Source of the DNA: Pseudoselenomonas ruminantium
GTDB lineage: Bacteria > Bacillota > Negativicutes > Selenomonadales > Selenomonadaceae
Assembly (NCBI RefSeq): GCF_900104055.1
Contig: NZ_FNJQ01000023.1
Location: 1 to 58,306 of the forward strand
Reading direction: 5' to 3'
Length of the DNA: 58,306 nucleotides
A program made the translations under genes and the position numbers. The notes under the pieces are model-generated. The model saw only the letters and a list, made by a program, of their open reading frames with translations, did not search any database and was not told where the DNA came from. Of this stretch, positions 1 to 58,306 are shown piece after piece; positions within the stretch are counted from its first letter, which is position 1, and the number at the start of each line of letters is the position of its first letter.

Positions 1-287
1 CGAGGACTGCGAATTTTGTAATTTTTACAGACATCCAACAGACTCCCTTCACCATTCAAGTAGGAAAGAACCGCTTTTGTCTTCACTTCTGCTGTATAAG
101 TACGATTCTTCTCATATGGCAGGAATGCAGCTTCCCCTTCAGCCTCGTACTGCTTAATCCATCGCTGAATGGAGGCAAGACTTACCTCTAGCTCACGAGC
201 TGCGGCTCGTTGTCCAATTTTTCCAGCTAAGTATTTGCGGATAGTTTTTAATTTATCTTTCGCTGACACTTTTGACTTGTGTAACAT
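1..287 (-). CDS. IS3/IS150-type transposase OrfA (InsJ-like), N-terminal part
   Basis: The gene starts at an ATG at 287, behind GGGGGGAG, and runs off the left edge, so only about 95 residues are visible. The protein begins MLHKSKVSAKDKLKTIRKYL and carries a helix-turn-helix of the IS150 OrfA kind: a region with QRAARELEVSLASIQRWIKQY near residues 27-47 (shown here as key positions R, E, S, W and Y), followed by the start of a second helix-turn-helix (VLSYLNGEGSLLDVCKNY). In this family OrfA binds the element ends, and OrfAB, made by frameshifting, is the active transposase. Whether the element is complete cannot be judged from here. Confidence 0.8.
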   Translation of the reverse strand, partial: MLHKSKVSAKDKLKTIRKYLAGKIGQRAAARELEVSLASIQRWIKQYEAEGEAAFLPYEKNRTYTAEVKTKAVLSYLNGEGSLLDVCKNYKIRSP

Positions 288-353
288 AAAAAATACTCCC
301 CCCAATGATGACAGTTTAATTTTTTTACTGTCTCTCATAAGGGGAGCATATCA
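1..353 (-). mobile_element. IS3-family (IS150 group) insertion sequence, 5' end only
   Basis: The element enters from the left edge and holds the start of a transposase gene on the minus strand. Read on that strand, the probable terminal inverted repeat begins TGATATGCTCCCC near position 353, the TG...CA type of end used by IS3-family elements. A short hairpin (GACAGT at 310-315 with ACTGTC at 327-332) lies between this end and the transposase start. The stretch is clearly more AT-rich than the neighbouring hem genes. The other end and any target duplication are outside the window, so the boundary is approximate. Confidence 0.75.
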
Positions 354-392
354 AATTTCGACCAGTCAAGCCTCACTATTGTACTTATTCTT

Positions 393-1709
393 TTATCTCA
401 TAGCCGCAACAACTGCAAATGCCTTTTCTGCCGCTACAATGGTGCGGTCGATGTCCTCATCCGTATGAGCACCGCTCATAAAGAGAGTTTCAAACTGGGA
501 CGGGGCAAGGTAGATGCCCTGTTCGAGCATGGCCTTGAACCAGACTTTGAATTTCTCCTGGTCGGCGTTGCAGGAGTCCTCGTAGTTCAGCACATCCTTC
601 TCGCTGAAGAAGATGCCGAACATGGAGCCGGCCTGATGGGCCTGGATGGTAACGCCGGCTTCTTTGGCTTTTTCCAGCCAGCCCAGCAGCAGTTTCTTCG
701 TCTTTAAAGTCAGCTCACGGCTGTAGTCGGCCTTGCCCTCTTCGGGTTCGGCGGTGATGATCTGCAGGGTTGCGAGGCCTGCAGTCATTGCCAACGGGTT
801 GCCCGAGAGGGTGCCAGCCTGATAGACCGGGCCAGACGGGGAAACCTTGGCCATGATGTCCTTGCGGCCGCCATAGGCTGCCACGGGCAGGCCGCCGCCG
901 ATGATCTTGCCAAGGCAGGTCAGGTCCGGCGTGATGCCGTAGGCTGCCTGCGCGCCGCCCAGGGAAGCGCGGAAGCCACACATGACTTCATCAAAGAGCA
1001 ACAATGCGCCGTGTTTTTCGGTAAGTTCACGGAGCTTATGCAGATAACCCTGCTGGGGCAGAACAAGCCCCATATTGCCGGCCACCGGCTCGACAATGAC
1101 AGCGGCTACCTGGTCGCCCACTTCATCCATCACCTTCGTGATTGCGTCCACATCATTGTAGGGCACGGAAATGGTGTCCTGAGCCGTGCCCTTGGTTACG
1201 CCCGGCGAACTCGGCACGCCGAAGGTAGCCATGCCGGAACCGGCGTTGACGAGCAGGCTGTCGCTATGACCATGGTAGCAGCCGATGAATTTGACAATCT
1301 TTTCCCGCCCCGTATAGCCGCGCGCCAAACGCAGGGCGCTCATAGTGGCCTCAGTGCCGGAGTTGACCATGCGGATGGTTTCGATGGAAGGATAGACTTC
1401 CATCACGAGCTTGGCCAGTTCCGACTCGATGCAGGTCGGCGCACCATAGCTTGTACCACGGGTGGCGGCTTCCTGCAAAGCTTTTACGACTTTGGGATGG
1501 GCATGGCCTACGACCATCGGGCCCCAGGAACCTACATAGTCGATGTATTCATTGCCGTCGATATCGTAAATCTTATCGCCTAAAGCATGGTCGATGAACG
1601 GCGGATTGCAGTCCACGCTCTTGTAGGAACGCACGGGGCTGTTGACGCCGCCAGGCATGAGGTCCTTGGCTTCGGCAAAGGCGGCGGCAGATTTTTCCAG
1701 ATTAAGCAT
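393..1709 (-). CDS. hemL: glutamate-1-semialdehyde 2,1-aminomutase
   Basis: HemL is a PLP enzyme that converts glutamate-1-semialdehyde to 5-aminolevulinate, the last step of the C5 route to tetrapyrroles. About 438 residues, the normal length. The fold-type I aminotransferase signature is clear: [18 protein letters not shown], the PLP-ring aspartate in [12 protein letters not shown], and the Schiff-base lysine in [11 protein letters not shown] (about residue 268). AAGGAGG directly abuts an upstream in-frame ATG at 1715, so the second ATG at 1709, with normal spacing, is taken as the start. The start overlaps the hemB stop by 8 nt, which indicates translational coupling. It is the last gene of the hem operon. 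Confidence 0.95.
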
Positions 1710-2688
1710 TGGCATCCTCCTTCAGCCAGCGGGCTGCATCCATGGCATGATAGGTAATGATAATATCTGCCCCAGCCCGTTTCATGGAAAGCAGGGTTTC
1801 CATCACGATACGCTTTTCGTCAATCCAGCCATTCTTAGCCGCAGCCTTGACCATCGCGTACTCACCGCTGACATTGTAGACAGCAACCGGATGATGGATA
1901 TGGTCACGCACCTGACGGACTACATCGAGGTAAGCCAGAGCCGGCTTCACCATGATGATGTCAGCGCCTTCGGCAATATCGAGGTCTACTTCCTTGATAG
2001 CTTCATGGGCATTGGCCGGGTCCATCTGATACTGACGGCGGTCACCGAAAGCCGGGGCACTGTCAGCCGCATCACGGAAGGGACCATAATAGCCCGAAGC
2101 GTATTTGACCGCATAGCTCATGATGGATACATTCTGGAAGCCATTTTCGTCCAAAGCCTCACGGATGGCAGCCACACGGCCATCCATCATATCGGAAGGC
2201 GCGATGATGTCTACACCACACTGGGCCTGGGATACGGCCACCTTCTGCAGGAGCTTCAGCGTCGCATCGTTATCCACATAATGACCTTCGAGATGTCCGC
2301 AATGACCGTGGTCAGTGTATTCGCACATGCAGACATCGCCCACGATCATGAGTTCCGGAATCTCGGCCTTAATAGCCTTGATGGCGCGCTGCACGGGACT
2401 CGTCATATCCCAAGCACTGCTACCATCAGCATCCTTGTATTCGGGAATGCCAAATACTTCTACGGAAGGGATACCCAGTTCCCAGCACTCTTTGGCGGTC
2501 TTGACGGCTTCATCCACCGACAGATGGAAACATCCCGGCATGGAGGGGATTTCCTCGCGGACTTTTTCGCCCGGCACCACAAACAGCGGATAGACAAAAT
2601 CCTTCACCGACAGGCTGGTCTCGCGCACCATAGCCCGCATAGCGGGGCTGATGCGCATACGGCGCGGACGGAGTTTCTGTTCATACAT
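1702..2688 (-). CDS. hemB: porphobilinogen synthase (5-aminolevulinate dehydratase)
   Basis: HemB condenses two 5-aminolevulinate molecules to porphobilinogen. Visible features are the catalytic lysine in [12 protein letters not shown], a second active-site lysine in [16 protein letters not shown], and the cysteine-rich metal site [15 protein letters not shown]. That site marks the zinc-dependent class rather than the magnesium-only class. An upstream ATG at 2697 sits directly on AGGAG; the ATG at 2688 ([10 protein letters not shown]) has proper spacing and matches the usual N-terminus. It lies 15 nt after cobA-hemD and overlaps hemL. Confidence 0.95.
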
Positions 2689-2703
2689 GACTAACATCTC
2701 CTA

Positions 2704-4212
2704 TTATTTGCAAATGGCTTCTACCAAGCCATCAATGGTATATTCTTCTGCTACGATGTCCGGCTCAATGCCCAAAGATTTAGCCGTATCGGCAGTGATG
2801 GGGCCGATGCAGGCGGTCTTGACATCCTTTAAGAGTTCTGCCGAACCGATGATTTCCACGAGGTTCTTGACCGTGGAAGAACTCGTGAAGGTCACCATAT
2901 CGAACTGGCCGTCTTGGATCTCAGCGGCCAGCGCTTCGCCGTCCACCTGACCGCAGACCGTGCGGTAAGCGGCGGCGACTTCGACTTCGGCGCCCATTTC
3001 CTTGAGTTTTTCCGGCAGGATTTCCCGGGCCTCTGCGGCGCGGGGAATCAGGATTTTCGCATGGGGCGGCAATTTACCCTTCAGGGCTTCCAGCACACCT
3101 TCTGCCCGGTATTCAGCCGGAACTACATCGGCGTTCAAGCCGTATTGATGGAGTTTCTCTGCCGTAGCCGAACCGATTGCGGCAATCTTAGCATAGCCCA
3201 AAGCACGGGCATCCTTGCCGGCCTTGAACAGGCGGGCAAAAAAACGGCCTACGCCATTGGCGCTCGTGAAGATCAGCCAGTGATAATCCTGCAGATGGTC
3301 AATGGACTTATCGAGCGCCGCATAGTTGTCAGCCGGATCAGCCATAGAAATTGCCGGCGCTTCGAATACCTCTGCTCCAAGGTTCTCCAATTTCGCCGTA
3401 AGTTTGGATGCCTGACTGCGTGCTCTGGTTACGAGAATCCGCTTGCCAAACAGAGGTCGCTGGGAGAGATTATCGAACCACTGCAGGCTGTCGCGCAGCT
3501 TGACCACTTCGCCTACGATAAAGATGGCCGGCGGCTTGATGCCGTTCTTGGCCACATCCTCAGCGGCCTTGCCCACGGTGGTCACAAGCGTGCGCTGTTC
3601 CGGCTTGGTTCCCCAGCGGATCACGGCAGCCGGGGTATCGGCACTGCGGCCGTTTTCGATCAATTTGCTCGTGATATGCGGCAGGTTGGCTACGCCCATC
3701 AGGAATACCAGCGTATCCACGCCCGTGGCCAGATGTTCCCAGCGCATATTGCTTTTACCCTTGGTCGGATCTTCATGCCCTGTCACCACGGCAAAGGAAG
3801 TCGCTACCGCCCGATGGGTTACGGGGATACCCGCATAGGCCGGCACAGAAATGGCCGATGTGATGCCCGGCACGATTTCAAAGGGCAGATTGTTTTCGCG
3901 CAAAAGCAGCCCTTCTTCGCCGCCCCGGCCAAAGACGAAGGGATCGCCGCCCTTGAGGCGTACGACACATTTGCCTTCTTTTGCCTTGTCCACCAACAGC
4001 TGATTGATGTCTTTCTGTTTCATCGTGTGATTGCTGGAGGCCTTGCCCACATAGATGTATTCGGCATCGTCCGGGGCCCAGCGCAGGATGCGGTCATCAG
4101 CCAGACGGTCATAGACGACGACGTCTGCCATCTTGAGGCAATCCACTGCCTTCATGCTGATAAGCCGGTAATCTCCGGGGCCTGCACCTACTAAATAAAC
4201 CATTCCTGCCAT
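2704..4212 (-). CDS. cobA-hemD: uroporphyrinogen-III C-methyltransferase / uroporphyrinogen-III synthase fusion
   Basis: A two-domain protein of 502 residues. The first half (about 1-250) is a SUMT/CobA methyltransferase: MVYLVGAGPGD at the start, VVVYDRL, the SAM-binding VRLKGGDPFVFGRGGEE and GITSAISVPAYAGIPVTHR. It makes precorrin-2 from uroporphyrinogen III. The second half (about 258-502, from GKRILVTRARSQASKL) is HemD, which cyclises hydroxymethylbilane to uroporphyrinogen III. The fusion is common in Firmicutes. It joins the haem and sirohaem/cobalamin branches in one polypeptide, which fits the upstream sirC. Spacing to hemC is 17 nt. Confidence 0.94.
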   Translation of the reverse strand: MAGMVYLVGAGPGDYRLISMKAVDCLKMADVVVYDRLADDRILRWAPDDAEYIYVGKASSNHTMKQKDINQLLVDKAKEGKCVVRLKGGDPFVFGRGGEEGLLLRENNLPFEIVPGITSAISVPAYAGIPVTHRAVATSFAVVTGHEDPTKGKSNMRWEHLATGVDTLVFLMGVANLPHITSKLIENGRSADTPAAVIRWGTKPEQRTLVTTVGKAAEDVAKNGIKPPAIFIVGEVVKLRDSLQWFDNLSQRPLFGKRILVTRARSQASKLTAKLENLGAEVFEAPAISMADPADNYAALDKSIDHLQDYHWLIFTSANGVGRFFARLFKAGKDARALGYAKIAAIGSATAEKLHQYGLNADVVPAEYRAEGVLEALKGKLPPHAKILIPRAAEAREILPEKLKEMGAEVEVAAAYRTVCGQVDGEALAAEIQDGQFDMVTFTSSSTVKNLVEIIGSAELLKDVKTACIGPITADTAKSLGIEPDIVAEEYTIDGLVEAICK

Positions 4213-4229
4213 ATTGTCATCCCTTTTCT

Positions 4230-5168
4230 TTATTTTTCTGTCAACAAGCCTAATTCTTGTAAGATTTCTTTTCCGCCGGCGGCGAGGAGTTTTTCGGCCA
4301 GTGTTACGCCGAGTTTTTCCGCGTCTTCGACCTTGCCGCTGATTTTGTCACGGTAGAGGCGCTGGCCGTCGAGCGAGGCAATCACGGCTTCTACCTGAAT
4401 CTCTTCTTTTTCGGCGGGTACGGCATAGACGCCGACGGGGACCTGACAGCCGCCTTCTACGCGGCTTAGGAAGGCGCGCTCGGCCTTGGCACAGTGTACT
4501 GTGGCTTCGTCATTGAGGAAAGCGAGCATTTCCCGCATTTCCTTGTCATCCGCGCGGGTTTCGATGGCCAAAGCTCCCTGTCCGACAGCGGGCAGTACCA
4601 TATCCCGCGGCAATACTTCGGTAATGCGCTCGCCGAAGCCCAGACGTTTGAGGCCGGCTACGGCGAGGATGATGGCATCGAAGTTCTCGCTTTCGAGCTT
4701 GGCCAGTCTTGTATTCACATTGCCCCGTAGGTCGCAGATATTGAGGTCCGGACGGGCATGCAAAAGCTGTGCCTTGCGGCGCAGGCTCGAAGTACCTACT
4801 TTTGCGCCACAAGGCAACGCGTCAAATGTCTTGAATTTGGGGCTGACCACGGCATCACCGGGATCAAACCGCTTGGTGATGGCGGCAAGGCACAAACCTT
4901 CCGGCAGTTCTGTCGGCATGTCCTTGAGGCTATGCACCGCTAAATCGATGCCGCCGTCCAGCATGTCCATTTCGAGCTCTTTGGTAAAGAGCCCCTTGCC
5001 GCCAATCTTGGCCAGGGGGGCATCGAGGATCTTATCCCCCTTGGTGGTCATCAGTTTCAGTTCTACGGTAAGTCCCGGATATTCCTCCTCCAAACGGCCT
5101 TTTACGTATTCTGCCTGCCATAACGCCAGCTTACTGCTGCGCGTACCGATAACAATCGTGTTCTTCAC
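4230..5168 (-). CDS. hemC: hydroxymethylbilane synthase (porphobilinogen deaminase)
   Basis: HemC polymerises four porphobilinogen units into hydroxymethylbilane. At 312 residues it has family length. Visible motifs are IGTRSSKLALWQ at the N-terminus, HSLKDMPTELP, the arginine-rich GTSSLRRKAQL, LRGNVNTRLAKL, and the dipyrromethane-cofactor cysteine in RVEGGCQVPVGVYA. The start is a GTG at 5168 and the gene overlaps the 3' end of hemA by 38 nt, an unusually long overlap that makes coupled translation likely. AGGAG lies 12 nt upstream of the GTG, somewhat far. Confidence 0.94.
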   Translation of the reverse strand: MKNTIVIGTRSSKLALWQAEYVKGRLEEEYPGLTVELKLMTTKGDKILDAPLAKIGGKGLFTKELEMDMLDGGIDLAVHSLKDMPTELPEGLCLAAITKRFDPGDAVVSPKFKTFDALPCGAKVGTSSLRRKAQLLHARPDLNICDLRGNVNTRLAKLESENFDAIILAVAGLKRLGFGERITEVLPRDMVLPAVGQGALAIETRADDKEMREMLAFLNDEATVHCAKAERAFLSRVEGGCQVPVGVYAVPAEKEEIQVEAVIASLDGQRLYRDKISGKVEDAEKLGVTLAEKLLAAGGKEILQELGLLTEK

Positions 5169-6447
5169 TGTTTGCCGTCTCTCCTATCGTATCCAGTTTA
5201 AAAAGCGCCCGCATGGCTTCGATGTAAAATTCTTCTTGTTCCGTGCCTGCGGCGGAATTGAGTTTCATCATGGGCATGCGCAGGATCTTGCGCACGATCA
5301 TGCGGCTCATATGCTCAACCTGCCGCCACTGCTCCTCATTGAGGTCCGGCAGTTTGGAGCTGGCCCGTTTGACCTCCCGGGCGCGGATGCGCTCACAGCG
5401 GTCAGAGAGCCTGGCCATCAACGGACGGAAGGACAGATACTGGAAGCGCTCCATGATGGAATCCACTTCCTCCTGCACGATCTTTTCGGCCCGCTTGGCC
5501 TCGTGGCGGCGCTCTTCAATATGCTCGTCCACTACTTCTTCCAATGCGTCAATATTGTAAAGGGTTACGCCCTTGATTTCCCCGACTTCCGGATCCACGT
5601 CACGGGGCACGGCAATATCGATCAGGAACAGCTGCCGGCCCTTGCGCTTGGTCATCAGCTGGCGGGTTTCCCATGGTTTGATCACATAGTGGGGCGCACC
5701 TGTGGAAGTCACGATCACATCCACATCCACGGCCCGCTTCATGGCCTCTTCAAAGGGCACGGCTTCACCATTGAACTGCGCGGCCAGGAGTTCCGCCCGC
5801 TCGATATGGCGGTTGGTCACATAGATTTTCTTCACGCCATGGGATATGAGGTGCTGGGCCGTAAGTTCGGCCATCTTCCCGGCGCCGAAAATCAACGCAC
5901 TGGCCTCATGAAGCTCGCCCAAGGCCTCGCGTGCCAGTTCTACAGCCGCATAGCTCACGGATACGGAATTGAACTGGATGCGGGTTTCCGTGCGCACCCG
6001 CTTGCCCGTGGCAATGGCCCGATGGAACAGGGTGTTGAGCACCGTGCTCGTCGTACCCGCCTCCCGGCTCATGGCATAGGCTTCCTTGACCTGCGAAAGG
6101 ATCTGTCCTTCGCCCAATACCAGCGAGTCAAGGCTCGATGCCACCCGAAACAGGTGGTCGATGCATTCTTCATCAGCATAGTGATAGAGATATTCGTCAA
6201 TATTTTCCTCATTGCCCGTGAGGTCGAAGAGGAACTGCTTCAAGGTGGCTAAATCCCGATCTGCCTTCTCCACCACAGCATACATCTCGCTGCGGTTGCA
6301 GGTGGATAATACCACCGCTTCCAGAATCCCTTCATACTCCCCTAAATTGGCCAAACCGCTCTTTACAGCCGCTTTGGGAATGGAAAAACGCTCACGCACA
6401 TCAACGGGCGCCGTCTTGTGGTTGAGCCCCAGCATCAATAATTCCAT
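5131..6447 (-). CDS. hemA: glutamyl-tRNA reductase
   Basis: HemA reduces glutamyl-tRNA(Glu) to glutamate-1-semialdehyde with NADPH, the committed step of C5 haem synthesis. About 438 residues. The N-terminal catalytic domain has GLNHKTAPVDVRERF and the nucleophilic cysteine in LSTCNRSEMYAV (about residue 50). A Rossmann domain (LIFGAGKMAELTAQHL) and a C-terminal helical dimerisation region follow. The start overlaps the end of sirC by 47 nt and its own end overlaps hemC, so three consecutive genes are interlocked. Confidence 0.95.
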   Translation of the reverse strand: MELLMLGLNHKTAPVDVRERFSIPKAAVKSGLANLGEYEGILEAVVLSTCNRSEMYAVVEKADRDLATLKQFLFDLTGNEENIDEYLYHYADEECIDHLFRVASSLDSLVLGEGQILSQVKEAYAMSREAGTTSTVLNTLFHRAIATGKRVRTETRIQFNSVSVSYAAVELAREALGELHEASALIFGAGKMAELTAQHLISHGVKKIYVTNRHIERAELLAAQFNGEAVPFEEAMKRAVDVDVIVTSTGAPHYVIKPWETRQLMTKRKGRQLFLIDIAVPRDVDPEVGEIKGVTLYNIDALEEVVDEHIEERRHEAKRAEKIVQEEVDSIMERFQYLSFRPLMARLSDRCERIRAREVKRASSKLPDLNEEQWRQVEHMSRMIVRKILRMPMMKLNSAAGTEQEEFYIEAMRALFKLDTIGETANSEEHDCYRYAQQ

Positions 6448-7063
6448 TTCTTACCTCTTCCTCCGCCTGGTCTAACTGACCAGCTCTCACTAAATCAATC
6501 ACACGCTGCGTCAGCGCCGTCCGCCAGAGCCGCTCATGCTCCCGACTGCCGCCCGGCCTCCCCTTGACTTCCTGACGCAATACCATCAACCGTTCTAAAA
6601 AATCTCCGAATTCTTTTGGATATTCCAGCTCCAGCCGCTCACGCAGGAGCTTGGAAAATGCGGGACTGCCACCGCCTGTGGAAACGGTCAGCAGCATATC
6701 GCCCCGCGCCACCTTCGAGGGCACGGAAAAGTCCGTCCGTTCCGGTGCCGCCGCCGCATTGACCAGCGCGCCAACTTCCTTGGCCTCGGCAATGGCGGTA
6801 AGATTGGCCATCTTATCATTGGCCGTACAGAACACCAATAGCGGCTGTAGATGCAGCAGCATGCCCGGGTGATAGTCAGATTTCTGCCAATCCAGCTGAC
6901 CGCTCAGGGCCAATTTCTGCAAGCCCTCCGACAGCTTGGGGGCAATGATGGTAACCTTTGCTCCGGCAGCCAGTAAATCCCTGACCTTGCGGCCCGCTAC
7001 CTGACCGCCGCCAATGACCACGCAAACTTTATCAGTCAGATCGAGATTCAGCGGATACAGCAC
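6401..7063 (-). CDS. sirC: precorrin-2 dehydrogenase / sirohydrochlorin ferrochelatase-type protein
   Basis: Similar to the N-terminal half of CysG and to Met8p/SirC. It probably oxidises precorrin-2 to sirohydrochlorin with NAD+, and may also insert iron. Key features are the NAD-binding CVVIGGGQVAGRKVRDLL near the N-terminus, VFCTANDKMAN and LVNAAAAPERTDFSVPSKV, then TGGGSPAFSKLLRERLE. The first possible start (GTG at 7072) touches the GGAAGG ribosome site, so the in-frame GTG at 7063 (giving MLYPLNLDL) with 8-nt spacing is preferred. It is the first gene of the hem operon and feeds on the CobA product of the same operon. The metal-insertion activity is not assured. Confidence 0.87.
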   Translation of the reverse strand: MLYPLNLDLTDKVCVVIGGGQVAGRKVRDLLAAGAKVTIIAPKLSEGLQKLALSGQLDWQKSDYHPGMLLHLQPLLVFCTANDKMANLTAIAEAKEVGALVNAAAAPERTDFSVPSKVARGDMLLTVSTGGGSPAFSKLLRERLELEYPKEFGDFLERLMVLRQEVKGRPGGSREHERLWRTALTQRVIDLVRAGQLDQAEEEVRNGIIDAGAQPQDGAR

Positions 7064-7154
7064 GATGATCACCTTCCACGCTTTCGTGAATACCTCTCAA
7101 TTACGAATCGGATTCATATTTTTCTACTATTCCTATTATACCTTATACAAGCAC

Positions 7155-7195
7155 GAAAAAAAAGCAGAAATCTACAATTTTTAGACTTCTGCTTT
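7155..7195 (-). terminator. Rho-independent terminator after the NarL-type regulator gene
   Basis: On the minus strand AAAAGCAGAA and TTCTGCTTTT flank a 17-nt loop and run into eight T residues. It lies about 35 nt beyond the stop codon at 7231 and separates that gene from the hem operon. A TATAAT box (about 7135-7140, minus strand) lies just downstream and may be the -10 of the hem promoter; no good -35 was seen. Confidence 0.85.
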
Positions 7196-7230
7196 TGGAT
7201 ATTCACACGAAAAATGCGCCCTTTTTTCCC

Positions 7231-7902
7231 TTATTCCAGGGAGATGATCTTGTTCTTCAGCACATAGACCAAAGCCTGTGTACGGTCCTCTACTTTGAGC
7301 TTCCGCAGGACTCTCGTCATATGGTTCTTGACGGTTTTCTCACTGAGCCCCAGGGCTTTGGCAATGTCCTGATTGGAAAAGCCCTTGGCCACGCATTCGA
7401 GCACATCCATTTCCCGGGAGGTCAGCCGTTCGCCGCGACTCTCGTCGAGGATTTCCCGTGCCCGGCTCTCCACATCATCGGTCACCGTAGCGCTGCCAAA
7501 CAGCCGCTCTGCCAGTTCCGGATAAACGAAGGCATCTCCGGCATTCACCACATGGATGGCCTTGATCAGCACAGCCGGCTCCACATCTTTGAGCAGATAT
7601 CCCAGCGCACCGTTCTTGAGCATTTCCAGCACATAATTATCGCTGTCATGAATTGTCAGGGCGATGATGCGGGTTTCGCATTCTGCCTGCTTGAGCTGCT
7701 TGACCACTTCCAGCCCGTTGAGCCCCGGCATATTGATATCCAGCAGTAGCACATCCGGCTGCAGCATCAGCGTTCTGGCTACTGCCTCCTGGCCATCCTC
7801 GGCCTCACCGATCACCTCAAAACCGTCCTCGAAGTTCAGGACACGCTTGATGCCCTGTCGCAGCAACGCATGGTCGTCTGCTATCAAAATCTTAATGGCC
7901 AT
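7231..7902 (-). CDS. NarL/LuxR-family response regulator
   Basis: A 223-residue response regulator. Receiver domain at about 1-120: acidic pair ADDH near residue 9, phospho-acceptor aspartate D55 in LLLDINMPG, threonine in IIALTIHD, lysine in YLLKDV. A GerE/LuxR helix-turn-helix lies at about 158-215 (LTSREMDVLECVAKGFSNQD, then LGLSEKTVKNHMTRVLRKL). It resembles the DegU/LiaR/VraR group. No histidine kinase gene is adjacent, so its partner is unknown. It follows the secretin gene by about 60 nt, but an extended -10 sequence (TGCTATAAT, minus strand, about 7947-7955) in the gap suggests its own promoter. Confidence 0.88.
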   Translation of the reverse strand: MAIKILIADDHALLRQGIKRVLNFEDGFEVIGEAEDGQEAVARTLMLQPDVLLLDINMPGLNGLEVVKQLKQAECETRIIALTIHDSDNYVLEMLKNGALGYLLKDVEPAVLIKAIHVVNAGDAFVYPELAERLFGSATVTDDVESRAREILDESRGERLTSREMDVLECVAKGFSNQDIAKALGLSEKTVKNHMTRVLRKLKVEDRTQALVYVLKNKIISLE

Positions 7903-7963
7903 AATCTATTCCCCTTTACCAATTACCATAACTATTATGCATACATATTATAGCACAATTATA

Positions 7964-9295
7964 TCACAACACATGGGCCTTTAGGAATATCATGACCTCG
8001 GATTCCGTATGGCTGTGCTGGACATTCCGGAACAACAGGCGGAAAAAAGGCAGATCGCCCAGAATAGGTATCTTGCTCATGGCCCGGGACTCCTCACTGC
8101 CGATCAGGCCGCCAATCACCATGGTCTCCCCATCCTGCAGGCGCACGATGGTATCAGCGCTGCGGCGATTGAAACGGTAGGCCTTCAGATCCGGCACGTA
8201 CTCCGGCGTGCTGACCTCCGTATGCACCTCAGTGGTGATCTGGCCGTCACTGTTGACGCGCGGCGTGCAGCGCAGGATGATGCCCGCCTGCCGATAGGTC
8301 ACGGTATTCGTCGTGCTGTTTTCCGACACAGTCTGAGTAGGCACCGGCACATCACCGCCGATATTGATGATGGCTTCATGCCCCTGAATGGTGGTGATAT
8401 TCGGTCTGGCCAGCAGCTTTGCCTTGCCTTCTGTCACGAGGGCATTGACCTTCGCCCCGAAGTAGAACTCGAAGGGATATCCCTCCGGTCCATGCCCGAA
8501 GCGGATAATGCCCGGAATACTGCCCGTTTTGCCATTATAAGTACGCCGGGTTTCAACCTCCACCCGCTCATTACTCTTGCCGGCATTGCGGTAGGTCTTG
8601 CTGTGCTCCGGATACTGCGGCAGTTTCGACCATTCCCATTCAATGCCCAAATTCTTCGCTGCATTGCGGGAAACAGCTACGACTTCCGCCTCAATGCTGA
8701 CCTGCCTGGCTGGGATATCCACCTGCTGCATAGCCTGCTGTACCTTTTGTGCCTCCGCATCCGTACCATAGAACAATACCGCACCCGCGGATTCATCCAC
8801 CATGACACGCGAAGCACGGCTTTCTGTGGGAGCCTCCTGTTCCGAAGCCGCCTTTGTTTTTCTTGTGCTATTCTTTAAATTCGTCGTTTGGGACTTTTTT
8901 CCTGCTTCAAAAAGAGATAAATTGGCAATTTTTGCTAGATCAGCCGGCCGGGCATACTGCGCCTTATACATATGCACCCGCCGCAGGGCATTGTTTTGGC
9001 CAGGAGCAGTCACCACATAAACATCATCGTATTTTTCCAACAATAGTCCCTTGGATGCTGTGAGCAGTTCCAGGAGCTTTTCCGGCTCGGCCTTGACATT
9101 GATGGTGACTGTGCTGCTGATATTATCTGCCAGCAGCAGGTTGAAACCGCCCATGCGGGCCACGGACATCAGCACGGCACCGGTAGCAGCATTTTCCACA
9201 TGCAGGCGTACCGGCGCCGCCAGAACATTTGCCTGTCCGCACAAGGCCAGGGCACAAAACAGCCGCGTGATTTTCCTGCGTATTCCGTTCATCAT
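7964..9295 (-). CDS. secretin (PilQ/GspD family), type IV pilus- or secretion-like
   Basis: A 443-residue outer-membrane secretin. A signal peptide (about 1-27, ending near NVLAAP) is followed by a short N-domain (VRLHVENAATGAVLMSVARM; a STN/AMIN-like fold is possible) and then the secretin core from about residue 190: QVSIEAEVVAVSRNAAKNLG, the LLARPNITTIQGHEA stretch, GGDVPVP, and the end region RLQDGETMVIGGLIGSEESR with ILGDLPFFRLLF. It would form a multimeric gate in the outer membrane, which requires a diderm envelope. It overlaps the upstream PilP-like gene by 4 nt (ATGA). It is short compared with proteobacterial PilQ, and no pilM/N/O genes are nearby. Confidence 0.85.
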   Translation of the reverse strand: MMNGIRRKITRLFCALALCGQANVLAAPVRLHVENAATGAVLMSVARMGGFNLLLADNISSTVTINVKAEPEKLLELLTASKGLLLEKYDDVYVVTAPGQNNALRRVHMYKAQYARPADLAKIANLSLFEAGKKSQTTNLKNSTRKTKAASEQEAPTESRASRVMVDESAGAVLFYGTDAEAQKVQQAMQQVDIPARQVSIEAEVVAVSRNAAKNLGIEWEWSKLPQYPEHSKTYRNAGKSNERVEVETRRTYNGKTGSIPGIIRFGHGPEGYPFEFYFGAKVNALVTEGKAKLLARPNITTIQGHEAIINIGGDVPVPTQTVSENSTTNTVTYRQAGIILRCTPRVNSDGQITTEVHTEVSTPEYVPDLKAYRFNRRSADTIVRLQDGETMVIGGLIGSEESRAMSKIPILGDLPFFRLLFRNVQHSHTESEVMIFLKAHVL

Positions 9296-9855
9296 TTCAC
9301 CCCCATAGCAGCCATTGTCAGGGGCAGCCTTCGCACCTGGCCATGACCTGCCAATGTCACCGATTCACGGCCGATCTCCGTCACCTGCCAGCCGGCCACC
9401 GTCTCGCCACAGGCAGCTGTCACCGTGCTGTTTCCCGTTTGCAGCAGCGCCAGCCGTCCGCCCGCACCTTCCACGATGCCGCAGAGGACAAGATTTGTTT
9501 TTCTCCCGCTATTTGCCGGTGCAGTGGTTTTCCCCGCTGCCGGCTTTGGAACCGGCACTGCTATGTTCTCTTTTGGCTCCGTCCTGGCAGCATCCAACTT
9601 TCCGGTGACTGTGTCCCCTTCCCGTTCATGCAGTAGGGAAAAGGGATTGCGCAGCTCCTGTACCTCATTTGCCCGCGCCAGCCCCTTGATAACCGGAGGC
9701 TCCGCAGGCATTTCTGCCTGCCGCTCGTTTTCGTGCAGCACAAGCGGAGGCTCCTCTGCCGCCCCGGCATAATAAGCCCCTGCTCCTCCGGCTAATAATA
9801 GAAAAACACTCCCGTAAATCAATGGCCTGCGCCATCTCGCGTCCCGTAAATCCAT
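9292..9855 (-). CDS. PilP/GspC-like inner-membrane protein
   Basis: About 187 residues. One transmembrane segment near the N-terminus (PLIYGSVFLLLAGGAGAYYA), then a proline-rich, low-complexity periplasmic linker containing ELRNPF, and a small C-terminal beta domain (LVLCGIVEGAGGRLALLQTG to VTLAGHGQVRRL). That layout and the motif NPF...GI resemble PilP and GspC, which link the inner-membrane complex to the secretin; the secretin gene is the next gene and overlaps. A longer start at 9891 would lie almost at the predicted transcription start, while the ATG at 9855 has GAAGG 8 nt upstream, so 9855 is chosen. The family call rests on layout, not on strong sequence identity. Confidence 0.68.
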   Translation of the reverse strand: MDLRDARWRRPLIYGSVFLLLAGGAGAYYAGAAEEPPLVLHENERQAEMPAEPPVIKGLARANEVQELRNPFSLLHEREGDTVTGKLDAARTEPKENIAVPVPKPAAGKTTAPANSGRKTNLVLCGIVEGAGGRLALLQTGNSTVTAACGETVAGWQVTEIGRESVTLAGHGQVRRLPLTMAAMGVK

Positions 9856-9899
9856 ATCGTCGCCTTCTTTTGTCCATGACTGACGGAACATTTTCTTTT

Positions 9900-9928
9900 A
9901 TTATAAGCCAAAGAATTATAATACGCAA
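9900..9928 (-). promoter_or_regulatory. sigma-A-type promoter for the PilP-like/secretin operon
   Basis: On the minus strand the -35 TTGCGT (9923-9928) and -10 TATAAT (9900-9905) are separated by 17 nt. Predicted transcription begins near 9893, which places the chosen start codon at 9855 about 40 nt into the message. Confidence 0.65.
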
Positions 9929-9931
9929 TAA

Positions 9932-10009
9932 GCCCGTGGGCTGGTGATTTTTTCCGCAGCGTTTGATGCTTTTTATCAAAGCGGAGGAAAATATTACCAG
10001 CCCACGGGC
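9932..10009. repeat. long imperfect palindrome between sstT and the PilP-like gene
   Basis: GCCCGTGGGCTGGT (9932-9945) is perfectly complementary to 9996-10009. Inside it, TTTCCGC pairs with GCGGAGGAAA with a bulge, and TTTGAT pairs with ATCAAA, giving one stacked hairpin of about 78 nt. There is no strong T-tract on either side. It lies 30 nt past the sstT stop and may end sstT transcription or insulate the next promoter. Confidence 0.8.
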
Positions 10010-10040
10010 GTCTTAGCATATATACCTTAGCACATAGTCA

Positions 10041-11288
10041 TCAATTCTTCAGCACCAGATCCGCATCAGTCAGCGTCCCATCTTTGGCTTTCCGGCTAAG
10101 CTCTGCCGTGGCCGTAAACAGTACGTCACTGGAACTATTGAGCGCCGTTTCGCAGGAATCCTGCAGCACACCGATGATGAAACCGACACCGACCACCTGC
10201 ATGGCGATATCATTGCTGATACCAAAGGACGAGCAGGCCACCGGGATCAAGAGCAGCGAACCGCCGGCCACACCGGAAGCACCGCAGGCGCCAACCGTGG
10301 CGATGATGCAGAGCAGCAGTGCCGTGGGCAGATCCACGTCAATGCCCAGCGTATGCGCACATGCCAGCGACAGCACTGCAATGGTGATGGCCGCACCGCT
10401 CATGTTGATGGTTGCACCGAGCGGAATGGATACGGAATACGTATCCTTGTGCAAACCTAAACGTTCACAGAGTTCCATGTTCACGGGGATATTGGCCGCC
10501 GAACTTCTCGTGAAGAACGCATAGAGGCCGCTTTCCCGCAAGGTCGTCAGTACCAGCGGATACGGATTGCGATGGATATGCATATAGACGATCAGCGGGT
10601 TCATGATCAGGGCTACCGAGAAGAATGCGCCCAAGAGCACCGCCAGCAGGTGGAAGTAACCCATGATGGCATCGGCGCCATTCGTGCCAATGGCATCGGC
10701 CACGAGGCCCATGATGCCGAACGGTGCCAGACGGATTACCCACTGCACCAGCTTCGTCACCGCCTTGGCAAAATCATCCAAAGCAGCCTTCGTCGACTCC
10801 GAAGCACCGCGCAGAGCCAGACCAGTCAGCACACCCCAAGCCAGGATACCGATGTAATTGGCATTCGCAATAGCATGGATGGGGTTGTCCACCACATTCA
10901 GCACGAGATTGTGCAGGACTTCCAGGATACCGCTGGGCGGCGTGAGTTTGGCATCGGCCAGCTGCAATTGCAGACTGGTGGGAAAGGCAAAGGAATACGC
11001 CACCGCCACCAAGGAAGCAAAAAACGTCGCCAAAACATAGAGCCGTATAATGGGCTTCATGGAAGCACTGGCATTCGCTGTTTTTTGCGCCATGGCATTC
11101 ATGACCAGAACAAATACCAGGATTGGCGCCACGCCTTTCAAGGCCCGGACGAACAAATCACCAAAGATCGCGACCACAGGCACCATTCCCGGTGCGGTCA
11201 ACGCGATGATGATACCAATTACTAAACCAACTGCGATTAGCTTGATCAGGGCAGTTTCCATATATTTCCTGCCGACTTTTCTAAACAT
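10041..11288 (-). CDS. sstT: serine/threonine:sodium symporter SstT
   Basis: A dicarboxylate/amino acid:cation symporter-family protein of about 415 residues with 8-10 hydrophobic segments. The motifs [12 protein letters not shown], the serine-rich [18 protein letters not shown] (re-entrant loop 1) and [19 protein letters not shown] with [16 protein letters not shown] match SstT, which imports serine and threonine with Na+. AAGGAGG abuts the ATG at 11297, so the ATG at 11288 (9-nt spacing) is more likely the start. It stands alone with its own promoter and an operator-like dyad upstream. Confidence 0.9.
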
Positions 11289-11343
11289 GCTAATCATCCT
11301 CCTTCATGATTAATCTTGTATTACGATAAGTGCGTTCACCTAT

Positions 11344-11380
11344 ATTATACAAGTGTTAGTATATACTATACTTTACACTT
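11344..11380 (-). promoter_or_regulatory. sstT promoter with overlapping dyad (candidate operator)
   Basis: A minus-strand -10 box TATAAT (11344-11349) is followed upstream by an imperfect inverted repeat: AAGTGT (11351-11356) and AGTATA (11358-11363) against TATACT (11367-11372) and ACACTT (11375-11380). The dyad fills the -10/-35 spacer region, where a bound repressor would block polymerase. No clear -35 hexamer was seen. The binding protein is unknown. Confidence 0.55.
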
Positions 11381-11430
11381 TTGCAAGAGAATACGATAAA
11401 AATGTTTCTTCACAGTGAACTATTGCCATT

Positions 11431-11475
11431 AAAAACAGAAAACTGCGTACACATTTTGCGGATGTGTACGCAGTT
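11431..11475 (-). terminator. Rho-independent terminator after rfbD
   Basis: AACTGCGTACACAT (11441-11454) and ATGTGTACGCAGTT (11462-11475) form a 14-bp stem with a 7-nt loop. On the minus strand it is followed by TTCTGTTTTT. It lies 25 nt after the rfbD stop. Confidence 0.88.
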
Positions 11476-11499
11476 GGTGGACATGATATGGTGACATTA

Positions 11500-12357
11500 T
11501 CACAATATCGCTTCATTTTGTAATTCAATCAGATAACGCCCTACGGCATCCTGCCAGCGGGGCAGCAGCCTGAAGCCATTCTCTGTGAGCTTTGCCGTGC
11601 TCATGCGGGAGTTTTTCGGCCGCACAGCCTTGGTAGGATAAGCTGAGGAATCGACGGGCGTAACCGTGACTTCCCTGCCCGCCTGACGGAACACCTCGGC
11701 GGCCAGCTCTGCCCAGGAGCAGAAGCCTTCGTTGGTCGCATGGTAAACACCATACTTCTCCGTATGGACCATATCGGCCAGCAATACCGCCAGGTCGCGG
11801 GTGTAGGTTGGCGAACCGATCTGATCGTTCACCACGGTGAGTTCCTTGTGGCTCTTAGCCAGATTCAACATCGTGCGAATGAAGTTCCGGCCATGGATGC
11901 CGAAAACCCAGGAAATCCGCACGATAAAATACTGCGTGAGGATTTCCTGCACCGCCTCTTCCCCGGCCAGCTTGGAGCGGCCATAGACGTTCGCAGGCCC
12001 CTTTGCTGCATCCACAGCGTAAGGTTCTTCCCCATCACCGGGGAACACATAGTCCGTGCTGATGTAGACCAGCTTGGCACCGATTTCAGCACAGGCCCGT
12101 GCAATATGGCGGGTACCTTCCGCATTGATGGCCTGACAGAGTTCCGGCTCATCCTCGGCCTTATCCACTGCGGTATAGGCGGCACAATGCACGACCACAT
12201 CCGGCTGATAATCTTTGATATATTTTTCCGTGGCCGCACCATCCGTCAGGGAGAAGTCCTTGCTGGATACCCCCTGCACCTCTACGCCCCGGCTTAGGAA
12301 CTCATTTACACAATCATGACCTAATTGGCCTGTCACCCCTGTGACCAAAACCTTCAT
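11500..12357 (-). CDS. rfbD: dTDP-4-dehydrorhamnose reductase
   Basis: A short-chain dehydrogenase-type protein of about 285 residues: NAD(P)-binding VLVTGVTGQLGHDC at the N-terminus, VVVHCAAYTAVDKAEDEPE, the STDYVFPGDGEEPY region, and the catalytic YGRSKLAGE tyrosine/lysine pair. RfbD makes dTDP-L-rhamnose, a precursor of surface polysaccharide. The reading frame extends to 12405, but MKVLVTG at 12357 is the family N-terminus. The usual partners rfbA, rfbB and rfbC are not adjacent, so it appears as a solitary gene here. Confidence 0.9.
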   Translation of the reverse strand: MKVLVTGVTGQLGHDCVNEFLSRGVEVQGVSSKDFSLTDGAATEKYIKDYQPDVVVHCAAYTAVDKAEDEPELCQAINAEGTRHIARACAEIGAKLVYISTDYVFPGDGEEPYAVDAAKGPANVYGRSKLAGEEAVQEILTQYFIVRISWVFGIHGRNFIRTMLNLAKSHKELTVVNDQIGSPTYTRDLAVLLADMVHTEKYGVYHATNEGFCSWAELAAEVFRQAGREVTVTPVDSSAYPTKAVRPKNSRMSTAKLTENGFRLLPRWQDAVGRYLIELQNEAIL

Positions 12358-12448
12358 TAAAAATTCATCCTCTCCATACATTCCGCTTAGTTCAGCTTTT
12401 CTCAATGTTTATGTAAATTCTACACAAATGAAAAAATTCCTGCCTGCA

Positions 12449-12480
12449 TAAAAAAAAGCCTTCCCAAGAAGGGAAAGCTT
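12449..12480 (-). terminator. Rho-independent terminator after the histidine kinase gene
   Basis: On the minus strand AAGCTTTCCC and GGGAAGGCTT pair around a short TTCTT loop and are followed by a run of T residues. The stem starts within the kinase stop codon region. Confidence 0.85.
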
Positions 12481-13927
12481 ATATCAATGGAATCTTTAAA
12501 TGAATCGTGGTTCCCTGCCCCAAGGCGCTGGTCATGGAGATCTCAATCCCATGCTGCTCGGCAATCCAGCTGGCAATAGACAGCCCCAAGCCGGTGCCGC
12601 TGACACCCTGAGCTTTGGTACGGGACGTATCCACGCGGTAGAAGCGTTCAAAGACTTTCTGCTGGTCCTCGGGGGCAATGCCGACGCCGTTATCAGCCAG
12701 GTCCACCTGCATGAATTTGCCCTGAGGCTCCTCCACATAGCGGGAAGTTACGCTGATCCGCCCGCCCTTCGGCGTGTATTTCGTGCTGTTGTCCAGGAAG
12801 ATGCGGAACATCTGCCGCACGGTCACCAGATCGCCATACATCAGACCATCGTCATTCCGCAGCAGCTCTACCGTGTGGTCCTTGGTCACCAGTTGCATCT
12901 TCTTCATGGTATCGGCCAAAAGCTCACTGAGCTCGATATTTTCCTTGTGCAGTACCTGCCGTTTCTGGTCCGCTCTGGCCAGGAACAGGAGCTTTTCGAT
13001 GAGCTGCTGCATGTTCTCTGCTTCGGAACGGATGGAGGAAATCCCCTCATCCAGCACCTCCGCATCCTCGCGCCCCCAACGGGACAGAAGATCGGAATAT
13101 CCCAGGATGACCGTCACCGGTGTACGCAGCTCATGGGAGGCATCCGACACGAAGCGCTGCTGCTGCTTGAAGCCCGCTTCCAAGCGGCTCAGCATATGAT
13201 TGAAGGTCTCTGCCAGCTCCGTCAGTTCATCCCGGGCGGGTGGCACAAGCAGGCGGCTGTCCATCTTCTCCACTTCGATCTTGCGGGCCGTGATGATCAT
13301 ATCCCGGATGGGCTGCAAGATCCGGCGGCTGACGAAGAAGCCGGCCAGGAGTGCCAGGAAGAAGCCCAGGATCGTCATCAGGAACAGGATCTTCTGCAGG
13401 GTTTCCAGGAAGTGCTTCTCCGCCGTGATGGTCTTGAAGAAATGCATCTGATAGATCTGACCGCGGTAGTCCACGTCCATGCGCGCATAATAGAAAGTGG
13501 CATTGCGGAACTGCAGCACCTGCATGTTCTTGTTGGCCCAGAACGGCGGATTCTTCACCCGATGTTCCTCCACTCGTTTCAATGGAGGAAAGCGGCTGTC
13601 ATTCTCATAGACCACCTGTCCGGTCATATCCGTGATGCGCAGCACCACCCCCGGAAACACCACATCATCCCGGCCAAAATCCATATCGATGGAGCGCCCC
13701 TGCTCCAACACATTGAGCACATTATTCATGCTCATTTCCAGCTCCACCTCAGCCTGATGGTAGAAGGAAAAATATACGCCCAGTCCTGTAAGCGTGCTGG
13801 TCAGGATCAGCACCAGCAGCAACACGGCTGCGTAGAAGCAGGTAATCTTCGTAGAGATCTGGGCATAGCGCAGACGGTCAAGCATCAGTCTTGGATGGCG
13901 CAGCCAGGCCTTAATCCCGAATAGCAT
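12479..13927 (-). CDS. sensor histidine kinase with HAMP domain
   Basis: A 482-residue membrane kinase. Transmembrane helices lie at about 31-55 and 178-200 and enclose a roughly 120-residue extracytoplasmic sensor domain. A HAMP linker (about 200-252), a HisKA domain with phospho-acceptor H265 in SDASHELRTPVTVILGYSDL and a C-terminal HATPase domain (DNSTKYTPKGG, DLADNGVGIAPEDQ, GTGLGLSIASWI) follow. It belongs to the ArlS/CusS-like group. The start overlaps the response regulator gene by 17 nt, so the two form an ordinary two-component operon. The signal is unknown. Confidence 0.92.
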   Translation of the reverse strand: MLFGIKAWLRHPRLMLDRLRYAQISTKITCFYAAVLLLVLILTSTLTGLGVYFSFYHQAEVELEMSMNNVLNVLEQGRSIDMDFGRDDVVFPGVVLRITDMTGQVVYENDSRFPPLKRVEEHRVKNPPFWANKNMQVLQFRNATFYYARMDVDYRGQIYQMHFFKTITAEKHFLETLQKILFLMTILGFFLALLAGFFVSRRILQPIRDMIITARKIEVEKMDSRLLVPPARDELTELAETFNHMLSRLEAGFKQQQRFVSDASHELRTPVTVILGYSDLLSRWGREDAEVLDEGISSIRSEAENMQQLIEKLLFLARADQKRQVLHKENIELSELLADTMKKMQLVTKDHTVELLRNDDGLMYGDLVTVRQMFRIFLDNSTKYTPKGGRISVTSRYVEEPQGKFMQVDLADNGVGIAPEDQQKVFERFYRVDTSRTKAQGVSGTGLGLSIASWIAEQHGIEISMTSALGQGTTIHLKIPLI

Positions 13928-14603
13928 AACCTATGCCCCGTACCGTATGAATGTATTTCTCCTGAAACCGTTCATCGATTTTGGAGCGCAGATAGCGGAT
14001 ATACACATCCACCACATTGGTATCCCCGTTGTAATCATATCCCCAGACTGCCTGCAGGATCTGCTCGCGGCTCAGCACATTGCGTTTGTTGCGCAGCAGA
14101 TATTCCAGCAAGGAGAATTCCTTCTTGGTCAGCTGCACGAACTCGCCCTTCACCCGCAGTTCGAAACGGCTCGGAATCATGATGAGGTCTTTGACCGTCA
14201 GCCGCTCATTCTCGTCCACATCATCGGGGCGTTCTTTGTAATGGCTGCGCAGGGCACGGCGGATGCGGGCCAGAAGTTCCTGCATGTCAAAGGGTTTCGT
14301 GATGTAATCATCCGCACCGAGGTCAAGCCCCGACACCATATCGGATACATCGTCCCGGGCCGTCAGCATGATGATGGGCACCTCCGAGATCTCCCGCACC
14401 TTGCGGCAGATTTCCATGCCATCCATCTCCGGCAGCATGACATCCAAAAGCACCAGATCGAAATCCCCCTGGATGATGCGGTCGAGCGCCCGGCGGCCGT
14501 TATCCTCTACGGCCGTCTCGTAGCCCTCGTGCTCCAGTTCAATCTGCAAAAAACGGGCAATCCGCCGTTCATCTTCCACGATAAAAATCTTTGGCTTAAC
14601 CAT
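13911..14603 (-). CDS. OmpR-family response regulator
   Basis: About 230 residues. Receiver domain with VEDERR near the start, phospho-acceptor D54 in LVLLDVMLPEMDG, IIMLTARD and the lysine in YITKPFD. A winged-helix DNA-binding domain (about 130-230) holds VQLTKKEFSLLEYLLRNKR, SREQILQAVWGYDY and VDVYIRYLRSKID. A longer frame reaches 14690, but AGGAGGG with 7-nt spacing precedes the ATG at 14603 (MVKPKIFIVEDE), the normal family start. It is co-transcribed with the kinase. Confidence 0.93.
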   Translation of the reverse strand: MVKPKIFIVEDERRIARFLQIELEHEGYETAVEDNGRRALDRIIQGDFDLVLLDVMLPEMDGMEICRKVREISEVPIIMLTARDDVSDMVSGLDLGADDYITKPFDMQELLARIRRALRSHYKERPDDVDENERLTVKDLIMIPSRFELRVKGEFVQLTKKEFSLLEYLLRNKRNVLSREQILQAVWGYDYNGDTNVVDVYIRYLRSKIDERFQEKYIHTVRGIGYAIRD

Positions 14604-14643
14604 CCACTTTCCCTCCTGCTTCGTTGCATATACATACATAATA

Positions 14644-14674
14644 TAACGAAAGGCAAGGTTTGAAAAGCCTTGCC
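14644..14674 (-). terminator. possible terminator after the thioesterase gene
   Basis: GGCAAGG (14652-14658) pairs with CCTTGCC (14668-14674) around a short loop. On the minus strand the stem is followed by TTTCGTT, a weak T-tract. It lies about 20 nt after the thioesterase stop. Confidence 0.55.
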
Positions 14675-14693
14675 CGTGAATTATAATCAAAAA

Positions 14694-15089
14694 TTAATGT
14701 TTGGCCTGAGCCTTGTTCAGGAACTTCTCCTTCTGCACGGCAAAGCGCTCGTGCGTGCCCACACCGATTTCTTCTGCATCATCAAAAGCCCGCACGGTGA
14801 AGGTCACCTTGCGTCCCTCCACAGCCGTGACCTCGGCTTCCGCCCGCACCTTCATGCCTACAGGTGTCGCGGCCTTATGGGCCACATGCAGGCTGATGCC
14901 TACAGTGGTCCAGCCTGCGGGCACGAGACTTTCGAGGGCTTCCGTGGCCGCTTTTTCCATCAGGCAGGTCATGGCCGGTGTCGCATAGACCGGCAAAGAA
15001 CCGCTGCCCATTGCCTGAGCCGTCTTTGCCTGCGTGACCTCTTCGGTAACAACGTTCTTCAAACCAACTTCTACATCCGTAAGTTCCAT
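14694..15089 (-). CDS. hotdog-fold thioesterase, FlK-like
   Basis: A 131-residue single-domain hotdog protein. VYATPAMTCLMEKAATEAL and GISLHVAHKAATPVGMKV match the pattern of the fluoroacetyl-CoA thioesterase (FlK) family, which carries a threonine/glutamate pair and a histidine at the active site. Members of this family in anaerobes hydrolyse small acyl-CoA thioesters; the natural substrate cannot be told from sequence. The gene lies 28 nt downstream of a LysR regulator gene in the same direction and may be co-transcribed with it. Confidence 0.8.
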   Translation of the reverse strand: MELTDVEVGLKNVVTEEVTQAKTAQAMGSGSLPVYATPAMTCLMEKAATEALESLVPAGWTTVGISLHVAHKAATPVGMKVRAEAEVTAVEGRKVTFTVRAFDDAEEIGVGTHERFAVQKEKFLNKAQAKH

Positions 15090-15117
15090 AAACTATGCTC
15101 CCTTTCCATATATGGGC

Positions 15118-16008
15118 CTATTTCTTGCCAGCCCCTAAAAACATCTCCCGGAAGAGCTCGATCAGGTGCTCAGCCGAGGAAGACAATGTGCGGTTCTTGA
15201 GCCAGGCGATGACCGTATGCGTGCTCATCTCCGGCTCCACCAGCTTCTTGTAGATCAGATTGCCATCGGTCAAAAGCGTCTTGGAGGACACCGGCAGCAG
15301 TGCCATGCCCATGCCCATCTTCGCGAGCAGCAGGTCCTGCACGATACTGTCGCTGACGCAGACGATCTTCGGTTCAAAGCCCAGCTTGCGGCAGTTGGCG
15401 ATGAACACCGACTGCCAGCGCAGCGGCACGATGATGGGCTGGTCCCTAAGTTCTGATAGTTCCACCTTCGTGCTGTCAGCCCCGATTTCCTGCTCTTTGT
15501 TCATGATAAGCACCAACGGTTCATTGGGCAGCACGATGGACTCATAGACCTTGGAATCCACCTGCGTGCGGGTGATGCCGATCTCAATCACCCTGTTGTC
15601 GAGCAGTTCCAGGATACGGGCGCCCTCCGCTTCCCAGATCTGATAGGTCACATTGGGGTAGCGGGAATGGAACTCCGAGATCAGCTCCGGCAGCAAAAGT
15701 GCTCCGGAGGTCGTGATCGTGCCCAGCCGGACGGAACCGGCAATACCGGAGCCAATCTCCGTGATTTCCCGCACCGTGCCATCCACCATGCCCAGGATAT
15801 GCTCGACGCGGGTGTACATCACCCGGCCGGCATCCGTAAGCCGGATACGGCGGCTGCCACGCTCGAAGAGCTGCACACCCAGAGAGCTTTCGAGCCGCTT
15901 CATCTGCCGCGATAAGGCAGGCTGGGCAATATCCAGCCTCTGCGCCGCATGACTGATATTTCCTTCCTCAACAATGGCGTAAAACGCCCGCATATCCTTG
16001 ATATCCAT
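15118..16008 (-). CDS. LysR-family transcriptional regulator
   Basis: About 296 residues. The N-terminal winged helix-turn-helix (MRAFYAIVEEGNISHAAQRL, then DIAQPALSRQMKRLESSLG) is followed by a periplasmic-binding-like effector domain (GSVRLGTITTSGALLLPELI, ILELLDNRVIEIGITRTQVD, LLLAKMGMGMALLPVSS). It is CysL/CbbR-like in layout. The ATG at 16008 (MDIKDMRAF) is preferred over 16038. It is divergent from a diguanylate cyclase gene and precedes a thioesterase gene; the target is unknown but either neighbour is a natural candidate. Confidence 0.9.
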   Translation of the reverse strand: MDIKDMRAFYAIVEEGNISHAAQRLDIAQPALSRQMKRLESSLGVQLFERGSRRIRLTDAGRVMYTRVEHILGMVDGTVREITEIGSGIAGSVRLGTITTSGALLLPELISEFHSRYPNVTYQIWEAEGARILELLDNRVIEIGITRTQVDSKVYESIVLPNEPLVLIMNKEQEIGADSTKVELSELRDQPIIVPLRWQSVFIANCRKLGFEPKIVCVSDSIVQDLLLAKMGMGMALLPVSSKTLLTDGNLIYKKLVEPEMSTHTVIAWLKNRTLSSSAEHLIELFREMFLGAGKK

Positions 16009-16068
16009 TTCCTGCCTCTTTCTCAATCTATATCCCAAACTTCATAGTTAGTATAACCATTTAGGTTT

Positions 16069-16097
16069 ATTATACTTTTTTTGACAATATAGAGCAA
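16069..16097 (-). promoter_or_regulatory. promoter of the LysR regulator gene
   Basis: On the minus strand TTGCTC (16092-16097) and TATAAT (16069-16074) are 17 nt apart. It overlaps the plus-strand promoter for the diguanylate cyclase, so the two directions may compete. Confidence 0.6.
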
Positions 16098-16109
16098 TGT
16101 TTTTTAAAA
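16081..16109 (+). promoter_or_regulatory. candidate promoter of the diguanylate cyclase gene
   Basis: A perfect TTGACA (16081-16086) is followed after 17 nt by a weak -10, TTAAAA (16104-16109). It overlaps the LysR promoter on the other strand. Confidence 0.5.
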
Positions 16110-16155
16110 AAAGTTATAAAAACCCTGACAGCTGCAATTGGCAACAAAGATAAAA

Positions 16156-16177
16156 ATCTGCCTTCGGCAGGTTTTTT
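16156..16177 (+). terminator. hairpin with T-tract in the leader of the diguanylate cyclase gene
   Basis: ATCTGCC and GGCAGGT enclose a 3-nt loop and are followed by six T residues on the plus strand. It sits about 60 nt before the start codon at 16235 and so could attenuate that gene. The mirror strand also reads A-rich/T-rich, so it may be bidirectional. Confidence 0.65.
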
Positions 16178-16234
16178 GCTGTTTGCATGGAATATACACA
16201 TAGAAGAAATGCCGCTATAAGAGGAGGCTTTCCT

Positions 16235-17893
16235 ATGCATTCCATTCGTACCAGATTCACCCTGCTGACGGTACTATCCATCATCATTGCCTTGAGCATT
16301 GCGACGCTGATTGGCGTTTTCTCCATTCGGGAGCTGGGCAAGAGCGATACCGATCAGATGCTGCATCTGAAATGCACCACGGGGGCTATGCATCTGGAAT
16401 CCTATTTTGACAGCGTGGAACATTCCACGGACACAGTCGCTACGCTTGTACAGGACAGCTTTGATGACATGCCTTACGATCAATTGGAAAATCAGGTCGA
16501 ACATACCCGTCAGCTGTTCAATAAGGTTGCCGCCAATACCCATGGTGTGCTGACCTACTATTTCCGGATCGATCCAGAGTTCTCGCCGACGGTAAAAGGC
16601 TTTTGGTATGTAAAAACAGACGAAGACAATTTTCGCGAACATCCCGTAACCGACCTGACCCAATACAATACCAATATCCCTGTCGCCCCCAAATGGTTCA
16701 CCATCCCCAAAATGCTCGGCAAGAGCATCTGGCTGCCTCCCTATGATACCGAAAATCTAGGCACCCGGGTGATTTCCTACAACGTGCCGATTTACTGGCA
16801 GAAGCAATTCGTGGGAGTAATCGGCATGGAAATCGACTATGAGACACTGGCTCAGGAAGCAGGCAAGATCAGGCTCTTCGATCACGGCTATGCCTTCATC
16901 CTCGATGCGGATTCCAATGTCGTCTACCATCCGCAGATGGATTCCGTCCTGCAATACGGCGAAAAAGTCGCGATGGGTGCCCCGGACCAGGTTGTCGGGG
17001 ACCAGCATATCCACTATCATTTCAACGGTATCAACAAGGAAGCCGTCTGGCTCCCCCTGAGCAATGGCATGCAGCTTTACGTAACCGTTCCATTAGCGGA
17101 AATCAACAGCGGCTGGCAAACCCTGATCCGGCGCATCCTCTTCGCTGCGCTGATCATCCTGCTGCTTGTCAGCTTCATCATGCTGCGCTTTGCCGAGCGC
17201 ATCACCAAACCGCTGCTCGACCTCACGGAATCAGCCAGGCAGGTAGCAGCCGGCAATTATGAAATTGCACTGGATTATAACGAAAACGATGAGGTTGGAC
17301 TACTCACCCGGACCTTCAAACAGCTCATCAAGCAGACACAGGAACATATCAACCACCTCAACCGGCAGGTTTATATCGATGCGATGACCTCCGTCCACAA
17401 CAAAGCCAGTTATGAGTCCTATATACAGAAATTACAGGAACAGATGGAAGATCCCGCAAAGACACTGGAATTTGCCGTAGGCGTCTTTGATTGCGACAAT
17501 CTCAAATACATCAACGATGTATTTGGCCATGACAAAGGCGATGTGTATATCAAGACTGCCAGCCAGTTGATCTGCCGCACGTTCAAGCACAGTCCCGTGT
17601 TCCGCATCGGCGGAGATGAATTTGCCGTCCTCCTGCGAGGGGAAGATTTCCAGAACAGGGATGAGCTGTTCCGCCTCTTCCGGCAAAAGCGGGAGGAGCT
17701 CTGTGTTGCAGCCGCTTCCGACTGGGAACAGGCACATGTGACCATGGGGCTGGCCGTATACGATGCGCAGCTTGACTCCCATGTAATTGACGTTGCCCGC
17801 CGGGCAGACCAGTGCATGTATGAAAACAAACGCCTGCGCAAGGAAAAACAACGTCGAATGAAAGAGTCTACGAAAACAAAAGCAGACGGCTGA
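16235..17893 (+). CDS. membrane diguanylate cyclase (Cache-HAMP-GGDEF)
   Basis: A 552-residue protein. A transmembrane helix at about 8-30 and another near 300 (FAALIILLLVSFIML) enclose a large extracytoplasmic region that looks like a double Cache sensor (VKGFWYVKTDEDNF, VPIYWQKQFVGVIGMEIDYE, GYAFILDADSNVVYHP). A HAMP linker and a C-terminal GGDEF domain follow, with an intact active site RIGGDEFAVLLRG (GGDEF at 459-463), so it should make cyclic di-GMP. The start at 16235 has AGGAGG seven nt upstream. It is one of the few plus-strand protein genes, divergent from the LysR gene. Confidence 0.9.
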   Translation: MHSIRTRFTLLTVLSIIIALSIATLIGVFSIRELGKSDTDQMLHLKCTTGAMHLESYFDSVEHSTDTVATLVQDSFDDMPYDQLENQVEHTRQLFNKVAANTHGVLTYYFRIDPEFSPTVKGFWYVKTDEDNFREHPVTDLTQYNTNIPVAPKWFTIPKMLGKSIWLPPYDTENLGTRVISYNVPIYWQKQFVGVIGMEIDYETLAQEAGKIRLFDHGYAFILDADSNVVYHPQMDSVLQYGEKVAMGAPDQVVGDQHIHYHFNGINKEAVWLPLSNGMQLYVTVPLAEINSGWQTLIRRILFAALIILLLVSFIMLRFAERITKPLLDLTESARQVAAGNYEIALDYNENDEVGLLTRTFKQLIKQTQEHINHLNRQVYIDAMTSVHNKASYESYIQKLQEQMEDPAKTLEFAVGVFDCDNLKYINDVFGHDKGDVYIKTASQLICRTFKHSPVFRIGGDEFAVLLRGEDFQNRDELFRLFRQKREELCVAAASDWEQAHVTMGLAVYDAQLDSHVIDVARRADQCMYENKRLRKEKQRRMKESTKTKADG

Positions 17894-17915
17894 CCAATGT
17901 CAGCCGTCTGCTTTT
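17878..17915. terminator. strong bidirectional terminator between convergent genes
   Basis: A perfect 17-bp stem (AAAAGCAGACGGCTGAC at 17878-17894 with 17899-17915) and a 4-nt loop, A-rich on one side and T-rich on the other. It contains the stop codon of the cyclase gene and lies 10 nt from the rng stop, so it serves both. Confidence 0.92.
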
Positions 17916-17924
17916 GCTATTCAT

Positions 17925-19367
17925 TCAGTTTTGCTGCAGGATGGAATAATTCTCAGGATGCATGCCCGGTGCCGCTGTGACCTTGATATCCATGGCAAAT
18001 TCAGCCGCCAGGTTCATAAGCAGCTGATTGTGCCGCAGTTCTTCGGCCACGGTCTCATGGACTTCAATCTCATAGCCATCTTCGGCATGGGATTTATGCT
18101 CCATGCGGCGGATATCGGCCGCAATGCGGATGCTGACCGTTTCCGGCGATTCCACCCGGCCCCGGCCATGACAGATAGGACATTCACTGTAGATGATGCT
18201 GTCGAGGTTCTGCCGGGATTTCTTGCGGGTGATTTCCACCAGGCCCAGGCTCGTGATATCCACGATATTGGTCTTGGTCGGATCGAGCTTGGCCAGCTCC
18301 CGCAGGTGCAAGAGCAAATTCTCCTTCTGCTCCTCTTTTTCCATATCGATGAAATCCACGATGATGATGCCGCCGATATCCCGCAGGCGCAGCTGCCGCA
18401 TGATTTCCTCGGCGGCCTCCTGATTGGTGGCATAGACGGTTTCACCTAAGTTCGTGCTGCCCGTGTACTTGCCGGTATTCACATCGATTACCGTCAGGGC
18501 TTCGGTCTTATCGAGCACGAGAAAGCCTCCGGATGGCAGTTCCACCGTCCGGCTGCCGAGATTCGCCACTTCTTCGTCAAGTCCATAAGCCTTGAACAGC
18601 GGCTCCTTGTCCTCATAGAACTTGATCTTGGGCAAAAGTTCCGGAGACAGCAGCTTCACGAAATCATGCACACGCTGATAGACGGCCTGGTCATCAATCA
18701 GCATCTCCGCCACCTCAGCGGTCAGATTATCCCGTACGATGCGGATGATCAGATCCGCATCCCGGTAAAGGAGATTGGCTCCCTTGCTTTTCATCTTGAA
18801 ACGGGACATAAGCGAATGCCAGAGCTTGGCCAGATATTCTACATCCTCCCGCAGGGCTTCTTCGCTGGCCCCGGCCGCCACAGTGCGGATGATCAGTCCC
18901 ATGCCCTCAGGGCAGATGCGCGAAGCGATATCATGCAGCCGGGTGCGCTCCGCCTCCTCTTCGATGCGCCGCGACATCCCGATATAGGCCGCCGTGGGCA
19001 AAAGCACCACATGCCGCCCCGGAAGCGTGATATGCGTGGTCGCCCGCGGCCCCTTGGAACCGATCGCGTCCTTCACGATCTGCACGGGAATCTGCTGCCC
19101 AATATGGATCTTCTGCGGCTTGGAGAGTGCCTGCTTCATATCCGCCGGCATCCCATCGCCGATATACATGAACGCATTCTTCCCGGTCCCAATATCCACA
19201 AACGCCGCCTGCATCCCCGGCAGCACATTCTGCACCTGTCCCTTATAGATATTGCCGACCAGATGACTATGAGTCGCACGCTCTACTTCGATGGAGGACA
19301 GCTTGCCATCCTCCATCACAGCGACCTTTATCTCCTCGGGTACGACAGTTACAAGTATAGATTTCAT
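17925..19367 (-). CDS. rng: ribonuclease G/E family endoribonuclease
   Basis: A 480-residue RNase G. The S1 RNA-binding domain is at the N-terminus (LVGNIYKGQVQNVLPGMQAAFVDIG has the key G, Y, G and F positions), followed by the catalytic region with TVIDVNTGKYTG, IRLRDIGGIIIVDFIDME (metal-binding aspartates) and the zinc-link motif CPICHGRGRVESPETV. There is no long C-terminal scaffold tail as in RNase E. It takes part in rRNA maturation and mRNA decay. It is the distal gene of the cell-shape block, after the radical SAM/DUF2344 gene, a common arrangement in Firmicutes. Confidence 0.93.
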   Translation of the reverse strand: MKSILVTVVPEEIKVAVMEDGKLSSIEVERATHSHLVGNIYKGQVQNVLPGMQAAFVDIGTGKNAFMYIGDGMPADMKQALSKPQKIHIGQQIPVQIVKDAIGSKGPRATTHITLPGRHVVLLPTAAYIGMSRRIEEEAERTRLHDIASRICPEGMGLIIRTVAAGASEEALREDVEYLAKLWHSLMSRFKMKSKGANLLYRDADLIIRIVRDNLTAEVAEMLIDDQAVYQRVHDFVKLLSPELLPKIKFYEDKEPLFKAYGLDEEVANLGSRTVELPSGGFLVLDKTEALTVIDVNTGKYTGSTNLGETVYATNQEAAEEIMRQLRLRDIGGIIIVDFIDMEKEEQKENLLLHLRELAKLDPTKTNIVDITSLGLVEITRKKSRQNLDSIIYSECPICHGRGRVESPETVSIRIAADIRRMEHKSHAEDGYEIEVHETVAEELRHNQLLMNLAAEFAMDIKVTAAPGMHPENYSILQQN

Positions 19368-19414
19368 CCATTCACCTCCCCTGTTTTTATATCATCGAAA
19401 TAATTGTTACTTCT

Positions 19415-19469
19415 CCACCTCATCCGGCGACTCTAAAAAGAGCCGCCACCTTCCCCTTAAGGGGAAGGC
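19415..19469. repeat. interspersed palindromic repeat, family A, copy 1
   Basis: The unit begins CCACCTCATCCG, has a first hairpin (GGCG.CTCT with AGAG.CGCC) and ends in a perfect 20-nt palindrome CCTTCCCCTTAAGGGGAAGG (19449-19468). A second unit with the same start and a similar end is at 39989-40073. The palindrome alone recurs in variant form at 22274-22295 and 47290-47308. Confidence 0.75.
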
Positions 19470-19511
19470 TTTACCTCCTGCCTCAAACCGATAAAGCTAT
19501 ATCGTTGCCCA

Positions 19512-19605
19512 GCGCCCAAGGAAGGGCGCAGGCGGGCGTAAATCCCCGGATGGGATTTCAGCCCGCGTTTTCTTTTGGTACTTTTCTTTGCGCCAAAGAA
19601 AAGTA
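19512..19605. repeat. interspersed three-hairpin repeat, family B, copy 1
   Basis: Three inverted repeats in a row: GCGCCC/GGGCGC; GCGGGC...GCCCGC with an inner AAATCCC/GGGATTT; and a 12-bp palindrome TACTTTTCTTTG/CAAAGAAAAGTA around CGC. The unit lies 12 nt beyond the stop of the radical SAM gene (minus strand). Copy 2 is at 54097-54210, also just past a minus-strand stop. The stems change in compensated fashion between the copies. Confidence 0.8.
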
Positions 19606-19617
19606 CAGAACAGCGCA

Positions 19618-22230
19618 TTAAACAAGTTCCACAAGCCTTTTACCATTAGAAAGCATCGCTGTGCGAACAATCTTCGCCTCTGTAGCTTTTACAGGCATCT
19701 CAAACTGCTCCACCAAAGCCGCAATAACCTCGCTAGGTTTCACACTCCCACTATCCGTAATCGCAATATCAATAGCCAAGATCAACTCATTCCCTTCGCA
19801 GGAAATCGCTACCGGCTGCTTCATATACTTCTTCAGCTCAATATCGCGTTTCTTCTTCGGCGTAACACGCTGATAATTCACTTCACCGGCTTCATTGTAC
19901 TTCTTCACTGCCGCTTCGGCAAGGGCAAAATCCCCATAGAGCGGCATATAAGCTGCATATTTGGCTTCATCAGCCTGTGCCATCATAGCTTTCTGCTTGG
20001 TCTTGACTTCACGAAGCTCCTTGAGCTCCACGCCCGGCGGCAGCTGGGCCTTCAATTTATCGAATACTTCCGGCTGGCAGACGGGTTTCAGGAGTTCGAA
20101 CTCCATATACTCGGCGACGCTTGTCACGCCGAGTGACAGGGCCGACGCAAAGGACACCTTCATATGATGGTTGAAGCCCTCGGAATATGCCATGGGCAAA
20201 CCAGAACGCTTGAAGGCGCGGATGAAGATATTGGCATAGTCCAGATGGGACACATAGCGCAGGTCTTCGCCCTTGGTGATTTCCGCACGGTATTTATAGA
20301 GCGTACGCGGACGGCCGGAATCCTTGGGATCGCGGTGAACTTTCGCGGGCAGTTCCGGCGACTGATAGTTGCGCGCCGCCTCTTCCTTGGCATAGTCCAT
20401 GACATGCACGCCCAAATTCGGGCAGATGCCGCAGGCCGAGCATTTGCCGCGGCGGCAGTCTTCGGTCAGTGCCTCCTGCATGGCCTTCTGCCATTCACGC
20501 AATAAGAAGTCCTTATTGACGCCCGGCGAAGTGATATCCCAAGGCAGGGCCTCATTGAAGTCACGGGTGCGCTGGCTGTAATACTTGCCATCGATGCCGC
20601 ATTTTTCCATGGCCTCAATCCAGACTTCATGCTTGTAGAGGTCCGTCCAGCCATCGAACTTGGCACCATCCTGCCAGGCCTGATAGAGCACCTGGGAAAG
20701 TCTCCGGTCACCGCGGGCAAATACGCCTTCGATCACGGACAGACGGGCATCATGGTAGTTGAAGGTGATGGCCCGGTCGGTGATATGCTCCTTCAAAAGT
20801 TCCTGACGGCGCTGGAATTCTTCAATCGGCAGCTGGCCAAACCACTGGAACGGCGTATAGGGTTTCGGCACGAAACAGGATACGGACACCGTGACCTTGC
20901 AGCCCCGCTTGCCCTTGATCTCCGTATAGAGGTCCACGACCTTCTTGGCCAGTTTGGCAATGCCAATCACGTCTTCATCGGTTTCTGTCGGCAGGCCCAT
21001 CATGAAATAGAGCTTGACCTGCTTCCACCCCTGCTTGAAGGCCGAAGCGCAGGCGTTCATCAGGTTTTCTTCGGTTACGCCCTTGTTGATCACGTCGCGC
21101 AGACGCTGCGTGCCCGCTTCGGGCGCAAAGGTCAAGCCGGACTTGCGCACCTGCTGCATCTTATGCGCCAGATCGATGGAGAAACTGTCGATACGCAGCG
21201 AAGGCAGGGAAAAGCTTACTTCCTCGTCCTTGAAGTCCAGCATCAGGTCATCCACGAGACGCCCCAGGCAGGAATAATCCGCCGAGGAAAGCGAGGTCAG
21301 GCTCATCTCGTTGTAGCCCGTGCTGTCCACGAGGCCGCGAGCCATCTGCTTGAGGTTCTCTTCGGTGCGCTCGCGGGCCGGACGGTAACAGATGCCGGCC
21401 TGACAGAAACGGCAACCACGAGAGCAGCCGCGGAAGAGTTCGAGCATGGCACGGTTATGCACGATATCCATCGAAGGCACCAGCGGGTGCTCCACGCTCA
21501 TGGCTTCATCCATATTTTTGCAGACGCGCTTATAGATAACAGACTTAGCATTGGCGTGCAAAGGTTCAAGCTTTTCATAATGGCCATCTGCCGTGTATTT
21601 CGGCTCGTAGAAGGACGGCACATAGATGCCATCCATGGTCAGCAGGCGCTCCAAGAAGCCGCGTCTGCCGCCGGGACGGCCGGCCTTTTTCCACTGGATC
21701 AGGGCCTTGGACACCTCGACGATAACCTCTTCGCCTTCACCGACGATGAAGAAATCAAAGAAATCCGCAATCGGCTCCACATTGTAGACGCAAGGACCGC
21801 CGCCCACGATAAAGGGCATGTCCTCGCCACGCTCTTTGGCCCAGAGCGGAATCCCAGCCAGGTCCAGCATATTGAGCACGTTGGAATAGATCATCTCATA
21901 CTGCAGGGAGAAGCCGAAAAAGTCGAACTGCGAGAGTTCATGCTTCGTTTCCAGGGAGAACAGCGGGATATTGCGGCTGCGCATCTCCGCTTCCATATCC
22001 GTCCAAGGCGCATAGACTCTTTCTGCGGCAATATCACTCTCGCGGTTCAGGATCTCATAGAGAATGGCCAGGCCTAAGTTGCTCATGCCCACTTCATAGA
22101 CATCGGGCAGGGCCAAGGCAAAGGTGCAGTCCACCTTATCCCAATCCTTGACCACTGCATTCCATTCGCCGCCGGTATAACGGGACGGCTTCAATACCGA
22201 CTGGAGCACCTCATGATTGAGTTGTACCAT
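19618..22230 (-). CDS. B12-binding-type radical SAM protein fused to a DUF2344 domain
   Basis: An 870-residue fusion of the TIGR03960 radical SAM family and the TIGR03936 (DUF2344) family. An N-terminal cobalamin-binding-like region (ALPDVYEVGMSNLGLAILYE, FIVGGGPCVYNVEPIADFFD) is followed by the radical SAM cluster motif CSRGCRFCQAG (cysteines 269, 273 and 276) and FAPEAGTQRLRDVINK. A CSACGIC cysteine motif near residue 585 marks the linker, and the DUF2344 part begins near YRAEITKGEDLRYVSHLDY. Its function is not established. The pairing with rng is conserved in Firmicutes and suggests RNA or ribosome modification, but that is inference. Confidence 0.88.
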   Translation of the reverse strand: MVQLNHEVLQSVLKPSRYTGGEWNAVVKDWDKVDCTFALALPDVYEVGMSNLGLAILYEILNRESDIAAERVYAPWTDMEAEMRSRNIPLFSLETKHELSQFDFFGFSLQYEMIYSNVLNMLDLAGIPLWAKERGEDMPFIVGGGPCVYNVEPIADFFDFFIVGEGEEVIVEVSKALIQWKKAGRPGGRRGFLERLLTMDGIYVPSFYEPKYTADGHYEKLEPLHANAKSVIYKRVCKNMDEAMSVEHPLVPSMDIVHNRAMLELFRGCSRGCRFCQAGICYRPARERTEENLKQMARGLVDSTGYNEMSLTSLSSADYSCLGRLVDDLMLDFKDEEVSFSLPSLRIDSFSIDLAHKMQQVRKSGLTFAPEAGTQRLRDVINKGVTEENLMNACASAFKQGWKQVKLYFMMGLPTETDEDVIGIAKLAKKVVDLYTEIKGKRGCKVTVSVSCFVPKPYTPFQWFGQLPIEEFQRRQELLKEHITDRAITFNYHDARLSVIEGVFARGDRRLSQVLYQAWQDGAKFDGWTDLYKHEVWIEAMEKCGIDGKYYSQRTRDFNEALPWDITSPGVNKDFLLREWQKAMQEALTEDCRRGKCSACGICPNLGVHVMDYAKEEAARNYQSPELPAKVHRDPKDSGRPRTLYKYRAEITKGEDLRYVSHLDYANIFIRAFKRSGLPMAYSEGFNHHMKVSFASALSLGVTSVAEYMEFELLKPVCQPEVFDKLKAQLPPGVELKELREVKTKQKAMMAQADEAKYAAYMPLYGDFALAEAAVKKYNEAGEVNYQRVTPKKKRDIELKKYMKQPVAISCEGNELILAIDIAITDSGSVKPSEVIAALVEQFEMPVKATEAKIVRTAMLSNGKRLVELV

Positions 22231-22273
22231 GTTATTTTATTCCTCCATACATCTTTCATTCAGTTTAAATATA

Positions 22274-22295
22274 GCCTTCCCCTTGAGGGGAAGGC
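22274..22295. repeat. short palindrome between rodA and the radical SAM gene
   Basis: GCCTTCCCC and GGGGAAGGC pair around TTGA. It is close to the palindrome at the end of repeat family A. It sits 10 nt past the rodA stop; without a good T-tract on the minus strand it is at most a weak terminator. Confidence 0.7.
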
Positions 22296-22304
22296 TTTTC
22301 AGTT

Positions 22305-23408
22305 CTAGAATTCTAGTTTTTTCTTGCGTAATTGTATATTTAGCAGTATCGCTATCGCCATGATATTCGTAGTCAGCGAGCTGACGCCGTAACTCATCAG
22401 CGGCAGCGGGATGCCGGTTACCGGCATGATGCCTAAGGTCATGCCCACGTTGACCAGTACATGGAAGGCCAGCATGGACGTGATGCCCACAGCCAGCAGA
22501 CGGCCGAAGATATCACTGGCATCCTTGGCAATCTGCACGCCACGCCAAAGTACCACGAGGTACAGCAGGAGCAGGAACACGACGCCGATAAAGCCCAGTT
22601 CCTCACCCACCACGGCGAAGATAAAGTCCGTGTGGTTTTCCGGCAGGAAGTTCAGCTGGCTCTGAGTGCCCTCAAAGAGCCCCTTGCCAAAGAGCATGCC
22701 GGAACCGATGGCTATCTTGGACTGGATGATATGATAGCCCGAACCCAGCGGGTCCACATTCGGGTCCATGAAAACCATGATGCGCATCTTCTGATAGTCC
22801 TTCAGGAAATGCCAGAGTATCGGCATCATGGCAATGCCAGCCGCAAAGAGTCCGCCTAGCAGGCGCAGGTTGATGCCGCAGACAAAGATCATGCCCAGGA
22901 AAATGGCCATGAATACCAGCGAAGTTCCCAAGTCCGGCTGCTTCAGCACCAACAGGAAGGGCACACCCACATAGGCGGCCACCGGCAGCAGGTCATGGAG
23001 CGTATTGAGCTTGCCCACGCGCTCCTCGAGCATGGTAGCCAGGGACACGATCATGATGATCTTGGAAAACTCCGACGGCTGGATGCTGATGGGGCCGATG
23101 GAAATCCAGCGCTGGGCCCCCAGGGCCGACTGCCCCACGAGCATGACGGCCAGCAGCATGATCAGATTGAAGATATAGAGCTTGTTGCCGTAGCCCTGCA
23201 GCATCTTGTAATCAAAGTTCATCAGAAAAGCTGCAAAAGCGATATTCACCGCCGCAAAGAGGCCCTGTCGGGCCACATACCAATAGCGCTCGTCACCGGG
23301 CGTATTGACATGGGTGGCACTGCCGATGATCACCAGACTCATGATGATGATGCCGGCCGTGGCCGCCAAAAGCGTAAGGTCCGTACGGCGTAAAATGGAT
23401 TTAGTCAT
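22305..23408 (-). CDS. rodA: rod shape-determining protein RodA (SEDS glycosyltransferase)
   Basis: A 367-residue polytopic SEDS protein with about 10 membrane segments. The family signatures are GAQRWISIGPISIQPSEFSK, the catalytic-region FLPENHTDFIFAVVGEELGF, and the C-terminal GIPLPLMSYGVSSLTTNI. RodA polymerises lateral-wall peptidoglycan together with the class B transpeptidase PBP2, encoded by mrdA in the same operon. It lies between minE (21 nt upstream) and the radical SAM gene. Confidence 0.94.
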   Translation of the reverse strand: MTKSILRRTDLTLLAATAGIIIMSLVIIGSATHVNTPGDERYWYVARQGLFAAVNIAFAAFLMNFDYKMLQGYGNKLYIFNLIMLLAVMLVGQSALGAQRWISIGPISIQPSEFSKIIMIVSLATMLEERVGKLNTLHDLLPVAAYVGVPFLLVLKQPDLGTSLVFMAIFLGMIFVCGINLRLLGGLFAAGIAMMPILWHFLKDYQKMRIMVFMDPNVDPLGSGYHIIQSKIAIGSGMLFGKGLFEGTQSQLNFLPENHTDFIFAVVGEELGFIGVVFLLLLYLVVLWRGVQIAKDASDIFGRLLAVGITSMLAFHVLVNVGMTLGIMPVTGIPLPLMSYGVSSLTTNIMAIAILLNIQLRKKKLEF

Positions 23409-23429
23409 TTCTGTCGTTCAACTCTTCCC

Positions 23430-23696
23430 TCAGCCCTTGTCATGCTTCATGCTGCTGACGGGGATATTGGCTACGAGTGCCACAGAATCATCATCATTGG
23501 CCAGGGAGATTTCCATATCATGCTGGTTGATTTCCATATAATTAGAAATCACCTTGATAATGTCGTTCTTCAGATTATCCATAACTTCGGGGGAAATATT
23601 TGCACGGTCATGGATAAGCACCACTTTCAAGCGGTCATGGGCGATCTTGCCCGACTGCTCCTTCTTGCCAAATATTTTCATCAATGCCTCCAACAT
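23430..23696 (-). CDS. minE: cell division topological specificity factor MinE
   Basis: An 88-residue MinE. The N-terminal MinD-contact and membrane-targeting region (MLEALMKIFGKKEQSGKIA, then DRLKVVLIHDRANISP) and the C-terminal dimerisation domain (ISNYMEINQHDMEISLAN) are both present. MinE stimulates the MinD ATPase and restricts the MinCD inhibitor to the poles. Its presence means a MinE-type oscillator is expected rather than the DivIVA system. Confidence 0.94.
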   Translation of the reverse strand: MLEALMKIFGKKEQSGKIAHDRLKVVLIHDRANISPEVMDNLKNDIIKVISNYMEINQHDMEISLANDDDSVALVANIPVSSMKHDKG

Positions 23697-23707
23697 ATAA
23701 CCCCTCC

Positions 23708-24496
23708 TTATCTTCTGAACATATGCTTAAGACGCGTCCACCAGCCCTCTTTATGGAAGTCCATAAAGGGGACATCTTCACCGAGCATCCGGGCTACGAT
23801 ATTGCGGTAGGCCTGACCTGCCTGGCTGTCATCGGAAGCCACGCAAGGCTCACCGCGGTTGGCGGCCGTAACGACCTTGATGTCATCCGGTACCTGGCCG
23901 ATGCAGTCCAGAGAAAGGATATCATTGATATCATCCATATCCAGCATCTCGCCACTTTCCACCATGGAGGGACGGATACGGTTAACGATGAGCTTGATGT
24001 TTTCCTTGTCCGCACGTCCGAGCTCGCCGATGATCTTGTCGGCATCACGTACAGCCGCGATTTCCGGCATGGTTACCACGAGCGCCGTGTCGGCAGCAGC
24101 GATGGCCGTCTTGAATCCCTGTTCGATGCCAGCGGGGCAGTCGATCAGGATGTAGTCAAACTCACGGCGCAGTTCATCGCAAAGCTTTACAAGCTGTTCC
24201 GGATTCACGGACATCTTATCCTTTACCTGCGAAGTCGGCAGCAGGAAAAGGTTCTCATATTTCTTATGACGGACCAAAGCCTTCTTGAAGGCCACGCGGC
24301 CTTCCGTCACATCAATCAGGTCGTACATGATACGGTTCTCGAGCCCCAGCATGAGGTCGAGGTTGCGCAGGCCCGTATCGGTATCCACCAATACTACCTT
24401 CTTGCCGCGCATAGCCAGTCCCATACCTAAGTTAGCCGTGGTCGTAGTCTTGCCAACACCGCCTTTGCCAGAGGTAATTACGTAGATTTCACTCAT
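23708..24496 (-). CDS. minD: septum site-determining ATPase MinD
   Basis: A 262-residue ParA/MinD ATPase with the deviant Walker A SGKGGVGKTTTTANLG at the N-terminus, VLVDTDTGLRNLDLMLGL, and the Walker B-like ILIDCPAGIEQG. The C-terminal amphipathic membrane-targeting helix is GWWTRLKHMFRR. It overlaps minC by 4 nt and precedes minE by 11 nt. MinD recruits MinC to the membrane to block FtsZ ring formation away from midcell. Confidence 0.95.
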   Translation of the reverse strand: MSEIYVITSGKGGVGKTTTTANLGMGLAMRGKKVVLVDTDTGLRNLDLMLGLENRIMYDLIDVTEGRVAFKKALVRHKKYENLFLLPTSQVKDKMSVNPEQLVKLCDELRREFDYILIDCPAGIEQGFKTAIAAADTALVVTMPEIAAVRDADKIIGELGRADKENIKLIVNRIRPSMVESGEMLDMDDINDILSLDCIGQVPDDIKVVTAANRGEPCVASDDSQAGQAYRNIVARMLGEDVPFMDFHKEGWWTRLKHMFRR

Positions 24497-25173
24497 ATTG
24501 TCTTATCCTGCCTTTCTATTGGTTCGATTACGATTTGACCATCCTTGATGGACGCGCGTTCCGCGCGATCAGTCTTTTCCATTTCGTCCGGGGAACGGGC
24601 AATCAGGTTCGATATCCTGATCTGGGTAGGCATTAAGTGGTCGGCGATGATGAAGGCCGTGCTGTCACCGTAGGCACCGGCATGAACCATGCCCCGGCAG
24701 GTGCCCCGGATATCGATGCTGCCCCCCGCGATGATCTGCGCGCCGGGATTGACGTTGCCGCAGACCAGCACCGAGGACTTCGTGCGAATCTCCTGCCCTC
24801 CGCGCAAGGTCTTGTTGACCACTACCATTTCCTGCGGTTTCAATTCCTCAGGCTGGCTGGCTGGTGGCACTGCCGGCTGGGGTGCCGGCGGAACCGTAGC
24901 CTTCGCTTCCGGCTGTTTTGCCTGTTCAGTCTCCGGCTTCTGGGTACGGCAGATCAGGCCATACTCATGGAACAGATGCTGAAGTTCATCTCTTTCACTG
25001 CCCATGAACACATCCCGCGGGATAAGCACCAAAGTGCCCCGCAAAAAGAAGGTTGTGCCGGATTCGAGTTTTTGCCTCAGATTTTCCCGCACCTCTTCAA
25101 AAGATGCCTCCGGGGCAAAGCTCAGCTGTAAGCCAAGGGAAGTTCCCTTGATTTTTACAATATCTTCACTCAT
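24493..25173 (-). CDS. minC: septum site-determining protein MinC
   Basis: About 226 residues. An N-terminal FtsZ-inhibiting domain (IKGTSLGLQLSFAPEASFEE), a proline/glutamine/alanine-rich linker near residue 110, and the C-terminal beta-helix domain (LRGGQEIRTKSSVLVCGNVN, GGSIDIRGTCRGMVHAGAYG) that binds MinD. The open frame reaches 25314, but that part only mirrors the mrdA 3' end; the ATG at 25173 (MSEDIVKIKG) has a GAGGG ribosome site and is the family start. Confidence 0.93.
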   Translation of the reverse strand: MSEDIVKIKGTSLGLQLSFAPEASFEEVRENLRQKLESGTTFFLRGTLVLIPRDVFMGSERDELQHLFHEYGLICRTQKPETEQAKQPEAKATVPPAPQPAVPPASQPEELKPQEMVVVNKTLRGGQEIRTKSSVLVCGNVNPGAQIIAGGSIDIRGTCRGMVHAGAYGDSTAFIIADHLMPTQIRISNLIARSPDEMEKTDRAERASIKDGQIVIEPIERQDKTI

Positions 25174-25207
25174 AGCTGCCCTCGTTTCTATATAATATAG
25201 TCTTTCT

Positions 25208-27016
25208 TTACTGTTTCTTTTGCTCGCCAGCAGGCTGCTTGGCTGGATCCGGCTTGTTGAGGCCAAACCAGGCTTCCAGGATCTTGCGGCCAATCGGCAC
25301 GGCAGACTGAGCACCGTAACCGCCCTGTTCCACGATGACCGCTACCACGATATTCGGTGCCCCGAAAGGACCATAGGCTACGAACCAGCCATGGTCACGG
25401 CCATGCGGGTTCTCCGCGGTACCGGTTTTACCAGCGATTTCAATCGGGAAGCCCTTGAAGATGGATGCAGCCGTACCGTATTTGGTAACATCGTGCAGGC
25501 CTGCCTGCACCAACTGGATATCCTCCATCGGCACATCCAGCTGGCCTATGAGTTCCGGCGTAAATTCCTTCACGGTCTTGCCGTCCGGCCCCACGATGCG
25601 GTTTACCAGATGCGGCTTATAGCGTTTGCCGTCAGCGGCAATCTCGCCCATGACCATGGCCGCCTGCAGTGGCGTCACCAGATTGAAGCCCTGACCGATG
25701 GCGGCGTCGAAGGTTTCCGACAGATACCATTCGCCGTCCTCGAAGTTCTTTTCCTTGTAACGGCGGTTGGCTACGAGGCCATCGGACTCATAGGGAAGGT
25801 CAATGCCGGTAATCTTGCCCAGGCCGAACATCCGGGCATATTTCTCGATGCGGTCAATGCCCAGGCGGTTACCCATTTCATAGAAATACACGTTATCGGA
25901 ATGAGCCATAGCCTGCTGGAAGTTGATCAGGCCTAATGCCTCACCATCGGCATTGCCCTTTGGGATGATCCAATGATGACCGCTGTCCATGATGAGTTCG
26001 GAAGGACTCACTACCCCCTCGGTAAGGGCTGCCGTACCCGTGACGATCTTGAAGGTTGAACCCGGCGGATATTCGCCGGTAATGGCCTTGTTATCCATCG
26101 GATGGTAAGGATTGTTGTTGAGCTTGTTCCAATCCTTGGCCGAAATGCCATGGGCAAAGAGGTTCGGATCAAAGGCCGGGCGGCTGACCATCGCATAGAT
26201 CTCCCCAGTCAGGGGATTCATGGCCACGGCCGCAGCCGCATTGGCATGAATCTGCTTGAGCTGGTCATCCACGGCCTTTTCCGCCGCTGTCTGGAGGTTC
26301 TTGTCGATGGTCAGATAGAGGTCGTCGCCAGGCGTCGGCGGCTTGTTGCCAATGATCTGCACGGGCTTGCCCGTTACATCGACTTCCACCTGCTGGCCGC
26401 CGTTCTCACCGCGCAGTTCTTTATCGTAGATCTTCTCGAGACCGAACTTGCCGATGATATCCCCGCTCTTGTAGCCCTCATCCTTTTTCTTCTCGAGCTC
26501 CATGTCGTTGATCTCACTGACATAGCCATAGGTATGCGCCGCTTCTTCCTTGTTCATGTAGTCGCGGATGGGCTGCACCTCGATGATCACACCGGGGTAG
26601 ATATTCTTCTGTTCCTCGATGATGGTGACAATGTCCGGCGTCACATCGGCCTTGATGCGGATGGGATCGAAGCCCGTATGCGCCTCGATCTTCTTGTTGA
26701 TTTCCTCCACCGGCACTTTGAGCAGCTCCGACAGACGCTCCACGACCACCGGATCGATTTTCGTCATCACCGGCATCAGCGATACGGCAAAGCCCGGACG
26801 GTTCTGCACCAACAGTTCACCATTGCGGTCAAAAAATGTTCCCCGGGGTGCCATGGTGGGGATGATGCGGATGCGATTCCCTTCCGCCAGGCGGGCATAA
26901 TGCTCGCCATCATAGATCTGCAGGTAGCCCGCCCGCCCGATCAGGACGGCAATCACCAGCACCGACAGCCAGCCCAGGACATTTATTCTGCCGCCATATT
27001 CGTCATTTTCGACCAA
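25208..27016 (-). CDS. mrdA: penicillin-binding protein 2 (class B transpeptidase)
   Basis: A 602-residue class B PBP. A signal-anchor helix at about 13-30 is followed by the pedestal domain (IIPTMAPRGTFFDRNGELL) and the transpeptidase domain with all three motifs: SxxK at S320 (PPGSTFK), SxN at S373 (AHSDN) and KTG at 530-532 (IAGKTGTAEN). It cross-links lateral-wall peptidoglycan as the partner of RodA. It lies between mreD and minC in the shape operon. The tail after residue 590 is short, charged and disordered. Confidence 0.95.
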   Translation of the reverse strand: MVENDEYGGRINVLGWLSVLVIAVLIGRAGYLQIYDGEHYARLAEGNRIRIIPTMAPRGTFFDRNGELLVQNRPGFAVSLMPVMTKIDPVVVERLSELLKVPVEEINKKIEAHTGFDPIRIKADVTPDIVTIIEEQKNIYPGVIIEVQPIRDYMNKEEAAHTYGYVSEINDMELEKKKDEGYKSGDIIGKFGLEKIYDKELRGENGGQQVEVDVTGKPVQIIGNKPPTPGDDLYLTIDKNLQTAAEKAVDDQLKQIHANAAAAVAMNPLTGEIYAMVSRPAFDPNLFAHGISAKDWNKLNNNPYHPMDNKAITGEYPPGSTFKIVTGTAALTEGVVSPSELIMDSGHHWIIPKGNADGEALGLINFQQAMAHSDNVYFYEMGNRLGIDRIEKYARMFGLGKITGIDLPYESDGLVANRRYKEKNFEDGEWYLSETFDAAIGQGFNLVTPLQAAMVMGEIAADGKRYKPHLVNRIVGPDGKTVKEFTPELIGQLDVPMEDIQLVQAGLHDVTKYGTAASIFKGFPIEIAGKTGTAENPHGRDHGWFVAYGPFGAPNIVVAVIVEQGGYGAQSAVPIGRKILEAWFGLNKPDPAKQPAGEQKKQ

Positions 27017-27061
27017 AAATTATCTCTCCCATAAAATAAGACACCCTTGCAGGTGCCTTAA

Positions 27062-27562
27062 TCAGTTTGTTTCTTTAGCGCTGAGTTTCTTATCCAATTG
27101 ATAGGTCAGATAATGCACCGGATAGGCAAACGCCAGCTGATAGATCAGCATGGGCAGCAGTGTAACCTGCACATTGCTGATCGGATTAAAGCGATAACCT
27201 AATAATACCATAAGTAACGCTAAAATAAAATAGTTAAACGCCGTTACCCCTAAAGATGCGAACACCGGCAGGAAAAATTGCTCCTTGTAAACCCGGTTGG
27301 CAAAACGCCCGCAGATATTGCCGACAATCAAATGGGTGAACGCATGGATGCCCAAAAAGGTTCCCGTGGCCAGATCCATCAGCAAGCCGGTGAGAAAACC
27401 CATCAGCGTGCCCTTTTCCGTGCCCTTCAAGAAAGCATAGGACACCGTCAAGAGCAGCATGAAATCCGGACTGATGCCATGATAGGCAATCAAGGGGAAA
27501 AACGAAGTCTGCAGCACATAGAGGATCACCACGAAGACAGCCAGCTTGCCAAAGTTACTCAT
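27062..27562 (-). CDS. mreD: rod shape-determining protein MreD
   Basis: A 166-residue membrane protein with about five hydrophobic segments (FGKLAVFVVILYVLQTSFFP, DFMLLLTVSYAFLKGTEKG, GFLTGLLMDLATGTFLG). The TGLLMDL motif is typical of MreD. It is a membrane component of the elongasome. Its start overlaps the mreC stop by 4 nt. The ribosome site lies inside mreC. Confidence 0.92.
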   Translation of the reverse strand: MSNFGKLAVFVVILYVLQTSFFPLIAYHGISPDFMLLLTVSYAFLKGTEKGTLMGFLTGLLMDLATGTFLGIHAFTHLIVGNICGRFANRVYKEQFFLPVFASLGVTAFNYFILALLMVLLGYRFNPISNVQVTLLPMLIYQLAFAYPVHYLTYQLDKKLSAKETN

Positions 27563-28500
27563 TTCGACGCCTCCACCTTAGCGGCTGCCTGCGCCTGCGG
27601 ATCTGTCTCCGTGCCCGGCGTCTGCGGCGGCGGTTTGATCGGTTCCGGCGGTGCCTCGCGAGAGGCCGTGATTACCAGCACATCCTCAAGCTTCTGGAAA
27701 TCTACTGCCGATTCCAATACGCCAATCTTGAGCAGGCCGCCGTCGTCATTCTTGAGGCTGCTCACGAGCCCCACGATGATTCCCTTGGGGAAGATGCCGC
27801 CGAAACCGGAGGTCACGATGACATCGCCCTCAACCACATCCGCATTCTTGGGAATATTCACCATCTGCGGCATGGTGGGATTGTCCATATCGCCCTGCAC
27901 GATGCCCGTTACCCGGGATTCCGCCCGCTGGACAATGGTGCCCACCGACGAACGCGGATCTAAGATCAGCTGTACCTTGGATGAATTCGGGCCGGCTTCC
28001 ACCACCCGGCCCACGAGGCCCTGCGGCGTCACTACCGGCATATCTTCCTTGACGCCGCTAGCCGTTCCCCGGTCGATGACGATCATCCGGGACCAGGTAT
28101 CGGACTCACGGCCGATAACGCGGGCAGCCACCATATCGAACTGACGGGCGGTCTGCTGGTAGCCCACGATGGCCCGCAGGCGTTCATTTTCCGCCAGTGC
28201 CTCATTGGCCTGCAGGTTGATGCCACGCAGCTGCTCCACTTCGTTCCGGAGCATCTTGTTCTGCTCATACAACGTGGATATCTCCCATACCGCACTGGTC
28301 ACATAGTGGATCTCATTGGCTACCCAGGACACAGCTTGCTGGAACGGTGACAAGGCCAAAGAAACCGCCTGGCTGCTCACCGGCGCCTGAAAGCGGCCCC
28401 GGGCAGCAAAGAATATGATGCAAAAGAGGCTGATGGTGACAAACACCATGGCCCAGCCTTTGCGTCCGTCTTCCTTATCTCTTCTTACACGATTACTCAT
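27559..28500 (-). CDS. mreC: rod shape-determining protein MreC
   Basis: A 313-residue protein: a short cytoplasmic tail, one transmembrane helix at about 15-35, a coiled-coil stretch (about 75-110, STLYEQNKMLRNEVEQLRGI) and two periplasmic beta-barrel domains (DTWSRMIVIDRGTASGVKED, TPQGLVGRVVEAGPNSSKVQ). A proline-rich tail of about 30 residues follows. MreC binds and activates PBP2. It is 8 nt downstream of mreB. Confidence 0.93.
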   Translation of the reverse strand: MSNRVRRDKEDGRKGWAMVFVTISLFCIIFFAARGRFQAPVSSQAVSLALSPFQQAVSWVANEIHYVTSAVWEISTLYEQNKMLRNEVEQLRGINLQANEALAENERLRAIVGYQQTARQFDMVAARVIGRESDTWSRMIVIDRGTASGVKEDMPVVTPQGLVGRVVEAGPNSSKVQLILDPRSSVGTIVQRAESRVTGIVQGDMDNPTMPQMVNIPKNADVVEGDVIVTSGFGGIFPKGIIVGLVSSLKNDDGGLLKIGVLESAVDFQKLEDVLVITASREAPPEPIKPPPQTPGTETDPQAQAAAKVEASK

Positions 28501-28508
28501 TTTTTATA

Positions 28509-29549
28509 TCAGCTTCTCAGCTTCTTGCTGGTCATGACCACACGCTTCAACAGCTCGATGTTCTCGAGGGAACGGCCCGTGCCTTCGCCTACGCAAGAGA
28601 GCGCATCTTCGGAAACCAGCACCGGCATGCCCGTCTCGTGAGACAGGAGCTTGTCGAGGTTCGTAAGCAGTGCACCGCCGCCGGTCATCATGATGCCATG
28701 GTCCATAACATCAGCTGCCAGCTCAGGCGGCGTCTTTTCGAGGGTACCCTTGACGGCATCGATGATCTTGTAGATGGGATCGTTGAGCGCTTCACGGATT
28801 TCCTTGGCCTGAATGGTCAAGGTCTTGGGCAGACCGGAAACGAGGTCGCGGCCGCGGATTTCCATGGTCTTGTCCGCTTCCGGCGTCACGATGGCCGTAC
28901 CGATGGTCATCTTGATAGCCTCAGCCGTGCGTTCACCAATCATGAGGTTGTACATGCGCTTGATGTACTGCACGATAGCGCTGTCCATTTCGTCACCGCC
29001 GATGCGGATGGAGCAGCTTACCACGATACCGCCCAGGGAAATCACGGCGATTTCCGTCGTGCCGCCGCCGATATCGACAACCATGCTGCCCGTAGCTTCC
29101 TCAACGGGAAGGCCGGCACCGATAGCTGCTGCCATCGGCTCTTCGATCAGATAAGCTTCACGGGCACCAGCCTGCTGTGCAGCATCGATTACGGCACGCT
29201 TTTCCACTTCCGTGACACCGGAGGGAACGCCGACAACCACGCGGGGACGAACAAAGGACTTCGTATTCATGGCCTTGCGGATGAAATACTTGAGCATGGC
29301 CTGCGTCACGTCAAAGTCCGCGATAACACCGTCCTTCATGGGACGGATGGCGACGATGTTGCCCGGCGTACGGCCGATCATCTGCTTTGCTTCCTCACCA
29401 ACCGCCAGGACATCACCCGTATCACTCTTGATTGCCACTACGGAAGGTTCACGCAGCACAATGCCTCTGCCTTTCACATGCACCAGCGTGTTAGCCGTGC
29501 CCAGGTCAATACCCATATCGTGCGAAAAACCGCCAAACAGACTCCACAT
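28509..29549 (-). CDS. mreB: actin-like cell shape protein MreB
   Basis: A 346-residue actin homologue: phosphate-1 loop [37 protein letters not shown], phosphate-2 loop [19 protein letters not shown] and the adenosine region [16 protein letters not shown] are all intact. It forms membrane-bound filaments that orient wall synthesis. It is the first gene of the mreBCD-mrdA-minCDE-rodA block. The radC terminator lies upstream, so a promoter is expected in 29550-29620, though no clear one was seen. Confidence 0.96.
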
Positions 29550-29618
29550 TTTGTCAAAAAACTCCCTTCAGATAACCATATATCTACGCTGCAAGTTCTA
29601 GAGCGTATTGATTCAATG

Positions 29619-29658
29619 TAAAAAATAACTATCTTATTGTAACACAAGATAGTTATTT
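29619..29658 (-). terminator. Rho-independent terminator after radC
   Basis: AAATAACTATCTT (29623-29635) pairs with AAGATAGTTATTT (29646-29658). On the minus strand the stem is followed by a T-rich run. It separates radC from mreB. Confidence 0.85.
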
Positions 29659-29697
29659 TGATAACAGGCAAACTATTTTTTTTTCAGATTTTTTTCT

Positions 29698-30387
29698 TTA
29701 ATGTATGAGCCCCTTCTCCTTCAAGCTCGTAAAACGCTCATGCCCCAGCACCACATGGTCCAGCACCGGTATATCCATGATTTTCCCGGCCTTGACCATG
29801 CGCTCGGTGACAGCGATATCCTCCCGGCTCGGCGTGGGATCACCGCTGGGATGGTTGTGCAGCAGGATCATGGCGGCCGCGGCATAGTCGATGGCCGCGC
29901 GGAAGACCTCCCGGGGATGGACGATGGAAGCCGACAAGCTCCCCACCGACACCTCCGGCATGCCCAAGACATGATTCTTGGTATTCAGGAGCAGCACGGC
30001 AAAATGCTCCTTCTGCTCGAAGCGGTAACGGGGCATCGCATAATGGGCCACATCTGCGGGGCCATTGATGACCTCGATCCTGGCTGCCTGCTGCATGGAC
30101 AGCCGCCGCCCCAGTTCAATGGCCGCCTGCAGTGTTGCGGCCTTCACCCGGCCGATGCCATCGATCTTTGCCAGCTCCGGCACGGAAATATGCACCATGC
30201 CTGAAAGCCCCTGCTCCTTGATATGCGCCAGGATCTCCTCCGCAATGCGCAGCACCGACTTCTTTTTCGTGCCGCTGCGTAAGAGGATTGCCAAAAGCTC
30301 TGCATTGCTCAGTGCCGCCGCGCCGTAAAGCAATAGTTTCTCCCTGGGGCGCTCCTCAGGGGGTAAATCCCTCACCATAATCGCCAT
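29698..30387 (-). CDS. radC: RadC family JAB-domain protein
   Basis: A 229-residue RadC/YeeS-type protein: an N-terminal helix-hairpin-helix region (LAKIDGIGRVKAATLQAAIE) and a C-terminal JAB/MPN metalloprotease-like domain with the zinc ligands in LLHNHPSGDPTPSRED. The biochemical role is unresolved; the old link to DNA repair is not supported. Overlap with the upstream maf gene is 32 nt; an alternative start is the ATG at 30378. The gene set DUF4321, maf, radC before mreB is common in this group. Confidence 0.92.
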   Translation of the reverse strand: MAIMVRDLPPEERPREKLLLYGAAALSNAELLAILLRSGTKKKSVLRIAEEILAHIKEQGLSGMVHISVPELAKIDGIGRVKAATLQAAIELGRRLSMQQAARIEVINGPADVAHYAMPRYRFEQKEHFAVLLLNTKNHVLGMPEVSVGSLSASIVHPREVFRAAIDYAAAAMILLHNHPSGDPTPSREDIAVTERMVKAGKIMDIPVLDHVVLGHERFTSLKEKGLIH

Positions 30388-30946
30388 ACAAATTCACGCC
30401 TGCCTTTCGCGCCAACCGGACAGTCGCGTTCAGGGGCAGTCCTACCACGTTGGTGAAGGAACCATGGATGCCCACGATGAATTCAGCCGCTGCGCCCTGA
30501 ATAGCATAAGCTCCGGCCTTGTCCATAGGCTCCCCGCTCTTCACATAGCGCTCGATTTCCGTATCGGCCAGCTGGGCAAATTCGACCTCCGTCTTCACCA
30601 CATCGGTAAAGAGATGTTCGTTATTCACCCAGGCAATCCCTGTGAGCACCTCATGCGTCCTGCCCGAGAATTCCTTCAGCATCCGCACTGCATCCTCGCG
30701 GCTGTCCGGTTTTCCATAGGTATGCCCGTCCAAAGCCACCACCGTATCGGCGCCCAGCACCGCCTGATTGGGATGCAGACGGGCCACGGCCAGTGCCTTG
30801 GCCGCTGCATTCTTTTCCACGAGCTTTGCGGGGCTCACGCCATCGCCTGACAGTTCCTCCGCAGCGCTGATACGGATATCAAAACGGGCATTGATCTGCT
30901 GAAGGAGTTCCTTCCTCCGTGGCGAACCTGATGCTAAGATAAACAT
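30356..30946 (-). CDS. maf: Maf-family nucleoside triphosphate pyrophosphatase
   Basis: About 196 residues. It starts with the Maf signature FILASGSPRRKELLQQ, followed by LGADTVVALDGHTYGKP and GRTHEVLTGIAWV, then the C-terminal YAIQGAAAEFIVGIHGSFTN. Maf proteins hydrolyse dTTP/UTP or modified nucleotides and have been linked to septum control. The frame extends to 30997, but the ATG at 30946 opens the conserved domain. It is 16 nt after the DUF4321 gene. Confidence 0.93.
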   Translation of the reverse strand: MFILASGSPRRKELLQQINARFDIRISAAEELSGDGVSPAKLVEKNAAAKALAVARLHPNQAVLGADTVVALDGHTYGKPDSREDAVRMLKEFSGRTHEVLTGIAWVNNEHLFTDVVKTEVEFAQLADTEIERYVKSGEPMDKAGAYAIQGAAAEFIVGIHGSFTNVVGLPLNATVRLARKAGVNLYGDYGEGFTP

Positions 30947-30962
30947 AAGAACAACTCCTTTC

Positions 30963-31235
30963 TCAGTAACGGCGGAACAAAAGCAAGGCAATGACAATGC
31001 CCAGGATGCTCATAAGATTCGGCGCAAAAGCCAGTCCGATCGTCAACTGGATCACATAAAGATTGATGGTGAATGCTGACGTGTCAAACACGGGAAACGT
31101 ATTCACCAGATAGGGCATCACACCGCTCAAAGCCTCCACGCCTGTCAGCAGTTGCCCCAGGATTCCACCTAAAATCGCACCGATCACCACAAAGAGAATG
31201 GCCATGCCATAACCACGTCCACCAAATTTTGCCAA
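30963..31235 (-). CDS. DUF4321 family small membrane protein
   Basis: A 90-residue protein. It opens AKFGGRGYGMAILFVVIGAI and ends with AFAPNLMSILGIVIALLLFR; two hydrophobic segments are clear, and a third weaker one lies between. These ends match the DUF4321 family, whose role is unknown. The start is a TTG at 31235: AAGGAGG lies 8 nt upstream of it, while ATG codons further upstream have no ribosome site and lie near the preceding terminator. It is co-transcribed with maf and radC. Confidence 0.82.
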   Translation of the reverse strand: MAKFGGRGYGMAILFVVIGAILGGILGQLLTGVEALSGVMPYLVNTFPVFDTSAFTINLYVIQLTIGLAFAPNLMSILGIVIALLLFRRY

Positions 31236-31304
31236 GAAAAACTCCTCCTTCAATGTACAGGCTTCGCTTTTTACCACCAAAGTCCTGCCAATAAAGACAT
31301 TTAG

Positions 31305-31350
31305 TAAAAAAATATGGCTCACAAATCCCACCGGAATTCATGAGCCATAT
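31305..31350 (-). terminator. Rho-independent terminator after the ArsB/NhaD-type permease gene
   Basis: ATATGGCTCA (31312-31321) pairs with TGAGCCATAT (31341-31350). On the minus strand it runs into seven T residues. It begins 6 nt past the permease stop. Confidence 0.87.
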
Positions 31351-31355
31351 ACCGG

Positions 31356-32633
31356 TCAAATCAGGTACCGGATATAAACATACACCGTTGACAGCACAAT
31401 CGTCAAGAGCATGATTGGAAAACCAATCTTGAAATAATTGATGAAAGTGATCTTCACGCCGCGTTCTGCGGCCAGCCCTGCCACGATCAGATTAGCTGAA
31501 GCACCGACCAATGTACCGTTGCCGCCCAGGCAGGCCCCCAGTGCCAGGCTCCACCAGATGGGTTCCAGATTGCTGACGCCCATCGCACCCATATTCTGGA
31601 TCAGTGGGATCATCGTGGCCACGAATGGGATATTGTCCAATACCGACGAGACGAGGGCACTGAGCCAAAGTACCAGCAGGGACGTTGCGGTCACATCACC
31701 GCCAGTGAGTTCCACAGCCTGACTGGCCAGACTGCCAATGATCCCCGTTTCAATCAGGCCGCCTACCGCGATGAAGAGGCCGATGAAGAAGAAGATCGTC
31801 GCCCATTCCACGGATTTCATGGCGCTTTCCACCAGATGATGGCTGCCGCCTGCCAGGAGCAGCAGCAGAAAGCCACCGGTCAGGGCAATCATGGAAGATT
31901 CGATATGCGTGAAAGAGTGCGTGAAGAAGCCTAAGATCACCAATGTCAGCACGAACAGGGACTTCTTCAGCAGGCGGCGGTCCTTCAGGGATTTATGCTC
32001 ATCCATGGTCATGAGTTCAGCCTGCAGCTCCGGCTTGGTATGGAGTCCCTTCTTGTAGATGAACTCCACGAGGAAGATCACGATAATCAGGTTCAGGATG
32101 GCAATGGGCGCCAGATTCTCAATGAAGGCCACAAAGGTCAGTTCCTTGACCGCGCTGCCAATCATGATATTCGGCGGATCACCGATAAGCGTTGCCGTAC
32201 CACCGACATTGGAGGCGATGATCTGCGTGAGCAGGAACGGATTCGCCTTCAGATGCAGTTTCTGGGTAATGCTGAACGTCACCGGCACCATCAAGAGTAC
32301 CGTGGTCACATTATCCAGGAAGGCGGAGAATACCGCCGTGATGAGTGCCAGATAAACCAGGATGCGCTTCGGCTCCGCCTTGGCCACCTTGGCCGCTTTG
32401 ATGGCTACGTAGTCAAAGAGCCCCGTATGGCTGGTAACGCCAACCAGCACCATCATACCTACCAGAAGCCCCAGTGTGTTGAAATCAACATGATGAAGCG
32501 CCTGCTCCTGGGACAGGATGCCCAAAAGGATCATGGATGTAGCACCCAGCATCGCTGCCACCGTGCGGTGTATCTTCTCCGATACGATCACCATGTACAT
32601 GAATACGAAAATTATCGCGGCTAAAACTGCCAT
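31356..32633 (-). CDS. ArsB/NhaD-family ion permease
   Basis: About 425 residues with 10-12 hydrophobic segments. AVFSAFLDNVTTVLLMVPVT and QIIASNVGGTATLIGDPPNI, together with the second-half repeat SALVSSVLDNIPFVATMIPL and LGACLGGNGTLVGASANLIV, are the signatures of the IT superfamily (ArsB/NhaD/SLC13). Members move arsenite, Na+/H+ or dicarboxylates; the sequence does not decide which, and no arsenic genes are close. GGGAGG with good spacing sets the start at 32633. Confidence 0.86.
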   Translation of the reverse strand: MAVLAAIIFVFMYMVIVSEKIHRTVAAMLGATSMILLGILSQEQALHHVDFNTLGLLVGMMVLVGVTSHTGLFDYVAIKAAKVAKAEPKRILVYLALITAVFSAFLDNVTTVLLMVPVTFSITQKLHLKANPFLLTQIIASNVGGTATLIGDPPNIMIGSAVKELTFVAFIENLAPIAILNLIIVIFLVEFIYKKGLHTKPELQAELMTMDEHKSLKDRRLLKKSLFVLTLVILGFFTHSFTHIESSMIALTGGFLLLLLAGGSHHLVESAMKSVEWATIFFFIGLFIAVGGLIETGIIGSLASQAVELTGGDVTATSLLVLWLSALVSSVLDNIPFVATMIPLIQNMGAMGVSNLEPIWWSLALGACLGGNGTLVGASANLIVAGLAAERGVKITFINYFKIGFPIMLLTIVLSTVYVYIRYLI

Positions 32634-32671
32634 TGTGTTCCTCCCTTCAATACGCACTATTCCATTAGTGT

Positions 32672-34426
32672 TTAGTGCACAACCACATTATTCTTGCCCC
32701 GGATCTGCTTGGCCTCATAGAGCGCACCATCCGCCCGCTTGAAGAGGGTATCCGGTGTATCATCCGAAGCAGCCGTCACCACGCCAATACTGGTGGTGAC
32801 AATGGAGCCATCAGGCAGAACAGCCTGCTCATTGATCAGGCGTCCCACCCGTTCTGCAATCACTCTTGCCCGCTCATTGCCAGACCCCGGCAGGACCACG
32901 AAGAATTCATCGCCGCCCCAGCGTCCGGGAACATCCGTGCCCCGACGGGTATTCGACTGCAGGATCTTGGCAATGCTCTTCAAGGTATCGTCCCCTATGG
33001 CATGGCCATAACTGTCATTGATGACCTTGAAATCATCCACGTCCATCATCAATACGGACAGAGGTTCATTGTATTCCTGCGCACGCTGCAGGAGCTCTCG
33101 CAGGCTGGCCTCCGTTTCCCCACGGTTGAACAGGCCGGTCAGGCGGTCAATCTGGGCCAGATGCTTGAGCTTCCGGTTCGACTCCTCCAATTCCTGAGAA
33201 GTCGTCTCAATGAAATGCACCAGTCTGGCCATCAGTGAGCGATGCTTGTTGAGCTTGGGGCGCGGCGGCACCAGATTGGACTGCCGTCCCATGCTCAGGC
33301 CTTCGCGCATGCCGATGGTAACCAAGGTCATATTCGAGACCATGATCTCCCCATTCTCATTGCGCATGAACTCACCATAGGCATAGAAGCCTGCCGAAGC
33401 AGCCAGATGCTTGCTGATGGCCAGTTCCTTTTCCGTATCACTGCCCAGGAGCATCCAACGGGCCACGCAGCTGACCACGAAGATGGCCTCAGGCTTGAAG
33501 CTGGCCATCTTTTCCTGCAGGGACATGGCATTGTCGATGATCTCGCCCGGATCGCCATAGGCCAGCCGCACCTGTTCGCCCACCCGGAAGTCCGCGCCGA
33601 ACATCATGCTGCCATCATCGCGGCAGCGGCGGGGATGCCGGGCCAGCGTCGTGCCATGGCGTTCGAAATAAAAGGGAAAGGTCAAAGCCTCCACCAGAAA
33701 GCTTTCTGAATTCCGGATGCCCAGATATTTCTCGAAGACCTCCAATGGCGGACGGCCATCCAGTTCCTGCATGCAAAAATCGCCATCCATCCTGGTCACC
33801 GTCATCGTCCGCCCCAGGGGCTTCCAGCCAAAGCTGGACTTGGCCTGCACATGAAGATCCACGCCACTGAAGACCGCCACCACTGTACCATGGCGGATCT
33901 GATCCTTATGGGTGAAGACCAAGCCGTTCTTCCCTAAGCTGCCATCATCGGCCAGCCCACCGAAGAAGACGATCTTCCGGCGGGAAGCAGACAACTGCTT
34001 GAAGAATGGGTTGATGTCCAGATGAAAACCGGCAGAAATCACTTCCACCGCTGCCGCTTCCTTGTCTGCCTGCAGGACGGAGAGCAGTTCCCGGCCAGCA
34101 GTATTGCTTTTCTTCTCCCGGAAATCATAGGCAAAAACCCGCACCGCAGACTTCTCAAAGAGCGTGAAATTGACCACCACGCCCTGCTCCATCAGCTTGC
34201 CATTGACCAGTTCTCCGCTGGATACAGCACCGATGATCTGCGCTTCGGGAAATACCGCCTGCACACCCTGCTGGATGTCATGCAGCATCTGTACCTTGCT
34301 GGTATCCATGAACACCGACACCAGCACACTGGACAGGGCCGGCATCTGCCGGCTCTCCTCCCGCACCTGCTCCACACGGTCTTGCAGCTCTTTGATTGTA
34401 TTTATCGCAAAGGGGAATTGTTTCAT
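32672..34426 (-). CDS. FIST-domain diguanylate cyclase (FIST_N-FIST_C-GGDEF)
   Basis: A 584-residue cytosolic protein. Residues about 30-390 form the FIST sensor (LVSVFMDTSKVQMLHDIQQG, AQIIGAVSSGELVNGK, then DLHVQAKSSFGWKPLGRTMT and the C-part with IFVVSCVARWMLLGS). A short coiled coil (about 398-425) leads to a GGDEF domain with an intact active site (GRWGGDEFFVVLPG, GGDEF at 504-508). FIST domains are thought to sense small ligands such as amino acids, and the output here would be cyclic di-GMP. It stands between the permease and the GpsA-like gene. Confidence 0.88.
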   Translation of the reverse strand: MKQFPFAINTIKELQDRVEQVREESRQMPALSSVLVSVFMDTSKVQMLHDIQQGVQAVFPEAQIIGAVSSGELVNGKLMEQGVVVNFTLFEKSAVRVFAYDFREKKSNTAGRELLSVLQADKEAAAVEVISAGFHLDINPFFKQLSASRRKIVFFGGLADDGSLGKNGLVFTHKDQIRHGTVVAVFSGVDLHVQAKSSFGWKPLGRTMTVTRMDGDFCMQELDGRPPLEVFEKYLGIRNSESFLVEALTFPFYFERHGTTLARHPRRCRDDGSMMFGADFRVGEQVRLAYGDPGEIIDNAMSLQEKMASFKPEAIFVVSCVARWMLLGSDTEKELAISKHLAASAGFYAYGEFMRNENGEIMVSNMTLVTIGMREGLSMGRQSNLVPPRPKLNKHRSLMARLVHFIETTSQELEESNRKLKHLAQIDRLTGLFNRGETEASLRELLQRAQEYNEPLSVLMMDVDDFKVINDSYGHAIGDDTLKSIAKILQSNTRRGTDVPGRWGGDEFFVVLPGSGNERARVIAERVGRLINEQAVLPDGSIVTTSIGVVTAASDDTPDTLFKRADGALYEAKQIRGKNNVVVH

Positions 34427-34476
34427 CGATCCTTATACCTTTTCTAAAACCTTCCTAATCCTGGCGGCAACAGCGC

Positions 34477-35442
34477 TCATTCCAGTTCCGCCTTGTTGTC
34501 GCGCAAAAATAATTTCAACAGCTCTTCCTGTGGTTCCTTATGCTCGTGGATGATCGCATAGACCGTCGCACAGATGGGCAGTTCCAGCTGATACTCCCGG
34601 GCAATGTCCATCAAGGCCTCCACCGTGTACACACCCTCAGCCAGCTTCGCAAAGCTCCGCCCCCGGATGAAATCCTCACCAAAGCAGCGGTTATGGCTAA
34701 AAGGAGAGAACAAGGTTGCCTCATAATCCCCCAGATGGGACAGGCCATACACCGTCATCTTATCGCCGCCCATCTTCTCGATCAGGCGCGAAAGCTCCCG
34801 CGTGCCCCGGGCCATCAAGGCCCCCTTCAAGCTGCTATAGTTCAGACCGTCGAGCATCCCCGCTGCCAGCCCCATGACATTCTTCGCCGCTGCGCCAATC
34901 TCTGTGCCCAGCAGGTCTTCGCCGTAGTAAAAACGAATCAGGGGGCTGGCAAAAGCTGCCACCAGTTCCTTGGTCAGCTGCATTTCCTTGGCGGCAATCA
35001 CCATGCAGTTGGGAATTTCCCGCACAAAATCCTGCACATGGCCAGGGCCAACCCAGACGGCGGTCCTGACCTCTGTGCCCAATTCCTCTGCCATGATGGT
35101 CGTGAGGCGTTTGCCCGTGCCGATTTCCAGCCCCTTCATGCAGAGCACGAATCGCTTCTGCTGCAGATGGGGCAGTTCCTTCAGCTGCTGACAGAATTCC
35201 CGGAGCTTCTGAGCGCTGATGGAAATGATGACAATCTCGGCAAAGGCCACAGCTTTCGCCAGATCATCCGTAAGTTCCACCGTATCCGGCAATGTCAGGT
35301 ACTCATTTTTCCGCGTGGCCTGCAAGTCGGCCAGATGGTGGGAGCCCTTCCGTCCCCAAAGCATCACCTGATGGCCGATGCGCTGGGCATACCAGGCATG
35401 AAAGGAGCCCCAGCGGCCGCAGCCTAATACTGCAATCTTCAT
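34477..35442 (-). CDS. gpsA: NAD(P)-dependent glycerol-3-phosphate dehydrogenase-like protein
   Basis: A 321-residue protein of the GpsA fold: N-terminal Rossmann motif AVLGCGRWGSFHAWYAQRIG, FVLCMKGLEIGTGKRLT, then VGPGHVQDFVREIPNCMVIA and the catalytic lysine in GAAAKNVMGLAAGMLDGL. GpsA makes sn-glycerol-3-phosphate for phospholipid. Several family positions are altered (the usual GSWGTALA is GRWGSFHA), so it may be a second, diverged paralogue. It overlaps tcdA by 4 nt. Confidence 0.82.
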   Translation of the reverse strand: MKIAVLGCGRWGSFHAWYAQRIGHQVMLWGRKGSHHLADLQATRKNEYLTLPDTVELTDDLAKAVAFAEIVIISISAQKLREFCQQLKELPHLQQKRFVLCMKGLEIGTGKRLTTIMAEELGTEVRTAVWVGPGHVQDFVREIPNCMVIAAKEMQLTKELVAAFASPLIRFYYGEDLLGTEIGAAAKNVMGLAAGMLDGLNYSSLKGALMARGTRELSRLIEKMGGDKMTVYGLSHLGDYEATLFSPFSHNRCFGEDFIRGRSFAKLAEGVYTVEALMDIAREYQLELPICATVYAIIHEHKEPQEELLKLFLRDNKAELE

Positions 35443-36185
35443 CTCTCTGCCTCCCCGAAATTACCTGTCAGATCCTTCACCACTTCGCTGGCGATGATGA
35501 GTCCGGCCACCGAAGGCGTGAAGGATATGCTGCCCGGCGCGGTGCGTCCGGCACTGCCCTTCTTCTCGGCCTCGCCATCAGCCGGCAGGATTACCTGCCG
35601 CGGCTCTTCCGTAGAATAAACGACCTTCAACCGCTTGACGCCCTGTTCCTTGAGTTTCCTGCGCATGACGCGGGCCAGGGGATCCACGCTCGTCTTATAG
35701 ATATCCGCGATCGCAAAGCGGGTGGGGTCCAGCTTGTTGCCAGCTCCCATGCTGGACATGATGGGGATCTGCCGCTTCTGGCATTCCACTGCCAGGCTGA
35801 CCTTGCCCGCCACCGTATCAATGGCATCCACCACGTAATCATAACGGCCAATAAAAAATCTGTCGGCATGATCCGGCAGATAAAAATCATTGATTACAGT
35901 TACCTGCGCCGCAGGGTTGATGTCCAGGATACGCTCCCGCATGATCTCCGTCTTCATTCTTCCCACCGTGGAACTCAGGGAATGGAGCTGCCGGTTGATA
36001 TTGGTCAGACTGACTTCATCATTGTCCACCAGGACCAAATGACCGACACCAGCCCGGGCCAGGGCTTCCACGGTAAAGGAGCCTACGCCCCCCACGCCGA
36101 ACACTGCTACTGTCGCAGCCGCCAGACGGCTGAGTCCAGGCTTTCCCAGTAACAGTTCCGTGCGGGAAAATCTATGTATACTCAA
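35439..36185 (-). CDS. tcdA: tRNA threonylcarbamoyladenosine dehydratase
   Basis: About 248 residues of the ThiF/MoeB/HesA E1-like class. Visible are the nucleotide-binding VAVFGVGGVGSFTVEALARAG, the DNDEVSLTNINRQLHSL motif with the ATP-contact Arg/Gln, and VVDAIDTVAGKVSLAVEC. TcdA (CsdL) cyclises t6A to ct6A in tRNAs that read ANN codons. No ATG fits: the only upstream ATG (36257) lies inside ftsZ, while a TTG at 36185 follows AGAGAGG and opens the family start LSIHRFSRTELLLG. The gene begins 20 nt after ftsZ. Confidence 0.88.
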   Translation of the reverse strand: MSIHRFSRTELLLGKPGLSRLAAATVAVFGVGGVGSFTVEALARAGVGHLVLVDNDEVSLTNINRQLHSLSSTVGRMKTEIMRERILDINPAAQVTVINDFYLPDHADRFFIGRYDYVVDAIDTVAGKVSLAVECQKRQIPIMSSMGAGNKLDPTRFAIADIYKTSVDPLARVMRRKLKEQGVKRLKVVYSTEEPRQVILPADGEAEKKGSAGRTAPGSISFTPSVAGLIIASEVVKDLTGNFGEAER

Positions 36186-36204
36186 ATCTATCGCTATTCC
36201 TCTC

Positions 36205-37350
36205 TTACTGCTTGTCCTTGTCCAGCCCATCCGCCAGCTTGAAAGCGGGGATCGCAAAGGGCTGGGCTGCCTCTGCCTTTGGCTTGTTCATGAAGGACGG
36301 CGTTTCCAGCTGGAAGGTCTCCTTCTGCAGCGTCTCCTGCTTGATGGCACTTTCCGGCACCTTGACCGTCGGCGCCTTCATGACCACGCTGTCGGCAAAA
36401 TCCGTCGCAATGATGGTCGCCTGCACCTTGCCCTTCATACTCTCATCCTGCACTGTGCCCAGGATGATATTGACCTCCGGATCCGTATGCTTCACGATAT
36501 AGCGGGAAGCCTCATCCACATCATAAAGGCTCAGCGTGCTGTCGCCGGTCAGGTTGAGGATGATGCCCCGGGCACCGGACAAGTCCTTGTCCACGAGCGG
36601 GCTCTCGGCTGCCATCTTCACAGCGTCCACCGCACTGCGGTCACTGACACCAATCCCCAGCAGTGCATCACTGGACTCACTCTGGCGGAAGATCGTCGTG
36701 ACATCGGCAAAGTCGACGTTGATGACACCGGTGGTCAGGATCAGTTCCGCCACGCAGTTGATTGCCTGCTTCAGGATATTATCCGCGCATTCAAAGGCCT
36801 GCACCAAAGACATCCGGCGATTTTCCGGCAATTTGGACAGATTGTCATTTTCCACTGCGATCAGCGCATCCATCTGCGACTGCATCATGGTAATGCCATC
36901 CTGCGCCGATTTTTTCTTCCGGTTCCCTTCAAAAGAGAACGGCACGGTCACCACGCCGACGGAGAGGATACCCATTTCCTTGGCCAGACGGGCTACGATC
37001 GGGGCTGCCCCCGTACCAGTGCCGCCGCCCATACCAGCAGTGATAAAGACCAGATCCGCGCTATTCATGGCTGCCTGTAATTTGGCCATGTCATTCTTCG
37101 CTGCCTGTTCGCCGAGCTGGATATTGCCGCCAGTGCCCCGTCCCCGGGTAAGTGCTTCACCTATCTGAATGCAGTTCACACCGACTTTTTCTACCCGCTG
37201 CAATTGCTTGGCATCCGTATTCACGGCATAGAGCTCAATATCCAAAGCATTGTGCTGGCCCATGCGCATCAGTACGCTGTTGCCGCCGCCGCCAACGCCG
37301 AATACCTTTATCTTGACTTTTGGTTTTACAAGTGTATCATCTGTGGTCAT
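36205..37350 (-). CDS. ftsZ: FtsZ-like tubulin GTPase (divergent)
   Basis: A 381-residue FtsZ. The tubulin signature GMGGGTGTGAAPIVA (GGGTGTG at 108-114) and the T7 loop NVDFAD (211-216) needed for GTP hydrolysis are intact. The first loop reads GVGGGGNSVLMRM where FtsZ proteins normally have GVGGGG.NAVNRM, so a usually invariant asparagine pair is changed. The C-terminal peptide (FAIPAFKLADGLDKDKQ) keeps IPAF but not the normal ending. It is not next to ftsA or mur genes. It may be a second FtsZ; the MinCDE genes of this window would act on the main one. Confidence 0.85.
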   Translation of the reverse strand: MTTDDTLVKPKVKIKVFGVGGGGNSVLMRMGQHNALDIELYAVNTDAKQLQRVEKVGVNCIQIGEALTRGRGTGGNIQLGEQAAKNDMAKLQAAMNSADLVFITAGMGGGTGTGAAPIVARLAKEMGILSVGVVTVPFSFEGNRKKKSAQDGITMMQSQMDALIAVENDNLSKLPENRRMSLVQAFECADNILKQAINCVAELILTTGVINVDFADVTTIFRQSESSDALLGIGVSDRSAVDAVKMAAESPLVDKDLSGARGIILNLTGDSTLSLYDVDEASRYIVKHTDPEVNIILGTVQDESMKGKVQATIIATDFADSVVMKAPTVKVPESAIKQETLQKETFQLETPSFMNKPKAEAAQPFAIPAFKLADGLDKDKQ

Positions 37351-37446
37351 GGATCATTCCCCTCTCTTGGGAACCATCTGGTTCCTAGGCTCAATCTTAT
37401 TTACCATTCGTCATAACCAGAGCAGATTCCTGCCCACCTAGTGAAA

Positions 37447-37476
37447 ATTTTACCACATCAGACATACATATGTAAA
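37447..37476 (-). promoter_or_regulatory. ftsZ promoter
   Basis: On the minus strand TTTACA (37471-37476), 18 nt, TAAAAT (37447-37452). A small hairpin (GGAACC/GGTTCC, about 37367-37385) lies in the leader just before the AGAGAGG ribosome site. Confidence 0.55.
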
Positions 37477-37477
37477 T

Positions 37478-37512
37478 AGAAAGAGCAGGGGCACCCAAGG
37501 GCCCCTGCTCCG
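37478..37512 (-). terminator. Rho-independent terminator after the 19-residue peptide gene
   Basis: GAGCAGGGGC and GCCCCTGCTC flank an 8-nt loop; on the minus strand TTTCTATTT follows. It lies about 25 nt after the peptide's stop codon. Confidence 0.8.
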
Positions 37513-37535
37513 ACTCTTCGCCATCCATCCCCAGA

Positions 37536-37595
37536 TCAGCTAAAGAGAGCTACTGCCAGACATGCCAGCACAATTTTCAAGCTGTCAAGCTTCAC
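37536..37595 (-). CDS. 19-residue hydrophobic small protein
   Basis: A short frame, MKLDSLKIVLACLAVALFS, that starts with GTG at 37595. AAGGAG lies 8 nt before the start. Residues 8-18 form a continuous hydrophobic stretch after a charged N-terminus, as in membrane-inserted micropeptides. It has its own promoter about 75 nt upstream and its own terminator right after, so the whole transcript would be about 190 nt. I do not recognise a family. Possibilities are a small regulatory membrane protein, a type I toxin-like peptide, or a chance frame in a small RNA; the good ribosome site argues for translation. Confidence 0.6.
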   Translation of the reverse strand: MKLDSLKIVLACLAVALFS

Positions 37596-37671
37596 GATAC
37601 ACACTCCTTACCGCGCATCCAGCAAAATCTCGTGCATCTAGCGTTTTATCCATTAGTAAACCATTACCATG

Positions 37672-37700
37672 ATTATACACTTGCCCCCGAAAAATAGCAA
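37672..37700 (-). promoter_or_regulatory. promoter of the 19-residue peptide gene
   Basis: On the minus strand TTGCTA (37695-37700), 17 nt, TATAAT (37672-37677). It is back to back with the tRNA promoter on the plus strand. Confidence 0.7.
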
Positions 37701-37706
37701 TAACAT

Positions 37707-37735
37707 TTGACTTTTTTCCATTTTTCTGCTACGAT
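37707..37735 (+). promoter_or_regulatory. promoter of the tRNA-Ser pair
   Basis: TTGACT (37707-37712), 17 nt, TACGAT (37730-37735), placing the transcription start just before the first tRNA. Confidence 0.65.
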
Positions 37736-37749
37736 TATATTGCTTTTGT

Positions 37750-37838
<89 letters not shown>

Positions 37839-37846
37839 TGCTATAC

Positions 37847-37937
37847 GGAGTGGTACTCAAGAGGCTGAAGAGGACGGTTTGCTAAATCGTTAGGCTGGGT
37901 AACCGGTGCGGAGGTTCGAATCCTCTCCACTCCGCCA
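37847..37937 (+). tRNA. tRNA-Ser (anticodon GCU)
   Basis: Acceptor GGAGTGG/CCACTCC, discriminator G, encoded CCA, long variable arm, anticodon loop TTGCTAA giving GCU. It lies 8 nt after the UGA isoacceptor, so both are made from one transcript. Confidence 0.97.
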
Positions 37938-37949
37938 CTTGCAGGATTT

Positions 37950-37976
37950 GCCTTCCCTATCCGGGAAGGCTTTTTT
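37950..37976 (+). terminator. Rho-independent terminator after the tRNA-Ser pair
   Basis: GCCTTCCC and GGGAAGGC flank TATCC and are followed by six T residues on the plus strand. Confidence 0.9.
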
Positions 37977-38028
37977 GATGCCATCTTTTCGCTGCCCGCC
38001 TGCCCAATCCGCTGGAAATCCAAACAGC

Positions 38029-38051
38029 AAAAAGGCCCCGCATGCGGGGCC
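38029..38051 (-). terminator. Rho-independent terminator after tRNA-Thr
   Basis: GGCCCCG and CGGGGCC flank CATG; on the minus strand five T residues follow. It lies 12 nt past the tRNA-Thr CCA end. Confidence 0.9.
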
Positions 38052-38062
38052 ATGAATCTCAA

Positions 38063-38138
38063 TGGAGCTGATTATAGGATTCGAACCTACGACCTGCTCA
38101 TTACGAATGAGCTGCTCTACCAACTGAGCTAAATCAGC
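38063..38138 (-). tRNA. tRNA-Thr (anticodon CGU)
   Basis: Acceptor GCTGATT/AATCAGC, discriminator T, encoded CCA, D-arm TAGCTCAGTTGGTAGAGCA, anticodon loop TTCGTAA giving CGU, T-loop GTTCGAATC. 76 nt. Confidence 0.97.
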
Positions 38139-38209
38139 AGTTTCAATCACTTCCGTGACTGACAAAATATATTATATGCGAAAGCAGGCACTTCTGTCAA
38201 TAGCTTTTT

Positions 38210-38779
38210 TTAAAATCTTTTCAGGCCAAACCAGCCATCCTTATCATTCCAGAAGACCTGGGCACGCCAATCCATCCTGCCACGGCTGTCATAGCTCGTG
38301 ACGACCAGTTGCTGATTCTCGATGGTGGATTTCAGCTGATGCCATCTGTCCGTACGGAATCCCAGATTGGCAAAGCTGTTCCAGGATACATAGGTAGTCC
38401 AGGCACCACTGCTATGCTTACCCACCAGCCAATAACCACAGCTCTTGCCCTGACGGTCAGCCGCTATCTCATAAAGGCGCATAGCCGGATCTGCGGTCTC
38501 AATCGCCCGCACGCTGTAACTCACACCGGTGTAGATGCCATCAAAACTATTGAAGGAGAGATAATCCTCCGTGCCATCAGCACTCATCAGCCGCAGAACC
38601 TTGCCATCGGTGACGAACTTCACCTTGTTCCCCTCCTGATCGCTGGCGGTCACCGTTTTATCGCCAATGGTCATGGCCTTACTGACGCCGGTGACATTCA
38701 TGGCACTAGCCACAGATCCTCCTCCAACCAATGCCGATACCAACAACGCACAGCCTAAAGCCTTTCCCAAACGATTCAT
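38210..38779 (-). CDS. small exported protein of unknown function
   Basis: About 189 residues. A signal peptide is clear: NRLGKALGCALLVSALVGGG to SVASAM (cleavage likely near residue 26). The mature part is beta-rich with many aromatic residues (YWLVGKHSSGAW, DRWHQLKSTIENQQL, VFWNDKDGWFGLKRF) and no catalytic motif I recognise. The frame extends upstream to 38911, but that part runs through the terminator of the next operon; the ATG at 38779 behind AAAGGG opens the signal peptide. Probably a periplasmic or surface protein with its own promoter. Confidence 0.7.
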   Translation of the reverse strand: MNRLGKALGCALLVSALVGGGSVASAMNVTGVSKAMTIGDKTVTASDQEGNKVKFVTDGKVLRLMSADGTEDYLSFNSFDGIYTGVSYSVRAIETADPAMRLYEIAADRQGKSCGYWLVGKHSSGAWTTYVSWNSFANLGFRTDRWHQLKSTIENQQLVVTSYDSRGRMDWRAQVFWNDKDGWFGLKRF

Positions 38780-38864
38780 AATCCAAACACCCTTTCTGCA
38801 ATTGACTACTAGTAATAATTCTGCATTACGACCTGAATTCCTGCCACTAGGCCAGAAAAATAAA

Positions 38865-38904
38865 AAAAGACTCACAAACCTCCAAAGAGACTTGTGAGTC
38901 TTTT
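38865..38904 (-). terminator. Rho-independent terminator after the GGGtGRT gene
   Basis: AAAAGACTCACAA (38865-38877) pairs with TTGTGAGTCTTTT (38892-38904) and runs into T residues on the minus strand. It ends the two-gene operon. Confidence 0.9.
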
Positions 38905-38936
38905 CAGCCATCCTGCCTTAGACAGTCAAGCCTTGA

Positions 38937-39938
38937 TTATTTGCTCATAGCTTCCTGTACAGCTACAGCTACGGCTACGGTCATGCCAACCATCGGGTTG
39001 TTGCCGGCGCCGATGAGGCCCATCATGTCAACGTGTGCCGGAACGGAGGAAGAACCTGCGAACTGGGCATCGCCATGCATACGGCCCATGGTATCGGTCA
39101 TACCATAGGAAGCCGGGCCAGCTGCCATGTTGTCCGGATGGAGCGTACGGCCCGTGCCGCCGCCGGAAGCAACGGAGAAGTACTTCTTGCCGTTTTCGAT
39201 GCAGTCTTTCTTGTAGCAGCCTGCAACCGGATGCTGGAAGCGGGTCGGGTTCGTGGAGTTACCCGTGATGGAGATATCCACGTTCTCGAGTTTCATGATG
39301 GCAACGCCTTCCTGTACGGATTCGGCACCGTAGCAGCGAACTTTAGCACGGAGGCCATCGCTGTAAGCGATTTCTTTGACAATGTTTACTTTGTCAGCCT
39401 TGAAATCGTATTCGGTTTCAACGAACGTGAAACCGTTGATGCGGCTGATGATCTGAGCAGCGTCTTTGCCCAGACCGTTCAGGATAACGCGCAGGGGGTT
39501 CTTACGAACTTTGTTAGCCGTCTGAGCGATACCGATAGCACCTTCAGCAGCGGCAAACGATTCGTGACCAGCCAGGAATGCGAAACAGCCAGCTTCTTCG
39601 GACAGAAGCATAGCGCCGAGGTTACCATGGCCCAGACCTACTTTACGATGGTCAGCAACGGAGCCCGGTACGCAGAAAGCCTGGAGGCCTTCGCCGATAG
39701 CTTTGGCAGCGTCAGCAGCAGCCGTGCAGCCCTTCTTGATTGCGATAGCAGCGCCGAGGGTATAAGCCCATTTTGCATTTTCGAATGCGATCGGCTGCAG
39801 GTCGCCTACGATGTCGTAAGCTTTTACGCCTTTTTCATCGCAGATGGTTTTTGCTTCTTCGATGGAAGCAATACCATACTTTTTGCAAACTTCATTAATC
39901 TGGTCAATACGGCGTTCATAGCCTTCGAATAATGACAT
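38937..39938 (-). CDS. GGGtGRT protein
   Basis: About 333 residues, named for the motif SVASGGGTGRTLHPDNMAAG (key GGGTGRT). Other conserved blocks are DIVGDLQPIAFENAKWAYTL, VGLGHGNLGAMLLSEEAGCF, LGKDAAQIISRINGFTFVET, NVDISITGNSTNPTRFQHPV and the glycine-rich C-terminus MMGLIGAGNNPMVGMTVAVA. No biochemical role is established for this family. It is always or nearly always paired with an IscU/NifU-like scaffold protein, as here. GAGAGG lies one nt from an upstream ATG (39947), so the ATG at 39938 is preferred. Confidence 0.85.
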   Translation of the reverse strand: MSLFEGYERRIDQINEVCKKYGIASIEEAKTICDEKGVKAYDIVGDLQPIAFENAKWAYTLGAAIAIKKGCTAAADAAKAIGEGLQAFCVPGSVADHRKVGLGHGNLGAMLLSEEAGCFAFLAGHESFAAAEGAIGIAQTANKVRKNPLRVILNGLGKDAAQIISRINGFTFVETEYDFKADKVNIVKEIAYSDGLRAKVRCYGAESVQEGVAIMKLENVDISITGNSTNPTRFQHPVAGCYKKDCIENGKKYFSVASGGGTGRTLHPDNMAAGPASYGMTDTMGRMHGDAQFAGSSSVPAHVDMMGLIGAGNNPMVGMTVAVAVAVQEAMSK

Positions 39939-39988
39939 TCTATTCATTCCTCTCTTATCTTACAGTGACTTTACGAATAGTCGATAAT

Positions 39989-40073
39989 CCACCTCATCCG
40001 CCAGCCCTTTGGGCTGTCACGTCCGGGGAGTCCATTGGACTCCCGCGACTTCGTCGCCCCCTAAGTGGAAGGC
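39989..40073. repeat. interspersed palindromic repeat, family A, copy 2
   Basis: It starts CCACCTCATCCG as copy 1 does, then has three hairpins (AGCCCTTTGGGCT, GGAGTCCATTGGACTCC, GCGACTTCGTCGC) and ends CCCCCTAAGTGGAAGGC, a variant of the copy 1 palindrome. It fills the gap between the IscU-like gene and the GGGtGRT gene within one operon. Confidence 0.75.
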
Positions 40074-40086
40074 AAAGTGGTCGATC

Positions 40087-40782
40087 TTATTCTTCGCGCG
40101 GATCGATCGTCTTAACAGCGTCAGCGAAACGGCCCTTCGTGCTCGTATTGGCTTTGATAGCTTCGTTAGCATCTTTGCCGGCACGAACAGCTTCCATAAC
40201 TTTGCCCAGCTGAACAACTTCGTAACCGATTACGCGGTTTTCCTTGTCCAGGCCGAGTTTCGTTACATAGCCTTCTGCAAGTTCGAGGTAACGGGGGCCC
40301 TTCTTCAGCGTGCTGTAGAGGGTACCCGTCTGGCTGCGCAGACCTTTACCCAGGTCATCGAGACCTGCGCCGATGGGCAGACCATCGTCGGAGAATGCCG
40401 TCTGGCTGCGGCCATAGGCAATCTGCAGGAAAAGTTCGCGCATAGCGGTGTTGATGGCATCGCAAACGAGGTCAGTGTTCAGAGCTTCGAGAACCGTCAG
40501 GCCCGGCAGGATTTCTGCTGCCATAGCTGCGGAATGAGTCATACCGGAGCAGCCGATGGTTTCAACGAGAGCTTCCTGGATGATGCCTTCCTTAACGTTC
40601 AGCGTCAGCTTGCAGGCGCCCTGCTGAGGTGCGCACCAGCCGATACCGTGAGTCAGGCCGCTGATGTCCTGTACGTTTTTGGATTTTACCCATTTGCCTT
40701 CTTCAGGAATGGGAGCAGCACCATGGTGTACTTCCTGGGCTACGCATGCCATGTCTTCCACTTTTTGTGAATAAGCAATCAT
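40087..40782 (-). CDS. IscU/NifU-like iron-sulfur scaffold domain protein
   Basis: A 231-residue protein. The central part contains HGIGWCAPQQGACKLTLNVK and EALVETIGCSGMTHSAAMAA, with cysteines placed as in the IscU/NifU N-terminal scaffold fold, followed by a C-terminal extension of about 100 residues (GLDDLGKGLRSQTGTLYSTL to KTIDPREE). It is the partner of the GGGtGRT protein encoded downstream. A role in building or carrying an Fe-S cluster for that partner is a reasonable guess, not shown. Family A repeat sequence separates the two genes. Confidence 0.75.
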   Translation of the reverse strand: MIAYSQKVEDMACVAQEVHHGAAPIPEEGKWVKSKNVQDISGLTHGIGWCAPQQGACKLTLNVKEGIIQEALVETIGCSGMTHSAAMAAEILPGLTVLEALNTDLVCDAINTAMRELFLQIAYGRSQTAFSDDGLPIGAGLDDLGKGLRSQTGTLYSTLKKGPRYLELAEGYVTKLGLDKENRVIGYEVVQLGKVMEAVRAGKDANEAIKANTSTKGRFADAVKTIDPREE

Positions 40783-40815
40783 TGTTCGTTTCCTCTCTTT
40801 TTCTAAAATATAACA

Positions 40816-40895
40816 CTAGAGGGCTTGCCTTGGGCAAGGGGCTAGCATGGTCAGGCAGGAATGCCTGACCTCCTTGCTCAAGGGAGCTTGCCTCT
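40816..40895. repeat. hairpin cluster between gpmI and the IscU-like gene
   Basis: GGTCAGGCA and TGCCTGACC form a 9-bp hairpin (about 40849-40871) flanked by GCTTGCCTTGGGCAAGG and a TTGCTCAAGGGAGC stretch that also folds. GAATGCCTGACC recurs in the long palindrome at 55657-55846. No T-tract for a normal terminator is evident. Confidence 0.55.
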
Positions 40896-40905
40896 GTCCT
40901 GCTAA

Positions 40906-42435
40906 TTAAAGTTCAACCAGGTTCTTGCCCGTCATTTCAGCCGGAATCTCTACGCCTGCCAGCGTCAGGAGAGTCGGTGCGATATCGCAGAGGGCGCCGT
41001 CCTTGACGGACTTGACGCGGTCGGATACCACGATGAACGGTACCGGGTTGGTGGTATGCTTGGTGAAGGGCTGGTCGTTATCATAGTCCATCATCTTGTC
41101 AGCATTACCATGGTCAGCCGTGATGCAGACTTCACCGCCGACTTCGCGGATAGCATCCACGAAACGGCCTACACAGGTATCTACCGTTTCCACAGCCTTG
41201 ATAACAGCCGGGAATACGCCGGTATGACCTACCATGTCGCAGTTTGCATAGTTGAGGATGATGAAATCGTATTTGCCGGATTTGATGGCTTCCACAACTT
41301 TATCCGTAACTTCCACAGCGCTCATTTCCGGCTGGAGGTCGTAAGTAGCAACCTTCGGGGACGGAACGAGGATGCGATCCTCACCCTTGTAGGGTTCTTC
41401 CACGCCGCCGTTGAAGAAGAACGTAACATGTGCGTACTTCTCGGTTTCGGCGATGCGCAGCTGCGTCATGCCCTTGTTCTGGATGATCTCACCCAGGGTG
41501 TTCTCAATGGATTCCGGCGGGAATGCAACCAGTGCATTCATGCCGTCCTCATACTGGGAGAAGGTAGCGAACGGGATCTTCAGGTCTTCGTCGCGTTCAA
41601 AGCCATCAAACGTCTCATCCACGAAGGAATGCGTCAGCTGACGGGCACGGTCCGGACGGAAGTTGAAGAAGATAGCGCCGTCGCCATTCTTCATGCCTTC
41701 ATAGCCTTTGACGACGAACGGAACAACGAATTCATCGTTGACTTCATTGTCATAGCTTGCCTTGAGGCCTGCTACAGCGCTGTCAGCGCTGACGCCCTCG
41801 GCATGAGTGATGGCTTCATAAGCCTTGACCACGCGTTCCCAACGGTTGTCGCGGTCCATAGCATAGTAACGGCCGCTGACGGTTGCGATGCAGCCTGCGC
41901 CAATCTCTTTGCACTTGGCTTCGAGTTCTTCGAGGAAAGGCTGAGCACTCTGGGGCGGCACATCACGACCATCGAGGAATGCATGAACATAGACTTCCTT
42001 GACGTCGTTTTTCTTGGCCATTTCCAGCAGCGCATAGAGATGATCCTGATGGCTGTGTACGCCACCCGGAGATACGAGGCCCATCAGATGCAGGGCACCG
42101 TTCTTCTCTTTGACGCCGTTCACGATGGACATCAGGGCTTCGTTCTTGAAGAAGTCGCCATTCTTGATGTCGCGCGTGATGCGAGTCAGCTGCTGATAGA
42201 TGATGCGGCCAGCACCGATGTTGGTGTGACCAACTTCGGAGTTGCCCATCTGACCATCAGGCAAGCCGACGAATTCGCCAGAAGCCTGCAGCTGGCTGGT
42301 CTTATAGTTTGCAAGAAGTCCGTCGAGTACAGGGGTATTGGCTACCTGTACGGCATTGTTCTTGTCGGTTTTGTCACCGAGGCCACAGCCATCCATGATG
42401 ATGAGGGCCACTGGTGCATTTTTAAGAGTTGCCAT
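40906..42435 (-). CDS. gpmI: 2,3-bisphosphoglycerate-independent phosphoglycerate mutase
   Basis: A 509-residue alkaline-phosphatase-superfamily enzyme that interconverts 3- and 2-phosphoglycerate. ALIIMDGCGLGD carries the first metal aspartate, QMGNSEVGHTNIGAGR the phosphorylated serine, HSHQDHLYALLEMAKKNDV and FLDGRDVPPQSA substrate contacts, and CITADHGNADKM plus KHTTNPVPFI the second metal cluster. The start is at the family N-terminus. It is the last gene of the gap-pgk-tpiA-gpmI operon, 32 nt from tpiA. Confidence 0.96.
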   Translation of the reverse strand: MATLKNAPVALIIMDGCGLGDKTDKNNAVQVANTPVLDGLLANYKTSQLQASGEFVGLPDGQMGNSEVGHTNIGAGRIIYQQLTRITRDIKNGDFFKNEALMSIVNGVKEKNGALHLMGLVSPGGVHSHQDHLYALLEMAKKNDVKEVYVHAFLDGRDVPPQSAQPFLEELEAKCKEIGAGCIATVSGRYYAMDRDNRWERVVKAYEAITHAEGVSADSAVAGLKASYDNEVNDEFVVPFVVKGYEGMKNGDGAIFFNFRPDRARQLTHSFVDETFDGFERDEDLKIPFATFSQYEDGMNALVAFPPESIENTLGEIIQNKGMTQLRIAETEKYAHVTFFFNGGVEEPYKGEDRILVPSPKVATYDLQPEMSAVEVTDKVVEAIKSGKYDFIILNYANCDMVGHTGVFPAVIKAVETVDTCVGRFVDAIREVGGEVCITADHGNADKMMDYDNDQPFTKHTTNPVPFIVVSDRVKSVKDGALCDIAPTLLTLAGVEIPAEMTGKNLVEL

Positions 42436-42467
42436 GTTTTTTATATGCTCCTTCTAAGAAACACAGA

Positions 42468-43217
42468 TTAGAAGTTAACGATAGCGCTGAAGTCTTCAGC
42501 CTTCAGGGAAGCACCGCCTACGAGAGCACCGTCAACGTTCGGCTGCTGCATGAGGTCTTTGATCGTAGCCGGTTTTACGCTGCCGCCGTACTGGATGCGG
42601 ATAGCGTCAGCTGCCGTCTGGTCGAATTTCTTGGCAACAGCTTCGCGGATAGCTTTGCAGACTTCTTCAGCCTGGTCAAAGGTAGCCGTCTTGCCCGTGC
42701 CGATAGCCCAGATGGGTTCGTAAGCGATAACGAGTTTTGCAACTTCGTCAGCTTTGAAGCCTTCGAGAGCAGCGTTAATCTGTGCAACTACATGGTCGAT
42801 GTAGGTACCGGCTTCGCGGATTTCGAGGCTTTCACCGCAGCAGATGATCGGGGTGATGCCAGCAGCGAAAGCAGCACGAGCGCGCTTGTTCACGCCTTCG
42901 TCCGTTTCACCGAAGTAGTCACGGCGTTCGCTGTGACCGAGAACTACGTAATCTACGCCGATCTCATTGAGCATACCCGTGGAGATTTCACCCGTGAAAG
43001 CACCTTTTGCTTCCCAATGCACGTTCTGTGCGCCAACATGGATGTTGGTGCCTTTAACTGCTTCACAAACGGAGGAAAGAGCCGTAGCCGTCGGGCAAAC
43101 CACAACGTCTACTTTAGCATCCTTAACCAGAGGAGCCAGAGCCTTAACAAGCTCTACGCCTTCCTTGATCGTGTTGTTCATTTTCCAGTTGCCTGCAATA
43201 ATCGGAGTTCTAGCCAT
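42468..43217 (-). CDS. tpiA: triosephosphate isomerase
   Basis: A 249-residue TIM barrel. N-terminal IAGNWKMN, catalytic histidine in VLGHSERRDYFGE, catalytic glutamate in VIAYEPIWAIGTGKTA and the phosphate-binding IQYGGSVKPATIKDL are all present. It interconverts dihydroxyacetone phosphate and glyceraldehyde-3-phosphate. It lies 32 nt after pgk in the glycolytic operon. Confidence 0.97.
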   Translation of the reverse strand: MARTPIIAGNWKMNNTIKEGVELVKALAPLVKDAKVDVVVCPTATALSSVCEAVKGTNIHVGAQNVHWEAKGAFTGEISTGMLNEIGVDYVVLGHSERRDYFGETDEGVNKRARAAFAAGITPIICCGESLEIREAGTYIDHVVAQINAALEGFKADEVAKLVIAYEPIWAIGTGKTATFDQAEEVCKAIREAVAKKFDQTAADAIRIQYGGSVKPATIKDLMQQPNVDGALVGGASLKAEDFSAIVNF

Positions 43218-43249
43218 TATAATAGCCTCCCAATAATCTTTATTTTTTC

Positions 43250-44443
43250 TTACTTATCTGCAATAGCTGCTACGCCCGGCATTTCTTTGCCTTCGAGGAA
43301 TTCAAGCGTTGCGCCGCCGCCAGTGGATACGTGGGAAATCTTGTCCGTGAGGCCCGTCTTCTTCAGAGCTGCTACGGAGTCACCACCGCCAACGATAGAG
43401 ATAGCGCCTTCGTCCGTTGCTTTAGCAACAGCTTCTGCCACAGCCAGGGTGCCTTTAGCGAAAGCGTCGAATTCGAACACGCCCATAGGACCGTTCCAAA
43501 CCACCGTCTTAGCACCTTTGAGCGCTTCCACATATTTTGCGGAAGTCTTTTCGCCGGAGTCGAGTGCCTGCCAGCCTTCAGGAACTTTGTCCACATCAAC
43601 GGTCTGGGTGTTGGCATCAGCAGCGAATTTGTCAGCGATAACGAGGTCAACCGGCAGGATTACTTCTACGCCCTTTTCTTCGGCTTTCTTTAAGAGTTCA
43701 CGAGCCAGGTCATACTTATCCGGTTCGCAGAGGCTTGCGCCGATGGGCAGGCCCTTGGCAGCGTCAAACGTATGAGCCATGCCGCCGCCGATGATGATTT
43801 TGTCAACCTTTTCAATCATGTTGCTGATTACGCCGATTTTATCGGAAACCTTTGCACCGCCGATGATGGCCACGAACGGATGCTGCGGAGCTTCGAGGGT
43901 CTTGCCAATGTAGTTGATTTCTTTTTCCATCAGGAAACCGGCAACCACTTCCGTGTACTGTGCGATACCAGCGTTGGAAGCATGACCGCGATGGGATACA
44001 CCGAAAGCATCGTCAACAGCAACGTCAGCAAGGCTAGCCAGCTGTTTGGCAAATTCGGGGTCATTTTTCTTTTCAGCCTTGTGATAACGGAGGTTTTCGA
44101 GGAGCAGAACTTCGCCGGGCTTGAGGTCAGCAGCAGCTTTTTCTGCTTCGGGGCCTACGCAGTCAGCAGCCCATTTTACATCTTTGCCGAGGAGTTCGGA
44201 CAGATGTGCTACGAGGTGCTTCGTGGAGAACTGCGGCTCACGAGCTTCAGTCGGACGGCCGATGTGGCAAGCCAGAATTACAGCTGCGCCGTTATCGAGC
44301 AGGTAGTTGATGGTCGGCAGCGTGCGAACCATACGCGTGTCGTTGGTGATGTTCTGATGTTCATCGAACGGAACGTTGTAGTCAACGCGGACAAATACTT
44401 TTTTGCCCTTGACGTCAATATCTTTCAGGGTTTTCTTATCCAT
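43250..44443 (-). CDS. pgk: phosphoglycerate kinase
   Basis: A 397-residue kinase. [20 protein letters not shown] at the N-terminus, [13 protein letters not shown], the nucleotide-binding [40 protein letters not shown] and GGGDSVAAL are characteristic. It makes ATP from 1,3-bisphosphoglycerate. GGAGG with 7-nt spacing places the start at 44443 rather than 44482. An attenuator-like hairpin lies in the gap to gap. Confidence 0.97.
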
Positions 44444-44460
44444 TTGTAAACCTCCAGCAT

Positions 44461-44507
44461 TAAAAATTGAGGTCCGGCCCAATACACTTCTATAGGCCGG
44501 ACCTCAA
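44461..44507 (-). terminator. hairpin with T-tract between gap and pgk (partial terminator)
   Basis: TTGAGGTCCGGCC and GGCCGGACCTCAA form a 13-bp stem with a 15-nt loop; on the minus strand TTTTTAATG follows. Since pgk, tpiA and gpmI lack a promoter of their own, this probably lowers their transcript level relative to gap. Confidence 0.8.
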
Positions 44508-44549
44508 TAGATCTTCGTTTTATGAAGTTTTTACGCTACAATCAAATTA

Positions 44550-45560
44550 TTAGCCGAGTTCAGCGAAGTATTTGATCGTACGAACCATCTGGCTCGTGTA
44601 GCTGTTTTCGTTGTCGTACCAGGATACAACCTGTACCTGCGTGCCGCCTTCAACGGGGTTAACCATCGTCTGCGTAGCATCGAACAGGGAACCGAAACGC
44701 ATGCCAACGATATCGCTGGATACGATTTCTTCCGTGTTGTAACCGAAGGATTCCGTAGCTTCCTTCTTCATCTGAGCGTTGATCTGTTCAACCGTAACGT
44801 CGCCCTTGACAACAGCGTTCAGGATCGTCGTGGAACCAGTCGGGGTCGGAACGCGCTGTGCAGCACCGATCAGTTTGCCCTTCAGTTCAGGAATTACGAG
44901 GCCGATAGCTTTAGCAGCACCCGTGGAGTTCGGAACGATGTTGCAAGCTGCTGCACGGCTGCGACGGAGGTCGCCTTTACGCTGCGGGCCATCCAGAGTC
45001 ATCTGGTCGCCAGTGTAAGCGTGGATCGTGCACATGATACCGGACTGAATCGGAGCCAGGTCATTCAGAGCCTTAGCCATCGGAGCCAGGCAGTTCGTCG
45101 TGCAGGATGCAGCGGAGATAACCTTGTCTTCCTTCGTCAGGGTTTCATGGTTAACGTTGTATACGATAGTCGGGAGGTCATTACCAGCCGGAGCGGAGAT
45201 AACAACTTTCTTAGCACCTGCAGCCAGATGTGCAGAAGCCTTTTCTTTGGAAGTGTAGAAACCAGTGCATTCGAGAACTACGTCTACATCATGCTTGCCC
45301 CAAGGAATGTCTTTTGCATCCTTTTCAGCATAGATTTTGATTTCTTTGCCGTTAACGGTGATGCTGTCTTCGCCAGCCTCAACCTTGTCAGCGTATTTGT
45401 ACTTACCCTGCGTGGAATCATACTTCAGCAGGTGTGCGAGCATTTTCGGGCTCGTGAGGTCGTTGATTGCAACTACTTCATAACCCTCTGCATCGAACAT
45501 CTGACGGAAAGCGAGACGGCCAATACGGCCAAAACCATTGATAGCAACTTTTACTGCCAT
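44550..45560 (-). CDS. gap: glyceraldehyde-3-phosphate dehydrogenase, type I
   Basis: A 336-residue enzyme. N-terminal [17 protein letters not shown] binds NAD; the catalytic cysteine C153 lies in [35 protein letters not shown] and the ending [20 protein letters not shown] are family signatures. It is the first gene of the operon, with a strong promoter. A cggR repressor gene, which often precedes gap in Firmicutes, is not present in the window. Confidence 0.97.
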
Positions 45561-45610
45561 TTGAAAAATACCCCCTAAATTTTTTAGAAGTTTCAGTTCT
45601 TACAGAGACT

Positions 45611-45640
45611 ATAATACAATAACTCCCCCGCAAATGTCAA
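45611..45640 (-). promoter_or_regulatory. promoter of the glycolytic operon
   Basis: On the minus strand a perfect TTGACA (45635-45640), 18 nt, TATTAT (45611-45616). Transcription would begin near 45604, giving a leader of about 45 nt before gap. Confidence 0.8.
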
Positions 45641-45782
45641 TCTTTTTATCATAAATTAAAGCAATTATTCGATGAACGCAGGGATGTTTTTTCAAAAAAT
45701 TCACAACAACGATATAATAAGAGATTTTAAGAGCTAAGTTTGTTATAAATGCTGAAAAACAATAGCAATGATAGGATGCAAT

Positions 45783-45815
45783 AAAAAAAGGACAATGCCT
45801 GAGCATTGTCCTTTT
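45783..45815 (-). terminator. Rho-independent terminator after the SCIFF maturase gene
   Basis: AAAAGGACAATGC (45786-45798) pairs with GCATTGTCCTTTT (45803-45815), followed by seven T residues on the minus strand. Confidence 0.92.
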
Positions 45816-45845
45816 CTTCGCTATGATATAAATATCATTTATACC

Positions 45846-47246
45846 TTACGCCAACTCGTCTTCTTTTTCCAGCTTCTCGAGTTCCAGCATGGCCTGTACA
45901 TAGATGGCACATTCCAGACGTTTCTTCTGGATCTCGCAGCCGATCTCATACGGCTTGCGGATATCGCCATGGAACAGGTCGGCATTGGCATGGCAGCCGC
46001 CGGAGCAGAAGAATCTCGACCAGCAGTCACGGCATTTTTCCTTGTTGAGCACATGGCTCTCGCGGAAGTACTGCGGGAGTTTCGTATCGGTCACGCCTTC
46101 GTCGAGGCTGCCCAGACGATAGCCCTCACGCCCCACGAACTGATGGCAGGGATAGAGGTCGCCATTTTCGGCCACGGCGAAGTACTCATGGCCAGCGCCG
46201 CAGCCGGACAGACGCTTGGCTACGCAGGGGCCGTTGGACAAGTCCATATTGAAATGGAAGAAGAAGAAGCCCTTGCCCTCGTGATGGCGTTTCATATAAG
46301 CTTCGGTGAGCTTGTCGTATTCCGCATAGATGCGCGGCAGGTCTTCCTCCGTGAAGCCCAGCGGGCTGTCCTTCAGCACAACCGGCTCCATGGACAGGAT
46401 ATCGAAGCCCTCATCATTCATGGAGAGCACGTCCTTGGTGAAGTCCATATTGTTCTTCGTGTAGGTGCCGCGCAGGTAGGTGTAGACACCGCGGTAGTCC
46501 CAATCGCCGCCCTTGCGGGAATCCAGGCATTTATGGAAGTTCTTGATGGCCCGGTCATAGGAACCATTGCCGCCCACATCCGGACGCATGGCATCATGGA
46601 CTTCCTTGCGGCCATCGAGAGACAGCACCAGCGAGAAGTCATTGTCATTGAGCCATTTGATGTTTTCATCATTCAATAAGAGGCCATTGGTGGTCAGCGT
46701 CAGCTTGAACTTCTTGCCCGTTTCCTTTTCGCGCTGGCGGGCGTATTCCGTCACCGCCTTGACGGTCTTCATGTTGATCAGCGGTTCACCGCCGAAGAAG
46801 TCCATCTCAAGATGCTTGCGGGGACCGCTGCTCTTTATAAGGAAGTCAACAGCCTTTTTACCCGTCTCAGGGCTCATAATGGCGCGTTCCTGACCGTAGC
46901 TGCCACCATCGCCGAAGCAGTATTTGCAGCGCAGGTTGCAGTCCTGAGCAATCATCAAACACAGGGACTTCACGAGCCCCTTCTGCTTGAACGTCGGCGG
47001 CACATCAATGTCCGGAGCAAAGAGTTCACCGGCATCCATCAGCGCATGGAGTTCATCCAGAGCTTCTTCCAGGTCTGCCTTCTTATAGCTGTCCTGCCAA
47101 GCAGCGACAACAGCGGCATCATTTTCCCCGTCAAAGGTATCCATGATATCGTAGATCATTTTATCGATAACGTGCACAGCACCGCTGTTGATATCCAATA
47201 ATATATAGGTACCATTCTGCACGAATTTATGAATCTTAGCTTTCAT
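45846..47246 (-). CDS. scfB: SCIFF peptide maturase, radical SAM/SPASM
   Basis: A 466-residue radical SAM enzyme that forms thioether cross-links in the SCIFF precursor peptide. An N-terminal RiPP-recognition-like region (about 1-85: HKFVQNGTYILLDINSGAVH) binds the leader; the SAM cluster motif is CNLRCKYC (cysteines 103, 107, 110), followed by MDFFGGEPLINMKTVKAVTE. The C-terminal SPASM part has GPCVAKRLSGCGAGHEYFAV, DLYPCHQFVG and EKCRDCWSRFFCSGGCHAN, the cysteines of two auxiliary clusters. The substrate gene scfA lies 80 nt upstream in the same direction. Confidence 0.93.
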   Translation of the reverse strand: MKAKIHKFVQNGTYILLDINSGAVHVIDKMIYDIMDTFDGENDAAVVAAWQDSYKKADLEEALDELHALMDAGELFAPDIDVPPTFKQKGLVKSLCLMIAQDCNLRCKYCFGDGGSYGQERAIMSPETGKKAVDFLIKSSGPRKHLEMDFFGGEPLINMKTVKAVTEYARQREKETGKKFKLTLTTNGLLLNDENIKWLNDNDFSLVLSLDGRKEVHDAMRPDVGGNGSYDRAIKNFHKCLDSRKGGDWDYRGVYTYLRGTYTKNNMDFTKDVLSMNDEGFDILSMEPVVLKDSPLGFTEEDLPRIYAEYDKLTEAYMKRHHEGKGFFFFHFNMDLSNGPCVAKRLSGCGAGHEYFAVAENGDLYPCHQFVGREGYRLGSLDEGVTDTKLPQYFRESHVLNKEKCRDCWSRFFCSGGCHANADLFHGDIRKPYEIGCEIQKKRLECAIYVQAMLELEKLEKEDELA

Positions 47247-47284
47247 TATAACTCCTAACTAACACAAAGCAGAAATAAAAGTAA

Positions 47285-47312
47285 AAAGCCCTCCCCCAGG
47301 GGGAAGGCCCAT
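47285..47312 (-). terminator. partial terminator between scfA and scfB
   Basis: On the minus strand GCCTTCCCCC and GGGGGAGGGC form a GC-rich hairpin followed by TTTTT. Such a hairpin would keep the small peptide message abundant and let some polymerase read on into scfB. It resembles the palindrome of repeat family A. Confidence 0.75.
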
Positions 47313-47326
47313 AATAAAGCAATTGC

Positions 47327-47464
47327 TTACTTTTCGCAAACCTGATTGCCTACCGTGCAGGAAGTCTTGCACGCGGACTGGCAGGAAGCCTGGCATTCGC
47401 CGCAACCGCCGGTTTTCAGGGTCTTCTGCATGGATGGTTTGTTGACCGTCTTGATGTGTTTCAT
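47327..47464 (-). CDS. scfA: SCIFF RiPP precursor peptide (six cysteines in forty-five residues)
   Basis: A 45-residue peptide starting MKHIKTVNKPSMQKTLKTGG and continuing with the cysteine-rich core: CGECQASCQSACKTSCTVGN, then QVCEK. It has exactly six cysteines. An extra in-frame ATG lies directly upstream (47467), but starting at 47464 gives the name-giving 45 residues and has AGGAGG 8 nt away. The maturase is encoded next. SCIFF is nearly universal in Clostridia-like Firmicutes; its cellular role is unknown. Confidence 0.95.
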   Translation of the reverse strand: MKHIKTVNKPSMQKTLKTGGCGECQASCQSACKTSCTVGNQVCEK

Positions 47465-47502
47465 CATCTAGCCCTCCTATCAAAAAATAGAATCTTCTAC
47501 AT

Positions 47503-47531
47503 AGTATAACGCGAAATACACGATAACACAA
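47503..47531 (-). promoter_or_regulatory. promoter of scfA
   Basis: On the minus strand TTGTGT (47526-47531), 17 nt, TATACT (47503-47508). Leader about 35 nt. Confidence 0.65.
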
Positions 47532-47568
47532 GGGAATTATAAGAAAATTCGCCGAAAATTATTTCAGG

Positions 47569-48495
47569 TTATTTCAGGAACCCGTTGACAATCTGCTCCT
47601 CGGCTTCTTTTTCCGTCAGTCCCAAGGTCATCAGCTTGATGAGCTGATCGCCGGCAATCTTGCCGATAGCGGCCTCATGCACGAGCATGGCATCTACATT
47701 ATTGGCCTCCAACGACGGTACCGCCAGGATACGTCCCTCATCCATGATGATGGAATCGCATTCCGTATGGCCATGGCAGGCCGCATTGCCCACAATGCGC
47801 AGATCCAGTTTCTGATAGGACTTGTCCTTGGCGACGCCGCGGGACACCACATCAGCGCTGGCGTTTTCGCCATCCAGGCACACCTCGTATTCGCTATAGG
47901 CATACTGCGTGCCATGCGTCATCAGGCGTTCCCGCACGATCAGGCTGGCATCGGCTTTGAGATTGGCCTTCGTGGTGCGGCTCGTGGAATCCACGCCCTT
48001 GATCTGCACCATTTCCATTTCCATGGAACTACCTGCTTCCATGGTCACTTCCGTGACCGGATTCAAGATGCGCTGGCCATCGCCCTGACCAGAACCATAA
48101 TGCTTCTCCACATATTTGACCTTGGCATTCTCGCCCACGAAGAAGCGGTGCACGCCGTCATGTTCCGAATCCTGATGACCGCAGTTGTCGATGCCGCAGC
48201 CAGCCACGATCACCACGTCTGCCCCTTCGCCAATATAAAAGTCGTTATAGACCGTTTCCTTAAGGCCGCTCTCGCTCATGACCACGGGAATATGCACACT
48301 CTCATTCTTCGTGCCAGGCTTGATGTGGATATCAATGCCGCTGCCGTCCTCTTTGGAGGTGATTTCGATATTGGCACTGTTGCTGCGCCCTACCGACTTG
48401 CCATTGGCCCGCAGGTTATAGGCGCCCTGCGGCACATCATGGAGGTCTGCCACTTCGAGCAATAATCTTCTCTGAATTTCATCCATCTTTACCAT
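47569..48495 (-). CDS. smsB: SufB/SufD-like Fe-S scaffold protein of a minimal SUF system
   Basis: A 308-residue beta-helix protein, much shorter than SufB (about 470). NDFYIGEGADVVIVAGCGID, HRFFVGENAKVKYVEKHYGS and the C-terminal SIIMDEGRILAVPSLEANNV with AMLVHEAAIGKIAGDQL correspond to the SufB/SufD core, including the usual HEA motif. Paired with a SufC-type ATPase alone, it matches the two-gene SUF-like minimal system (SMS) described for anaerobes. The ATG at 48495 is chosen over the TTG at 48498. No sufS, sufU or sufE is adjacent. Confidence 0.85.
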   Translation of the reverse strand: MVKMDEIQRRLLLEVADLHDVPQGAYNLRANGKSVGRSNSANIEITSKEDGSGIDIHIKPGTKNESVHIPVVMSESGLKETVYNDFYIGEGADVVIVAGCGIDNCGHQDSEHDGVHRFFVGENAKVKYVEKHYGSGQGDGQRILNPVTEVTMEAGSSMEMEMVQIKGVDSTSRTTKANLKADASLIVRERLMTHGTQYAYSEYEVCLDGENASADVVSRGVAKDKSYQKLDLRIVGNAACHGHTECDSIIMDEGRILAVPSLEANNVDAMLVHEAAIGKIAGDQLIKLMTLGLTEKEAEEQIVNGFLK

Positions 48496-48510
48496 CAAGT
48501 GTATCCCCCT

Positions 48511-49239
48511 TTATTGAAACTTCCGGCACATGGGCATGCTGACTTCGGTATCCATGATCTTAGGCAGGATCACATTGCCTGGCCCCTGCTCCTGCACCTT
48601 GCCGTCAGCCAATACGATGATTTCATCGGCAATCTGCAGGATGCGTTCCTGATGGGAAATGATGATGATGGAGCTTTCCTGGATTTCCTGACGCATTTTC
48701 TCGAAGATGCGGATAAGGTTCTGGAAGCTCCAGAGGTCAATACCGGCTTCCGGTTCATCGAAGATGGACAGATTGGTCTTGCGCGCCAGAATCGTCGCAA
48801 TCTCAATGCGCTTGAGTTCGCCGCCCGACAGGGAGCTGTTCACCTCGCGGTTCAGATAGTCGTTGGCGCAAAGCCCCACTTCCGAAAGATAGTCGCAGGC
48901 CTTGATATGGGAAATCTTCTTTCCGGCAGCCAGCCGCAGGAGGTCGATAACCTGCAAGCCCCGGAAGCGCACCGGCTGCTGGAAGGCAAAGCTGATGCCC
49001 ATCTGCGCACGTTCCGTGATGCTCTTGTCGGTGATATCCTGCCCGTCCAGATAGATCCGGCCAGAAGTGGGCTGCTCAATGCCCGCAATGATCTTGGCCA
49101 GCGTGGATTTGCCGCTGCCGTTTGGCCCCGTGATAACCACAAATTTCCGATTGTCCACGACCAGGCTCAGGTCCTGGATGATATCCACCTGGCTGTCGCC
49201 CTCGGTCACATGGAAGGAAATATTCTTCAATTCCAGCAT
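48511..49239 (-). CDS. smsC: SufC-type ABC ATPase of a minimal SUF system
   Basis: A 242-residue soluble ABC ATPase. Walker A ITGPNGSGKSTLAKIIAG, Q-loop SFAFQQPVRFRGLQ, signature NSSLSGGELKRIEIATILA, Walker B LSIFDEPEAGIDLW and the switch histidine in IIIISHQERIL are complete. The RFRG pattern after the Q-loop and the DEPEAGIDLW motif are SufC-like. It energises Fe-S assembly on the SufB-like partner, encoded 15 nt downstream. Confidence 0.9.
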   Translation of the reverse strand: MLELKNISFHVTEGDSQVDIIQDLSLVVDNRKFVVITGPNGSGKSTLAKIIAGIEQPTSGRIYLDGQDITDKSITERAQMGISFAFQQPVRFRGLQVIDLLRLAAGKKISHIKACDYLSEVGLCANDYLNREVNSSLSGGELKRIEIATILARKTNLSIFDEPEAGIDLWSFQNLIRIFEKMRQEIQESSIIIISHQERILQIADEIIVLADGKVQEQGPGNVILPKIMDTEVSMPMCRKFQ

Positions 49240-49289
49240 ATTTCAGCTCTCCCTTTTATTTCATTAATACTCTTTATAATTATACCACG

Positions 49290-49332
49290 TAAAAAGCCCA
49301 CTTGCCTATACATAAATAGGTCAAGCAGGCTT
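49290..49332 (-). terminator. terminator after the CheX-like gene
   Basis: On the minus strand AAGCC.GCTTG.CCTAT pairs with ATAGG.AAGT.GGCTT with small bulges, then TTTTT (overlapping the stem end). A TATAAT box (about 49280-49285) immediately downstream may drive smsC. Confidence 0.65.
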
Positions 49333-49349
49333 CTCCTGACGATTTTTCC

Positions 49350-49988
49350 TCAAAAAAATTCATCTGTGGCTATAACTATCTGAAATGAGCCTACGGAACT
49401 ATGCACCCTGAGCCGCAATTGATGGCTGCCCTTCGGCGTGACATTCTCCCCGAAGCGGGGCAGTTCCAGGTCCGTTTCGATTTTCTTCTCTCCGAGCTCC
49501 ACGCTGAACATGCCATTGAGCACATTGATGAATTCTTCCAGACTGTCCCTGGCCATCTCATCCATTTCCGGCAGTTCTTCCTCGCTGTAGCGCTCTGCCA
49601 GTTTCAGATAGACCGGCTCAGTGGCGATAAAGCCGCCCACGATGCTGATATCCCCGCTCAGACGCTGAGACGTCGCATAACAGGGCATCGCCTCATCCTC
49701 CTCGCAGAGCACAGACTCCACCACGGCCTCCGTATGCAGCAGCTGTTTCAACGAATGGATGAACAGCTCCACATAATCGACATAATACTGACAGGCCGGA
49801 ATATAGCGGTCCCCCATGGCCTTCAGCACCGCCGTACGCACAGGACTGACATCCATCGCATCATCTGCGAGCAATTGTGCAGCAGATGATTCATCCAGTT
49901 CAGCGTTCGCAAGTATCGTCCGCATTTCCTCCTGCGAATAATTTCCCCGGTTGAAGATACACTGGACTATGCTGAAATTACTGGTCAT
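49350..49988 (-). CDS. CheX-like chemotaxis phosphatase
   Basis: About 212 residues. The C-terminal half has the CheX/CheC pattern: GDISIVGGFIATEPVYLKLA, then DSLEEFINVLNGMFSVELGE, where the conserved E..N residues of the phosphatase helix lie, and the ending MRVHSS-like beta strands (LRLRVHSSVGSFQIVIATD). The N-terminal part (about 1-90) is an extra helical region. The ATG at 49988 has AAGGAAGG 9 nt away and overlaps the CheY-like gene by 11 nt. It probably dephosphorylates that CheY-like partner. Confidence 0.8.
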   Translation of the reverse strand: MTSNFSIVQCIFNRGNYSQEEMRTILANAELDESSAAQLLADDAMDVSPVRTAVLKAMGDRYIPACQYYVDYVELFIHSLKQLLHTEAVVESVLCEEDEAMPCYATSQRLSGDISIVGGFIATEPVYLKLAERYSEEELPEMDEMARDSLEEFINVLNGMFSVELGEKKIETDLELPRFGENVTPKGSHQLRLRVHSSVGSFQIVIATDEFF

Positions 49989-50364
49989 TCGCAGCGACCT
50001 TCCTTCGCACCGTCTCCACAGCCTTCTTGATCTGCTCACTGGTATAGGGCTTCTGGATGAAATCCATGGCCCCCATCTTGAGTGTAGTCATGAGTTTCTG
50101 CGGCGTACCCGCCGAAGACAGCATGACCACCGGCAGATCCGGATTCACTTCCTTTATCACCTGCAGAGCCTCGATGCCGCCCACTTCCGGCATGACGATA
50201 TCTAAGAATACACAGTCAATCTGTTCTTCCAGATTGAGCATCACTGCTTCCTTGCCATTCTGAGCTTCCAGCACCTCACAGTCCAAGGATTCCAGCTCCT
50301 GGCGCAGTTTCTTGCGCAGCAGCTTCGAATCATCCGTAATCAGTACCCGCAGTTTTCTATCCAA
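49978..50364 (-). CDS. CheY-like single-domain response regulator
   Basis: About 128 residues with only a receiver domain: RVLITDDSKLL (acidic pair), phospho-acceptor D55 in CVFLDIVMPEVGGIEAL, VVMLSSAGT (serine at the switch position) and FIQKPYTSEQI (lysine). The start taken is a TTG at 50364 with GGGGAGG 8 nt upstream, directly before the domain; a GTG at 50415 would add 17 residues across a palindrome (TGCAAAACaacGTTTTGCA). It forms an operon with the CheX-like gene. Confidence 0.87.
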   Translation of the reverse strand: MDRKLRVLITDDSKLLRKKLRQELESLDCEVLEAQNGKEAVMLNLEEQIDCVFLDIVMPEVGGIEALQVIKEVNPDLPVVMLSSAGTPQKLMTTLKMGAMDFIQKPYTSEQIKKAVETVRRKVAANDQ

Positions 50365-50449
50365 ATTGGCCGCCTCCCCAGCGAAATAAACTCCATGCAA
50401 AACGTTGTTTTGCACTACGCCCTTACACGAAATCTAAGCGATCCTGCGC

Positions 50450-50475
50450 CTATCGGCTTGACTCGCAAAGATTTC
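50450..50475 (-). promoter_or_regulatory. sigma-28 (FliA/SigD)-type promoter of the CheY-like/CheX operon
   Basis: On the minus strand GAAA (50472-50475), 14 nt, GCCGATAG (50450-50457), close to the sigma-28 pattern TAAA-N15-GCCGATAA. It ties these genes to the flagellar regulon. Confidence 0.7.
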
Positions 50476-50547
50476 ATAGTAAAAGATTAGCAATTACCTG
50501 TAATCTGTATTATTCGCCACGGTATTTTTATTTTCCTTCACACTTTC

Positions 50548-50577
50548 TTGACAAAACAAGTCTCCTGGTGCTATTAT
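50548..50577 (+). promoter_or_regulatory. promoter of the T-box/trpS transcript
   Basis: TTGACA (50548-50553), 18 nt, TATTAT (50572-50577). Confidence 0.8.
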
Positions 50578-50589
50578 TTTCACATAAGA

Positions 50590-50850
50590 AACCGTTGACG
50601 CGGAGATAACGTCAGTCATGCTTTCTCAGAGAGTCCGGGGCGCTGCAATCCGGATAAAACACAAGCTGGCAAATGGACCGCCGAGGGCGCACTGAAAAGT
50701 CTTGAGACCTAGTAGGCTGCGACGGAGGACACCCGTTAGTTGTCGGAGGTATGCTAGTACCTCGCTAAGTGCATGGTATGACCATGAAACAGGGTGGCAC
50801 CGCGAAGAATTCGTCCCTGACAGAAATATTTTCTGTCGGGGATTTTTTAG
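50590..50850 (+). ncRNA. T-box leader of trpS (tRNA-Trp sensing)
   Basis: A T-box riboswitch of about 260 nt. The invariant antiterminator bulge sequence AGGGTGGCACCGCG lies at 50791-50804, stem I begins near the AGAGAGT element (about 50627-50633), and GCTGCAATCCGG follows. A TGG triplet at 50674-50676, in the AAATGGACC stretch, is the likely specifier codon for tryptophan. The competing terminator is TCCCTGACAGAAA with TTTCTGTCGGGGA (50813-50842) followed by six T residues. Uncharged tRNA-Trp would stabilise the antiterminator and let trpS be transcribed. Confidence 0.95.
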
Positions 50851-50878
50851 TTCCCCGGCAAACAAAGGAGCTAATATC

Positions 50879-51889
50879 ATGGAAAACGCAACTGAGAAAA
50901 AGATCATCCTCTCCGGCATCCAGCCCACAGGCGTCTTCACGCTGGGCAACTATCTGGGCGCCGTCAAGAACTGGCAGAAGATGCAGGAGGAATACAACTG
51001 CTATTACTTTATCGCCGACCTGCACTCCCTGACCATCCATATCGATCCCACCAAGCGCAAGCAGCAGACCTTGCAGGCTTTCGCCCTGCTCCTGGCCTGC
51101 GGCATCGATCCGGAAAAGAGCCTGGTCTTCGTCCAGAGCCATGTCAAGAGCCATGCCGAGATGGGCTGGATCATGAGCTGCTGCTCCCAGTTCGGTGAGC
51201 TCAGCCGCATGACGCAGTTCAAGGACAAATCCAGCAAGCATCCTGAAAACATCAATGCCGGCCTCTTCACCTACCCGGCACTTATGGCTGGTGATATTTT
51301 ACTTTATCAGGCTGACTACGTACCCGTTGGCGCTGACCAGACACAGCACCTCGAATTCACGCGCGATATCGCCACCCGCTTCAACCATAACTACGGCGAG
51401 ATTTTCAAGCTGCCCGAAGGCTACTTCCCGAAGGCCGGTGCCCGCGTCATGAGCCTGCAGGAGCCCACGAGCAAGATGAGCAAGTCCGACACCAATCCCA
51501 AGGCGACGATTTCCATCCTCGACGAGGAAAACGTCATCCTCAAGAAATTCAAGAGCGCCGTCACCGACAGCGAAGCCGTGGTCTGCTTCCGCGAGGACAA
51601 GCCCGGCGTCAGCAACCTGATGACCATTTATTCCGCTATTACGGGAAAAACGATGGCAGAAATCGAAGCCGAATTCGCCGGCAAAGGCTATGGCGACTTC
51701 AAGGCCGTAGTCGGCCAGGCCGTCGCCGATGAGCTCAAACCCGTACGCGAAAAATACAACGAACTGATGAAGGACCGCAAGCACCTCGAAGCACTCATGA
51801 AGCAGGGCGCGGAACGGGCCGAATACATCGCCCGCAAGACGCTGACCAAGGCCAAGAAAAAAGTCGGTCTGCTACCGGAAATCCGTTAA
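50879..51889 (+). CDS. trpS: tryptophanyl-tRNA synthetase
   Basis: A 336-residue class Ic synthetase. The HIGH-type motif is SGIQPTGVFTLGNYLGAVKN, ADYVPVGADQTQHLEFTRDI follows, and the KMSKS loop is TSKMSKSDTNP. The start ATG at 50879 is 8-9 nt after AAAGGAG; an open frame extends upstream through the T-box but is not coding. It is controlled by the T-box leader and ends before a long bidirectional hairpin. Confidence 0.97.
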   Translation: MENATEKKIILSGIQPTGVFTLGNYLGAVKNWQKMQEEYNCYYFIADLHSLTIHIDPTKRKQQTLQAFALLLACGIDPEKSLVFVQSHVKSHAEMGWIMSCCSQFGELSRMTQFKDKSSKHPENINAGLFTYPALMAGDILLYQADYVPVGADQTQHLEFTRDIATRFNHNYGEIFKLPEGYFPKAGARVMSLQEPTSKMSKSDTNPKATISILDEENVILKKFKSAVTDSEAVVCFREDKPGVSNLMTIYSAITGKTMAEIEAEFAGKGYGDFKAVVGQAVADELKPVREKYNELMKDRKHLEALMKQGAERAEYIARKTLTKAKKKVGLLPEIR

Positions 51890-51924
51890 TCGGCCCAAAT
51901 ACAACGAATTCAAAAACGTAACAC

Positions 51925-52000
51925 AAATCCCGAGGGGGATGTTCCTGCGCGTTTTACACGCGAAGCGCGTACTAGCGCAGGAACATCCCCCTCGGGATTT
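51925..52000. terminator. very long bidirectional hairpin between trpS and the chemoreceptor gene
   Basis: A perfect 26-bp stem (51925-51950 with 51975-52000, outer sequence AAATCCCGAGGGGG) and a 24-nt loop that can pair further (ACGCGAAGCGCG). A-rich/T-rich ends on both strands fit a terminator for two convergent genes, though the stem is longer than needed. Confidence 0.85.
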
Positions 52001-52024
52001 AGCATATACATTCCCTCAACATTA

Positions 52025-54067
52025 TTATACCTTGAACTTCTGCACTTCTCTCTGCAGATCCATCGCCATCCTGGCCAGCTCGTTGCTGGCATGGGCGATT
52101 TCCTGTACGGAGGCACTCTGTTCTTCGGTGGCCGCCGATACGGTCTCTGCCTCTTCAGCAGCACTGCGGCTTGTTTCGCCGATGGTGCGGACGTTGCTGA
52201 CGATCTGCTGCCCGCTCTCGGCCATACCCGTGATGGCCGTAGAGATTTCCTGCACCTGGCTCGATACATTTTCCACGATCTCGATGATCTTGCGGAAGGA
52301 CTCGCCCATGGACATGATATTTTCCGTGCCCACGCGGACTTCCTCACTGCCCGCCTGCATACCAGCTACAGCACTGTCCGTATCCCGGCGTGTCTCTTCG
52401 ATCAGCGTGGCAATGCGATGGGCAGCTTCCTGCGAGGATTCGGCAAGCTTCCTGACTTCATCGGCCACCACGGCAAAGCCGCGGCCATGTTCCCCAGCCC
52501 GGGCCGCTTCGATAGCAGCGTTGAGCGCCAAGAGATTGGTCTGCTCGGAAATGCTGGAAATCGTATCCACGATCTGGCCGATTTCGCTGGAACGTTCGCC
52601 CAGCGCCGTAACCACCTTGGTGGATTCCTTGGTGGATTCTTCAATCCGCTTGATCTGGCCAATGGCTTCGTTGAGCGTCCTGCCACTATCCCGGGCCACA
52701 GCGGATGCTTCCCGGCTGTTAGCAGCTGCGGCATCGGCCTTGCCGGCAATCCCCTGGATATTGTCATTGAGATTTTCGATAGCTTCGGAGGTGGAGCTTA
52801 CGGCTTCTAACTGTTCGCTGGTGCCCTGCGCCACTTTCACGATGCTGTCGGCCACCTGATTGGAGGCCTGTGCCGACTGGTCGCTGGTGGCATTGAGTTC
52901 TTCCGACGCCGCCGACAGGCTTTCGGCGGAAGCACTGACATTATAGAGCACCTTCCGCACGCCCTGCCGCATGGAGCGCACAGCCCCGGCCAGCTGACCT
53001 AATTCATTGCTGACCGTGATCTGCGCCGGACGATCCTGGAAATCGCCATCCGCCAGCAGACGCATCTCGTCCATCATCACAGCCAGCGGTCTCATGGAAC
53101 GGTTGACCGTGATCCAGACGCCCAGGGAAATCAGCACGATCAGCACCAAAGAAATCAACGTCATGATCTTCAGCACCGTAGCCACCGGCGCAAAGAGCTC
53201 ATCCTGATAGGCCACCGTGGCCATGCCCCAACCTGTTGCCTTGATGGGATTATAGAAGGCAATCATATCTTCCCCATCAGCACGGGTGAATTTATAGACA
53301 CCAGCCTCGCCGGAGAGCATCTTTTCCCCCAGCGTACGCACGGCCGGATCATCGTCCTCAGAAATCTTCTTCTTCATGATGGACGCTTCATCGGGATTGA
53401 CAATATAGGTACCCTCTTTGGAAACCAGCAGGCTATAGCCTTTTTCCCCCAGCTTGAAGTTACTAACCTTCTCCATCACGGCATCCACATAGATAGCCGC
53501 CAGTACCATGCCGACATTGGCGCCGTTGTTATCCTTGGCCAAAGCGATGGAATTGACGATGATCTTGCCGGTAGCCTGCGATATGACTGGCGAGGCCATA
53601 AAGCTGTCCTTGGCTCCCGTCATGGTCTCCTTATACCAGGCTTTATCCGCATTATGCATCTCCTTGAAACCGGATTTGGTCTGCCCATAGAGCACTCCCG
53701 AACCATCAAACGGCCCCCAGCTCACACTGTCATAGACACCAGGATAAATCTTTTCCATCAGCTTGAGCCGGTAGACATTATTCTCATTCATCAGCTCCGG
53801 CGCATTCTGCAGATTCTTGGCCGCTGGCTGAGAAGCTGCTGTCTGCGTCTCCAGCATCCGCGCATCCAGCCACGACGATACCCCGCTGGCCACTTCCTGC
53901 GCATTCCGCAGGGAACTGGTCGTCAATTGCTCCTCAAAGGTAGAACCCACATAACGGAAAATAATCCCCGCCATCAACATAAGCCCGATAACCACGATTG
54001 GAATCACAAAAAGTAAGATCTCCGCCTTAACCGTCCGTCCCCGTTCCGGAATAACCTGCTCAGCCAT
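52025..54067 (-). CDS. methyl-accepting chemotaxis protein (dCache-HAMP-MCP signal)
   Basis: About 680 residues. A transmembrane helix at about 17-38 and a second near 300 enclose a double-Cache ligand domain ([50 protein letters not shown]). HAMP and a long helical signalling domain follow, with the hairpin tip [20 protein letters not shown] and [18 protein letters not shown]. It signals to CheA/CheW, whose genes are outside the window. The start at 54067 has GGGGAGGGG upstream; the longer frame crosses repeat family B and is not credible. Confidence 0.93.
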
Positions 54068-54096
54068 TATATCCCCTCCCCCTAGTATCGCATTCC

Positions 54097-54210
54097 GGCG
54101 CCCATGGAGGGGCGCCTGCGGACGTAAATCACGTGATGTGATTTCAGTCCGCGTTTTCGCCTGTGCCCGCAAGGGTATTTGGATACTTTTCTTTGCGCCA
54201 AAGAAAAGTA
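54097..54210. repeat. interspersed three-hairpin repeat, family B, copy 2
   Basis: Same order of three inverted repeats as copy 1 (19512-19605): GGCGCCC/GGGGCGCC; GCGGAC...GTCCGC with inner AAATCAC/GTGATTT; and the 12-bp palindrome TACTTTTCTTTG/CAAAGAAAAGTA. It has an extra segment of about 17 nt before the last palindrome. It lies 10 nt past the stop of the SHMT-like gene. Confidence 0.8.
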
Positions 54211-54220
54211 TCACCACGAA

Positions 54221-55507
54221 TTAAATATTCCAGTGAATCATCGCCCGCATCGCCATCTCGGCATCGCCGTCATCAAATGCCTCCATTTCCGGCAACCAGT
54301 CTTCGGCGAACAGTGGCAGATCCTCCACCAGTTTCTTGATGAACTTGCTCACGGTCTGCATGGCCGCTTCATCCTGCGGCGAATTGAGGAACTGGCCCAG
54401 TATCCTGCCGACCTCCTCCATTTCCTCCGCCTGCAGGAAACGTGTCGCACTGTCCAGACTGGACAGGCGCAAGATCGGATAGCTGATATTATCCTCGGAA
54501 GTCATCAATGTCTCCGCCTTGACCAAAAGCCCGGCTTCCTTCAGCTTATCGGCCACATCTTCCCCGTCCGTACCTTCCGGCAGTTGCACCAGCACCAGAT
54601 GATTTTCCGTCGGACTGCACAAGAGCTTGCAACCGGCACTGAGCAGCCCATTTTCCAATCCCCGGGCATTGTCTAGGACCTGCTGGGCATAATCCTGATA
54701 TTCCATGCAATCTGCTTCCTTGAATACCAAAGCCAGGGACGCCAGTACATTTTTCTTCAGGGAGCTATGCCCCGTCTCAATCACGGTCCTGTCCAGAAGC
54801 TCCGCGATCTTTTCCTTGCAAAGGATAATACCATTCTGCGGTCCATGCAGGGCATCGCTGGCCGCAAAGGTCGCCACATCTGCATAAGAAACCGGCGAAG
54901 CGATCTTGCCCGCGGCCACCAGCCCGGAATTCTGCCCCAGGTCGATCCATAGATATGCCCCGACCTCATCAGCAATCCTGCGCAGCTGGGCATAATCAAT
55001 ATTGCGCGGATAGTTGACCGGCGAATAGATGATCATATCCGGACGATGCTTATGCGCCAGCGCCTGCACCTTCGCAAAATTCAGCTCCAGCGTATCCGGC
55101 TCCACACCAAACTTCACGAAATCATACTGCAGATCGCCAGTGCAATGCTCCGACTTGCGCAGGTTGAAGGAAAGCACCGTGTCTCCCTTTTTCAACAGCG
55201 CCAGCATCACGACACGGGAAGCAATCGCCAGACTGCCGGTACGCACGATCGCATGCTCTGCCCCATAAAGCTCCTTGGCCCGCGCCACCGCCAGCCGCTC
55301 CAGCGAACTGCGATGATGCGTCTTATGATGGTCAATGATCTCATCCCCCAGCGTACTGCCCTTCAGGAACGCAGCAAACGGCGAAGCCGCATTCGTGGTC
55401 GGTATCAACGACAAGGTGATGCGCTGCTGCTTGAGCGCCCGCTTCAACTGCCCGCAGAGTTCAGGATCAAAGGATTCTAATTTCGTCAGGATTTTCTCAT
55501 TGGTCAT
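54221..55507 (-). CDS. serine hydroxymethyltransferase-like protein lacking the catalytic lysine
   Basis: A 428-residue protein with clear SHMT-like blocks: ARAKELYGAEHAIVRTGS, LLKKGDTVLSFNL, VKFGVEPDTLELNF, SPVNYPRNIDYAQLRRIADE, VGAYLWIDLGQNSGLVAAGK and ADVATFAASDALHGPQNGII. In SHMT the last block reads ...TTTTHKTL.GPRGG; here the PLP-binding lysine position is D218 and the preceding histidine is S217. The catalytic SEN glutamate (TTN, about 37-39) and the histidine of DMAH (Q192) are also changed, while the pyridine-contacting aspartate (D189) remains. So it is probably not an active SHMT. The ATG at 55507 is 8 nt after AAAGGA; the frame to 55726 is non-coding. Confidence 0.8.
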   Translation of the reverse strand: MTNEKILTKLESFDPELCGQLKRALKQQRITLSLIPTTNAASPFAAFLKGSTLGDEIIDHHKTHHRSSLERLAVARAKELYGAEHAIVRTGSLAIASRVVMLALLKKGDTVLSFNLRKSEHCTGDLQYDFVKFGVEPDTLELNFAKVQALAHKHRPDMIIYSPVNYPRNIDYAQLRRIADEVGAYLWIDLGQNSGLVAAGKIASPVSYADVATFAASDALHGPQNGIILCKEKIAELLDRTVIETGHSSLKKNVLASLALVFKEADCMEYQDYAQQVLDNARGLENGLLSAGCKLLCSPTENHLVLVQLPEGTDGEDVADKLKEAGLLVKAETLMTSEDNISYPILRLSSLDSATRFLQAEEMEEVGRILGQFLNSPQDEAAMQTVSKFIKKLVEDLPLFAEDWLPEMEAFDDGDAEMAMRAMIHWNI

Positions 55508-55656
55508 ATGTACTGTCCTTTCTAATCTATGACTATTTTTATATAAGATACATTTATTTTTATCACAAATGTAATTCGATAAAGAACGGCAAAATTCCTG
55601 CTCCTTATCAGTCTTTCGCTCACTCAATTCAGACGCGCTCCCATTACCGGAAGCAA

Positions 55657-55846
55657 GCGTGGCGGGGAATGCCTGACCGGAGCGTAAGGCAATGGGCGTT
55701 AAGAAAATATTTTTCCTCCACCACAAAAAGAGTCATTAAAAGTCAGCTGTTTGAGCGCAGCGAGTTTTGACTTTTAATGACTCATCCAAGAGGAAAAATA
55801 TTTTCAGCCCGTTGCCGAAGCGCAGGGCAGGTATTCCCCGCCACGC
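55657..55846. repeat. 190-nt multi-segment palindrome upstream of the SHMT-like gene
   Basis: Four nested arms pair in order: GCGTGGCGGGGAATGCCT (55657-55674) with 55829-55846; GGCAATGGGC (55688-55697) with GCCCGTTGCC (55807-55816); GAAAATATTTTTCCTC (55703-55718) with 55790-55805, perfect; GAGTCATTAAAAGTCA (55730-55745) with 55768-55783, perfect. The 22-nt loop contains GAGCGCAGCGAG. It fills the 368-nt gap between the symporter stop and the SHMT-like start, together with an AT-rich stretch (55508-55620) that probably holds the promoter. Confidence 0.85.
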
Positions 55847-55875
55847 GCCTTGCACGACGAACCATAAGGGTAATC

Positions 55876-57312
55876 TTACTTATTCATGTCTTCCCATTTT
55901 TCTTCCAGTTCTTCCACGATGCGGGCATGTTCTTCTTCCGTCAGCGTAACCTTGCCGCGATAAACAAAGGCTGCAATCACGAGCAGGATTACCGGAATCG
56001 CGAACATGATGAGCTGGAATTTCAGCAGGCTGCCAGCCGTGATGTCTGCAGCCGTAGCACCGCCGGTCATACCGACCCATACAGCCGTCAGACCTACGAT
56101 ACCACCCGTAACGGCACCGGAGAGTTTATCCACCAGCGGACGTACGCAGAGGCAGACCGCTTCATCACGATGACCGAGTTTCAACTGGCCATATTCCACA
56201 GAGTCCGTGATGGTCATGAGAACCACCAGGAAGATAAGGGGCTGCGGAAGGTTGAAGAGACCAGCAGCAACCAGAGCCATCCAAACATTGGTGCCGGACA
56301 GTGCATAGAGAATCAGTGCAGCCGTCATGATAGCCAGAGAGCTGAAGAACAGTTTGCGGCGGCTGAATTTCGTCGTGAGTACCGGGAAGAGAGCCACAGC
56401 CATCAGGCCGATTACGACGTTGATGATACCTAAGATGGAGAATTTCGTTGCATCACCGATAACATAGATGAAATAGTAAAGATTGAAGTTATTGACAATA
56501 TTCTGACCTAAGCCCAAAATCAAATAAGCGCAGGCAATCCACAGCAGCTGGTCATTCTTGGCCAGGACCTTGAACACATCTTTAAAAGAAGTATCAACCT
56601 TGTTTTCACGCAGAGCCGAATCCTGTTCCTTCGTACCAATGCCCAGGATGATTGCGCCCAGCGTTGCAATACCGCCGCCGATGCAGGCAAAGGCAAACCA
56701 GCCCTGCGGATCGCCAGCACCGCCATTCTGATTGACGGAGAAATACAGGACAATCGGCATAACCATGATCGTAACGAGCTGACCGCCGAACACAGATCCG
56801 ATACGGGCAACCGTGGCCGTGATCTCACGCTCATGGGAATCAAAGGACAGTGCCGGAATCATGGACCAGATAGCTACGTCTTTAGCGGAGTAGAACACGT
56901 CCATAATGAAGTAAACGATTGCAAAAAGAATCAAATAAAGCGTCGGATTGGAAACCGTCAGGCCGCCGAAATCCGTGAACAGAGCGGCCAGCGTGATGGC
57001 TGCTACGAACGCACCCACGATAACCCAGGGCTTGAAACGGCCCCAACGGGTTTTCGTCTTGTCGATGATATTGCCCATAAACGGATCGATGAAGAGTTCT
57101 GCCACACGCAGAACCATGATGATGGTCGTAACCACACCAATCATATAAGCATCCCGGCTGGGATTGTTGGACGAGAACAGGTTACTCGTCACGAAAATCA
57201 TGAAATACGTTGCCAACATGGCGTAAAATACGTCATGGCCAAAGGTGCCGCAAGCATATGCAATACGCGGCCACATGCTGCTCTTTTTCTCTGCCACTGC
57301 TACTGCCTCCAT
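55876..57312 (-). CDS. GPH-family sugar:cation symporter
   Basis: A 478-residue transporter with about 12 membrane segments. The N-terminal RIAYACGTFGHDVFYAMLAT, LFIDPFMGNIIDKTKTRWGR and FKPWVIVGAFV match the glycoside-pentoside-hexuronide:cation symporter family (MelB, XynB, YicJ); TITDSVEYGQLKLGHRDEAV and SVRPL-like VRPLVDKLSGAVTGGIVGL are the second-half signatures. The substrate is probably a sugar or glycoside. It is 17 nt downstream of the cytidylate-kinase-like gene and shares its promoter and operators. Confidence 0.9.
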   Translation of the reverse strand: MEAVAVAEKKSSMWPRIAYACGTFGHDVFYAMLATYFMIFVTSNLFSSNNPSRDAYMIGVVTTIIMVLRVAELFIDPFMGNIIDKTKTRWGRFKPWVIVGAFVAAITLAALFTDFGGLTVSNPTLYLILFAIVYFIMDVFYSAKDVAIWSMIPALSFDSHEREITATVARIGSVFGGQLVTIMVMPIVLYFSVNQNGGAGDPQGWFAFACIGGGIATLGAIILGIGTKEQDSALRENKVDTSFKDVFKVLAKNDQLLWIACAYLILGLGQNIVNNFNLYYFIYVIGDATKFSILGIINVVIGLMAVALFPVLTTKFSRRKLFFSSLAIMTAALILYALSGTNVWMALVAAGLFNLPQPLIFLVVLMTITDSVEYGQLKLGHRDEAVCLCVRPLVDKLSGAVTGGIVGLTAVWVGMTGGATAADITAGSLLKFQLIMFAIPVILLVIAAFVYRGKVTLTEEEHARIVEELEEKWEDMNK

Positions 57313-57329
57313 AAAAAAGCCTCCCCCAA

Positions 57330-57929
57330 TCAGCCTTTGATCTCACGCATATAGGCAATCAGCCCATCTGCGATTTTTTCCAAGTCACCGGAGCTGGTAT
57401 TCACGACCAGATCGTAATTTTCCCCAGCGCCCCAGGTGCGGCCCGTGTAATAGTTGTAATAGCGGGCGCGCTTCTCATCTTCCTTGTCCAGTTCCTTGAG
57501 GCTCTTGCCATCATAGACTTCCTGGCCACGCTTCTCGCGGAAATCATCATCTGCGCAGACGAAGATAGAGAAAACGTTATCTAATTTGCGCAGAGCATAA
57601 TCCGCACTGCGTCCCAGGAAAATACATGGACCATCTTTGGCAATCTTGCGGATGGCCGCCGACTCGCTCATGAACATCTCCTGACTGGAGCTGCCCATAT
57701 GCGTGCCGAAGGAATGGAACGGGATAAAGCTCAGCGACAACGGCTTGACCTGATTTTCCATCTCCAGCAGTTCTTCCTCGCTCAAATCGTCAATGCCCAT
57801 TTTGGCTGCGGCAATATGGACGATCTGACGGTCATAGAGCTTGATGCCCAGCTTCTTGGCCATAATCTCTGCCAGTTCACGTCCACCAGCACCATACTGA
57901 CGACTGATGGTTATAACAGTATTTTCCAT
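57330..57929 (-). CDS. cytidylate kinase-like family protein
   Basis: A 199-residue P-loop protein of the Cytidylate_kin2 group: VITISRQYGAGGRELAEIMA (a GAGGRE variant of the P-loop), KLGIKLYDRQIVHIAA, then GPCIFLGRSADYALR and the arginine-containing RARYYNYYTGRTWGAGENYD lid and end region. It is unlike the housekeeping CMP kinase and is often next to transporters or sugar genes. The natural substrate is unknown. It is the first gene of the symporter operon. Confidence 0.85.
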   Translation of the reverse strand: MENTVITISRQYGAGGRELAEIMAKKLGIKLYDRQIVHIAAAKMGIDDLSEEELLEMENQVKPLSLSFIPFHSFGTHMGSSSQEMFMSESAAIRKIAKDGPCIFLGRSADYALRKLDNVFSIFVCADDDFREKRGQEVYDGKSLKELDKEDEKRARYYNYYTGRTWGAGENYDLVVNTSSGDLEKIADGLIAYMREIKG

Positions 57930-57962
57930 TCTGAATCCCCCTCATTGTGTTTGGAAAATAAA

Positions 57963-57976
57963 TGTAAACGTTTTCT
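57963..57976. promoter_or_regulatory. cre / LacI-type operator 1
   Basis: TGTAAACGTTTTCT matches every position of the CcpA cre consensus TGWAARCGYTWNCW. It lies about 75 nt downstream of the predicted transcription start, in the leader of the kinase-like gene. Confidence 0.75.
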
Positions 57977-58033
57977 TTAGACCTAAAAAATAAATATCGC
58001 CTTACCATTGAAATCATTCTCGCTTTAATCAAT

Positions 58034-58047
58034 AGTAAACGATTTCC
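58034..58047. promoter_or_regulatory. LacI-type operator 2 at the transcription start
   Basis: AGTAAACGATTTCC is a related half-degenerate site 71 bp from operator 1, immediately downstream of the -10 box. The pair could be bridged by a tetrameric LacI-family repressor. Confidence 0.55.
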
Positions 58048-58056
58048 TTATCTATT

Positions 58057-58084
58057 ATTATAGCGTGTTTCGGAAATAATGCAA
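58057..58084 (-). promoter_or_regulatory. promoter of the kinase-like/symporter operon
   Basis: On the minus strand TTGCAT (58079-58084), 16 nt, TATAAT (58057-58062). Confidence 0.7.
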
Positions 58085-58306
58085 TATGTTTAATAAAAAT
58101 AGTAATTTTCAGTTTTTAATGCCAGAGTCTGCCATTCACATATATAAATTGCAGTTTGTTGGTTAGTTCGAGCCAAAGTTATCCCGTTTATACGCAGTCA
58201 GGGGTTCACGGGGGAGTACTTTTGCTGTTTCCGCTAAACGTCCCTCCCTGGCAGTTTAGAGTTATTTAGCTGGATGCGCCGGGCAGGCCAACGGCGCGTC
58301 TTTCAG
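58085..58306. other. unassigned sequence at the right edge
   Basis: After an AT-rich part (to about 58150) the base composition shifts to GC-rich. No reading frame with a ribosome site, tRNA or terminator was recognised on either strand. It might hold the 3' end of a gene that begins outside the window, or another interspersed element; the sequence does not decide. Confidence 0.4.

Follow-up and report, generated by a model that had tools for sequence, protein, structure and literature searches.

A family of serine hydroxymethyltransferase-fold proteins lacking the cofactor lysine, encoded mainly beside organic-anion transporters in Selenomonadaceae and Succinivibrionaceae

Serine hydroxymethyltransferase (SHMT) is among the most universal metabolic enzymes, and it was detected in all 14 control genomes searched here. 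Loss of the Schiff-base lysine is familiar from other PLP-enzyme folds: the LCB1 subunit of serine palmitoyltransferase lacks it, and ColD-type dehydratases carry histidine in its place. For SHMT itself, the K226Q and K226M mutants of the B. stearothermophilus enzyme have been solved with glycine or serine, according to the titles of the structure entries, and lysine loss alone therefore need not abolish cofactor binding. A review of pseudoenzymes (PMC10211241) mentions serine hydroxymethyltransferase solely as the abbreviation SHMT2, and no description of a lysine-less bacterial SHMT family was found in the literature searched, most subscription journals being outside that search. The family presented below is apparently undescribed; lysine-less proteins of PLP-enzyme fold are already known in other families.

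The window analysed, a stretch of 58,306 nucleotides, belongs to contig NZ_FNJQ01000023.1 of Pseudoselenomonas ruminantium (assembly GCF_900104055.1). It contains a gene on the minus strand (54221..55507, including the stop codon) that encodes a 428-residue lysine-less SHMT-fold protein (P0001) in an uninterrupted frame beginning with ATG. A ribosome-binding site, AAGGA, was read from the sequence 8 nt before the start codon (55516..55520, minus strand). Residues 10-369 of P0001 match positions 1-398 of the 399 in the Pfam SHMT profile (PF00464) with an E value of 2e-53 and a score of 181.9 bits (cut-off 27), while the NCBIfam SHMT subfamily model gives 234.2 bits, under its 335-bit cut-off. 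An AlphaFold model of P0001, built from 19 family members (mean pLDDT 85, pTM 0.84) and poorly predicted only at residues 408-428, superposes on SHMT crystal structures with TM scores by query length of 0.77-0.85 in the 50 best rows and Z scores of 42-45 across 366-395 residues. The near-whole profile match and this superposition together assign P0001 to the SHMT fold, which is predicted to be kept at full length. The wide margin over the Pfam cut-off suggests that P0001 is probably annotated in databases as SHMT, an annotation that would mislead metabolic models.

The active-site block of P0001 reads A-S-D-A-L-H-G-P, against T-H-K-T-L-R-G-P in SHMT, with S217-D218 (codons 54854..54859, minus strand) replacing the His-Lys pair that holds PLP. 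Alignment with GlyA of the same genome (L001, 33% identity) shows the same replacement (THKT to ASDA) together with the changes of SEN to TTN and of DxAH to DLGQ; the PLP-ring aspartate D189 (codon 54941..54943, minus strand) is retained. An earlier note, made from the sequence alone, had claimed an SHMT fold over most of the length with Ser-Asp for His-Lys, replacement of the SEN glutamate and the DMAH histidine with retention of D189, an intact frame with a good ribosome site, and a chemoreceptor downstream with a sugar symporter as neighbour. All of these claims held, the first by alignment, profile and model, and the last with a dCache chemoreceptor and a GPH symporter. The note had also stated that a lysine restored by a different alignment would refute it. 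Among 136 aligned lysine-less genes, five proved to be second copies of the same contigs, leaving 131 distinct homologues: 111 in Selenomonadaceae and 20 in Succinivibrionaceae. The state of the lysine position was read individually in these 131 only and not in each genome match. The PLP lysine is missing in all 131, and residues 208-226 do not contain a single lysine in any of them, so no local realignment restores it and this alternative was rejected.

The loss extends well beyond the lysine. Sixteen PLP-site residues are listed for E. coli SHMT (PMC7916883), of which 15 could be mapped, Y65' falling in a shortened loop. P0001 keeps three of the 15: the stacking histidine H126 (H121 here), the ring aspartate D200 (D189 here), and R363 (R347 here; codon 54467..54469, minus strand), which we take to be the substrate-carboxylate binder. 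Of the other mapped residues, S99 is missing from GlyA of the same genome too. Family-wide, the ring aspartate and R347 are kept in 131/131 members and the stacking histidine in 104/131; S35, G98, S175, and K229 of the E. coli enzyme are kept in none of the 131, and R235 and G263' in none of the 111 Selenomonadaceae members. The Succinivibrionaceae keep more than the Selenomonadaceae, namely G263' in 18/20, H228 in 13/20, and T226 in 12/20. The DxAH histidine is replaced in 129/131. Loss of SHMT chemistry, inferred from the sequences, is close to certain.

Other positions have been gained. Loop 1, which in SHMT builds the dimer and the folate site, comprises 11-14 residues in the 131 lysine-less members, about 7 fewer than in SHMT, where it has 19 residues in 22 of 23 canonical proteins (33 in the remaining one); it also has 19 in all four rows of the lysine-keeping sister group described below. 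Eight conserved residues are found in none of the 23 canonical and four sister rows: R117, K118, S162, P163, and S349, each present in 131/131 members, S33 (130/131), H247 (127/131; codon 54767..54769, minus strand; Gln in SHMT), and Q192 (122/131). P36 occurs in 130/131 members and also in one canonical row, and S113 was not counted as gained because it is present in three of the four sister rows. K118 is the sole lysine conserved in at least 90% of the 131 members and lies three residues before the PLP-stacking histidine. The R117-K118 pair (codons 55154..55159, minus strand) aligns to E. coli residues 122-123, between Leu121 and Gly125, two folate contacts of that enzyme (PMC7916883), and falls by alignment in or at the edge of the loop described in a study of Helicobacter SHMT (PMC6294363) as the cofactor lid and the side wall of the folate site. 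That the gained residues lie in the pocket is inferred from alignment and from these SHMT papers, not from model coordinates.

The residues that take the place of the catalytic ones are less constant than the gained ones. The earlier note had proposed to ask whether D218, S217, and T38 are conserved among close homologues, and as hallmarks all three failed. The D218 column is Asp in 103/111 Selenomonadaceae, the other eight being Glu (two), Ala, Asn, Gly or gapped (three), and Gly in 20/20 Succinivibrionaceae; D218 is therefore not universal and was rejected as a key residue. T38, at the position of the SEN glutamate, was rejected as well: the position varies in Selenomonadaceae and is Glu in 22/22 Succinivibrionaceae alignment rows. 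S217 is variable across the family. The hallmarks of the family are the short loop 1, the loss of most cofactor contacts, and the invariant R117-K118, S162-P163, and S349.

A Pfam profile search of the genome revealed three SHMT genes. The first is a normal glyA on contig C40, scoring 603 bits and encoding the lysine, which answers the earlier note's question whether such a gene exists elsewhere in the genome. The second is a further lysine-less paralogue on contig C29 (174 bits), 50% identical to P0001 and with the block GDSLRGPQ. The third is the window gene.

The family is general rather than a peculiarity of this genome, a result that goes beyond the earlier note. A search of 380 genomes of the class with the family alignment gave matches at E 1e-100 or better in 92, of which 89 belong to Selenomonadaceae (189 genomes of that family searched); the three outside it (G216, G306, and G309) all keep the lysine. 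With this query, full-length lysine-less genes of Selenomonadaceae score above 500 bits and the best-scoring canonical ones about 314-325 bits; the match in genome G135 is a truncated relative. In a sample of 398 genomes of the phylum, matches above 500 bits came solely from seven Selenomonadaceae genomes; the remaining listed matches scored 329-348 bits, and their lysine state was not read individually. Phyla beyond those sampled were covered only by a scan of genome contigs, which found a lysine-less gene also in a Succinivibrio metagenome-assembled genome and in Ca. Avisuccinivibrio; its 80 best loci comprised 70 with Lys, eight with Asp, and two with Gly. Succinivibrio belongs to the family Succinivibrionaceae of the Gammaproteobacteria, in which 36 of 56 genomes have matches at E 1e-90 or better. 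Two of these genomes were checked and also carry a separate gene that scores like canonical SHMT (234-241 bits) and has the lysine in its block. A search of the order that contains Succinivibrio (295 genomes) gave 16 matches, every one within the same family set. Restriction to one genus can be rejected: the lysine-less family is well preserved in two groups of mostly animal-associated bacteria from two phyla.

A tree built from 95 rows by quick search, with SH-aLRT support only and rooting on canonical SHMTs, places all lysine-less proteins in one clade with support of 100 on a long branch (0.92). Within it, the Succinivibrionaceae (support 100) are separate from the Selenomonadaceae (support 87). 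The sister group, with support of 98, is a small set of lysine-keeping SHMT paralogues from other Negativicutes (L242-L245), with a QKT or HKT block and a C-terminal W404 in common with the lysine-less family. It is likely, therefore, that the family arose once, from a PLP-dependent SHMT paralogue. A dicarboxylate or glutamate symporter is encoded near three of the four sister paralogues: a sodium:dicarboxylate symporter (SDF) near L242 and L243, the latter also near aspartase, and a sodium/glutamate symporter (GltS) on the other strand near L245; no symporter is in view at L244. The locus near aspartase also has a gene of the Asp/Glu racemase family close by. It is possible that these paralogues are aldolases for an acidic beta-hydroxy amino acid.

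The selection acting on the lysine-less genes was estimated as pairwise Nei-Gojobori dN/dS in 27 Selenomonadaceae pairs, one of them saturated; Succinivibrionaceae were not among the pairs. The 26 measurable pairs gave dN/dS of 0.01-0.11. The window gene compared with eight orthologues gives 0.043-0.063 in seven cases, the most distant reaching 0.105; for the C29-type paralogue, four pairs gave 0.051-0.095, and 14 of 15 pairs of a third subgroup gave 0.011-0.051, dS being saturated in the last. Single values are rough because dS exceeds 1 in many pairs. The lysine-less genes of Selenomonadaceae are under strong purifying selection. For these members, loss of catalytic residues in a gene that is still under purifying selection has been shown, while absence of catalytic activity is inferred. 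The earlier note's claim of selection for a new role instead of decay is supported by the 131 homologues, the dN/dS values, the single clade, and the conserved gene order; among its alternatives of ligand sensor, scaffold or different chemistry no decision can be made.

In the window, the lysine-less gene is followed by a dCache methyl-accepting chemotaxis protein (52025..54067, minus strand), whose start at MAEQV was chosen by eye within an open frame extending to 54217, and preceded by a cation symporter of the GPH (MFS_2) type (55876..57312, minus strand). In the window's subgroup of 12 genes, a GPH symporter is located upstream in nine and a dCache chemoreceptor downstream in 11. This sugar-type symporter and chemoreceptor are peculiar to the subgroup; elsewhere the usual partners, not foreseen in the earlier note, are organic-anion transporters.

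The spacers around the window gene contain palindromic repeats. A perfect 14-bp inverted repeat (GATACTTTTCTTTG, 3-nt loop) is located at 54182-54212, between the SHMT-like gene and the chemoreceptor. A genome search with its 12-bp arms gave exact matches at 11 sites and two more with two mismatches, against none for the reversed control; this is an intergenic palindromic repeat family, and 19579-19605 holds a further copy within the window. In the spacer separating the symporter from the SHMT-like gene, at 55657-55846, three nested inverted repeats (arms of 27, 16, and 16 bp) form a palindromic element of about 190 bp with five partial relatives elsewhere in the genome.

For 116 genes, spread over 105 loci, a transporter was counted as a neighbour if encoded on the same strand and at most 500 bp upstream. 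This criterion was met in 93 of the 116 rows. After removal of three duplicates and two Succinivibrionaceae rows, 90 of the 111 Selenomonadaceae genes have a transporter upstream: 34 DASS_C, 34 CitMHS-like, 13 DASS_B, and nine GPH. Median gaps to the partner are 15 bp for DASS_B, 31 bp for CitMHS-like, 63.5 bp for DASS_C, and 191 bp for GPH. The 21 genes without such a partner comprise eight that are the second gene of a tandem pair behind a DASS gene, two at contig ends (one with a CitMHS-like gene directly downstream), three of the window's subgroup, and eight with another or no recognisable neighbour. In Succinivibrionaceae the recurring order is DASS, lysine-less SHMT, a Dus-family gene, and an aldo/keto reductase. 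Of 18 loci there, 11 have a DASS gene upstream in the same orientation, seven of them with gaps of 6-301 bp and four with gaps of 727-1298 bp; the other seven, one of which is at a contig end, have no DASS gene upstream. The third gene is present in 18/18 and the fourth in 17/18 loci, their family names having been checked with Pfam in one locus. The link between gene and transporter is strong and, as gene order, directly observed: the lysine-less gene usually stays behind a transporter while the type of transporter changes. DASS_C is the partner on the deepest branches of both clades; it was therefore probably the first one and later gave way to other transporters.

In eight loci of one Selenomonadaceae genus (L224, L225, L226, L229, L230, L231, L233, and L234), a single DASS gene is followed by two diverged lysine-less genes in tandem. 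Such a pair might permit a heterodimer.

DASS_C resembles VcINDY and the mammalian citrate/dicarboxylate carriers. The two substrate carboxylates are bound by SNT motifs (PMC7553777), and both motifs are present in 32/32 full-length DASS_C genes, one contig being counted twice, while the second motif of DASS_B is SHT instead of SNT in 12/12. With partial genes (two in G090 and one in G097) left aside, there are 35 DASS_C genes of at least 74% identity, and for 31 of them the next gene downstream is the lysine-less one; the exceptions are one each in G028, G029, G081, and G083. Seven loci with a DASS_C-type gene and no adjoining lysine-less gene were viewed. In four of them (L306, L312, L313, and L314) a Na+-pumping decarboxylase beta subunit, assigned by Pfam, lies beside the DASS gene, in L306 at the usual place of the lysine-less gene; in the other three (L307, L308, and L316) no decarboxylase subunit was found. 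A protein encoded in L314 is closest to the methylmalonyl-CoA decarboxylase alpha subunit but under its cut-off (920.8 of 998.8 bits). From the SNT motifs and the neighbouring decarboxylase subunits, C4-dicarboxylates are inferred to be the likeliest substrates of DASS_C, the motifs carrying the inference. The CitMHS-like partner, at 25.5 bits, does not reach the Pfam cut-off and is only weakly assigned; 116 of the 189 genomes encode it, in many cases with no lysine-less gene present. This transporter evidently does not need the lysine-less gene, and an obligate dependence on it is unsupported.

The DASS and Na+-transporting decarboxylase clusters of L306, L312 (twice), L313, and L314 are possible succinate or oxaloacetate decarboxylation modules.

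The reading that we favour, though the evidence does not yet tip the balance clearly in its direction, is that the family consists of pseudoenzymes whose emptied pocket binds an organic acid, probably a C4-dicarboxylic one, and thereby ties transport to metabolism. Both ligand and role are inferred, as there are no ligand, binding or phenotype data. According to this reading, an SHMT paralogue gave up Schiff-base chemistry at the usual place, and the vacated pocket would bind an organic anion, most likely a C4-dicarboxylate, through the kept R347 and the new R117-K118, S162, H247, and S349. Binding would change the state of the protein and thereby adjust either how the transporter is used or how the imported acid is metabolised. 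Within the window's subgroup, the gene would have moved from an acid transporter to a place between a sugar-type symporter and a chemoreceptor, where its product may sense the same acid. A soluble protein that persists while transporter families change is more likely tied to a common substrate than to one physical partner. Several observations weigh against the acid-binding reading: the window gene's own neighbour is a sugar-type symporter, the second motif of DASS_B is altered, and the CitMHS-like assignment is weak. Three of the seven partnerless DASS loci have no decarboxylase, 21/111 Selenomonadaceae genes have no transporter within 500 bp upstream, 7/18 Succinivibrionaceae loci have no upstream DASS gene, and the K226Q and K226M structures are a warning that cofactor binding may outlive the lysine.

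The rival that survives best, and that remains possible, is that the protein is still an enzyme, PLP-free or holding PLP non-covalently, and acts on the imported acid through H247, D189, and R117-K118. In its favour, several residues placed in or near the pocket by alignment are strictly conserved, the ring aspartate and R347 are invariant and the stacking histidine is kept in most members, and the soluble partner is constant while transporter families change, as would be expected of a substrate-linked enzyme. Against it stand the complete loss of S35, G98, S175, and K229, the absence of R235 and G263' from all Selenomonadaceae members, and the lack of any suggested known chemistry.

A related proposal, that the lysine has migrated and K118 forms the PLP Schiff base from the other side, is unlikely. 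It is supported by the conservation of K118 in 131/131 members as the sole lysine of its kind, with Lys in 0/23 canonical and 0/4 sister rows, and by the role of the stacking-histidine loop as cofactor lid in E. coli SHMT (PMC6294363). However, most PLP phosphate and ring contacts are gone, the adjoining R117 is equally invariant, which would suit an anion clamp, and the matching E. coli residues lie between two folate contacts, the position being known by alignment only. The bolder version, in which the site has been rebuilt and K118 with R117, S162, H247, and S349 forms a new catalytic or Schiff-base site, is likewise doubtful. If true, it would describe an SHMT-fold enzyme with a migrated lysine that acts on an imported C4-dicarboxylate or its adduct and works with the dicarboxylate transporters of Selenomonas- and Succinivibrio-type bacteria.

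Lysine-less subunits serve as heteromeric partners in some other PLP enzymes, and the protein could accordingly be a partner or regulator of the cell's own GlyA. A normal glyA does coexist with the lysine-less gene here, and both Succinivibrionaceae genomes that were checked likewise carry a lysine-keeping SHMT; in addition, the two chains of an SHMT dimer both contribute residues to the active sites at their interface (PMC7916883, PMC6294363). This explanation is nevertheless very unlikely, as a canonical SHMT gene was not found in the 105 neighbourhood loci and loop 1, which builds the dimer and the folate site, has 11-14 residues instead of 19. There is as little to recommend a purely physical accessory subunit of the transporter that binds no ligand: the tight spacing to the acid-transporter gene would agree with it, but the partners come from different transporter families, some genes have none, and several invariant residues fall by alignment in the former cofactor and folate site. 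Decay of a glyA duplicate, suggested by the missing catalytic lysine and the truncated relative in G135, is all but ruled out by near full-length open frames in nearly all listed members, low dN/dS, and conservation across two phyla, and sequencing error was rejected in view of the open frames, low dN/dS, and many homologues.

Having lost the catalytic lysine while the fold stayed under selection, the lysine-less SHMT family is a natural experiment on the conversion of a cofactor enzyme into something different. It is found repeatedly with organic-acid transporters, both in Selenomonadaceae and in the unrelated Succinivibrionaceae, which suggests that rumen and gut bacteria handle organic acids with a component not recognised so far. 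Organic acids are of consequence in these habitats: according to a meta-analysis (PMC12345532), malic acid favours Selenomonas ruminantium, a lactate user, while an effect on lactate uptake in cattle could not be confirmed.

Compared with GlyA (PF00464), the family shares the fold over nearly the whole chain, the PLP-ring aspartate, and the equivalent of R363, and differs in having no PLP lysine, a short loop 1, and most cofactor contacts replaced. The sister paralogues L242-L245 resemble it in the C-terminal W404, in the symporters near three of four loci, and in being without G98, T226, and Y55'; unlike it, they keep the lysine, the DxAH histidine, and a full loop 1. LCB1 and the ColD-type dehydratases belong to different families; here the lysine is replaced mostly by Asp or Gly, most cofactor contacts are lost as well, and there is a link to acid transporters. 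In the reuse of an enzyme fold after loss of catalytic residues, the lysine-less proteins resemble pseudoenzymes in general (PMC10211241).
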